NCBI GenBank assembly: GCA_945877405.1
Contig: CAMCSA010000023.1
Coordinates: forward strand, 1-35,250
Direction of reading: 5' to 3'
Length of the DNA: 35,250 bases
From: an uncultured Erysipelotrichaceae bacterium
GTDB lineage: Bacteria; Bacillota_I; Bacilli_A; Erysipelotrichales; Erysipelotrichaceae
Numbering within the stretch: the first letter of the stretch is position 1; each line of letters opens with the position of its first letter. The position numbers were made by a program, and so were the translations under genes. Shown here one piece after another: positions 1 through 35,250 of the stretch. A model generated the notes under the pieces. The model saw nothing but the letters and a program-made list of their open reading frames with translations. It was not told the DNA's origin and made no database searches.

Positions 1-323
1 ACTATTGGTAATATTAAACTGTTCTTTTTGGCTATCTATATTCTGACATCATTATGAATTCTCTCCATCCTGTTTCACCTAAATGATCGAATACATACGT
101 TTCCATACTTCCAATCATAAAATTGGCAAGGCACATTATATAGTCAATAATGGTTAAGAATCATTTAGAAGTGGATGTAACGGTCAAATGTATTGAGAAT
201 GGTGTTGTCATAGTATCTTAATGTAGAGATGGTAATACCAAACATTTGACAACTTGACCTATCGTATCCATACCAAAGCCCCTTTTTCGTTTTCTGCTTG
301 ACTTAAAGTAAACTATAGGTCTT
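1..323. other. Upstream region with a possible minus-strand gene fragment
   Basis: No complete gene is visible. On the minus strand a short open stretch from 160 down to a TAG at 32-34 encodes about 42 residues, including ANFMIGSMETYVFDHLGE. It may be the C-terminal tail of a decayed regulator or other protein, but I do not recognise it and it could be chance. Near the right edge, TTGACT at 298-303 and TATGAT at 323-328, 19 bp apart, could be the promoter of the next gene. Just downstream GATAC and GTATC form short inverted arms. Confidence 0.25.
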
Positions 324-383
324 ATGATACTAGTGTATCCAATTCATAACACTGGTTCGATTCAAGTTAAAGGAGACATCAAT

Positions 384-1160
384 ATGATTTTTTATTTTAC
401 TGCAACCGGTAATAGTTTGTATGTAGCAAAACAGCTCGATGAAAAACGTTTCAGCATTCCCCAGGAATTAAACAAGACAAACAGACATTACAAAGATGAT
501 CGCATTGGAATTGTCTGCCCACTGTTTGAGTTTGATATCCCTGATCTTGTCAAAAAATTTATTCGAGGATCAGAATTTGAAACAGATTATTTCTATATCG
601 TCATTACTTACGGATGCCATGATGGCGCTGTCGCTGATCGAGTTCAGAAAAATTTGAAATATGACGGCAAGCAAGCTCAGTACATTACTTCCATTAAGAT
701 GGTTGACAACGCATTATTAGTCTTTGATATGAAGAAAGAAAAAGAAATTGAACACACTAAAAAAATCGAAGAAAAATTAGCGATTATCAAAGACGATATC
801 ATCAATAAGAAACATATGATCCAGGAAGCTTTAAAGGAAGAATCAGAATTCTCTGAAGGTTACTTTGCACAGAAAGCAGTGAATGGACCAATGTACGCCT
901 TCCCTCTATACGATGTGAAGGAAAACTGTGTTGGATGCGGAACTTGTGCAAAAGTTTGTCCTATGGGCTGTATCCATCTTGAAAACGGCAAACCAATTCA
1001 TGATTACACAAATTGCGCAAACTGCATGGCATGTATACAGCATTGTCCAACAAAGGCGCTTCAATTTGCTTCTGCGATGAAAGAAGTGAATAGTAAGGAA
1101 AGATATCGCCATTCAGAAATTTCTTTAGCTGAAATTATCCAAGCGAATAATCAAATTTAG
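384..1160 (+). CDS. EFR1-type flavodoxin/ferredoxin protein
   Basis: A 258-aa cytoplasmic electron-transfer protein. The N-terminus carries a flavodoxin-like phosphate-loop sequence (TATGNSLYVAK, residues 6-16). The C-terminus has two 4Fe-4S ferredoxin motifs: C182-x2-C185-x2-C188-x3-C192 and C211-x2-C214-x2-C217-x3-C221, each followed by Pro. This order (FMN-binding domain, then a 2[4Fe-4S] ferredoxin) is that of the EFR1 ferrodoxin family. These proteins probably pass electrons between a flavin and low-potential partners; the partner is unknown. The start at 384 is chosen over an upstream in-frame ATG at 324 because AAGGAG lies 8 nt before it and the flavodoxin fold begins directly there. 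It is monocistronic, since the DNA downstream is decayed. Confidence 0.85.
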   Translation: MIFYFTATGNSLYVAKQLDEKRFSIPQELNKTNRHYKDDRIGIVCPLFEFDIPDLVKKFIRGSEFETDYFYIVITYGCHDGAVADRVQKNLKYDGKQAQYITSIKMVDNALLVFDMKKEKEIEHTKKIEEKLAIIKDDIINKKHMIQEALKEESEFSEGYFAQKAVNGPMYAFPLYDVKENCVGCGTCAKVCPMGCIHLENGKPIHDYTNCANCMACIQHCPTKALQFASAMKEVNSKERYRHSEISLAEIIQANNQI

Positions 1161-1467
1161 GTTATCGGCCTTAATAAGCACACTGGTAAATTGGAATTTG
1201 AACGCTTCACGCCTTTCAGAATGTTCAGGAAATTGATGAACAGTTCAGAGCAATGGAAGGAATTATATCGATTGATGATATCAAAAGATTATGGAGATAT
1301 ATAAGATCGGAAATGAATCGTTGTCATTGAAGCTTGGGTTTATAGAAGTGACAATACATAGATACCTGAAAGGACAGGTTCCATCCAAAAAGTATTCCGA
1401 TATCATCAAGAATGCTCTTTCATCCACAGCTTACATAGAATCATTACACGCGGCTCAGAAGGGTTAA
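1161..1467 (+). pseudogene. Decayed HTH/antitoxin-like gene (SocA/Panacea-associated type)
   Basis: No single frame is open, but three frames join into one plausible protein. The first segment (from 1161) reads GKLEFERFTPF. The second (1202-1290) reads QNVQEIDEQFRAMEGIISID. The third (1291-1467) reads LSLKLGFIEVTIHRYLKGQ and continues with PSKKYSDIIKNAL to TAA at 1465-1467. The last part looks like the helix-turn-helix found N-terminal to SocA/Panacea (DUF4065) antitoxin domains. The Panacea domain itself is absent, so this would be an HTH-only stump. At least two frameshifts are needed, one near 1214 and one near 1288. Family assignment is from memory of motif style and is moderate; the decay itself is seen directly. 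Confidence 0.5.
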
Positions 1468-1486
1468 ATCTTCTGGGTCTTTTTTT
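1454..1486 (+). terminator. Rho-independent terminator
   Basis: CAGAAG (1456-1461) pairs with CTTCTG (1470-1475) across an 8-nt loop, followed by GG and a run of seven T (1480-1486). It overlaps the stop codon of the decayed HTH gene, so it was probably that gene's terminator. Confidence 0.7.
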
Positions 1487-1686
1487 CAGATGATTGATTG
1501 TACATGATATAGTTCTGTTTTCTAAGGCTTGAAGAATTGGAACAGGCAAGGAAAGAGATTGATAAGACAAATGGAGAAAATACGATGAAGCAGATCATGT
1601 TCAAGGCAATTTGAATAAATAACTTGTATGTTATACCTGGATTTGCATACAATATATATAACAGCGGGTGTATCTCAGCCCTAAAT

Positions 1687-1743
1687 GAGAAAGTTACAAA
1701 GTGAGCTTCTCTTGGCTCGTATATCAAGAAAGTTACAAGTGAG
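1687..1743. repeat. Two imperfect direct repeats upstream of the integrase
   Basis: GAGAAAGTTACAAAGTGAG (1687-1705) and AAGAAAGTTACAAGTGAG (1726-1743) share the core GAAAGTTACAA(A)GTGAG, with starts 39 nt apart. A further CACTT at about 1752 is complementary to AAGTG. Tyrosine recombinases of conjugative elements bind paired direct repeats (arm-type sites) next to their gene, so this could be such a site; that is inference. The rest of 1488-1786 shows no gene. Confidence 0.45.
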
Positions 1744-1788
1744 TGTTTCGCCACTTGGAGTGCGAACGTATCAGCAGGGGCAAGGAAT

Positions 1789-3176
1789 ATGGCATCACTT
1801 GTACAGCGCGGCAACCACTACTGTGTTGTGTATCAGTACACCAATGAAAACGGCGAGCGCAAACAGAAATGGGAAACCTACAAGACCGCTTCCGAGGCGA
1901 AGCGACGCAAGAAGGAAATCGAATATAAGGAGGAGGTTGGAACCTTCACCGTCCCGAAGTGCAAATCTCTGGATGATCTGCTGAAGGAATATGTTGCGTT
2001 ATACGGCAAGGCCACCTGGGCCATGTCCACCTACTCCTCAAATGTCGGTCTGATTGATCACTATATTTCTCCGATCATCGGACATATGAAGCTGAATGAA
2101 ATCACCACCAGTGTGATTGAAAAGTATTATCAGCAGCTTCTGAAGACAAAGCCGGAGGATCCGATCATCGGTAAAAAGAAGAATGATTTTTTGACACCGC
2201 ACACGGTTCGCTCCATACATAAGCTTCTGCATTCCTGCTTTGAACAGGCAGTCAAATGGGAGTTTATGGAGAAGAATCAAACGGATTATGCTTCTGTCCC
2301 TAAGGCAGAATATAAGAAGCGTGATATCTGGACGGCAGAAACTCTGTTTCAGGCCCTGGAGCTTTGCGAGGACGAAAGATTGAAGCTCTGCCTCAATCTT
2401 GCCTTTTCCTGTTCTCTCCGTATGGGAGAGCTGCTGTGGCTTACCTGGGACTGCGTGGAGATATCAGATGAGGCCATTGCCGAAGGCAAGGCGTATATTC
2501 AGGTCAACAAAGAGCTGTAGCGTGTCAGCCGTGATACTCTGAAAAAGCTGGACAGCAAGGATGTCATGCTGGTATTTCCTCCGATGTCCTCCAGAACCAC
2601 AACGGTTCAGGTGCTGAAGGCTCCGAAGACTTCATCCTCTGTGAGAAAAATCTTCCTTCCACGCACGGTTGCAGAAATGCTGATCCGTTGGAAGGAACAG
2701 CAGATGGAAACCATCGAGGCGCTGGGCGATGAGTATCAGGATTTTGATCTTGTCATTGCAGGCCCTCTCGGCATGCCGACAGAGGCACCATCAATGCTTC
2801 CTTCCGTACTCTGATTGAGAAGAATGATCTTCCGAGAGTCGTATTTCACAGTCTTCGTCATTCCAGTATCACCTATAAGCTGAAGCTGAACGGCGGCGAT
2901 GTCAAAGCAGTTCAGGTAGATTCCGGTCACGCACAGGTTAAGATGGTTACGGATGTGTATTCGCATATTCTGGACGATGACAGAAGGAACAATGCAAGAC
3001 TCTTCGAGGAAGCCTTCTATTCCGGAGTTGGCAAGGATCTGACAAAGCAGGAGCCTGAGCCTCAGACAGAAACTGCACCGTCTGCAAATGTTTCGCCAGA
3101 TACAGCAACTCTTCTGAAGCTTCTTCAGAATCCGGAGATGGCAGCACTCCTTAAAACTCTGGCAAAATCCTTATAA
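1789..3176 (+). pseudogene. Tyrosine recombinase/integrase, inactivated by a stop and a frameshift
   Basis: A phage/ICE-type site-specific integrase of about 462 aa when restored. The N-terminus (MASLVQRGNHYCVVYQYTNE) looks like an AP2-like arm-binding region, followed by a SAM-like core-binding region (about 60-160) and the catalytic domain. Catalytic residues are still readable: Arg211 in SLRMGELLWL, His and Arg in HSLRHSS, His in DSGHAQVK and the nucleophile Tyr in DVYSHI. Two lesions break it: an in-frame TAG at 2518-2520 (probably CAG originally) and a one-base loss in a G run at about 2783-2785, after which the frame continues as GTINASFRTLIEK. It shares its terminator style and apparent base composition with hipBA downstream, suggesting both arrived on one element that can no longer excise with its own integrase. 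Confidence 0.85.
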
Positions 3177-3180
3177 ACTT

Positions 3181-3229
3181 ACATAGCGGACAGCTCTTCC
3201 GAAAAGGAATCAGCTGCCCGCTATTTTTG
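3181..3229 (+). terminator. Rho-independent terminator, copy 1 of a duplicated 48-49 bp unit
   Basis: ATAGCGGACAGCT pairs with AGCTGCCCGCTAT (one mismatch) around a loop of TTCC and GAAAAGGA, followed by TTTTT (3224-3228). It directly follows the integrase relic. The same sequence, differing by one base, recurs at 4922-4969 after hipA. Confidence 0.85.
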
Positions 3230-3338
3230 CGGGAACTGTATCTTTGAACAACATCGCAGAATTCGTAATGCTTTCTAATATTGACAAAATCACAGTCAAT
3301 GTATATAATAATAAACATTACAAGGGCGGTGATTAGAA

Positions 3339-3659
3339 ATGAAGAAAGCTGCGTATAATATATTACCGGGAACAGAAGAAATCCTGCAGACTATGGGAGA
3401 ACAGATTAAGCTTGCAAGACTCAGACGGAGTTTATCTGCGGAACTGGTTGCTGAACGTGCCGGAATCAGCCGTGCCTCTCTCTGGAAGGTTGAAAAGGGA
3501 GATCCGTCAGTAGCTATGGGCATATACGCAGCTGTCCTGCATGCCTTAAATAATCTTGATAAAGATCTGCTTCTTGTCGCCAGGGATGATGAGATGGGCA
3601 GACAGCTGCAGGATCTGAATCTGATTACAAAGAAACGTGCACCGAGGAGGTCTGAATAA
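3339..3659 (+). CDS. hipB: HipB-like antitoxin, XRE-family regulator
   Basis: A 106-aa DNA-binding protein with an XRE helix-turn-helix at about residues 20-75 (IKLARLRRSLSAELVAERAG, then a recognition helix with SRASLWKVEKG). It lies directly before a HipA-type kinase and overlaps it by 1 nt (TAATG, the stop sharing an A with the next start), which is the classical hipB-hipA arrangement. By family, HipB neutralises HipA and represses the operon promoter. The promoter probably lies in 3260-3330; TTGACA at 3282-3287 and TATAAT at 3304-3309 (16-bp spacer) fit a sigma-A promoter. GGGCGGTGATTAG precedes the ATG. The Arg-rich tail (KKRAPRRSE) is typical of a flexible C-terminus. Confidence 0.85.
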   Translation: MKKAAYNILPGTEEILQTMGEQIKLARLRRSLSAELVAERAGISRASLWKVEKGDPSVAMGIYAAVLHALNNLDKDLLLVARDDEMGRQLQDLNLITKKRAPRRSE

Positions 3660-4918
3660 TGGCGGTTAATCAGAAAACAATCTTCGTTTATGATGATTTC
3701 AGTACAGAACAGCCTGTCCTTATGGGAAGTCTATATGTGAATGTTATCAAAGGCGGTGAATCCTATTCATTTGCATACGATAAAGACTGGCTGAGAAAAA
3801 CATGTCTTACTCTGACTCTGGATCCGGAGCTTATGCCGTATTCCGGAAGACAGTATCCGACCGGCAAGAACATTTTTGGCTTATTTGCAGATGCTTCTCC
3901 GGATCGCTGGGGACGCGTTCTTATGAATAAGCGTGAAAGAATTCTTGCGGAAAAGGAAGGCCGTAAGCCGTCTAAGCTTTATGACAGCGATTACCTTCTC
4001 GGCGTATATGATGAAACCCGAATGGGCGGCATTCGCTTTAAGGCAAATCAGGAAGGTCCATTCCTTTCCGATGATAAGGAAACAGCAGCCCCACCCTGGG
4101 CTACGCTTCGCACATTGGAGGAAGCTTCCAGAAACTTTGAAAATGATGAGACCGGATTAACTGAAAAATGGCTGAATCAGCTGATCAAGCCGGGATCTTC
4201 TCTGGGTGGTGCCAGACCGAAGGCAACCGTAGTGGATACAAAAGATCAGCTTTGGATTGCAAAGTTCCCGTCAAAGAACGATGAAAATGATACTGGGGCA
4301 TGGGAAATGGTGGCACATGATCTTGCAGCGCTCTGCGGTCTGAATGTCCCGGAAGCGAAGCTTGAGAAGTTTTCACCACTTGGAAGCACTTTCCTGATAA
4401 AGCGTTTTGATCGTATGGGAAGCAAGCGAGTACATTTTGCTTCTGCAATGACACTGCTGGGAAAAACAGACGGCGCATCCGCTGCTGATGGAAGTAGCTA
4501 TCTGGATATTGCAGCCTTTATCAAGTCCTATGGTGCGCAGCCGAAGAAGGATCTGGGCGAGCTTTGGAAACGTATTGTGTTTAATATGGCGGTTACTAAT
4601 ACGGATGATCACCTGAGAAACCATGCATTTATCCTGACAGATAAGGGCTGGATTCTTTCCCCTTTGTATGATGTAAACCCTGTTCCTTACGGTGATGAGT
4701 TGTCTCTCAATGTGGATGAGGAAGATAACAGTATCAGTATTGATCTTGCAGTGCAGACCGCTGTGAGATTTGGTATTTCAGAATCGGATGCTGAGGCGCA
4801 GGCGGAAGAAATTCTGAAAATAGTCAGAGAAGACTGGGAAAAAACAGCTGCCGGATATGGCCTGTCCCGTAGACAGATTGAAGAAATGCGGCCTGCATTC
4901 AGCGCTTGTTACGAATAA
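3659..4918 (+). CDS. hipA: HipA-family Ser/Thr kinase toxin
   Basis: A 419-aa HipA-type kinase, of the usual length. The N-terminal subdomain includes PYSGRQYPTGK and LFADASPDRWGR, typical of HipA. The activation/phosphate-loop motif SSLGGARPKA is at 179-189, the ATP-binding lysine is probably in WIAKFPS (about 202), the catalytic loop NTDDHLRNH is at 314-322 (catalytic Asp316/317), and the metal-binding Asp is in LYDVNP (338). All key residues are present, so the toxin looks intact. Characterised HipA proteins phosphorylate aminoacyl-tRNA synthetases such as GltX and slow translation; the target here is unknown. It is coupled to hipB by a 1-nt overlap and followed by a copy of the terminator that also precedes the pair. 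Confidence 0.9.
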   Translation: MAVNQKTIFVYDDFSTEQPVLMGSLYVNVIKGGESYSFAYDKDWLRKTCLTLTLDPELMPYSGRQYPTGKNIFGLFADASPDRWGRVLMNKRERILAEKEGRKPSKLYDSDYLLGVYDETRMGGIRFKANQEGPFLSDDKETAAPPWATLRTLEEASRNFENDETGLTEKWLNQLIKPGSSLGGARPKATVVDTKDQLWIAKFPSKNDENDTGAWEMVAHDLAALCGLNVPEAKLEKFSPLGSTFLIKRFDRMGSKRVHFASAMTLLGKTDGASAADGSSYLDIAAFIKSYGAQPKKDLGELWKRIVFNMAVTNTDDHLRNHAFILTDKGWILSPLYDVNPVPYGDELSLNVDEEDNSISIDLAVQTAVRFGISESDAEAQAEEILKIVREDWEKTAAGYGLSRRQIEEMRPAFSACYE

Positions 4919-4921
4919 AAT

Positions 4922-4969
4922 ACATAGCGGACAGCTCTTCCAAAAGGAATCAGCTGCCCGCTATTTTTG
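4922..4969 (+). terminator. Rho-independent terminator, copy 2 of the duplicated unit
   Basis: This copy is identical to 3181-3229 except that CCGAAAAGG is CCAAAAGG (one G lost in the loop). The same GC-rich stem is followed by TTTTT (4964-4968). It terminates hipBA. With copy 1 it forms direct repeats that bracket the toxin-antitoxin pair. Confidence 0.85.
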
Positions 4970-4975
4970 GCTAAC

Positions 4976-4999
4976 AAAAACCACCGGCTAGGCCGGTGG
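4976..4999 (-). terminator. Minus-strand terminator hairpin
   Basis: CCACCGGC (4981-4988) and GCCGGTGG (4992-4999) form a perfect 8-bp stem with a 3-nt loop. Read on the minus strand it is followed by TTTTT (complement of 4976-4980). It fits as the terminator of the decayed minus-strand gene at 5012-5191. Confidence 0.75.
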
Positions 5000-5011
5000 A
5001 TATTTATTGCT

Positions 5012-5191
5012 TTACGGATGACAGCTTCCACACGGATTATATCCTTGAGAGATCAAATCATTACGAGTTCCTGTGAAGTACAAATTGTTACTTTCGTTCA
5101 TTTTGTTAATACTACACAACTTGGACAATGGAATTTCCTGGTGTTGCTATTAACAACACGTTCCATTCACAACAACAGGCTTTTTGATCAC
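5012..5191 (-). pseudogene. Relic of a C-terminal Cys-rich (Ada-like zinc-binding) domain
   Basis: On the minus strand, ending at TAA (5012-5014), one frame reads NKMNESNNLYFTGTRNDLIS followed by QGYNPCGSCHP. Upstream, in other frames, come KKPVVVNG and then NTRKFHCPSC. Joined by two small frameshifts (one looks like an extra GT near 5105), this gives the pattern VVNG...KFHCPSC..INKMNESN..YFTGTR..LISQGYNPCGSC. That pattern is typical of the small C-terminal Cys4 domain carried by some Firmicute secreted nucleases and metallohydrolases. Only this domain survives and the rest of the gene is gone. An apparent plus-strand open frame over the same bases is a shadow. Assignment is by pattern memory. 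Confidence 0.5.
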
Positions 5192-5242
5192 TTTTAATAT
5201 CAAAAAATAATACTACTACATCAAAAATAGATAATCTGTATT

Positions 5243-5251
5243 TGTTATAAT
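5243..5251 (+). promoter_or_regulatory. Extended -10 promoter for the OYE-type operon
   Basis: TGTTATAATG contains a perfect TATAAT (5246-5251) with an upstream TG, an extended -10 element, 36 bp before the start codon at 5288. No good -35 box is seen, which extended -10 promoters tolerate. Confidence 0.55.
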
Positions 5252-5287
5252 GTGGTTAGTGAATTAATGCACAAGGAGATATTTACT

Positions 5288-7201
5288 ATGAACAAATACG
5301 AAAGCCTGTTCAAACCGATCAAAATCGGAAATACAGTCGTGAAGAACAGAATTTTCATGCCTCCGATTTCATGTAATCTTGCCAATAAAGGATATATCAC
5401 AGATGCACTGGTAGAACATTATACAAACCGTGCAAAGGGTGGTGTTGGCTTGATCATCACAGAAGTTACAACAGTTGAACCTGTTTATACATATCTGCCA
5501 GGAGATATCTGTATCTATGATGATTCCTTCATTGAAGGATGGAAGAAACTGATTGATTCTGTACATCAGTATGACTGTAAGATTCTGACTCAGCTGTTCC
5601 ATCCTGCCTATATGGCATTCCCTCTTCCAGGTACGCCAAGACTGATTGCTCCAAGTAATGTTGGTCCATATTATGCAAAGGAAGCACCAAGAGAAGTAAC
5701 AAAGGAAGAGCTGAAAGTACTTGTATCTCAGTTTGGTGATGCAGCAAGAAGAGTTCAGATTGCCGGTGGTGATGGTGTTGAAATCCAGTGTGCTCATGCT
5801 CATGGTTTATTAGGTGGTTTCCTGACTCCTCTTTACAACAAGCGTACAGATGAATATGGCGGAGATCTTGATTCCAGATTGAGACTGACTCTGGAAGTCA
5901 TTGAAGATATCAGAAACAAATGCGGAAGAGACTTCATCATTGATGTACGTATCTCCGGTGATGAATACAGTGCCGGTGGGCTGACAGTCAATGATCAGAT
6001 TTATGTATCCAAACAGCTGGAAAAGGCTGGCGTGGATTTCATTCATGTCTCTGGTGGTAATACAATCAAGCGTGGTTCATCTATGCCTGCTCCTGGTACT
6101 TCTGCAGCTCCGCATCTGAAGGCTGCTGAGGAAATCAGAAAGTATGTTCATATTCCTATCACAACAGTATCGAGAATCAATGAACCATGGATTGCCAATG
6201 AACTGATTGAAAATGACAGAGTGGATGCAGTCATGATCGGTAGAGCCAATATCTGTGATTCTGATTTTGCCAATAAAGCAAAAGAAGGCAGAAGTGAAGA
6301 TATCAGACCATGTATTGGTTGTGGCAGATGTCTGACATCTGTCATGTTCGGTAAACCGATTCAGTGTACAGTCAATCCGAATGTACAGTCCAGTCCTGTT
6401 GAAAAAGCTGTAGAAAAGAAAAAGGTTCTTGTGATTGGTGGAGGTCCTGCAGGACTTGAAGCTGCCTATACTGCATATGAAAGAGGACATGATGTTGTTC
6501 TGTGTGAGAAATTAGGTAAGCTTGGAGGTCAGCTGAATGTAGCGGCTGTACCAATTGGCAAGAATGATCTGTGCCGAGTTGTGAAGTTCATGGTTAACAG
6601 ACTGAAGGATACAGATATTGATATCAGATTGAATTGTGAAGTAACAGATGAAATGCTGAATAATGAGTTTGCTGATTATACAGTGCTTGGTACAACAGGT
6701 GCTGTTGCCAAAGAGATTGAAGCATTCAAGGTATTCGGTAATACGATGACAGCGGATGAAGTGTTGCGTGGAGATCGTTTCCCAGGCAAGAAAGTCATTA
6801 TCATCGGTGGTGGATCTGTAGGATGTGAAACAGCTGATTATCTTGCTCCGCTTGTCAATGACCTGTTCCCAGCAAACAGAGATGTCACTGTTATTGAAAT
6901 GACAAATCAGCTGATGGCTGGAGAAGGTGGTCCTGCCAAGTCCAGAGTGACAATGCGTTTGCAGGAAAAGGGTGTTCATCTGTTATTAAACTCTTCTGTA
7001 AAGGAAGTGCGTGAAAATACAGTTGTTTATGAATGTAATGGTGAAACAAAGACATTGACTGGAGATACATTGATCTTTGCGGTTGGTTATGCATCAGCTC
7101 CATTACAGAACGACAGAATCATCCAGATCGGTGATTCCAATAAAGTCGGTAATCTTAAGGATGCGATCAGCAGCGCTTACCAGCTGGCTGTAACGCTATA
7201 A
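5288..7201 (+). CDS. NADH:flavin oxidoreductase (OYE-type FMN/4Fe-4S/FAD enoate reductase)
   Basis: A 637-aa multidomain reductase. Residues 1-330 form an Old Yellow Enzyme TIM barrel (FKPIKIGNTVVKNRIFMPP; active-site region CAHAHGLLGGFLTP; TDEYGGDLDSR). A 4Fe-4S site follows, C342-x2-C345-x2-C348-x11-C360. The C-terminal half has two Rossmann dinucleotide motifs (VIGGGPAGLEA for FAD, IIIGGGSVGCETA for NAD(P)H). This is the 2,4-dienoyl-CoA reductase/trimethylamine dehydrogenase/BaiCD architecture, and the length is close to BaiCD as I recall it. It would move hydride from NADH through FAD, Fe-S and FMN to an electron-poor C=C bond; the substrate cannot be read from sequence. Start 5288 follows AAGGAG by 9 nt. 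It is paired with a similar gene 31 bp downstream. Confidence 0.88.
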   Translation: MNKYESLFKPIKIGNTVVKNRIFMPPISCNLANKGYITDALVEHYTNRAKGGVGLIITEVTTVEPVYTYLPGDICIYDDSFIEGWKKLIDSVHQYDCKILTQLFHPAYMAFPLPGTPRLIAPSNVGPYYAKEAPREVTKEELKVLVSQFGDAARRVQIAGGDGVEIQCAHAHGLLGGFLTPLYNKRTDEYGGDLDSRLRLTLEVIEDIRNKCGRDFIIDVRISGDEYSAGGLTVNDQIYVSKQLEKAGVDFIHVSGGNTIKRGSSMPAPGTSAAPHLKAAEEIRKYVHIPITTVSRINEPWIANELIENDRVDAVMIGRANICDSDFANKAKEGRSEDIRPCIGCGRCLTSVMFGKPIQCTVNPNVQSSPVEKAVEKKKVLVIGGGPAGLEAAYTAYERGHDVVLCEKLGKLGGQLNVAAVPIGKNDLCRVVKFMVNRLKDTDIDIRLNCEVTDEMLNNEFADYTVLGTTGAVAKEIEAFKVFGNTMTADEVLRGDRFPGKKVIIIGGGSVGCETADYLAPLVNDLFPANRDVTVIEMTNQLMAGEGGPAKSRVTMRLQEKGVHLLLNSSVKEVRENTVVYECNGETKTLTGDTLIFAVGYASAPLQNDRIIQIGDSNKVGNLKDAISSAYQLAVTL

Positions 7202-7232
7202 ATCATCATTTTCAAACAAAGGAGAAAACACT

Positions 7233-9233
7233 ATGAAACTGAATGAACCAATCAAGGTTGGTAATCTGACACTGAAAAACAGAGTCATGTTTCCACCACT
7301 GACAACCGGCTACGAAGAAAGAGATGGATCCATTGGTCCTAGATCCCTTGCATTCTATGAAAGACTTGCCAAGGGTGGTACAGCTTACATCGTCATTGGA
7401 GATGTTGCACCGGTAAGAACAGCTTCTCCAACACCAAAACTGTATGATCCTTCTCAGATTCCAACATTCAAGGCTTTGGCTGATGCACTGCACAAGTATG
7501 ATGCAAAACTGGCATTACAGGTATTCTATCCGGAATATGATGTGCCAGGAGTCGGCAGACTGATTGGTCAGGCTATGATGCTCAAGCAGGAAGCAGCTAA
7601 GATCAAGGCTACAGGAGATGAAGCAGCATTTGCTGAAAAGATGGCAGAAGCAGACAAGGTAACAAAAGAAGCTTATGCCAAACTGCATCATGACATGCAG
7701 CACTTTGTCAACGAAGCTTCTGTTGAACAGCTCAATGCGATCAAGGAATCCATGAAAAACTGTGTAAAGCTTGCTAAAGAAGCAGGTGTGGATGCGATTG
7801 AAATCCATGGCGACAGATTACTTGGATCTTTATGCTCTGATATTCTGAATCACAGAACAGATGAATATGGCGGATCTTTGGAAAACCGTACAAGATATGC
7901 CATTGAAGTATTGCGTGCCATGAAGGAAGCTGCACCGGATATGATGATTGAATACAAGCTTCCAATTATTACAGTCAATAAGGATGGTTCTTTCCGTGGT
8001 AAGGGCGGACTTAAAGAAGCTGAAGGCATTGAATTTGCAAAGATGCTGGAAAAAGAAGGTATCGATATGATCCAGGTTGCTCAGGCAAACCATACAGGCA
8101 ACATGGGAGATACCATTCCACCAATGGGAGATGTTGATTACAACTGGACATTACCGATCGCAAGAAAGGTTAAGGAAGTTGTTTCTGTACCGGTAGCTAC
8201 AGTAGGAAGAGTCGTATCTGTAGAAAATGGTGAGAAGATTCTTGAAGATGGAGATGCTGATATCATTGCATATGGCAGATCCTTATTAACAGATCCTGAC
8301 ATTGCCAATAAGTCTGCTAAGGGTGAATGCATAAGAGAATGCCTGAACTGTAATATGGGTTGTGTCAACGCAATTCAGAACAGAAGGTATATCTCCTGTG
8401 TACTCAATGCGGAAAATGGGGATGAAGCAACCATTTTCATCACACCAGCTGAAACAAAGAAGAATGTCGTTGTTGTGGGTGGTGGTATTGCAGGCCTTGA
8501 AGCAGCAAGAGTTCTTGCGGTAAAGGGCCATACAGTAACACTGGTTGAAAAGAGTGATCGTCTGGGTGGACAGATCAATCTTGCCTCCATGCCTCCAAGA
8601 AAGTCTGAAATTCTGCGTGGTGTGAAGTACCATGAAAAGGTACTTCCACAGCTGCATGTGGATATCAGAATGAATACTGTTATGAGTAATGAAGAACTAA
8701 ATGGCTATGATGAAGTGATCATTGCGGCAGGTGCTCATAACATGGCTCTTCCAATGCCTGTTGAAAATTCCAATGTTGTTTCCGCATGGGATGTACTGGA
8801 AGGTAAGGAAGTAACCGGTAAGTGTGTCATCCTAGGTGGTGGCCTTGTTGGAGCAGAAACTGCAGAATACCTTGCCAATAAGGGTCATGAAGTCACAATT
8901 GTGGAAATGATGGAAAGAATTGCTGCGCAGGAATCTCAGACAGTACTTCCATTAATGATGAAGGACTTTGCAGAACATAACGTTCAGCAGTTGACAAATA
9001 CAAAGGTTTCTTCCATTTCCAATAATACTGTCAAGGCTGTCAATACAAAGGACAACACGGAAATCGAAATCAAAGCAGATACAATCGTTGCAGCACTTGG
9101 ATCCAGAAAGAATGTCATGGATGTTACAGGTATTACAAAGCCTGTACACTATGTCGGTGACTGTTCTGGCGAAAGAACTGCAGATATCGCAAGCGCAATC
9201 AGAACTGCATATCATACAGCTAACGCAATCTGA
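7233..9233 (+). CDS. Second OYE-type FMN/4Fe-4S/FAD oxidoreductase
   Basis: A 666-aa relative of the preceding enzyme with the same three parts: OYE barrel (KVGNLTLKNRVMFPPLTTGY; TDEYGGSLENRTRYAIEVL), an Fe-S site C-x2-C-x3-C-x11-C (CLNCNMGCVNA...ISC), and FAD and NAD(P) motifs (VVVGGGIAGLEAARVLA; VILGGGLVGAETAEYLA). The Fe-S spacing differs from its neighbour (x3 instead of x2 in the middle gap) and matches the E. coli FadH pattern. A Lys/Ala/Glu-rich helical insertion at about 108-160 has no counterpart in the first protein. The two sizes resemble the BaiCD/BaiH pair, but no other bile-acid genes are nearby. GGAG lies 9 nt before the ATG. The gene is probably cotranscribed with the first and ends at the hairpin at 9247. 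Confidence 0.88.
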   Translation: MKLNEPIKVGNLTLKNRVMFPPLTTGYEERDGSIGPRSLAFYERLAKGGTAYIVIGDVAPVRTASPTPKLYDPSQIPTFKALADALHKYDAKLALQVFYPEYDVPGVGRLIGQAMMLKQEAAKIKATGDEAAFAEKMAEADKVTKEAYAKLHHDMQHFVNEASVEQLNAIKESMKNCVKLAKEAGVDAIEIHGDRLLGSLCSDILNHRTDEYGGSLENRTRYAIEVLRAMKEAAPDMMIEYKLPIITVNKDGSFRGKGGLKEAEGIEFAKMLEKEGIDMIQVAQANHTGNMGDTIPPMGDVDYNWTLPIARKVKEVVSVPVATVGRVVSVENGEKILEDGDADIIAYGRSLLTDPDIANKSAKGECIRECLNCNMGCVNAIQNRRYISCVLNAENGDEATIFITPAETKKNVVVVGGGIAGLEAARVLAVKGHTVTLVEKSDRLGGQINLASMPPRKSEILRGVKYHEKVLPQLHVDIRMNTVMSNEELNGYDEVIIAAGAHNMALPMPVENSNVVSAWDVLEGKEVTGKCVILGGGLVGAETAEYLANKGHEVTIVEMMERIAAQESQTVLPLMMKDFAEHNVQQLTNTKVSSISNNTVKAVNTKDNTEIEIKADTIVAALGSRKNVMDVTGITKPVHYVGDCSGERTADIASAIRTAYHTANAI

Positions 9234-9246
9234 TCAATTCCCTCAC

Positions 9247-9273
9247 ACAGGACTGTTCATCGGTCCTGTTTTT
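9247..9273 (+). terminator. Rho-independent terminator after the reductase pair
   Basis: ACAGGAC (9247-9253) pairs with GTCCTGT (9263-9269) over a 9-nt loop, followed by TTTTT and more T-rich sequence. It lies 14 nt after the second reductase and just before the AraC gene, so the regulator may be read only by readthrough or from its own promoter. Confidence 0.8.
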
Positions 9274-9289
9274 GTGTTTTAATGGAACT

Positions 9290-10099
9290 ATGAAGCTGGA
9301 TGTCAGAAAACGCAACGTTGTATCACCATTAACACTTAAGGCAGGCAGACAATCGTATCTGCTGATTGTATTCCGTCATGGGGAAGCAGATGTACAGACG
9401 GAAAAGAAGAACTTTGTATGTAATACAGAAGAGCTTGTACTGGTAAAACCAGGCTGTACTACACAGATCAGAAACAGAGATACAAAAACAGAAATAGCAA
9501 CGGTATCCATACCGGTACAGATTCTGGAAGAAGTGTCGAATGAGAAACTGAATCTTGTGGAAGGTTTTTCCTATGCCCAATATGATGTGAATATCGTATA
9601 TGCAGGAACGGATGGTGTGATGACACTCAGAAATCTTCTGAACAAATCAGAAAGCCTGGAAAAGGAAGAGATGCAGTATGGACTTGCCTATTATCAGGAA
9701 GTACTGATTTCTGCATTTCTTGTTACGCTGTTAAGAATATGCGTGGACTCTGATATCAAATATATCAGCCGCAGAAGGAAGGCACTCATGATGGATGATG
9801 TCTTTGTCTATATCCGTGAGAATCTGGCTGGTGATCTTTCCCTGCAGAAACTGGAATCCGTGTTTTTTGTATCCAAAGAGCATCTTTGCCGCAGGTTCAG
9901 GCAGCAGACAGGGGTATCCATCCACCAGTATATTCTGGATGCACGACTGTCAAAAAGTCAGTCATTCATCCGAAAAGGGTTGTCTGTATCGGAAATCTAC
10001 AAGCAGTGTGGGTTTAAATCCTATACGCATTTCTTCAAGGCATTTAAGAAAGTGTATGGATGTACGCCTTCACAGTTTAAGAAAATGAGTGAGGATTGA
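9290..10099 (+). CDS. AraC-family transcriptional regulator
   Basis: A 269-aa regulator. The C-terminal 100 residues hold the paired helix-turn-helix domain of AraC/XylS proteins (LSLQKLESVFFVSKEHLCRR, then ISEIYKQCGF-type second HTH written here as VSEIYKQCGFKSYTHFFKAF, ending YGCTPSQFKK). The N-terminal 150 residues look like a cupin-type sensor (ELVLVKPGCTTQIRNRDT), although the ligand is unknown. It lies 56 bp after the second reductase on the same strand, so control of the reductase operon is likely but inferred. The start is uncertain: ATG 9290 has a poor ribosome site, and an in-frame TTG at 9272 overlaps the terminator. No clear terminator follows. Confidence 0.85.
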   Translation: MKLDVRKRNVVSPLTLKAGRQSYLLIVFRHGEADVQTEKKNFVCNTEELVLVKPGCTTQIRNRDTKTEIATVSIPVQILEEVSNEKLNLVEGFSYAQYDVNIVYAGTDGVMTLRNLLNKSESLEKEEMQYGLAYYQEVLISAFLVTLLRICVDSDIKYISRRRKALMMDDVFVYIRENLAGDLSLQKLESVFFVSKEHLCRRFRQQTGVSIHQYILDARLSKSQSFIRKGLSVSEIYKQCGFKSYTHFFKAFKKVYGCTPSQFKKMSED

Positions 10100-10215
10100 G
10101 AAAAATTGTTTTCAGGTAAAATATCAGTATTTGGCATAAATATGCATAATTCTGAGAACTGTCTGCCTAGTGAACCGGTGTGAACAATATGCTAAGATGA
10201 TCGGGAGGATTGCAT

Positions 10216-10476
10216 ATGTTTATCAGAAAGAATCGGTTAAGAAAAGATCTTCTTGCGATTGACATCCGGAAAAAACCGGTGAGAGGATTATTCGGTAAAA
10301 CAAAATGGGTTGCTGCTTCCAGAAAAGAACAGAAGAAGATGAAAGCGGTGCTGATGAAACAATACCCGGATCGGTATTATATGGATGATCTGAATGAATG
10401 GAATTCCACAAAACAGACAGATGATCTTTCGTGGATTGATGAGCTGGAAATGCTGGAAACAATGATGGATGATTAA
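10216..10476 (+). CDS. Small uncharacterised basic/acidic protein (86 aa)
   Basis: I do not recognise this protein. It is soluble, with no signal peptide or membrane segment. The N-terminal half is strongly basic (FIRKNRLRKDLL, then GLFGKTKWVAASRKEQKKMK) and the C-terminal half is acidic (LSWIDELEMLETMMDD). GGGAGG lies 7 nt before the ATG, and TGCTAAGAT at about 10192-10200 resembles an extended -10 box, so the gene is probably expressed. It ends 17 bp before the GNAT-MsrA gene and probably forms an operon with it. The charge split suggests a nucleic-acid or protein-binding role, but that is a guess. Confidence 0.7.
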   Translation: MFIRKNRLRKDLLAIDIRKKPVRGLFGKTKWVAASRKEQKKMKAVLMKQYPDRYYMDDLNEWNSTKQTDDLSWIDELEMLETMMDD

Positions 10477-10493
10477 CCGAAAAGGATACATAA

Positions 10494-11369
10494 ATGCGTA
10501 TGAATCACGATTTATCCAATACAAAAGTTTCATTACAGAAAGAAAATGATGTTTATGTGATCAGACATGATGATACTGTTGCTGGAAAGATCTGGATGGA
10601 GAATGATACGGTGAATATACACATCCAACCGGAATATCAGGGTAGGCATTATGCAACAAATGCACTGTATCTGTTTACTGCATATGCACACGATAACCTG
10701 AAGGTGCATGAAATCAGAGCTGTTGTTCCTGCGGGTGAATCTATCGTAAAACATGTTGTGGAACATTGTGGTTATCATATCGAAAGGAAATGTGATGATC
10801 ATGTTGTGTATGTCCATAATAAGACAGTTACAACACTGGATGATCATCTATGTCTGAAACCAGGACAGCAGGTCATCTATCTTGCTGGTGGGTGTTTTTG
10901 GGGGATGGAAAGAGTGTTTCAGGCACTCGACGGTGTAGTTCAGACGAGAACCGGATACGCCAATGGAAATACTCCGAATCCTTCCTATGAAGATATCATC
11001 AGAAATGAAACCGGGTATAAGGAATGCGTCAAAGTAATCTATGATACAAGTATCATTGATATTCGTACCATCCTGACAGCCTATTTCATGTGCATTGATC
11101 CGACTGTAAAAAACAGACAGAAAGAAGATATCGGCACACAATATCAGACTGGGATTTACTATAAAGACGAATCAATGCTGCCATACATTGAAGAAATATA
11201 CGATGCAGAAAAAAGCAGATATGAACAGTTTTATGTGGAATTACAGCCACTGCAGAACTTTTATGAAGCAGAAGAATATCATCAGCATTACCTGGATAAG
11301 TATCCAGATGGATACTGTCATATAACGCTGGTGGATCTCAATAAAGTAAAAAAACTGAACAGAAAATAA
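10494..11369 (+). CDS. msrA: GNAT-MsrA fusion: peptide-methionine (S)-S-oxide reductase
   Basis: A 291-aa two-domain protein. Residues 1-108 look like a short GNAT acetyltransferase fold with an acetyl-CoA loop (QPEYQGRHYATNAL, 45-58) and an EHCGYHIER motif near its end. Residues 125-285 are MsrA, with catalytic Cys134 in AGGCFWGMERVF, then TRTGYANG, GYKECVKV, GTQYQTGIYY and EEYHQHYLDKYP. Cys275 in DGYCHI is a probable resolving cysteine. MsrA reduces methionine-S-sulfoxide in oxidised proteins using thioredoxin. Fusion of MsrA to MsrB or thioredoxin is common; fusion to GNAT is rarer in my knowledge. The GNAT part might acetylate a related small molecule or be a degenerate binding domain. 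A terminator follows at 11425. Confidence 0.85.
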   Translation: MRMNHDLSNTKVSLQKENDVYVIRHDDTVAGKIWMENDTVNIHIQPEYQGRHYATNALYLFTAYAHDNLKVHEIRAVVPAGESIVKHVVEHCGYHIERKCDDHVVYVHNKTVTTLDDHLCLKPGQQVIYLAGGCFWGMERVFQALDGVVQTRTGYANGNTPNPSYEDIIRNETGYKECVKVIYDTSIIDIRTILTAYFMCIDPTVKNRQKEDIGTQYQTGIYYKDESMLPYIEEIYDAEKSRYEQFYVELQPLQNFYEAEEYHQHYLDKYPDGYCHITLVDLNKVKKLNRK

Positions 11370-11424
11370 TGACCTGTCAGTATTGATGGATTGCTGTATC
11401 AATTGTGGATTTTGAGACAGCGGG

Positions 11425-11447
11425 CCTGCTTTGAACAGCAGGTTTTT
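11425..11447 (+). terminator. Rho-independent terminator after msrA
   Basis: CCTGCT (11425-11430) pairs with AGCAGG (11437-11442) over a 6-nt loop, followed by TTTTT (11443-11447). Confidence 0.8.
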
Positions 11448-11481
11448 ATTTGCTCGTTTTGTCCTTAAAATCACGGAATAA

Positions 11482-11561
11482 ATTACATAAAATGTAATAA
11501 ATATCTATAAATGATAACAAAGCCTAAACAAAGAAAATCTATTCCAAAAACTATAGATTTT
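11482..11561 (+). promoter_or_regulatory. Leader/operator region of the alpha-glucoside operon with two inverted repeats
   Basis: ATTACAT-AAA-ATGTAAT (11482-11498) is a perfect 7-bp inverted repeat and a good operator candidate. Further on, AAAATCTAT (11534-11542) and ATAGATTTT (11553-11561) are 9-bp arms with a 10-nt loop followed by T residues, which could be a weak attenuator. The region lies 85-165 bp before the GH4 gene; the locus encodes an RpiR-type regulator that could bind the first palindrome. Confidence 0.45.
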
Positions 11562-11645
11562 TCCTAAAATTAAAACCGTCAAGAAGTCACTTGAGACCTG
11601 GCCGGGTAATGTGCATTAAAAGAATTGAGTAAGGAGAAAAAAAAG

Positions 11646-12971
11646 ATGAAAAAGTATAACGTCTGTATCGTTGGTGGTGGTAGTACATACACTCTTGGTT
11701 TCTTAAAGTCATTTGCAAGAATGCAGGAAGAATTCCCATTAAACAAGCTGGTATTATTTGATATCGATGCTGAGCGTCAGAAACCGATCGGACAGTATGG
11801 TGATATCATGTTCGCAGAAAGATATCCTGAACTTGATTTCTCATACACAACTGACCCAAAAGAAGCATATGAAGGAATGGATTTCATTTTCATGCAGATG
11901 AGAGCTGGTGGGCTTCATATGCGTCAGAAGGATGAACATATTCCACTGAGTTTCGGAAAGATCGGTCAGGAAACATGTGGTGCAGGTGGTATGTCCTATG
12001 GCCTGAGATCCTGTGTTGCAATGGTTGAATCAATCCATCAGATCAGAACATATGCACCGGATGCATGGATTCTGAACTACTCAAATCCGGCTGCTATTGT
12101 TGCAGAATGCTTAAGAAGAGAATTCCCGGATGATAAGAGAATTCTGAATATCTGCGATCAGCCTGAAAATGTTGTCCGTTCCACAAGCCGTCTGCTTGGT
12201 TGTAACTGGGAAGATCTTGATCCGCAGTACTTCGGTTTAAATCATTATGGATGGTTTACACATATTTATGACAGAAAGACAGGCGAAGACCTGCTGCCAA
12301 AAGTAAGACAGATCGTTAAAGAGAAGGGATTCCTTCCACAGGATGCTGAACAGAGAGACCAGTCATGGCTTGATACATATGGATTTGTAAAGACAATGCT
12401 GGAAGATTTCCCGGATTATCTGCCAAATACATATGACGGTTATTATCTGTATCCGGAATACAAGGCTTCTCATCTGAATCCGGAATATACAAGAGCTGAT
12501 GAAGTCATCAATGGTAGAGAAAAGAGAGTATTTACAGAATGTGCAAAGATCATTGAAGAAGGCAAGCTTGGTGATAAGTTTGATGCGATCTCCGATGCAC
12601 ATGCAGAAATGATGATCAAGGTTGCTGAAGCAATTGCATTCAATACATTGGGAAGATTCATTCTTATTGTAGAAAACAATGGTTGTATTGCTAACATGCA
12701 GGATGATGCAATGGTTGAAGTTGTATGTGAACTTGGCATTAACGGTCCACGCCCTCTGAATGTTGGAAATATTCCTCAGTTCTATCTTGGATTACTGGTT
12801 CAGCAGGTATCCAGCGAAAAGCTCCTTGTAGATGCATACTACGAACATTCTTATCAGAAGGCACTGATGGCATTTACATTAAACAGACTGATTAATGATG
12901 CTAAACAGGCTCGTAAGATTCTGGACGCTCTGATCGAAGCAAATGGCGACATGTGGCCTGAATTGAAGTGA
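11646..12971 (+). CDS. malA: 6-phospho-alpha-glucosidase, glycoside hydrolase family 4
   Basis: A 441-aa NAD- and Mn-dependent GH4 enzyme that cleaves phosphorylated alpha-glucosides such as maltose-6'-phosphate after PTS uptake. It has an N-terminal Rossmann motif (VCIVGGGSTYTLGFLKS), the GQETCGAGG and LNYSNPAA family motifs, the metal ligand Cys170 in the ICDQP motif, and His200 in GLNHYGW. The CD-x-P form of the cysteine motif is that of 6-phospho-alpha-glucosidases rather than the CNVP of the beta-specific enzymes, which sets the specificity prediction. Start 11646 follows AAGGAG by 9 nt; an upstream in-frame TTG at 11625 is rejected. It is 24 bp from the EIIBC gene and certainly in the same operon. 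Confidence 0.88.
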   Translation: MKKYNVCIVGGGSTYTLGFLKSFARMQEEFPLNKLVLFDIDAERQKPIGQYGDIMFAERYPELDFSYTTDPKEAYEGMDFIFMQMRAGGLHMRQKDEHIPLSFGKIGQETCGAGGMSYGLRSCVAMVESIHQIRTYAPDAWILNYSNPAAIVAECLRREFPDDKRILNICDQPENVVRSTSRLLGCNWEDLDPQYFGLNHYGWFTHIYDRKTGEDLLPKVRQIVKEKGFLPQDAEQRDQSWLDTYGFVKTMLEDFPDYLPNTYDGYYLYPEYKASHLNPEYTRADEVINGREKRVFTECAKIIEEGKLGDKFDAISDAHAEMMIKVAEAIAFNTLGRFILIVENNGCIANMQDDAMVEVVCELGINGPRPLNVGNIPQFYLGLLVQQVSSEKLLVDAYYEHSYQKALMAFTLNRLINDAKQARKILDALIEANGDMWPELK

Positions 12972-12995
12972 TCAGGATATAAATAAGGAAAATGT

Positions 12996-14516
12996 ATGAA
13001 GAAGAATCGTATCATGAACTTCTTCTCTGATCTGGGAAGAAGCCTGATGATGCCAATTGCAGCATTGGCTGCATGCGGTATCGTTCTTGGTCTGACCGCA
13101 GCATTAACAAAACCACAGGTTCTGGCTGCCGTTCCGTTTATTGCTTCAGGTGTACCATACTTTGTGATTACTACTTTGAAGAGTGTTTCCAACATCGTAT
13201 TTACCCTGATGCCGGTGCTGTTTGCAATCTCGATTGCCATGGGTATGGCCAAAGAAGATAAAGGTGTCGCAGCATTTGCTGGATTCCTCGGTTATTATGC
13301 CTTCCTGGTTGCTTCCCAGGCGTCAATCAATACCGGTGTAATGGACTTCTCTGCCTTGAAGATTTCCAATATTCTCGGTGTTGAAACTGTAGATATGGGA
13401 GCGACCGCAGGTATTATTGCCGGTCTTGTTACACAGGCACTTCACAATAAGTTTCATAAGGTGCAGTTCCCTGCAGCAATCGCCTTCTATGGTGGAAAAA
13501 GATTCGTTGCTCTGATAGTCATTGTTACGATGTCTGCAATTGGTCTGGTGATGCCGTTTGTGTGGGAGCCGATCTCAATGTGCATCAATGGACTGGGAAG
13601 CATTATTCACGCTGCTGGTGCATTTGGTGTATTCCTCTTCGGTTTCCTGGAGAGACTGCTGATTCCTACAGGACTTCACCATGTACTGAATTCCCTCTTC
13701 AGAACAACTCCTCTGGGTGGTGTATACAATGGTGTTGAAGGATGTCTGAATATCTTCCTGCAGTTTGTTGATCAGGTTCCACTGGCAGAACTGAAGCAGT
13801 TTACCCAGTTCCTTGGACAGGGTAAGATGCCATTCATGATGTTTGGTCTACCGGCAGCTGCGCTTGCAATCTACCAGACTTCTCCAGCTGAAAAGAAGGG
13901 TAAGGTAAAAGCCCTGATGATTGCAGGTGTTGCAGCATCCTTTGTATCCGGTATTACTGAACCTCTGGAATTCTCCTTTATGTTCGTTGCTCCGGCACTG
14001 TTCGTATTCCATGCAGTAATGGGTGGTATTTCCTTCATGCTGATGTCAGTCCTTGGTGTTATCGTCGGTAACACAGGTGGTGGTGTCATTGACTTCTTCA
14101 TCTGGGGTGTATTCCAGCCTGGATCAAACTGGTATTGGATTGTCATTGTCGGTCTTGTATTCATGCCAATCTACTACTTCGTGTTCAAATGGTATCTGAC
14201 AAAGAAAAACATATCAATTGATGTTGCTGATGAAGATAGTGGTGAAGGCGGTACATTGACAGTAGATGAAAAAATGCAGAAGATTGCTGCAACAATCATC
14301 GAAGGCTTAGGTGGATTTGATAACATTGTTACTGTAAACAACTGTATCTCCAGACTCAGAGTTGATGTGAAGGATATGTCTGCTGTAAATGAAGAACTGT
14401 TGAAGAAGACAGGCTCAATGGGTTTTGTAAAACCGAGTGCAACACATATTCAGGTAATCTATGGTCCTAAAGTTGAAGCAATTGCTGATGCGGTAAGATC
14501 CGTTATGAAATATTGA
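12996..14516 (+). CDS. malP: PTS system EIIBC component, alpha-glucoside (maltose)-type
   Basis: A 506-aa membrane permease/phosphotransferase of the glucose-glucoside superfamily. The N-terminal IIC domain (about 1-400) has many membrane segments, family sequences such as RLLIPTGLHHVLNS (220-233), and the GITEPLEFSF motif at 319-328. The C-terminal IIB domain (about 420-506) has the phosphorylated Cys450 in VNNCISRLRVDV. There is no fused IIA, which fits the separate IIA gene at 16148. It imports and phosphorylates an alpha-glucoside that the GH4 enzyme hydrolyses. The gene name reflects the Fusobacterium/Bacillus maltose systems; the exact sugar (maltose, sucrose isomers, trehalulose) is not fixed by sequence. 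The transcript probably ends at the convergent hairpin at 14524. Confidence 0.88.
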   Translation: MKKNRIMNFFSDLGRSLMMPIAALAACGIVLGLTAALTKPQVLAAVPFIASGVPYFVITTLKSVSNIVFTLMPVLFAISIAMGMAKEDKGVAAFAGFLGYYAFLVASQASINTGVMDFSALKISNILGVETVDMGATAGIIAGLVTQALHNKFHKVQFPAAIAFYGGKRFVALIVIVTMSAIGLVMPFVWEPISMCINGLGSIIHAAGAFGVFLFGFLERLLIPTGLHHVLNSLFRTTPLGGVYNGVEGCLNIFLQFVDQVPLAELKQFTQFLGQGKMPFMMFGLPAAALAIYQTSPAEKKGKVKALMIAGVAASFVSGITEPLEFSFMFVAPALFVFHAVMGGISFMLMSVLGVIVGNTGGGVIDFFIWGVFQPGSNWYWIVIVGLVFMPIYYFVFKWYLTKKNISIDVADEDSGEGGTLTVDEKMQKIAATIIEGLGGFDNIVTVNNCISRLRVDVKDMSAVNEELLKKTGSMGFVKPSATHIQVIYGPKVEAIADAVRSVMKY

Positions 14517-14523
14517 TTCCTCA

Positions 14524-14557
14524 CAATAATGGCTGGTCATTTGGCCAGCCATTATTG
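14524..14557. terminator. Long hairpin between convergent genes
   Basis: CAATAATGGCTGG (14524-14536) and CCAGCCATTATTG (14545-14557) form a perfect 13-bp stem with an 8-nt loop. It lies between the EIIBC stop and the RpiR stop, and overlaps the RpiR stop codon. There is no T run on either side, so it is a bidirectional terminator or mRNA 3'-end structure by position rather than a textbook terminator. Confidence 0.6.
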
Positions 14558-16090
14558 GAATCTGTTCTGAATCAGCATCTCTACGATCAGCTGAACGATT
14601 ACAAATGAACTCAGTTTCGTACGTAGATTTGCATCCTGAAGTTTTCCTTCGTTTGTAGTGATATAGATGTCTTTGCTATTTTGAAGTTCTGCATCTATTT
14701 CGTCGGAGGAAATCCACACGACTTTGACATTCTGTCTGTGACACTTTTCGAGGATCTGGGAGTATGTCTGACTGTCTCCATGGTTGGTAAACATGATCAA
14801 CAGTGTATCCTGATTGAAAGAATCAGACAGACTGGAAAGAAAATCAATCCAGTCAATGAGAATGCATGGAATATCAATTGTTGTCATGAAAGAGTGAAGA
14901 TACCTTGCTGGAAGAGAAGACATGTTGCGTCCATACACATAAAACGATGAACAGGTTTCGATCATCCTGCAGATATTCAGAATCTTTTCTTCATTGATGG
15001 TATCAATAACACCCTTGATGATCGATATATTGTGCTGAATCACATTCCATAAACTGTTGGATTGTGAATCAATTCTATTACGTGATTTCAGATAGAATTT
15101 GAATTCATTAAAACCTTTAAATCCTGCCTTCTGACAGAAACGGACAACCGATGAAGGCGATACGTACAGCTGCGAGGCAATATCATTAACGGAAAGCTGA
15201 GCAAGCATGTTGATTTTTTCATTGAAGTAGTCACAGATCAACAGTTCTGTTTCACTTAATGGACTGCTGTTTTCAGGCATGATCAACTGGATCCTGTCGT
15301 TAATGGTTCTTGGCTGGTCGTCTGCTGTTGCATTGGAAGAAAGGTATTCTATCATTGTTGAGATCACAAAGAAAATGCATAGTCGTGAAGTAAGGTCGGC
15401 ACCATTGTTATCTCTGATTTTTGTGAAGAAACGTAAACTGCAGTTGGATATTTCGGCCAGTTCATTACTTTCTACAGAAGATATGGATATAACGGTCATT
15501 CCTGACATTGCTGCTTCTTTGGCAAGGTCGAGAGTATCTGAAAAAGAACCGGATGTGGAAATGAAAATAAAGACAGAGCCTGGTTGAGCAGTATGAATCA
15601 GATGAGAAGTAGTTCTCTTGGCAACGGTTTTGTAGATGTTTCGGAATCCGGCAATGAACAGAGTGCTTACGAGATAATCGATTGGAATATCGGTGATTCC
15701 GGAAGGTTTATGAAGGTATATGATTGTGTTTTTCTGAAGATATTCAGAAATGGCAGGAAGAGATTCATTGTTCAGAAGACCGCCTGTCCCTTCAAGTTCT
15801 GTAATGATGTTCTGTTTGATTTTTGTATATGCTGTAACATCAAACTGTCTGGAATCAGCAGCAATACCTTCAGTGGCTTTATTCTTCAGATAGTATTTCA
15901 GTTCAGGATAACCACTGAAGCCAAGTTTACGGCAGAAACGTAACACAGTTGAAGTGGAGTAATTGATGTTTTTTGCAAACTGCTGAATGGACATGTTCTG
16001 GATCAGAGCGGAATTATCATGAACGTAACGAAGTATTTCCAGCTCCTTTTTGGTCAGTGTATGTAATGGAATTTCAAATTTCATCTTCAT
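14552..16090 (-). CDS. Double-length RpiR-family regulator (HTH-SIS-HTH-SIS)
   Basis: A 512-aa protein containing two full RpiR units in tandem. Unit 1 has an HTH at about 12-70 (STSTVLRFCRKLGFSGYPEL) and an SIS domain at about 100-250 with the canonical phosphosugar loop FISTSGSFSDTLDLA (176-190). Unit 2 has an HTH at about 278-336 (SPSSVVRFCQKAGFKGFNEF) and an SIS at about 360-505, whose loop is degenerate (FTNHGDSQTYSQI). RpiR/MurR proteins are normally about 280 aa and dimerise, so this is an internal duplication in which one sugar site has diverged. It is convergent to malA-malP and divergent from the EIIA gene, so it is the probable regulator of this PTS locus. No ribosome binding site precedes the start (see the promoter at 16098). 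Confidence 0.88.
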   Translation of the reverse strand: MKMKFEIPLHTLTKKELEILRYVHDNSALIQNMSIQQFAKNINYSTSTVLRFCRKLGFSGYPELKYYLKNKATEGIAADSRQFDVTAYTKIKQNIITELEGTGGLLNNESLPAISEYLQKNTIIYLHKPSGITDIPIDYLVSTLFIAGFRNIYKTVAKRTTSHLIHTAQPGSVFIFISTSGSFSDTLDLAKEAAMSGMTVISISSVESNELAEISNCSLRFFTKIRDNNGADLTSRLCIFFVISTMIEYLSSNATADDQPRTINDRIQLIMPENSSPLSETELLICDYFNEKINMLAQLSVNDIASQLYVSPSSVVRFCQKAGFKGFNEFKFYLKSRNRIDSQSNSLWNVIQHNISIIKGVIDTINEEKILNICRMIETCSSFYVYGRNMSSLPARYLHSFMTTIDIPCILIDWIDFLSSLSDSFNQDTLLIMFTNHGDSQTYSQILEKCHRQNVKVVWISSDEIDAELQNSKDIYITTNEGKLQDANLRTKLSSFVIVQLIVEMLIQNRFQ

Positions 16091-16097
16091 AATGTAT

Positions 16098-16127
16098 ATT
16101 GTAAGTGTAAAATATTGATTGAAACAA
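16098..16127 (-). promoter_or_regulatory. Promoter of the double RpiR gene, probably giving a leaderless mRNA
   Basis: On the minus strand, TTGTTT (complement of 16122-16127), an 18-bp spacer and TACAAT (complement of 16098-16103) form a good sigma-A promoter. Only 7 nt separate the -10 box from the ATG (16088-16090), so transcription should begin at or within about two nucleotides of the start codon, and no Shine-Dalgarno sequence is possible. Confidence 0.5.
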
Positions 16128-16147
16128 GTAAAATATGAGGTTTTAAA

Positions 16148-16630
16148 ATGCTGTTTTTCAAAAAAAAGAATAATGAAAAAGATCTGAAAGCTTATTGCAA
16201 CGGTGATCTTGTAAGTATCGATCAGGTCAACGATGAAGTATTTTCAAAAAAGATGATGGGCGATGGTATTGCAATCAAACCATCTGATTGTGAAATCTAT
16301 GCTCCATGCGATGCAACTGTAACAGTTGTATTTGAATCAACGAATCATGCAGTTGGTTTAACAACAGAAGATGGTCTTGAACTGTTGATTCATTGTGGTC
16401 TGGATACGGTGAATCTGACAGAAAAGGTGTTTGATTGCAAAGTTAAAAAAGGAACAAAAGTGAAAGCTGGTCAGCTGCTGATTACTTTTGATCCGGAAAA
16501 ACTTCGCCAGCTGAAATGTGAAGATATTGTAATGCTTGTTGTACTGAATCCAGGAAAAACATCTCAGGTGAAGTTTGTCGGTGACTGCTCAGTCAGGGCA
16601 AAAGAAACCGTAGTGGCAACCGTCAGATAA
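16148..16630 (+). CDS. PTS EIIA component, glucose (Crr) type
   Basis: A 160-aa cytoplasmic phosphocarrier of the EIIA-Glc family, of normal length. It has IYAPCDATVTVVFESTNHAV with the supporting His67, and the phosphorylated His82 in LLIHCGLDTVNL, followed by KAGQLLITFD. It accepts phosphate from HPr and passes it to the EIIB cysteine of the EIIBC at 12996, which lacks its own IIA. GAGG lies 7 nt before the ATG. The gene is divergent from the double RpiR regulator with 57 bp between starts, so the two share a control region. It also follows the regulator rather than malP, so it may be expressed independently and serve other IIBC permeases. Confidence 0.9.
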   Translation: MLFFKKKNNEKDLKAYCNGDLVSIDQVNDEVFSKKMMGDGIAIKPSDCEIYAPCDATVTVVFESTNHAVGLTTEDGLELLIHCGLDTVNLTEKVFDCKVKKGTKVKAGQLLITFDPEKLRQLKCEDIVMLVVLNPGKTSQVKFVGDCSVRAKETVVATVR

Positions 16631-16651
16631 TTTGGAAAGCTGTTTACGGGA

Positions 16652-17158
16652 ATGAGAAGAAAAGACTGAGAGATTACAGACTTTAATGAAATCATCAAGA
16701 TCATTGATCGTTGTGATGTATGCAGGGCAGCAGTCAATGATGGTGAGTTTCCATATATCGTGCCGCTGAATTTCGGTACAGAAGTCAAAGATGGAACACT
16801 GTATCTGTATTTCCACAGTGCAATGGAAGGTAAGAAAGTGGATCTGTTTGGAAGAAACAGTAAAGTGACATTTGAGATGGATTGTGAACATGACATTATC
16901 CTGTATGAAGAACATATGTCATGTACAATGGGATATGCCAGTGTCATTGGTCATGGCATCATGGAAAAGCTTACAGATGAAGAAAAGTATGATGCCTTAA
17001 AGAAACTGATGAAGCATTATCATTCGGAAGAATTTGCATTTAATACAGATATGATGAAGGGGACAAATGTATACAGTATGACTGTACTGGATTTGACGGG
17101 TAAAAGAAGAGGAAACGGTCATTCCGAAGAAAAACAGACACATATAATGATGGAATAA
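16652..17158 (+). pseudogene. Pyridoxamine 5'-phosphate oxidase/NimA-like gene with an early nonsense codon
   Basis: From ATG 16652 the frame reads MRRKD, then TGA (16667-16669), then EITDFNEIIKIIDRCDVCRA and on to a stop at 17156-17158. In relatives the first residues are usually MRRKDREI, so the TGA looks like a CGA-to-TGA change. The rest is a complete split-barrel flavin-binding domain of the NimA (nitroimidazole resistance) type: PYIVPLNFGTEV, LYFHSAMEGKKVDLF, and GYASVIGHGIMEKLTDEEKY. The C-terminal end (after VLDLTGKRR) looks slightly altered. Without the TGA it would be about 168 aa. Translation could only start far downstream (ATG 16760), which loses the first strand and helix. The upstream ribosome site is weak. 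Confidence 0.7.
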
Positions 17159-17162
17159 AACG

Positions 17163-17199
17163 AAGAGGAATGTACGTCTGATGATACATTCCTCTTTTT
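17163..17199 (+). terminator. Rho-independent terminator
   Basis: AAGAGGAATGTA (17163-17174) pairs perfectly with TACATTCCTCTT (17185-17196) over a 10-nt loop, and the stem runs into TTTTT. It follows the NimA-like pseudogene and ends the EIIA transcript. Confidence 0.88.
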
Positions 17200-17274
17200 A
17201 GAATATCTTCTGAAGGCTTTACAAAGAAAGATCAGCAACAGATTATATAATATGATCTGCTTCAAAGACATTGA

Positions 17275-18003
17275 AGTAAGATTGAAGCAGAGATTAAAGT
17301 AGGTCTTTTCCTGTTCTTTACTGCCAGCAAAGGTATCAGTGCAATGGAGATGAGATCACATTTGGATGTTAACTATAAGACTGCACTTCTGTTATGCAGA
17401 AAATGCAGAATACTGATGTCACAGTCCACTGCAGATAAAGTGTTGGATGCCATGTTCTATGAATCTGATGTCACCTATATAGGTGGACCATCCAAAGAAC
17501 CAGGGCATAGAGGTATGGCTACAGAAAAGCAGCCATATCTTATCGTTTTGTCTACAGGACAGGATAACCGGTATCCTGAATATGTTAAAGCAAAGCCTGT
17601 AACAGTTGATAACAGTGCTAATGTGAATGAAATGTTTGAATCCTGTGTAAAGATGAGCCCAGATCGTGTATTGAATACAGATGGTAAGACAACATATAAC
17701 ATTCTTAAGGATAGAATGACTGTAGTGAATCAGAAAGTCGACTATACTGACAAGAATCATCGACTGAAGTGGCTCAATACCATCATTGGTAATATACAGA
17801 CACAGATCATTGGAATCTATCATGGAGTATCCAAAAGAGATCTTCCATTATTCGTCAATGAACAGGTGTACAGATACAACCACAGAAACACTGGAAGGAA
17901 TATGTTGAATAAGATAAACAAGTATCTACGTTTATCATCACCTATGCCAAGAAAGGCAATCATTCAGTTTCTGGATCAGGCGATGGCATCTTTCACAGCG
18001 TAA
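17275..18003 (+). pseudogene. IS1595-like transposase relic (N-terminus lost)
   Basis: The frame is open from 17275 to TAA 18001-18003 and reads KVGLFLFFTASKGISAMEMR, LDVNYKTALLLCRKCR, YESDVTYIGGPSKEPGHRG, VLNTDGKTTYNILKDR and IIGIYHGVSKRDLPLFVNEQ followed by VYRYNHRN. These match the IS1595/ISXO2 DDE-type order: an HTH, a first acidic motif before YIGG, a central D (TDG) and a C-terminal YHGVSK...YRYN block. The N-terminal zinc-ribbon part is missing: upstream of 17275 only stop-broken remnants are seen (TGA 17272-17274). No terminal inverted repeats were recognised. It is probably inactive. Confidence 0.6.
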
Positions 18004-18004
18004 T

Positions 18005-18232
18005 GCGTCAGATGGTCACTCATATTCCTTTACACGTAAGAAGTTTCTGAAATACAAAACTGCTACTGTTAAGAATCTGCTGATCAAAAAGAACAGTGAT
18101 GACAATACCTACAGTAACACCAGTTTCATGTATCATCTGACTCAGGAATGTGGTAGCAGGAATACTGTCGATGAAGATGTATATGGAAGAGCAGTGATTG
18201 ATGCAATGATGGAAGCGGAAAGAATACAGTAA
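18005..18232 (+). pseudogene. C-terminal gene fragment of unknown origin
   Basis: Directly after the transposase relic and overlapping its end in another frame, a 75-codon stretch is open to TAA 18230-18232. It reads ASDGHSYSFTRKKFLKYKTA and ends VYGRAVIDAMMEAERIQ. The composition looks like real protein and the end resembles that of a metabolic enzyme, but I cannot name the family. There is no start codon with a ribosome site, so it is probably the tail of a gene truncated by the insertion event. Confidence 0.4.
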
Positions 18233-18243
18233 TCGTAAAAATG

Positions 18244-18266
18244 GACCAAAGAGAAGATCTTTGGTC
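18244..18266 (+). terminator. Hairpin, probable terminator
   Basis: GACCAAAGA (18244-18252) pairs perfectly with TCTTTGGTC (18258-18266) over GAAGA. The tail (TGTTATAATT) is only partly T-rich. It contains TATAAT at 18270-18275, which could be the -10 of the next gene, 26 nt before its start. Confidence 0.5.
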
Positions 18267-18301
18267 TGTTATAATTCATTTACATTACAGGAGAAACGGA
18301 T

Positions 18302-19180
18302 ATGTTGATCAGTGAGAAACTGCAGAAAAAAGAGATGTTTTCCAAGGCGGAGTCTGGTGTTGTGGATGTCATCAGTCATCTTGGAGAATCTATTGAAGGG
18401 GTAACGGTAAGACAGCTTGCAGCGAAGGCATATGTATCCACATCTGTTGTCATCCATGTATGCAATAAAATGGGGTTTGATGGTTATCGCGACTTTGTTG
18501 CAGCCTGGATGGAAGAAATGCGCTATCTGAAGAATCACTTCAGAGAGGTAGATGCCAATTTTCCTTTTACAAAACAGGATCCATTACGGGATGTGATGAC
18601 ATCCATCGCAAAGCTGTATTCGGAAACCGCCTCAGATACACTTTCCATGGCGAAAGAAGCTGATTTTCAAAAGGCGGTCAGACTTCTTCAAAAAGCAGTA
18701 GATATCCATGTATTCTGCATAGGTGATTTCATATCCTATGGACAGGTATTTGCGGATCGTATGATGCGGATTGGCAGAAATGTAACGGTAACAGACAATA
18801 TGGGACGTCAGTTTTTCTTTTCCGGTAATATGAGTGAAAAGGATTGCGCCATTGTACTGACGTATACTGGAACAACAGAGAAAACAATTGAGATTATGAA
18901 TCATCTGTATTCACATCATGTACCGGTGATTCTGATTGTCGGCATGGGAGAGCAGACTATCCGTAAGATGAGTGATGTTGTACTGACTCTGACTACCCGT
19001 GAGCATCTTTCTTCAAATATCGGATCCTTTACTTCTTCTGTTTCTGCATCACTCCTTCTGGATCTGCTGTATGCATGCTATTTCAGAAGTGAATATGAGA
19101 AGGCAATGGAAAGAAGAATTGCATATACACATGAGTATGAGAAAAACAGAAAGCCTGCATCAGCACTGATGGAACAATGA
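18302..19180 (+). CDS. MurR/RpiR-family transcriptional regulator
   Basis: A 292-aa regulator of normal RpiR size. It has an N-terminal HTH (about 20-85, VRQLAAKAYVSTSVVIHVCN then KMGFDGYRDF) and a C-terminal SIS sugar-phosphate-binding domain (about 125-265), whose loop reads VLTYTGTTEKTIEIM. RpiR proteins sense phosphorylated sugars and control nearby sugar genes. Here the neighbours are a decayed transposase and gene fragment upstream and a TSUP exporter downstream, so its original operon may have been lost. AGGAGA lies 7 nt before the ATG. The HTH recognition segment (STSVVIHVCNKMGF) departs from the usual S-x-x-T-V-x-R-x-C form by having His instead of Arg, suggesting an altered operator. 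Confidence 0.85.
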   Translation: MLISEKLQKKEMFSKAESGVVDVISHLGESIEGVTVRQLAAKAYVSTSVVIHVCNKMGFDGYRDFVAAWMEEMRYLKNHFREVDANFPFTKQDPLRDVMTSIAKLYSETASDTLSMAKEADFQKAVRLLQKAVDIHVFCIGDFISYGQVFADRMMRIGRNVTVTDNMGRQFFFSGNMSEKDCAIVLTYTGTTEKTIEIMNHLYSHHVPVILIVGMGEQTIRKMSDVVLTLTTREHLSSNIGSFTSSVSASLLLDLLYACYFRSEYEKAMERRIAYTHEYEKNRKPASALMEQ

Positions 19181-19203
19181 GTTAATGTAACGATTACAGT
19201 CTG

Positions 19204-19262
19204 AAAACAGTGTTATCTGATCAATGTCATTGAAGGATTGAAATCAGGAAACACTGTTTTTA
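19204..19262 (+). terminator. Rho-independent terminator with a branched stem
   Basis: AAAACAGTGTT (19204-19214) pairs with AACACTGTTTT near 19250-19260, with an inner CTGAT/ATCAG helix in the loop, then T-rich sequence. It follows the RpiR gene. Confidence 0.7.
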
Positions 19263-19335
19263 TTAATGCATGTTGGATTGTAATCAGGCAGAAATACATG
19301 TATTCTCATGGCAGTAAAGAGGGAGGATACGTAAT

Positions 19336-20061
19336 TTGGAAAAGTTGTTGCTTGTTTTGATTCCTGCTGTATGTGCAGGTCTGATTCAGGGAGTCACAGG
19401 ATTTGGTGCAGGTATTGTCATGATGATCTTTCTGCCGATGATCTTTCCTGTTGTTACCAGTGCGGGAATATCTCAGTCAATCTGTCTTGTATTAACGTTC
19501 ATGATGTTTTTACGATACAGGAAATATGCCAATCTGAAGCTGATTGCATGGCCTGCTGTGATCTTTCTTGTGGTCAGCAGTATATGCATGCAGTATTCTC
19601 AATATGTGAATCAGAATCTGATGAAACTGATTCTTGGCATCTTTCTTCTTCTGCTTTCCATCTGGTTTCTCTTTCTAGCAAGAGATGACTTCCATCCAAA
19701 AGGAATCGTATCATTTCTTTGTGTAGCAATATCTGGTATGTGTGATGGATTGTTTGGCGTAGGTGGTCCATTGATGGTTGTTCTGTTTTTATCCAGAACG
19801 GAATCAAAGGAAGAATACCTTGGTACCATACAGAGCTTCTTTCTTCTGACAGTGCTTTATGCAGTTGGATTCCGTTTTATGAATGGTCTTCTTCCATTTG
19901 ATGCGATCAGCTATATTGCGATTGGAATTGTTGGAGTACTCAGTGGACTGGTGATTGCCAATAAGATTGTAGAGAGAATAAATGGAGAGCTTCTTAAGAA
20001 GCTGACGTACGTTCTGATTGGAATATCAGGTATCATCAATGTCATAACTGTATTGTTGTAA
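19336..20061 (+). CDS. TSUP/TauE-SafE family membrane transporter
   Basis: A 241-aa integral membrane protein with about eight membrane segments and the two pseudo-repeat signatures of the TSUP family: LIQGVTGFGAGIVMMIFLP near the N-terminus and MCDGLFGVGGPLMVVLFLS in the second half. Members move sulfite, sulfonates or organic anions across the membrane; the substrate here is unknown. It starts with TTG at 19336, supported by GGGAGG at 19321-19326, and no better in-frame start exists. It is separated from the RpiR gene by a terminator, so control by that regulator is not assured. A terminator follows immediately. Confidence 0.85.
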   Translation: MEKLLLVLIPAVCAGLIQGVTGFGAGIVMMIFLPMIFPVVTSAGISQSICLVLTFMMFLRYRKYANLKLIAWPAVIFLVVSSICMQYSQYVNQNLMKLILGIFLLLLSIWFLFLARDDFHPKGIVSFLCVAISGMCDGLFGVGGPLMVVLFLSRTESKEEYLGTIQSFFLLTVLYAVGFRFMNGLLPFDAISYIAIGIVGVLSGLVIANKIVERINGELLKKLTYVLIGISGIINVITVLL

Positions 20062-20087
20062 GGATGGCTGAGGCTGTCCTTTTTTTG
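20061..20087 (+). terminator. Rho-independent terminator after the TSUP gene
   Basis: AGGATGGC (20061-20068) pairs with GCTGTCCT (20073-20080), including two G-U pairs, over TGAG, followed by seven T. The stem begins inside the stop codon. Confidence 0.8.
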
Positions 20088-20396
20088 CTATGAGAAAATG
20101 AAAAAAGAGTGATAAATAACATGATTGGCTAGGTGCACGTTACGTGCAGGTTTGATTTGTGTTTGAGAATGAACGAATTGGAAGAAAACTATTGCGAATC
20201 AGGTAGAATAAGTACTAAGCTTTAATCAACAATAGATTATGCAGTAACGAAAAAAGTGTGTTTCGCGCAATCTGCAAAGACTTCTAAAAGAAATATGTAG
20301 AAGGTCAGAATGACTGGCCTTCTACAGTTCATGATATGTTTTATTGGAAATGACATTCCTATACAGCATAGGTTATTAAGAACGAGGATATCAGAC
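20088..20396. other. Gene-free stretch with two palindromes
   Basis: No coding sequence is seen. GCACGT-T-ACGTGC near 20132-20148 is a short perfect palindrome. GTAGAAGGTCAG (20297-20308) and CTGGCCTTCTAC (20314-20325) form a strong 12-bp hairpin with one G-U pair and no T tail, about 70 nt before the methyltransferase start. It could be a 5'-leader structure of that operon or the terminator of a lost gene. Confidence 0.4.
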
Positions 20397-20993
20397 ATGC
20401 AGAATAATCAGACATTGGAATACTATGAAAAGAATGCAGATGCCTATGTAAAGGATACAGTTTCTGTTGATTTTACGGATGTACAGAATCGTTTTATGCA
20501 GGCATTAAAAGGACGTAAGATACTGGACTTTGGATGTGGATCCGGAAGAGATACACTGTATTTTCTGAACGCCGGTTATGATGTGGATGCTATGGATGGC
20601 TGCAGGGAATTCTGTATCAGTGCAAGTCAGTTAACAGGTATTCCAGTCAGGCATATGCTGTTTCAGGAGTTGAATGAAATTGATTACTATGATGGCATAT
20701 GGGCATGTTCCTCTATTTTGCATGTATCAAAAAAAGATCTGAAAGATGTATTTACCAGGATGATCCGTGCATTACGTCAGGATGGAATCATCTATACTTC
20801 ATTCAAATATGGAGAATATGAAGGTGAAAGAAATGGCAGATACTTTACGGATTTTACGATTGAAAGCTTTAAGGAATTCATTGCTGGTTATGATGATGTG
20901 ATCATAGAAGATTACTGGCTCAGTGGTGATGTCAGACCAGGAAGGGAGGAAGAGAAATGGTTGAATCTGATACTAAGAAAGATCTCTTCCTGA
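20397..20993 (+). CDS. Class I SAM-dependent methyltransferase (small-molecule type)
   Basis: A 198-aa methyltransferase. Motif I is ILDFGCGSGRDTLYF (about residues 42-56), the acidic motif II is VDAMDG, and motif IV is DGIWACSSILHVSKKDL. The overall form is that of UbiE/TehB-like enzymes acting on small molecules or small targets. There is no DPPY/NPPY motif of DNA N-methyltransferases and no PCQ motif of C5 enzymes, so a classical restriction methylase is unlikely. ATG 20397 is chosen (GAGG 8 nt upstream, fold starts there) over an in-frame ATG at 20310. The 3' end overlaps the nuclease-helicase gene by 37 nt, so the two are almost certainly translated together. Confidence 0.82.
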   Translation: MQNNQTLEYYEKNADAYVKDTVSVDFTDVQNRFMQALKGRKILDFGCGSGRDTLYFLNAGYDVDAMDGCREFCISASQLTGIPVRHMLFQELNEIDYYDGIWACSSILHVSKKDLKDVFTRMIRALRQDGIIYTSFKYGEYEGERNGRYFTDFTIESFKEFIAGYDDVIIEDYWLSGDVRPGREEEKWLNLILRKISS

Positions 20994-23479
20994 ATGACCA
21001 TCCTGGATTCAGACTTTGTGATCTGGTTGAATATCCCAATGGTGGCAGATCAGAGTTCTATGAGAATGGAACAGATATGATCATCATAGATGAAGATATC
21101 TGTAAACATGAACAGAATGATCCCGTTTTCCGTTATATGCTCATCACAGAAAAGCAGAATCTGTATATGAACAGGTTTCAAAGAGTATTCAGATTTCTGG
21201 GTTATGATAAGGAAGAGATAGATCATTATCTGTCTTCAAAAGAAATAGAAATTTCTGTTGAGGATCTGAATTCGATCGGTGATCGAGCAGAACAGGTGAA
21301 TGTATCACCGTTGGAAATGAAGTTTGAGCAGAACTTTACAAATGCCTATGGCAGGTCTGCATTACGGTATCTGACAAGGGAATACAGTATCTGTGATGAA
21401 CAGGGCAATCACTATTTCCTGGATTATTTCATTCGAACAGAAAATCATCAATATGCAGTTGAAGAAAACGGAGTTACCTATCATCATCCACAGATCATTG
21501 GTGAAAGCAGATATCGCAAACAGTTGAAAAAGCAGAATACATGCACGCAATGGGGCATTCAGCTGTATCGTTTCTCTACAGAGGACTGTGAGTTTGAAAA
21601 CAGAATTGAAGATGATATCAAACAGTACTTTGGAAAGGATACATCCGGTTTCATTGATGATGGATTGAAGGTAGACCGCAAGGTTGCTTTATATGAACAT
21701 CAGTCCATCAGTTTACAGGAAATACAGAATCGAAGAAAAGCAGGCATTAAAGCATTCCTGATTGTACTGCCGACTGCAGCTGGGAAATCCAGAATTGTAG
21801 AAGAGGATATCAGAGATTATGCAAAGGATTGCGATGAATTCAGAGCTCTGATTCTGGTGCCAGGACATAATACTCGGGATGACTGGAAGAAACGCGTACA
21901 TCATTCATTGCCGCAACTGGAAGGCTGTATTGATATCTGCACATATGCGTATATGGCAAGGCATTATGCAGAACTGCCATCAGATACATATGATTACATG
22001 GTTGTGGATGAAGCACATCATGCGGTAGCTCCTGTATTGAAACGTGTTATCCAGTATTTCAATACAGGATTTACAGTCGGATTAACAGCTACAGATCAGC
22101 GCCCGGATAAGAAAAAACTGGAAACAGTATTCGGGACATATTCTACTTCACTGTCATTAAAGCAGGCAATGGAGAAAGAGATTGTAGCCAGAGCCAATGT
22201 ATTCAGAATAGAAACCAATATTGATCTTTCTCATGTCAGGTTCAACGGTAAGGATTATGTCAATGCAGATCTTGAGAAAAGAATCAGAGTGACATCACGA
22301 AATGAACTGATTGTAGATGTGCTGAACAGCTACTGTACTGAAGGCGAGATGGGACAAAGGCAGGGTGTTATATTCTGCGTCAATGTATCCCATGCCAATG
22401 AGATGGCTAGACTGATGAATCAGGCAGGTATCAGTGCTGCTGCCTATACAGGACAGACAAAGAAGGCTGATGATGTAATGGAATCATTCCGGCAGAAAAA
22501 AATCAGATTCCTATGTTCCTGTAATATGATCTCAGAAGGATGGGATTACCCTGAACTTGGCATACTTGTCATGGCAAGACCGACTCTTTCCAAGGTACTT
22601 TATCTGCAGCAGATCGGCAGAGGTTTACGCAGAACAGATACAAAGAAGAATGTACTTGTTATTGATGTTGTGGATGAATATGGCGCAATGGTAAAGGCAT
22701 GTAATATGCATGCAATCTTTCAGAATACATACTATGTCCCATTTGGGGATATCACCAGAACAGATTATCGTCCAGGTGATCTGATCGTGATTGATGGAAT
22801 GGAAGAAAGAGTAACAAGAATCGTCAAAGTAGATATTGATACATTCGAGAATAAGTATGGGGATTATCTCAGCCAGGAACAGGTAGCCAGGGAATACTTT
22901 GTCAGTACCGGTACGGTTACAAGCTGGATTAAAAAGGGTAAGATTATTCCTACTGTACAGTACAGTTTTGGCAGTAAGACTATCTATATGTTCAGTCCAT
23001 CGGATGTTGAAAAATACAGAATAGAGCTTGGTATCAAGGAACATAATGATGCCACGATCAAAGAGGACTTCTTTGATTTCATGGAAGAAAGAGACTACTC
23101 TTTGTCATATAAAATGCCATTCATGTTGTCATTCATGAAGCATGTGGATGAAATAGGTGATGCAAAGATTGATGATGTACTGGATGATTACATTGCTTTC
23201 TACCAGGATCGAATAGATCGAGGACTTCAGGTAGATCGTAAAACATGTCCATACAATGATCAGACACTGAAAGACAGAAAGTCCATATGCAGAAACATGC
23301 TCACAAATCCTTTTGAAAAGTTTGAACGTAAAAGATTCCTGTACTACTCAAAGGATCTTAGTGTAATATCCATGAACCATGCATTATTTGCTCAACTGAC
23401 TTTGGAAGATCGGAAAAGAATCGATGATCAGCTGAAGGATGATCTGAAGAATTACTATGCAGATATGGGCGGAGTGTAA
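20957..23479 (+). CDS. SF2 DEAD/DEAH helicase with nuclease-like N-terminus and HTH domain
   Basis: A large 840-aa protein. Residues about 115-215 resemble a PD-(D/E)xK/Vsr-like fold (EMKFEQNFTNAY, FLDYFIRTENHQYAVEENG, then TYHHP and a Leu-Tyr-Arg-Phe strand); Asp156 and Glu169/170 would be metal ligands, but the usual Lys is Asn171. Residues 240-580 are the helicase core: Walker A PTAAGKS (272-278), DEAH (351-354), GLTAT (375-379) and motif VI QQIGRGLRR (551-559). Residues about 637-690 form a MerR/excisionase-like HTH (SQEQVAREYFVSTGTVTSWI). The tail is unassigned. The core resembles restriction/defence translocases. GGGAGG lies 8 nt before the ATG, inside the overlapping methyltransferase gene. 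It may be a defence or DNA-repair enzyme; the role is inferred. Confidence 0.82.
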   Translation: MVESDTKKDLFLNDHPGFRLCDLVEYPNGGRSEFYENGTDMIIIDEDICKHEQNDPVFRYMLITEKQNLYMNRFQRVFRFLGYDKEEIDHYLSSKEIEISVEDLNSIGDRAEQVNVSPLEMKFEQNFTNAYGRSALRYLTREYSICDEQGNHYFLDYFIRTENHQYAVEENGVTYHHPQIIGESRYRKQLKKQNTCTQWGIQLYRFSTEDCEFENRIEDDIKQYFGKDTSGFIDDGLKVDRKVALYEHQSISLQEIQNRRKAGIKAFLIVLPTAAGKSRIVEEDIRDYAKDCDEFRALILVPGHNTRDDWKKRVHHSLPQLEGCIDICTYAYMARHYAELPSDTYDYMVVDEAHHAVAPVLKRVIQYFNTGFTVGLTATDQRPDKKKLETVFGTYSTSLSLKQAMEKEIVARANVFRIETNIDLSHVRFNGKDYVNADLEKRIRVTSRNELIVDVLNSYCTEGEMGQRQGVIFCVNVSHANEMARLMNQAGISAAAYTGQTKKADDVMESFRQKKIRFLCSCNMISEGWDYPELGILVMARPTLSKVLYLQQIGRGLRRTDTKKNVLVIDVVDEYGAMVKACNMHAIFQNTYYVPFGDITRTDYRPGDLIVIDGMEERVTRIVKVDIDTFENKYGDYLSQEQVAREYFVSTGTVTSWIKKGKIIPTVQYSFGSKTIYMFSPSDVEKYRIELGIKEHNDATIKEDFFDFMEERDYSLSYKMPFMLSFMKHVDEIGDAKIDDVLDDYIAFYQDRIDRGLQVDRKTCPYNDQTLKDRKSICRNMLTNPFEKFERKRFLYYSKDLSVISMNHALFAQLTLEDRKRIDDQLKDDLKNYYADMGGV

Positions 23480-23532
23480 GACTGTTTAATTGAATATACA
23501 CCATTTATTCCATTGATTGATAAGGATGAGGA

Positions 23533-23832
23533 TTGGATAAAACACATAAATTCTTCTGTGTGAATGAAAATGAAAAGGTCAATGGAGTTATTACATGTGA
23601 TGGATTTGTAGTAAGAAAAGGAAGCCTGATTTCTTCTGTCGTTACAGATGATTGTTCTGAATATGTAGTAAAGAAACGTAAACAATGTAAGTATTTGATA
23701 AATGACAGTAACTTATTGCAGGAAGATGTTTTATTCGGCTCACCTACTGGAACGTCAGATTTTGTATGTGGCACAAATACTGATGGAACTGTAGAATGGA
23801 AGAGAAAGGATGGTAATTGCGGAAGTATGTGA
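23533..23832 (+). CDS. DUF4357 domain protein
   Basis: A 99-aa protein made almost only of a DUF4357-like domain: KFFCVNENEKVNGVITCDGF, FVVRKGSLISS, QEDVLFGSPTGTSDFVCG and EWKRKDG. DUF4357 normally sits at the C-terminus of GIY-YIG or restriction-type proteins and may bind nucleic acid, so a free-standing copy is of interest. It could be a truncated remnant, but the frame is clean. The only usable start is TTG 23533, preceded by AAGGA 6 nt upstream; a stop lies just before it. It follows the nuclease-helicase by 53 bp on the same strand and ends before the terminator at 23890, so it belongs to that operon. Confidence 0.65.
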   Translation: MDKTHKFFCVNENEKVNGVITCDGFVVRKGSLISSVVTDDCSEYVVKKRKQCKYLINDSNLLQEDVLFGSPTGTSDFVCGTNTDGTVEWKRKDGNCGSM

Positions 23833-23889
23833 ATCGAATTGCCATAACTGAATCGGGACGGAGCAAATGTAGTATTTCGGATATAAAGT

Positions 23890-23911
23890 GTCGCCCAACA
23901 GGCGACCTTTT
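23890..23911 (+). terminator. Rho-independent terminator
   Basis: GTCGCC (23890-23895) pairs with GGCGAC (23901-23906) over CAACA, followed by CTTTTC. It closes the methyltransferase-helicase-DUF4357 transcript. Confidence 0.75.
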
Positions 23912-23955
23912 CTCTAAGAGAATGGGGTAAACTACACTTATGGAGGATACAGGTT

Positions 23956-24621
23956 ATGATGATCAGTCCGGAAACATATTATGAGATGAATCTGCAAGGT
24001 AAATCCCCAAAGGAAATCATGAAGAAGATCAGATCCCTGAAGATACAGATTGGGCAGTTAAAGAGGAGCATCGAAAAAACTGATGATATGGTTTTAGAAG
24101 TATTTCCGGGCAGATTGACAAGACTCAAGTGTGATCAGGATTATCTGGAACGTGCTATTCAGGCATACGAAGAAGCTGGTGGAGAATATGTTCGATCAAA
24201 AGCAGAACAGAAAGATTATGACTTCAATAAGGCATTGGATTCCATGAGTCAACTGGTGTTTACCATTGGTGGTTTCTTCTGTGGTCAAGAAACAAGAACA
24301 TTTACAGTATCAGATGATCAGGTTCTGGTGGATGTTGAAAAGATCCTGATATCGATGGATAAAGAAGAAGAGTATGGCCCTTACAGGAAAGAAGACTTTA
24401 TTTCCGGAATCAAGGCTCTCCATATAGGAGAATGGAAGAGAACATACAAAGATCCACTTGTTATGGATGGAACACAATGGGAACTGGATATCTACTACAA
24501 TAATGGCAGAAAAGCAGTAAAGATCTCAGGCAGCAATGCCTATCCATATAATTTTGAAGATCTGAAAGAATTTCTTGAAGTAGAAATGGAGGATGAAGAA
24601 AATGAGCAGAATCAGGATTGA
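23956..24621 (+). CDS. Uncharacterised protein coupled to the macro-domain gene (221 aa)
   Basis: I do not recognise a named family. The first 75 residues are helical and probably coiled-coil (ISPETYYEMNLQGKSPKEIM, SLKIQIGQLKRSIEKTDD, DQDYLERAIQAYEEAGGEY). The remainder is an alpha/beta segment (IGGFFCGQETRTFTVSDDQ, LHIGEWKRTYKDP, QWELDIYYNNGRKAV). The end is very acidic (EVEMEDEENEQNQD). It is soluble, with no signal or membrane segment. GGAGG lies 8 nt before ATGATG. It overlaps the macro-domain gene by 20 nt, so the two are cotranslated and their products may act together. Confidence 0.75.
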   Translation: MMISPETYYEMNLQGKSPKEIMKKIRSLKIQIGQLKRSIEKTDDMVLEVFPGRLTRLKCDQDYLERAIQAYEEAGGEYVRSKAEQKDYDFNKALDSMSQLVFTIGGFFCGQETRTFTVSDDQVLVDVEKILISMDKEEEYGPYRKEDFISGIKALHIGEWKRTYKDPLVMDGTQWELDIYYNNGRKAVKISGSNAYPYNFEDLKEFLEVEMEDEENEQNQD

Positions 24622-25579
24622 ACAGCTAGGAATAACAAAAACAGGAACAGAATGTATCGTAAATGCAGCTAATGAAAATTTACAGGCTGGTGGTGGCGTA
24701 TGTGGAGTTATATTCCAAGCTGCAGGACATAAACAGTTACAGAAAGCATGTGATGATATTGGGTATTGTCGTACAGGATCCGCTGTCATTACTCCAGCAT
24801 TTCATCTGAATGCAAAATACATTATTCATGCAGTTGGCCCTGTATGGTATGGTGGCAAGAAGAAAGAACCGCAGAAACTATATGGTTGCTATAAAGCATC
24901 ATTGAATCTTGCAAAAGAGCATGGATGTCATTCCATCGCATTTCCATTGATCTCAGCTGGTATATTTGGCTATCCAAAAGATCAGGCATGGAGAAAAGCT
25001 TTGCAGGCATGCAATGATTTCATTCATGACAATCCTGACTATGATATGGACATTCTCTTTACCATACCTGATCCGCAGATACTACAGATGGGATTGGCAG
25101 AGCTGAAATCACAGACAAAGAATGCACATACACAACAAGAAGAGAAGGTTGTAGCAGAAAACACGGATGATGATCTTCTTAGCACATTGAATGGAAAGGC
25201 TTTGAAGACTGCAATAGACAGCGTAAAAACAGTAGGAAAGATTCAGTGGAAAGGTGGTAAAGAATCTGATGGGATCATGGAGATACCGTATCCAGACTAT
25301 CCGGATGAGATATGGGTGAGTTTTTCGATATTTGATCCGGACACGGACTATTCAGATAACTATGAGAAATACTGCAAAGGTGTACTTCCAACTGATATGA
25401 ATGCTCATCAAATCAGAACGATGCTGACATTTATTGAGCGTGGGGAAAGATTCTGCGATGGACATGTTCAGCGTTATCTGGAAAACAATATCCTGTTGAA
25501 GCTGTTGTTACGCCTGGATGATCTGCTGATTGTTTATGATCAGAAGTATGGTTATATGGAAGAACTTAATTATTTGTAA
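24602..25579 (+). CDS. Macro domain-DUF6508 protein
   Basis: A 325-aa protein. Residues 1-170 are an ADP-ribose-binding macro domain: IVNAANENLQAGGGVCGVIF (19-38), then YIIHAVGPVWYGG, and the phosphate loop SAGIFGYP (118-125). In YmdB/MacroD2 enzymes GGGVDGAI carries a catalytic Asp; here it is Cys34 (GGGVCG), so hydrolase activity may differ. Residues about 195-325 resemble DUF6508 (YPDYPDEIWVSFSIFD, TMLTFIERGERFCDGHVQ). Such proteins probably recognise or remove ADP-ribose from protein or nucleic acid. Start 24602 is preferred over ATG 24593 because GGAGG (24588-24592) is 9 nt away from 24602 and abuts 24593. It converges with the kinase gene, with only 16 bp between stops. Confidence 0.82.
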   Translation: MSRIRIEQLGITKTGTECIVNAANENLQAGGGVCGVIFQAAGHKQLQKACDDIGYCRTGSAVITPAFHLNAKYIIHAVGPVWYGGKKKEPQKLYGCYKASLNLAKEHGCHSIAFPLISAGIFGYPKDQAWRKALQACNDFIHDNPDYDMDILFTIPDPQILQMGLAELKSQTKNAHTQQEEKVVAENTDDDLLSTLNGKALKTAIDSVKTVGKIQWKGGKESDGIMEIPYPDYPDEIWVSFSIFDPDTDYSDNYEKYCKGVLPTDMNAHQIRTMLTFIERGERFCDGHVQRYLENNILLKLLLRLDDLLIVYDQKYGYMEELNYL

Positions 25580-25595
25580 ATACCACAAACATTTC

Positions 25596-26663
25596 CTAAT
25601 GCGTAAGAAAAGCAAGAATGATCAGCATTATGAAAAACAATGTTGCTACAAGAATAATATCCAATAATATTATTCCAATGCATCTTATGAATGGATTCTT
25701 ATGTCTACATAGTGGGAATTGATTTTGAATGTTTACGTAGTTACAGGTTCCACCAACTATTGATAACATCATGAAAAGACAGAAGAAACGCTGTATCCAT
25801 AATTCCACTCCGTAGGTATTTTCAACGATGAGCGTTAGAGATAACCATAGAATGATAATATAAATTGGAATAGCGATGAGCATTTTCCATACGGTATGTG
25901 TTCTAAAGCCTGGTGGCAACAATTGGCTGGAGGTGAAATCAGAGGTTGTTCCAGTATGAGAATTACATGCTGATTGAATATCCCTGGAAAGTTCTAGAAC
26001 ATTGTCATAACGTTCCTTGGGGTTCATTTGAATGCATCTTTCGGCAATACTGAGTAATCTGTTGGGGACGTTGGTCATGTGATCAGCTGCTTCTTTGATC
26101 AAAACTCCTATTGCGTATATATCTGTTTGAGGAGAAGATGAGCCAAACCCATACTGTTCTGGTGCTGCGTATCCTTTCGTTCCAAGAAGAACGGTATCAT
26201 TTGTGGAAGTGTCAGAGTAGAGTTTGGCGGCATTAAAATCAAGCAAAACAACATGGTTCTGTTCCGTAATCATGATGTTTGAGGGTTTAATGTCTCGATG
26301 TATGATCGGTGGATTTAGTTGATGCAACTGACTGAGAATATCACATAATTCGATGAGATAATCTGTCAGAGCTGTTACTGTGAGGTGATTATTATTGATT
26401 ACATCCTCAAAGGTTGTTCCTGATACGTAGGATTCGATAACAATAAGCTGGTTGTCGATTTCAAAGAATTCTTTGATTCTTGGAATGCCATATATAGGAA
26501 TGTCTTTCAGTTTCTTATAGACATCAATGTTATAAATATCAATGGTTTTCTTTACGTAAATCTTTTTGGTTTCCTGATGTTGAACAAGAAAAATATTGTG
26601 TGGCTCATTCAGCGTTGCAATAGTTTTGTAATATGACAGGTCTACTTGTTGAGAATAATCCAT
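25596..26663 (-). CDS. Membrane-anchored Ser/Thr protein kinase
   Basis: A 355-aa Hanks-type kinase. The catalytic domain spans about 10-230: ATP-binding Lys38/39 in IYVKKT, catalytic loop HRDIKPSN (122-129, Asp124), metal-binding DFN (142-144) in place of DFG, activation segment to GYAAPEQYG, and TDIYAIGVLI. The N-lobe has no recognisable Gly-rich loop (TLNEPHNIFLV). The C-terminal 100 residues carry about three hydrophobic membrane segments (near 259-281, 288-307, 326-352) and no PASTA domains, so the kinase faces the cytoplasm without a long external sensor. It is divergent from an HTH-like gene with 54 bp between starts. Targets are unknown. Confidence 0.85.
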   Translation of the reverse strand: MDYSQQVDLSYYKTIATLNEPHNIFLVQHQETKKIYVKKTIDIYNIDVYKKLKDIPIYGIPRIKEFFEIDNQLIVIESYVSGTTFEDVINNNHLTVTALTDYLIELCDILSQLHQLNPPIIHRDIKPSNIMITEQNHVVLLDFNAAKLYSDTSTNDTVLLGTKGYAAPEQYGFGSSSPQTDIYAIGVLIKEAADHMTNVPNRLLSIAERCIQMNPKERYDNVLELSRDIQSACNSHTGTTSDFTSSQLLPPGFRTHTVWKMLIAIPIYIIILWLSLTLIVENTYGVELWIQRFFCLFMMLSIVGGTCNYVNIQNQFPLCRHKNPFIRCIGIILLDIILVATLFFIMLIILAFLTH

Positions 26664-26717
26664 ACCATCATTCCTTCCAATACTTTTATACGTATAATAT
26701 CAAAATGGAGAACAAAA

Positions 26718-27179
26718 ATGAACGAGAAAAGCACTATAGAGTTAGAACAGGTTTTACGGAGCACACACGCAAAAGATTTTAAACAGTTTTGCGATAGTAA
26801 CAGAGAATGTGCAAATCCTGAAGATAAACCATTCGTGGAATACTTCAAATTGCTGTTTAAGGAAAAAGGAATAACACAACAGACTGTTTTTCTGAAAGCG
26901 GATATTCCGGAAAGATATGGGTATAAGCTTCTTTCTGGTGAAAAACATACGAAGCAAAGGGATGTAATACTGAGGATCTGCTATGCGGCTGAGTTTACAT
27001 TAACGGAAACACAAAGAGCATTGAAAAAATATGGTATGCCTGAGTTGTATGCGAAGATTTCAAGGGATGCATTGCTGATGATTATGTTCAATGAAAGACC
27101 AGGCAGCATTGCTGATGTAAATGAAGTATTACAAAAACATGGAATGGATCCATTAAGAACAAGCGGTACTCAAGAATAA
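26718..27179 (+). CDS. HTH-like protein divergent from the kinase (153 aa)
   Basis: A 153-aa soluble protein with a probable XRE-like helix-turn-helix (FKLLFKEKGITQQTVFLKAD then YGYKLLSGEKHTKQRDVILR, about 47-90), followed by helices that include LTETQRALKKYGMPELYAKI. The second part (SRDALLMIMFNERPGSIADV) probably mediates dimer or partner contacts. Similar HTH proteins next to small Hanks kinases occur in gut Firmicutes by my recollection and may be substrates or regulators of the kinase. ATG 26718 follows GGAG by 7 nt; an in-frame ATG at 26646 would lie inside the kinase gene and is rejected. The short shared intergenic region suggests joint control. Confidence 0.75.
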   Translation: MNEKSTIELEQVLRSTHAKDFKQFCDSNRECANPEDKPFVEYFKLLFKEKGITQQTVFLKADIPERYGYKLLSGEKHTKQRDVILRICYAAEFTLTETQRALKKYGMPELYAKISRDALLMIMFNERPGSIADVNEVLQKHGMDPLRTSGTQE

Positions 27180-27336
27180 ACAAGTTACCACCGTTACGGG
27201 GGCAATGGAGCTTTAAAGTATGTGATAGACTTTTTTCAATGATAACTGACTGATTGGTGTGAAATAAATGGAAAAAACTAATGTTACATTTAGATAAATC
27301 TGCTTATCAGCACTGATCGTCTGAGGAGGAAGTTAA

Positions 27337-28236
27337 ATGGAAAAGAATTTAAAGCTACTGGCAATGGTGTTGTGTTTAACACTGTTTGGTACGATGGCAC
27401 TTGGGTGTGGCTCTTCAGGTTCGGGAGGAGACAAGGAAATAGCAAGTGTAACGAATCCTGATTCAGAAAAGGAAACTGATCAGGAAACCAATTCTGCTGT
27501 AACGATTGAAGAACAGGTTCTATTCGAAGGAAATGATTTCAAAATAACAGCAACCGGAATAGAGGATGGATTCTTTGGTACGGATCTGAAATTGCTGATT
27601 GAAAATAATTCAAGTCAGAACATCACAGTACAGGCAAGAAATTCCAATGTGAATGGATTTATGGTAGAGACAATGATGTCTGCGGATGTTGCTGCAGGTA
27701 AAAAAGCGAATGATTCATTAACATTTGAAACTACTGGATTAAAGGATTGTGGAATTGATTCTATTGCAACAATGGAATTTACACTTCATATTATGAATTC
27801 TGAATCATGGGAAGATATAGTAGTTACGGATACCATTGTAGTAAATACATCAATTGCTTCTACATATGTTCAAAAAGCAAATGATTCTGGTGAAGTTCTT
27901 TTTGATTCAAATGGAGTAAAAATTGTAGGAAAAGGATTATCTGCAGATGATTCCTTCTGGGGACCTGGGGTAATTCTTTACATCGAAAATAATACAGACA
28001 GAAATATTATAATTCAGACCAGAGATGTTTCTGTAAATGGCTTTATGGTTGAATCTATTATGTCCGAGGAAATAGTGGCAGGTAAAAAAGCAATGAGTGC
28101 TGTTCAGTTCTTATCATCAGATTTAGAGGCGAATTCTATTACTGATATAACAGACGTAGAATTGTATTTCACAATCGTTGACTCAGATTCCTGGGATACG
28201 ATACAGGACACTGATGTTATTGCTATCTCATTTTAA
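27337..28236 (+). CDS. Lipoprotein with two tandem beta-rich repeats
   Basis: A 299-aa secreted lipoprotein. The signal peptide ends in a lipobox (MALGC, modified Cys24), followed by a Gly/Ser linker and an acidic/Asn-rich spacer. Two homologous units follow: about 62-170 (VLFEGNDFKITATGIEDGFF, VQARNSNVNGFMVETMMS) and about 185-299 (VLFDSNGVKIVGKGLSADDS, IQTRDVSVNGFMVESIMS). Each resembles the DUF4352/DUF5067-like immunoglobulin-type fold seen in many Firmicute lipoproteins. The duplication is clear by eye. AGGAGG lies 8 nt before the ATG. It follows the HTH gene by 157 bp and precedes a small membrane protein by 28 bp. Function is unknown; it is possibly the outside sensor or effector of the kinase locus. 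Confidence 0.82.
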   Translation: MEKNLKLLAMVLCLTLFGTMALGCGSSGSGGDKEIASVTNPDSEKETDQETNSAVTIEEQVLFEGNDFKITATGIEDGFFGTDLKLLIENNSSQNITVQARNSNVNGFMVETMMSADVAAGKKANDSLTFETTGLKDCGIDSIATMEFTLHIMNSESWEDIVVTDTIVVNTSIASTYVQKANDSGEVLFDSNGVKIVGKGLSADDSFWGPGVILYIENNTDRNIIIQTRDVSVNGFMVESIMSEEIVAGKKAMSAVQFLSSDLEANSITDITDVELYFTIVDSDSWDTIQDTDVIAISF

Positions 28237-28264
28237 AAGATGTTTGTAGGGAGTGGCAAATATT

Positions 28265-28624
28265 GTGAAAACATGGAAACTGGTTTCGGGAATACTATGC
28301 ATTGTATTATTTGTCGTAGTTATGTTTCAGTCATGTGCAGTAGGTTTTATGAATACTGTTGAGGGAAGTGAAGAGTTTTCTGGAACTGCTGGGACGATTG
28401 TTGCTTTCATGATGTTATCAGGTGGAATAGTATCTGTATCGACAAGACAATCAAATGGTAAAGGAAGTAATATCGCACTTATCGTATTATTTGGATTTGC
28501 AGCATTTGTTGGGTTTATAGGCTCAGGAAGATTTGGAGATCTTCCAATATGGTCATTCTGGTGCCTGATAAATGCGATTATGGCATTTATTTGTCTGAGA
28601 AGAAAAGATAAAAAAGAAGAATAA
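28265..28624 (+). CDS. Small membrane protein (119 aa)
   Basis: A hydrophobic protein with about four membrane segments: LVSGILCIVLFVVVMFQSC, GTIVAFMMLSGGIVSVS, IALIVLFGFAAFVGFIG and IWSFWCLINAIMAFICL. It ends in a charged tail (RRKDKKEE). I recognise the general type (small integral proteins that follow DUF4352-like lipoproteins) but no named function. The start is either GTG 28265, with AGGGAG 11 nt upstream, or GTG 28253, which overlaps that ribosome site; 28265 is preferred. It is cotranscribed with the lipoprotein and followed by a terminator. Confidence 0.72.
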   Translation: MKTWKLVSGILCIVLFVVVMFQSCAVGFMNTVEGSEEFSGTAGTIVAFMMLSGGIVSVSTRQSNGKGSNIALIVLFGFAAFVGFIGSGRFGDLPIWSFWCLINAIMAFICLRRKDKKEE

Positions 28625-28636
28625 GCTGATAAGTGT

Positions 28637-28670
28637 AAGTGATTATGTTGAAACATACATGATCACTTTT
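28637..28670 (+). terminator. Rho-independent terminator
   Basis: AAGTGAT (28637-28643) pairs with ATCACTT (28662-28668), with an inner ATGT/ACAT helix, followed by TTTATT. Confidence 0.65.
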
Positions 28671-28892
28671 ATTGATGTAAAGAAATTCTTTCCGGCAAAT
28701 AATCAATTGTGATCTGATATCCGGCTGATCAGCTGCGGCCTCCAGCAGACTGACCAGTCATTTTTTATATGCAGAAAGCAAGTGTGCATGCCTGGCTGAC
28801 AGTTTTCAACCGAAAACATCAGATCATGCATAAATAAGCCACATACGATAGTTGCTCCACCTAGTGAACCGGTTGATTGGCTTTATAAAAGA
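28671..28892. other. Gene-free spacer between convergent units
   Basis: No gene is seen. GACTG-ACC-AGTC followed by six T near 28758-28776 could be a weak plus-strand terminator. GCTGATCAGC (28725-28734) is a short palindrome. The rest shows nothing recognisable. Confidence 0.35.
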
Positions 28893-28926
28893 ATACCCCT
28901 GTCGAATGGTAATCTGACAGGGGTAT
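28893..28926 (-). terminator. Terminator of the pilin-sortase operon
   Basis: ATACCCCTGTC (28893-28903) and GACAGGGGTAT (28916-28926) form a perfect 11-bp stem. On the minus strand it is followed by TCTTTTAT. It lies 7 nt past the sortase stop codon. Confidence 0.8.
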
Positions 28927-28932
28927 CGTATG

Positions 28933-29634
28933 CTAGTGGAATACTTCTGTATTGACGGAAGGCTTGATGCGTTTGGCTGTAACGCATAACCTCTTGTTGT
29001 TGATTCCGAGTGGAACACATGTAATCAGTGTGCATAGGGATGAACCTGGATTGCGTGTATACCACGATAAATCATCCGGATCTGTTTGAAGAACAGATAT
29101 GACGGTATATGCCATTTCCCGATTGAGTACAGTGATGGAAAAGGTATCTCCAATCTTCATGGATGGAAGGTCTGTAAACATTCTGGCTGTAGAGAGTCCG
29201 CTATGTGCAGTGAATACGGTATGTGTATTCAGCTCACCTGTAGGCAGATCTGACCATTCACAATGACCTGCTCCATTTTGAAGAGTTGTGTTATCTGTAC
29301 CATGATATACAGGTAATGTAATTCTGATGGATGGAATGGAGATTTCAGCCATCATTCCATTTCCATCCAGATTAAGCAGATTATTGTATTCATTCAATTG
29401 GATTTGAGATAAAGAGGTAATTGAATGATCGGATGCGAGAGTCTGATTGTACTCTCTGCATTGGACAAGCATCCTGTTTTTCTGTTCCTTGTGTAACTGT
29501 TGCGCTGAAAGGTGATGGCTTGAAATAATATAAGCCTGTTTGCTTTCAACGATATATGGAATGAAGATTAGAAATGAGAAGATCAGAACAGATACAGTAA
29601 TCAGAATGTATCCGATTCTCTGATATATTTTCAT
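28933..29634 (-). CDS. Class C-like (pilin) sortase
   Basis: A 233-aa membrane-anchored transpeptidase with one N-terminal membrane segment (ILITVSVLIFSFLIFIPYIV). Sortase-fold motifs are complete: GAGHCEWSDLPTGELNTHTV, catalytic His144 in FTAHSGL, catalytic Cys206 in LITCVPLG and Arg215 in NNKRLCVTAKR. The LPTG...NTHTVFTAHSGL region matches class C (pilus-polymerising) sortases, but no C-terminal membrane helix is present. It would join pilin subunits through the LPASG signal of the gene before it. The start is ATG 29634-29632, which overlaps the pilin stop as ATGA, indicating translational coupling; an upstream in-frame ATG at 29688 inside the pilin gene is rejected. Confidence 0.88.
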   Translation of the reverse strand: MKIYQRIGYILITVSVLIFSFLIFIPYIVESKQAYIISSHHLSAQQLHKEQKNRMLVQCREYNQTLASDHSITSLSQIQLNEYNNLLNLDGNGMMAEISIPSIRITLPVYHGTDNTTLQNGAGHCEWSDLPTGELNTHTVFTAHSGLSTARMFTDLPSMKIGDTFSITVLNREMAYTVISVLQTDPDDLSWYTRNPGSSLCTLITCVPLGINNKRLCVTAKRIKPSVNTEVFH

Positions 29635-31070
29635 ACATGTCTGCGGTGATGGAGTACAAGGAAGATTCCAGCTACCATAGTAATACATCCTGTGATCGCT
29701 AAAACAAGGAAACTGGAAGAACCGGAAGCAGGCAATGTAATACCAGGCTTATTGACAATAATGAATCCACCATTAACGGTTGTACCACTGACTGTACCGG
29801 TATTGTTGCCATCGACGGTGATTTCCTCGCGGTGTGTCAGTTTCTGATACCCTTTTGGTGCCTGCACTTCTTCGATATAATACTTGCCTGTAGCCAGACC
29901 TTTGATATGCCAGCTTGATAGTATGATATCTTCTGTACCAGTTGGGTCAGAAATAAGATAATTATCATTCACGTTTTTGAATCTCAAAGCTGTTCCACCA
30001 GCAGATTCTCTGTAGACACGGATGATTGCATCATTCAGTACTTTGTTTTGAGAGCCCGCTTTTGTGATTGTGATCTTTGTTGTTTCGATGAACAGTGTCT
30101 GAGTTGATGTCTGGTTGGAATATTGGAATGTGATGGTATTTTCATTCACATCTCCCTGATTGTTAATAACCTTAGCATCTTTAGAAAGGATTGCCTGATA
30201 ATCAATTGTCAGCATGTCTGTTTCTGCAAGCGTCGATACAAAGGTGTCTGAGAATGTGATTGTCAGTTTTCTGTCGTTGGTGTCTGAAACTGTCTGGGTA
30301 TAAGAAGTGCTGTCAACTGCTTGTGGTGTTTCACCAGAACGGGTAAGGGTAACATTCACACCTGATATTGAATGCAGATAGGTCAGATCAGAAACAATGT
30401 TCATGGCCTTGTTGTTACCTTTTCCAGGTGTGATCTGAATCTGATAATAGACAGGGTCATTGATTGTACCACTGATTTTCTGATCCGTGAATGCATCTTC
30501 TACTCTGCTTTTCTGAACTGCTTTGAATGATGGTACAGTGTTCTTTTCATTGATGGAAATATTTGGGGTGGTTGATTCCAACATGATATATGAGCCTGCT
30601 GAGCTGGAAAGCCAGTAGTAGCCAAATGAGACACTGTTCCATTGAATTGTTTCACCAACAGCACATGAGTTTGCATCCAGGCTTGCAGAACTGATTGCAC
30701 GCCCGCCAAGCAGGGATTCCTTGCTTTTGAAGAAGTCTGATATGCGTGGATCTGTGCTGGAATAATCGGATTTATAGGTTACAACATACTCATCCGTGCT
30801 CATGATCTGTGTCAGTATAAATGGACTTTCTTCAGAAATCAGTGCATCAAAGAATAGATCTGATGCCTGCCTTTTGTATGTTGGTGCAGTTAAAGAACCT
30901 GAATAGGTCAGGTCAAACACTTTATAAAGCTGGTATTTTTCACCGATAATGGCATTGTTTACAAAAATGTTTCCTGATTCATCTGCGAGTATTTCGACAA
31001 ATGGAATGATACAAAAAGATACTACGAAAGAAACTGCTAACGCAAATGCGCGCTTAAAAAACGAAAACAT
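29631..31070 (-). CDS. Isopeptide-forming fimbrial pilin with LPASG sorting signal
   Basis: A 479-aa secreted, cell-wall or pilus-linked protein. It has a signal peptide (about 1-29), an N-terminal pilin domain (IFVNNAIIGEKYQLYKVFDL), a middle domain from about 185 (DPVYYQIQITPG, then SISGVNVTLT and a TIDYQAIL strand), and a SpaA/Cna-B-like C-terminal domain (ITITKAGSQNKVLNDAIIRV) with the E-box YYIEEVQAPKGY (397-408), typical of internal isopeptide bonds. It ends with LPASG (446-450), a hydrophobic helix and HHRRH. Ser at position 4 replaces the Thr of LPxTG. No YPK-type pilin lysine motif is evident. AAGGAG lies 6 nt before the ATG. With its coupled sortase it forms a minimal pilus operon, with no separate tip or anchor pilin in the window. 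Confidence 0.88.
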   Translation of the reverse strand: MFSFFKRAFALAVSFVVSFCIIPFVEILADESGNIFVNNAIIGEKYQLYKVFDLTYSGSLTAPTYKRQASDLFFDALISEESPFILTQIMSTDEYVVTYKSDYSSTDPRISDFFKSKESLLGGRAISSASLDANSCAVGETIQWNSVSFGYYWLSSSAGSYIMLESTTPNISINEKNTVPSFKAVQKSRVEDAFTDQKISGTINDPVYYQIQITPGKGNNKAMNIVSDLTYLHSISGVNVTLTRSGETPQAVDSTSYTQTVSDTNDRKLTITFSDTFVSTLAETDMLTIDYQAILSKDAKVINNQGDVNENTITFQYSNQTSTQTLFIETTKITITKAGSQNKVLNDAIIRVYRESAGGTALRFKNVNDNYLISDPTGTEDIILSSWHIKGLATGKYYIEEVQAPKGYQKLTHREEITVDGNNTGTVSGTTVNGGFIIVNKPGITLPASGSSSFLVLAITGCITMVAGIFLVLHHRRHV

Positions 31071-31342
31071 GTTTTACTCCTTCCGGATTCATTGATCCTA
31101 AATTATGATGTTGTTTTCTACTGCTTCTTATAATGCTTCTTTTCTTCCTGATCTACTGCACGAATCGCCAGGGGAGGCCAATCTACCCGGTTTCATCGAT
31201 TATTGTATGAAATCGTATGGAATACCCCAAAGTCATACAAGAGCAAACGTACATGTACATTTCGTGAAACTCTAGCTCATTGATATTATAAAGGAAAGAT
31301 ATATATTTTAGCAATAAGAATATAGCAGTTTGAAGATCAAAA
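31071..31342 (-). other. Long untranslated leader of the pilin operon
   Basis: About 275 nt lie between the predicted start of transcription and the pilin ATG. No credible gene is seen on either strand; a short open frame on the minus strand (31183-31371) has no ribosome site and mixed composition. I compared it by eye with known riboswitch cores (c-di-GMP, TPP) and saw no match. Its length leaves room for RNA control or for a lost small gene. Confidence 0.35.
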
Positions 31343-31411
31343 TATGGCATAAATATGCCGCATGTGAGCAATTGTTGTCAAATGTGATTAAATGTGATTA
31401 AATGTGTTTGC
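31343..31411 (-). promoter_or_regulatory. Candidate pilin promoter with 10-bp direct repeats and a dyad
   Basis: On the minus strand three copies of TCACATTTAA-like sequence (plus-strand ATGTGATTAA, with starts near 31382, 31392 and 31402) repeat every 10 bp. The last runs into a perfect TTGACA -35 (complement of 31376-31381). CATATT, 18 bp further, is a weak -10. GGCATA-AA-TATGCC (31345-31358) is a perfect dyad over the -10. The geometry suggests an activator bound on one DNA face plus a second regulator at the dyad. Confidence 0.5.
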
Positions 31412-31489
31412 ATGTAATGGTGTAACGGTGTCATTTTTAGGAAAAAATCATTGATGAATGAATCATATTTAAGTTTGATGAAACATAAT

Positions 31490-31511
31490 AAAAAACGACA
31501 ACAGTGTCGTT
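31490..31511 (-). terminator. Minus-strand terminator without an obvious gene
   Basis: AACGACA (31494-31500) pairs perfectly with TGTCGTT (31505-31511) over ACAG. On the minus strand it is followed by TTTTTTATT. It may insulate the pilin promoter from transcription entering from the tetR side. Confidence 0.65.
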
Positions 31512-31580
31512 GTTTCAGTCATTCCTGCAACAATGTACAACAGTAAGCAATAACAGGAAATTATGGACAACATCATTTCA

Positions 31581-31609
31581 TTGACTACCGATCGGAAGGT
31601 TGCTATAAT
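31581..31609 (+). promoter_or_regulatory. tetR promoter with an internal palindrome
   Basis: TTGACT (31581-31586), a 17-bp spacer and a perfect TATAAT (31604-31609) form a strong sigma-A promoter. The spacer holds the palindrome CCGATCGG (31588-31595), placed so that a bound repressor would block RNA polymerase. A related 12-bp palindrome lies at 32884-32895 before the next genes. Confidence 0.75.
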
Positions 31610-31656
31610 GGCGGTGCAGATGAAACACAAGGATACGATACGAAGGAGGTCTGTGT

Positions 31657-32265
31657 ATGGAGAGGGGAAATACAAAGAATGAAATACTGGATGCTGCATT
31701 GCAGCTGTTTTCTGTACAGGGATATGATGCTACATCCATTTCTCAGATTGCTGATGCTGTAGGAATCCGTAAGGCATCGCTTTACAGCCACTTTGCATCA
31801 AAGCAGGCAATTCTGGATACACTTCTGGATACAGCCTTACAACAATACGAAGAACATTCCGTATTTGCTGGTAAGAACTGGGAAAAGGATCCATCCGGAC
31901 TGCCTGAAAACAGTGATGCTGCAGTCAAGATGGTTCAGGGACAGCTGAAGTATATTCTGCATGATCCTCTGATTCAAAGAGGAAGAAAGATGCTTGTTAT
32001 TGAACAGTTCCGTAACAGCAGGCTGGCTGAAATCCAGACAAGGCAGAACTATACAGATATCATGACTTACTTTACAGGCATGATCAGATGCCTGATTGAT
32101 CATGATGTACTCAAAGATGAGGATCCACAGATGATGGCTGCTCAGTTCTGTCTGCCGATAACCGTATGGCTGCAGTTATGTGATCGTGAACCTGAAAAAG
32201 AAGAGGAAGTTATGGATCTGGTGGAGAAACACATCCGTCAGTTTTACAGGCTGTATCGGAAATGA
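31657..32265 (+). CDS. TetR/AcrR-family transcriptional regulator
   Basis: A 202-aa regulator with the TetR N-terminal HTH at about 10-55 (EILDAALQLFSVQGYDATSI, then SQIADAVGIRKASLYSHFAS). The C-terminal ligand domain is helical and unassigned. AAGGAGG lies 7 nt before the ATG. The promoter upstream contains a palindrome in the spacer, consistent with self-repression. It is 23 bp from the nitroreductase gene and cotranscribed with it. TetR proteins of this type usually lose DNA binding on contact with a toxic or redox-active small molecule, which fits a nitroreductase partner. Confidence 0.88.
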   Translation: MERGNTKNEILDAALQLFSVQGYDATSISQIADAVGIRKASLYSHFASKQAILDTLLDTALQQYEEHSVFAGKNWEKDPSGLPENSDAAVKMVQGQLKYILHDPLIQRGRKMLVIEQFRNSRLAEIQTRQNYTDIMTYFTGMIRCLIDHDVLKDEDPQMMAAQFCLPITVWLQLCDREPEKEEEVMDLVEKHIRQFYRLYRK

Positions 32266-32288
32266 AGGTGCTGAAAGGGTGATGAGGT

Positions 32289-32825
32289 TTGAATGTACTA
32301 GAAGCAATCAGAAAACGACACAGTTATCGTGGAAAGTACAGCCAGCTGCCAATCAGCAGGGATGATCTGAAAACAATCATGGAGGCAGGTCTTGCCGCTC
32401 CATCTGGATGTAACATGCAGACGGTTTCTTTCATTGGGGTAGATGATCCCGAAGTTATGAAACAGTTACTGCAGGTCATTGATCCTCCTGTAGCAGAAAC
32501 CGCTCCTGCAGCAGTCTGTGTCCTAACAAAAAGGATTCCAGCTTATCGGGATAAATGCTTTGCTGTACAGGATTATTCTGCTGCAATTAAAAACATGCTT
32601 CTTGCAGTAGTGGAGCTTGGCTATCAAAGTTGCTGGTATGAAGGGCATATCACAGATGATGATCATATGAATGATCGGATGGCAAAGATACTCCATGTGC
32701 CGCATGAATATGAGCTTGTTTGTTTTCTGCCGATCGGGATCGGAGAAAAACAGCCTGTGTGCGTTGAGAAAAAACCATTCGAACAACGAGCCTGGTTCAA
32801 TTCTTTTCAGGCAGAATCCAAATGA
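32289..32825 (+). CDS. Nitroreductase family flavoprotein
   Basis: A 178-aa FMN-dependent oxidoreductase. The N-terminal FMN-phosphate motif is EAIRKRHSYRGKYS, with APSGCNMQTVSFIGV as the second conserved block. The C-terminal part has AIKNMLLAVVELGYQSCWYE and PIGIGEKQP. It is slightly short for the family. It would reduce nitro, quinone or related compounds with NAD(P)H. It starts with TTG 32289; AAAGGGTG is about 7 nt upstream and no ATG lies in frame near it. It is the second gene of the tetR transcript, which an imperfect terminator at 32833 may partly stop. Confidence 0.82.
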   Translation: MNVLEAIRKRHSYRGKYSQLPISRDDLKTIMEAGLAAPSGCNMQTVSFIGVDDPEVMKQLLQVIDPPVAETAPAAVCVLTKRIPAYRDKCFAVQDYSAAIKNMLLAVVELGYQSCWYEGHITDDDHMNDRMAKILHVPHEYELVCFLPIGIGEKQPVCVEKKPFEQRAWFNSFQAESK

Positions 32826-32832
32826 TATAGAT

Positions 32833-32895
32833 GCGGGTATGGCCGCTAAGGCATAGCCGCTGTATTTTTACTCGTCAAAACAACCGATCGATTGG
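32833..32895 (+). promoter_or_regulatory. Imperfect terminator followed by a candidate TetR operator
   Basis: GCGGGTATGGCC (32833-32844) pairs with GGCATAGCCGC (32850-32860), with one mismatch and a bulge, then TATTTTTA: a leaky terminator. CCGATCGATTGG (32884-32895) is a near-perfect 12-bp palindrome sharing ACCGATCG with the tetR promoter site. It lies 13 nt before the start of the 50-aa gene. Confidence 0.5.
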
Positions 32896-32908
32896 AAGGG
32901 AGTGTTAT

Positions 32909-33061
32909 ATGGGAGAGGACATACGAAAAGCATGGATCAGTCACAACAGGAAAACAGTCTCATTCCACGCGATGGCTGATAGTATAGTGATTGAAAAAGA
33001 AGAAAGTCAGTTCTGGGATCTGATCTGTGAGCTGATCAGTAAAGGATATCGGATTATGTAA
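32909..33061 (+). CDS. Very small protein (50 aa)
   Basis: It starts at ATG 32909 (MGEDIRKAWISHNRKT) with AAGGGAG 6 nt upstream, and ends at TAA 33059-33061. The sequence is soluble and mixed in charge (SFHAMADSIVIEKEESQFWD, then LICELISKGYRIM). No signal peptide, double-glycine leader or membrane segment is seen. I do not recognise it. The ribosome site, tight spacing to the next gene and the operator-like palindrome just upstream argue that it is real. A longer upstream reading of the same frame has no ribosome site. Confidence 0.65.
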   Translation: MGEDIRKAWISHNRKTVSFHAMADSIVIEKEESQFWDLICELISKGYRIM

Positions 33062-33074
33062 AGGAGATACGATT

Positions 33075-33251
33075 ATGGTGACAAAGTCAATTCAGGAAAT
33101 CACAACAGTTGTATTAAAGGCAGTCACATTGGCAATGGGTGTTACTGTAGTGGTGTTATCATGCCTGAACGCAATCACAGCAGATACGGCAATTGTTCTA
33201 CTGGGGATTGGGTTAGCCTGTGCTGGTGCGGCAATGATGGGAAAGCAGTGA
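33075..33251 (+). CDS. Small two-helix membrane protein (58 aa)
   Basis: ATG 33075 with AAGGAG 8 nt upstream gives MVTKSIQEITTVVLKAVTLA and continues through a hydrophobic segment (VTVVVLSC) and a second one (AIVLLGIGLACAGAAMM), ending GKQ. Two membrane helices with short ends are predicted. It is too short for common gene-length cut-offs. Its TGA stop (33249-33251) overlaps a GTG at 33248 that could start the CPBP protease gene, so the two would be translationally coupled. Function is unknown; a partner subunit or a peptide handled by the protease is possible. Confidence 0.7.
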   Translation: MVTKSIQEITTVVLKAVTLAMGVTVVVLSCLNAITADTAIVLLGIGLACAGAAMMGKQ

Positions 33252-33904
33252 ATCATACAGAAAGTATTATCATGGGGCAGAAACTGAAACGTCAAAGAAT
33301 CATGACAGCTGTTCAGATCGTTTTTCTGCTTGTTGCTTCCGCTGTGATCCGTTATCTGATCAGACAGATCATTTTCCTGTATGCAGGACATACAGAGTTT
33401 CTGGATCGCATGGGATCATTGTCAGCTGATCTTGTTCTGATAGGAATTTTGATTGTGGTTGCTGGAAAGAGCAGGATCGGATTATCAGTTGTGCCAAAGA
33501 CACTGTCCTGGCATTATGTTGTGATGGAAGTTATCTTTGCAATTGGTGTCTGGGGCAACAGCCCGCAGAGTCTGCAGAGTGCACTTGTGTTAATCTATGC
33601 AGGTGTAATCACACCTGTATTTGAAGAAATGCTGTTTCGTGGATATATCTGGAATCGCATCCATCAGGTATGCAGTAACAGATGGATCGTATATATAATT
33701 GTAACCGTTCTGTTTGGAATATGGCATATTGCATATACGGATTCAATTGCCTATCGGATCAGTGATGGACTGTATTCCATCATGATCTGGAAAGTCATTA
33801 CAGGGATGTGCTTTGGAGTACTGTTAGGTGCAGTGAGAATGAAAAGTGATAACTGTTTTGCGACCATGCTTGTACATGGTACATGGAATCTTTTCACAAG
33901 ATAA
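33248..33904 (+). CDS. CPBP (CAAX/Abi) intramembrane metalloprotease
   Basis: A 218-aa integral membrane protein with several helices (MTAVQIVFLLVASAVIRYLI, LVLIGILIVVAG, IVYIIVTVLFGIW). The CPBP/Rce1-like active-site motifs are present: EEMLFRGYIW (the EExxxR motif), FGIWHIAY (FxxxH) and HGTWN near the end. Relatives cleave prenylated proteins or peptides, confer bacteriocin immunity, or have a phage-exclusion role. The start is uncertain: GTG 33248 gives a 4-nt GTGA overlap with the 58-aa gene and has GGGAAAG upstream; ATG 33272 (210 aa) lacks a good ribosome site. It belongs to the small-protein operon. Confidence 0.82.
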   Translation: MNHTESIIMGQKLKRQRIMTAVQIVFLLVASAVIRYLIRQIIFLYAGHTEFLDRMGSLSADLVLIGILIVVAGKSRIGLSVVPKTLSWHYVVMEVIFAIGVWGNSPQSLQSALVLIYAGVITPVFEEMLFRGYIWNRIHQVCSNRWIVYIIVTVLFGIWHIAYTDSIAYRISDGLYSIMIWKVITGMCFGVLLGAVRMKSDNCFATMLVHGTWNLFTR

Positions 33905-33933
33905 AATAGGTATGAATCAAAGGAGATAATAGG

Positions 33934-34500
33934 ATGAAAGTTACTTATGAACATAAACCGGCAATAACATTGATCGGTTATTCTACATCCATTCATCCAG
34001 AAGAAGGATATCAGAAATGTCCGGAATTCTGGAATCTGGAATATGCACAGAAATATGCAAGGTTATGGCAGACAATGGAGCCGGAAACACCGGTTGAAAA
34101 GGCAATTCTGGAAAATGGAATCGGTATGTTTGCAATCTGCGATGAAAAGGAAGGATCGTTTGATTATTGGATTGCCGGATTATATAAAGGTGGGGAAGTT
34201 CCAGAAGGACTGAAGCTTTTCACCTTTGAAGAAAGTTATTGGGCTGTTTTTTCTTCAAAGGGCCCATTACCGGATTCCCTGCAGAAATTGAATACAGAAG
34301 TCTGGCAACAATGGTATCCAAACGAAGGAAAGAAGTACATGGGCAATGGAAATGCCATGCTGGAAGTATATTCTGCAGGTGACATGCAGAGTGCGGATTA
34401 TGAATGTGAAATCTGGATTCCGATCATCAGGCAGGATGACACTTCTGAAATCGTAACGGAAATGACGATGATTGGTATACTGTCAACTACCCGGCAATGA
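33934..34500 (+). CDS. GyrI-like small-molecule-binding protein
   Basis: A 188-aa cytoplasmic protein of the GyrI-like/AraC effector-binding (BacR) type: MKVTYEHKPAITLIGYSTSI at the N-terminus, then GIGMFAICDEKEGSFDYWIA, FEESYWAVFSSKGPLPDSLQ, LNTEVWQQWYPNEG, and the terminal CEIWIPI strand. Stand-alone GyrI-like proteins bind amphipathic drugs and some hydrolyse toxic small molecules. AAAGGAG lies 10 nt before the ATG. It is 29 bp from the CPBP gene and is the last gene of the TetR-headed cluster, fitting a xenobiotic or envelope-stress response. Confidence 0.85.
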   Translation: MKVTYEHKPAITLIGYSTSIHPEEGYQKCPEFWNLEYAQKYARLWQTMEPETPVEKAILENGIGMFAICDEKEGSFDYWIAGLYKGGEVPEGLKLFTFEESYWAVFSSKGPLPDSLQKLNTEVWQQWYPNEGKKYMGNGNAMLEVYSAGDMQSADYECEIWIPIIRQDDTSEIVTEMTMIGILSTTRQ

Positions 34501-34657
34501 ATTGCCAGGCTTGAAGAGAATGATCCAAGGATCATTCGCATCAACTTACCCGGATACAGCGATTCCTACAGTAACGATGCTACTGTATTTCTCTGCCAGT
34601 TAAGGGGCTGTTATCATAGCGAGTTGCCAGCTATGAGACAGGATTTACTGTCATACT
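34501..34657 (-). ncRNA. Hairpin-rich tnpB 3' region: candidate omega RNA and element end
   Basis: Between the GyrI-like gene and the tnpB stop are at least four hairpins: GAATGATCC/GGATCATTC (34518-34537), CAGTA/TACTG (near 34568-34587), CATAGC/GCTATG (near 34615-34636) and GACAG/CTGTC (near 34639-34654). IS200/IS605 and IS607 elements carry a structured right end downstream of tnpB that forms the guide-bearing omega RNA. The minus-strand transcript through here, starting within tnpB, is the candidate. The exact end of the element could not be set. Confidence 0.45.
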
Positions 34658-35250
34658 CTAGTTAAGAGATATCGGTATACCGGATTCTTTCAGATAAAGA
34701 AGTCCGGTATTTTTGATGTTTATTGCCGCATTCAGATCTCGTATGTGATGTGTTCCACACTCAGGACATGTCCATTCTTCAACACCCAATGCAATATGGT
34801 CATCACCTGTGCATACATAACCACAGGAAGAACATGTCTGTGTGGTATTCTTTGGATTAACAAGAATACAGATTCTGCCATGCTTTGTGGCACACCATTC
34901 CAGCTGAGTCAGGAACATACGCCATCCACTGTCAGCTATGGCTTTTGCGACTCTGTGGTTTTTCATCAGATTTCTGACTTTCAGATCTTCCGCAAACAGG
35001 AAATCGTGGTTTTTAACTTCTCTGTCAGCTGTTTTTCTGATAAAGTCTTTTCTCTGATTTGCCACATGTTTGTGTATTTCAGCCAGCTTCTGACGCTGTT
35101 TCTGGTAGTTCTTTGATTCGCTCAGTTTTCTGTTATCTTTCTTTGCACATTCTTGCATTCTGGATAACTTCCTTTGTGCTTTCTTCAGCTTCTTTTCAGA
35201 TTTCTTCAGATACTTTGGCGTATCAATTACAGTTCCATCAGAATCTGTAA
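34658..35250 (-). CDS. tnpB: TnpB, RNA-guided nuclease of an IS200/IS605-IS607 type element (5' end outside window)
   Basis: The last about 197 codons of tnpB are present and the frame stays open to the window edge, so the gene is partial. The RuvC first motif is visible only as its tail (DSDGTVIDTPKYLKKSEKKL). The Lys-rich bridge region follows, then the catalytic Glu in FLFAEDLKVRNL, the zinc ribbon CSSCGYVC...CPECG, and the last catalytic Asp in HIRDLNAAINI. All catalytic features in the visible part are intact. TnpB with its omega RNA cuts DNA next to a short target-adjacent motif and helps the transposon persist. No tnpA is inside the window; it may lie beyond the edge or be absent. Confidence 0.9.
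   Translation of the reverse strand, partial: TDSDGTVIDTPKYLKKSEKKLKKAQRKLSRMQECAKKDNRKLSESKNYQKQRQKLAEIHKHVANQRKDFIRKTADREVKNHDFLFAEDLKVRNLMKNHRVAKAIADSGWRMFLTQLEWCATKHGRICILVNPKNTTQTCSSCGYVCTGDDHIALGVEEWTCPECGTHHIRDLNAAINIKNTGLLYLKESGIPISLN

Follow-up and report, generated by a model that had tools for sequence, protein, structure and literature searches.

The label of restriction–modification usually rests on DNA-methylase motifs in the methylase, and in known systems the mark of self comes from DNA methylases or from the Dnd machinery. SauUSI, a Type IV enzyme that attacks DNA modified with 5mC or 5hmC and ends in a DUF3427 domain, acts as a single polypeptide in which an N-terminal nuclease of the PLD (HKD) type is followed by an SF2 translocase. 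HKD(PLD)-SF2 and HNH nucleases are common partners of the Dnd phosphorothioate modification genes (PMC10853773), and swapping between PLD and PD-(D/E)xK nucleases is documented in the YprA-family systems DISARM, Dpd and ARMADA (PMC12458937), which combine a helicase, a methyltransferase and one of these two nuclease types. Here we describe a locus that is like each of these in part and in which a methyltransferase lacking DNA-methylase motifs is paired with a nuclease-translocase.

The window, by which we mean the whole stretch of 35,250 nucleotides that was analysed, comes from an uncultured Erysipelotrichaceae bacterium and holds the methyltransferase (MTase) gene, the nuclease-translocase gene and a stand-alone DUF4357 ORF (Table 1). 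A first-pass annotation made from the letters of the window had proposed these three as a candidate defence module, with a 37-nt overlap of the first two; the ORFs and the overlap were recovered as described, with the MTase stop at 20993 and the nuclease ATG at 20957. The MTase ORF is open from an ATG at 20310, with the start at 20397 favoured by the alignment of relatives and preceded by a GAGG-type ribosome-binding site. A strong ribosome-binding sequence, GGGAGGAAGAG, lies just upstream of the nuclease ATG, inside the MTase gene. The DUF4357 ORF has a TTG start, 53 nt past the nuclease gene. A hairpin scan found terminator-like hairpins at the two outer ends (20060-20081 and 23890-23906) and none between the three genes, so a single transcript for all three is plausible. 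About 250 nt before the MTase there is also a near-perfect palindrome, TGCACGTTACGTGCA (20134-20148), with a core for which chance predicts 0.01 occurrences in the window; visual inspection of stretches upstream of the relatives' genes showed none.

Table 1. Features of the locus, in window coordinates.
Feature	Position	Strand	Basis
MTase: class I SAM-dependent methyltransferase, 198 aa	20397..20993	+	ORF listing, Pfam, PDB 3e23, alignment of relatives
Nuclease-translocase, 840 aa	20957..23479	+	ORF listing, Pfam, PDB match, alignment
Overlap of MTase and nuclease genes, 37 nt	20957..20993	+	nuclease start within codons of the MTase EKWLN motif
Putative PD-(D/E)xK nuclease domain, residues 118-207	21308..21577	+	REase_MTES_1575 and DUF559 matches of homologues
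SF2 helicase-like motor core, about residues 240-580	21674..22696	+	Pfam, PDB match, alignment
Putative MerR/excisionase-like helix-turn-helix, residues 637-687	22865..23017	+	HTH_17 below cut-off; low-confidence model
Conserved C-terminal domain, residues 690-840	23024..23476	+	alignment; hhalign
Stand-alone DUF4357 ORF	23533..23832	+	Pfam

The MTase matches the Methyltransf_25 and TehB entries of Pfam, and its nearest solved relative is RPA2492 (PDB 3e23, E 1e-29), itself uncharacterised. Its GxGxG motif is intact, and alignment of the family reveals as invariant LDxGCGxGRD, ACxSxLH, KYG, two arginines and WLN. The DNA-methylase motif [DNS]PP[YFW] is absent, the corresponding stretch being ACSSILH. 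The earlier description of a small-molecule-type methyltransferase holds. Its relation to TehB is at the superfamily level only, as it scores 36-37 bits against NCBIfam cut-offs of 218-303 for the TehB tellurite methyltransferase equivalogs. About half of the family are orphans, some of them in conserved metabolic neighbourhoods (within L171-L189: L171, L172, L174 and L182-L189), so the original substrate of the family need not be DNA; the substrate of these orphans would inform the whole family.

The large protein begins with a region described at first pass as PD-(D/E)xK-like. It carries the motifs PLExxFE, E142, D156, E169-x-N171-G, HHP, Q189-L-x-K192-Q-N and R205-F-S, of which E120, D156 and E169 are invariant among homologues. 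Among 16 homologous nuclease domains, eight hit the REase_MTES_1575 profile, the best at 2.7e-5, and one hits DUF559 at 4.6e-4, while the window domain alone has no profile match and a profile search of the domain against PDB sequences gave nothing meaningful. The assignment as a PD-(D/E)xK nuclease of REase_MTES_1575/DUF559 type is thus backed by the profile matches of relatives and by conserved acidic residues, and not by a structural fold, the AlphaFold2 model of residues 1-240 having a pLDDT of 43 from an alignment too shallow for a usable model. The claim of an SF2 translocase is borne out by a match to ResIII at E 8e-18, by one to Helicase_C at E 5e-12 and by the motor motifs TAAGKS, DEAH, TAT and QQIGRGLR, with Walker A and B, motifs III and VI and the RecA pair all present. 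The nearest PDB entry to this core is SauUSI (7clg) and the nearest PADLOC family is mREase_IV.

Behind the motor, the HTH_17 match (E 1.4e-4) is below the Pfam cut-off, and a low-confidence AlphaFold2 model of residues 578-840 (pLDDT 54, from a shallow alignment) places helices and a hairpin over this region; a fold search with the same model gave a best Z of 4.5, which is not interpretable. The C-terminal domain, with the motifs SYKMPFML and NPFEKFERKRF, is related to the C-terminus of the PLD-SF2 proteins discussed below (hhalign E 1.7e-6, probability 90%), and its YK motif was also compared with the N-terminus of their HNH counterparts (E 0.004, probability only 8%). It could be a target-recognition element. 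No HsdS-type specificity domain was found in the window genes scanned with Pfam and PADLOC, which, together with the missing [DNS]PP[YFW], agrees with the original remark that neither a DNA methylase nor a specificity subunit is recognisable.

Compared with SauUSI, the window protein has the same order of N-terminal nuclease and SF2 translocase in one chain and a related motor core, and some relatives of the MTase partner SauUSI-like proteins. It differs in the type of nuclease, in a C-terminus made of the putative helix-turn-helix and another domain, and in its constant MTase neighbour; as Pfam gave neither a PLDc nor a DUF3427 match, a SauUSI-type Type IV enzyme is ruled out. Type I and III restriction–modification systems likewise join a motor and a PD-(D/E)xK nuclease in one protein beside an MTase gene, but are ruled out because the MTase does not have the motif of a DNA methylase; the genes scanned contained no recognisable HsdS or target-recognition domain, and an equivalent of Mod or HsdM is missing. 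The Dnd modules, whose HKD-SF2 or HNH nucleases include PbeA, are similar in placing a DNA-modification module beside exchangeable nucleases, whereas the window has a single small MTase in place of Dnd genes and no Dnd genes at the locus. YprA-family systems use another helicase family and a PglX-like DNA methylase with an NPPW motif, and are multi-gene. As for MADS, the MTase aligns with a section of the mad2 methyltransferase profile at E 6e-11, and the helix-turn-helix weakly matches mad1. The mad2 alignment, however, spans just positions 286-417 out of 492, and the ten window proteins scanned gave no more than partial hits to mad2, mad1 and the mad6-like kinase rather than an ordered mad1-mad8 set, so the locus is not MADS. 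In agreement with the first reading, no PADLOC model scanned and no paper found in the literature searched describes the combination, an absence which is no proof of novelty.

The pair is a real and conserved unit. The MTase adjoins the nuclease in 17 of 17 other intact homologues with readable surroundings, or 18 loci counting the window (the others being L001-L007, L046, L048, L049, L050, L052-L055, L146 and L148, with L003 a near-copy of L002 and L046 of L007; L147 ends at a contig end and was left out). The MTase comes first in 15 of these 17 and last in two (L050 and L148). L001-L007, L046 and L048 share the overlap of 37 nt with the window, and elsewhere the spacing is -34, -26, -11, 0 or +1 nt, so that neither order nor overlap is peculiar to one strain. 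Divergence by codon position indicates protein-level constraint on both genes. Degraded loci are also seen: L008 has a frameshift in its nuclease gene and an MTase 5 kb off, and L009 and L010 are remnants without the nuclease.

Full-length nuclease homologues are found in Erysipelotrichaceae, Lachnospiraceae and other Bacillota, and their distribution is horizontal and patchy rather than that of a core gene: they occur in seven of 296 genomes of the class and nine of 392 of the phylum, the window's own included, and share 75% identity between the two families. These figures, and the defence genes among the neighbours, disfavour a core DNA-repair or housekeeping pair with no role in conflict, which we regard as very improbable even with an SF2 core distantly similar to RadD and XPB and with MTase relatives in metabolic neighbourhoods. 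The tree of the MTases disagrees with that of the helicases, and the pairing label shifts at least six times on the MTase tree; L048, for example, has a nuclease of the window clade and an MTase of the L052-L056 group, and the MTases of L050, L148, L149 and L150 come from another clade. The association has therefore been re-made or reshuffled, and not merely inherited. Viral contigs scanned with the helicase sequence gave no relative, and with the alignment gave distant SF2 helicases only.

The most informative fact about the locus, and one missed when a single window was read, is that the MTase is the constant partner and the nuclease the exchangeable one. When the surroundings of MTases from family searches were read, counting as partner a nuclease within about 1.3 kb, three unrelated types were found: the PD-(D/E)xK-SF2 protein of the window type, a PLD-SF2 protein and an HNH protein. 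By manual count, 36 of 74 inspected MTases adjoin one of the three. The PLD-SF2 partners at L058, L156, L161 and L163 are SauUSI-like (PADLOC mREase_IV, E to 1e-102), with PLDc matches in those of L058 and L163, and overlap the MTase (L058 -31, L163 -31, L156 -8 and L161 -76). The two are fused in L041:7971-9755, on the Polaromonas plasmid pW11NP2; the SF2 part of this fusion is truncated and a transposase gene lies just downstream. The HNH partners form one family, present at 17 of the 60 loci retrieved by searching with the MTase; from the HNH side, the MTase adjoins 11 of 16 homologues in relatives, an adjacency almost nil by chance on an estimate of about one MTase per some 2,300 genes. 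For all three types the nuclease start codon can fall within the stretch of the MTase gene that encodes its invariant EKWLN motif. Viruses and prophages carry such pairs as well: HNH-MTase pairs occur in five of eight viral contigs checked (L221 and L222 being near-copies), and some MTase-nuclease pairs are prophage-borne. On a gut virome scaffold (L235:4267-9507) a PLD-SF2 helicase, a MutT/NudG-like NUDIX protein, the MTase and an HNH protein stand in a row, and this may be the system at its most complete.

The overlap would give tight translational coupling, as expected if the MTase regulated its partner, methylating the nuclease or a shared ligand and holding the nuclease off until phage interference with SAM or with the MTase released it, in the manner of an antitoxin or guard. 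An intact MTase does accompany a broken nuclease in five loci (L008, L051, L056, L149 and L150) and the reverse is never seen, but five against none is weak evidence since the nuclease gene is four times longer. One MTase family would moreover need to recognise three unrelated nuclease folds, and we consider regulation improbable.

Another rival, which we rate higher, concerns nucleotides. The nuclease-translocase may attack modified phage DNA in the way of a Type IV enzyme, with the MTase processing the freed modified nucleotides or blocking their reuse, like the NUDIX and MazG-like enzymes encoded nearby. The motor's kinship with SauUSI and mREase_IV fits this, as do relatives beside PLD-SF2-DUF3427 genes. 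The MTase's small-molecule ancestry, the metabolic orphans and the hydrolases at some loci favour it, MutT/NudG-like NUDIX genes being found near relatives in L005, L159, L176, L202 and L235 and MazG-like genes in L162, L169 and L202, which suggests nucleotide chemistry. Yet the NUDIX genes go with DUF3427 helicases rather than with the MTase, both NUDIX and MazG are missing from the majority of pairs of the window type, DUF3427 is not matched by the window protein, and the constancy of the MTase is left unexplained. We hold this account to be possible but doubtful.

A modification role for the MTase is preferred mainly because of one Dnd locus and the nucleases that Dnd modules use. In L217:770-8025 (genome G095) a relative of the HNH partner (36% identity, E 9e-77) starts directly after DndA of a DndBCDEA operon, in which DndD and DndE are called above cut-off, DndA just below it, and DndB and DndC are read from the preceding ORFs. 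It is as if, in this single locus, a DNA-modification module stood where the MTase would; the argument is one of analogy. The neighbourhoods of the pairs, which the first-pass annotation had suggested inspecting, contain defence genes, both established and candidate: L056 has a Wadjet locus together with an Hhe-like gene, and elsewhere there are PDC-M33 genes in L001 and L005, and Type IV and Type II genes. At 1e-20, PADLOC gave 66 families among 107 neighbours and 10 among 103 controls (neighbours of orphan MTases), a contrast overstated by several families matching one protein; counted by protein, some twelve neighbours and about six controls are involved.

Our main reading, to which we give a probability of roughly 45%, is an anti-phage module of restriction type, made of two genes, in which the MTase acts as the modification partner. 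The large protein would be an ATP-driven restriction enzyme that binds DNA through its helix-turn-helix and C-terminal domains, translocates by its SF2 motor and cuts with its N-terminal domain. The MTase, as dedicated partner, would mark host DNA, or a precursor of it, and so protect the genome of the cell from the nuclease. Of the restriction-like logic first proposed, the conserved pairing, nuclease profiles, patchy distribution and defence neighbours stand; from these, and from the domain content and the exchange of partners, we infer defence activity, DNA cleavage and, above all, the MTase product as self-mark. The features of the MTase speak against a modification role: it has only about 200 aa, no [DNS]PP[YFW] and apparently no target-recognition domain, and its lineage (TehB, RPA2492) is small-molecule-like. 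The stronger proposal, that the locus represents a new restriction–modification type in which a TehB-like MTase makes a self-mark on DNA or on a DNA precursor by a chemistry unlike that of known DNA methylases, and in which three unrelated, interchangeable nucleases read this mark, is tentative and a good deal short of probable. What matters is that, by its genomic behaviour, an MTase without DNA-methylase motifs resembles a modification enzyme. Should DNA be its substrate, both the chemistry of the modification and the code that tells self from non-self would be new, and defence finders that rely on motifs would have missed them; otherwise, a recurrent small-molecule MTase is coupled to DNA nucleases by a different, equally testable logic.

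The part of the first proposal that fell is the membership of DUF4357. The ORF matches its Pfam family at E 8e-8, below the family cut-off, and DUF4357 forms the C-terminus of the PADLOC candidate proteins PDC-S14 and PDC-S57. A three-gene system with DUF4357 as modified-DNA or specificity component would draw on this, and on the shared strand, short gap and lack of a terminator by which the ORF is probably co-transcribed with the pair here. A homologue occurs in none of the other fetched loci, so DUF4357 is not a conserved component, and such a system is scarcely credible.

Several further genes lie near the pair. Macro-domain (ADP-ribose) proteins are encoded within a few kb in the window (24593-25579), L005, L009, L049, L054, L151 and L215, with no gap to the pair in the case of L049 and L054 and behind an HNH gene in L215, and look commoner than chance. 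The window also has an IS1595-type transposase (17344-18003), a HipA-like toxin kinase (3659-4918) and a sortase with a SpaA-type pilin (28933-31070). A Ser/Thr protein kinase on the minus strand (25596-26663) resembles the PD-T4-6 and Mad6 kinases and, with the small unassigned ORFs beside it (26646-28236), is a possible second defence unit.
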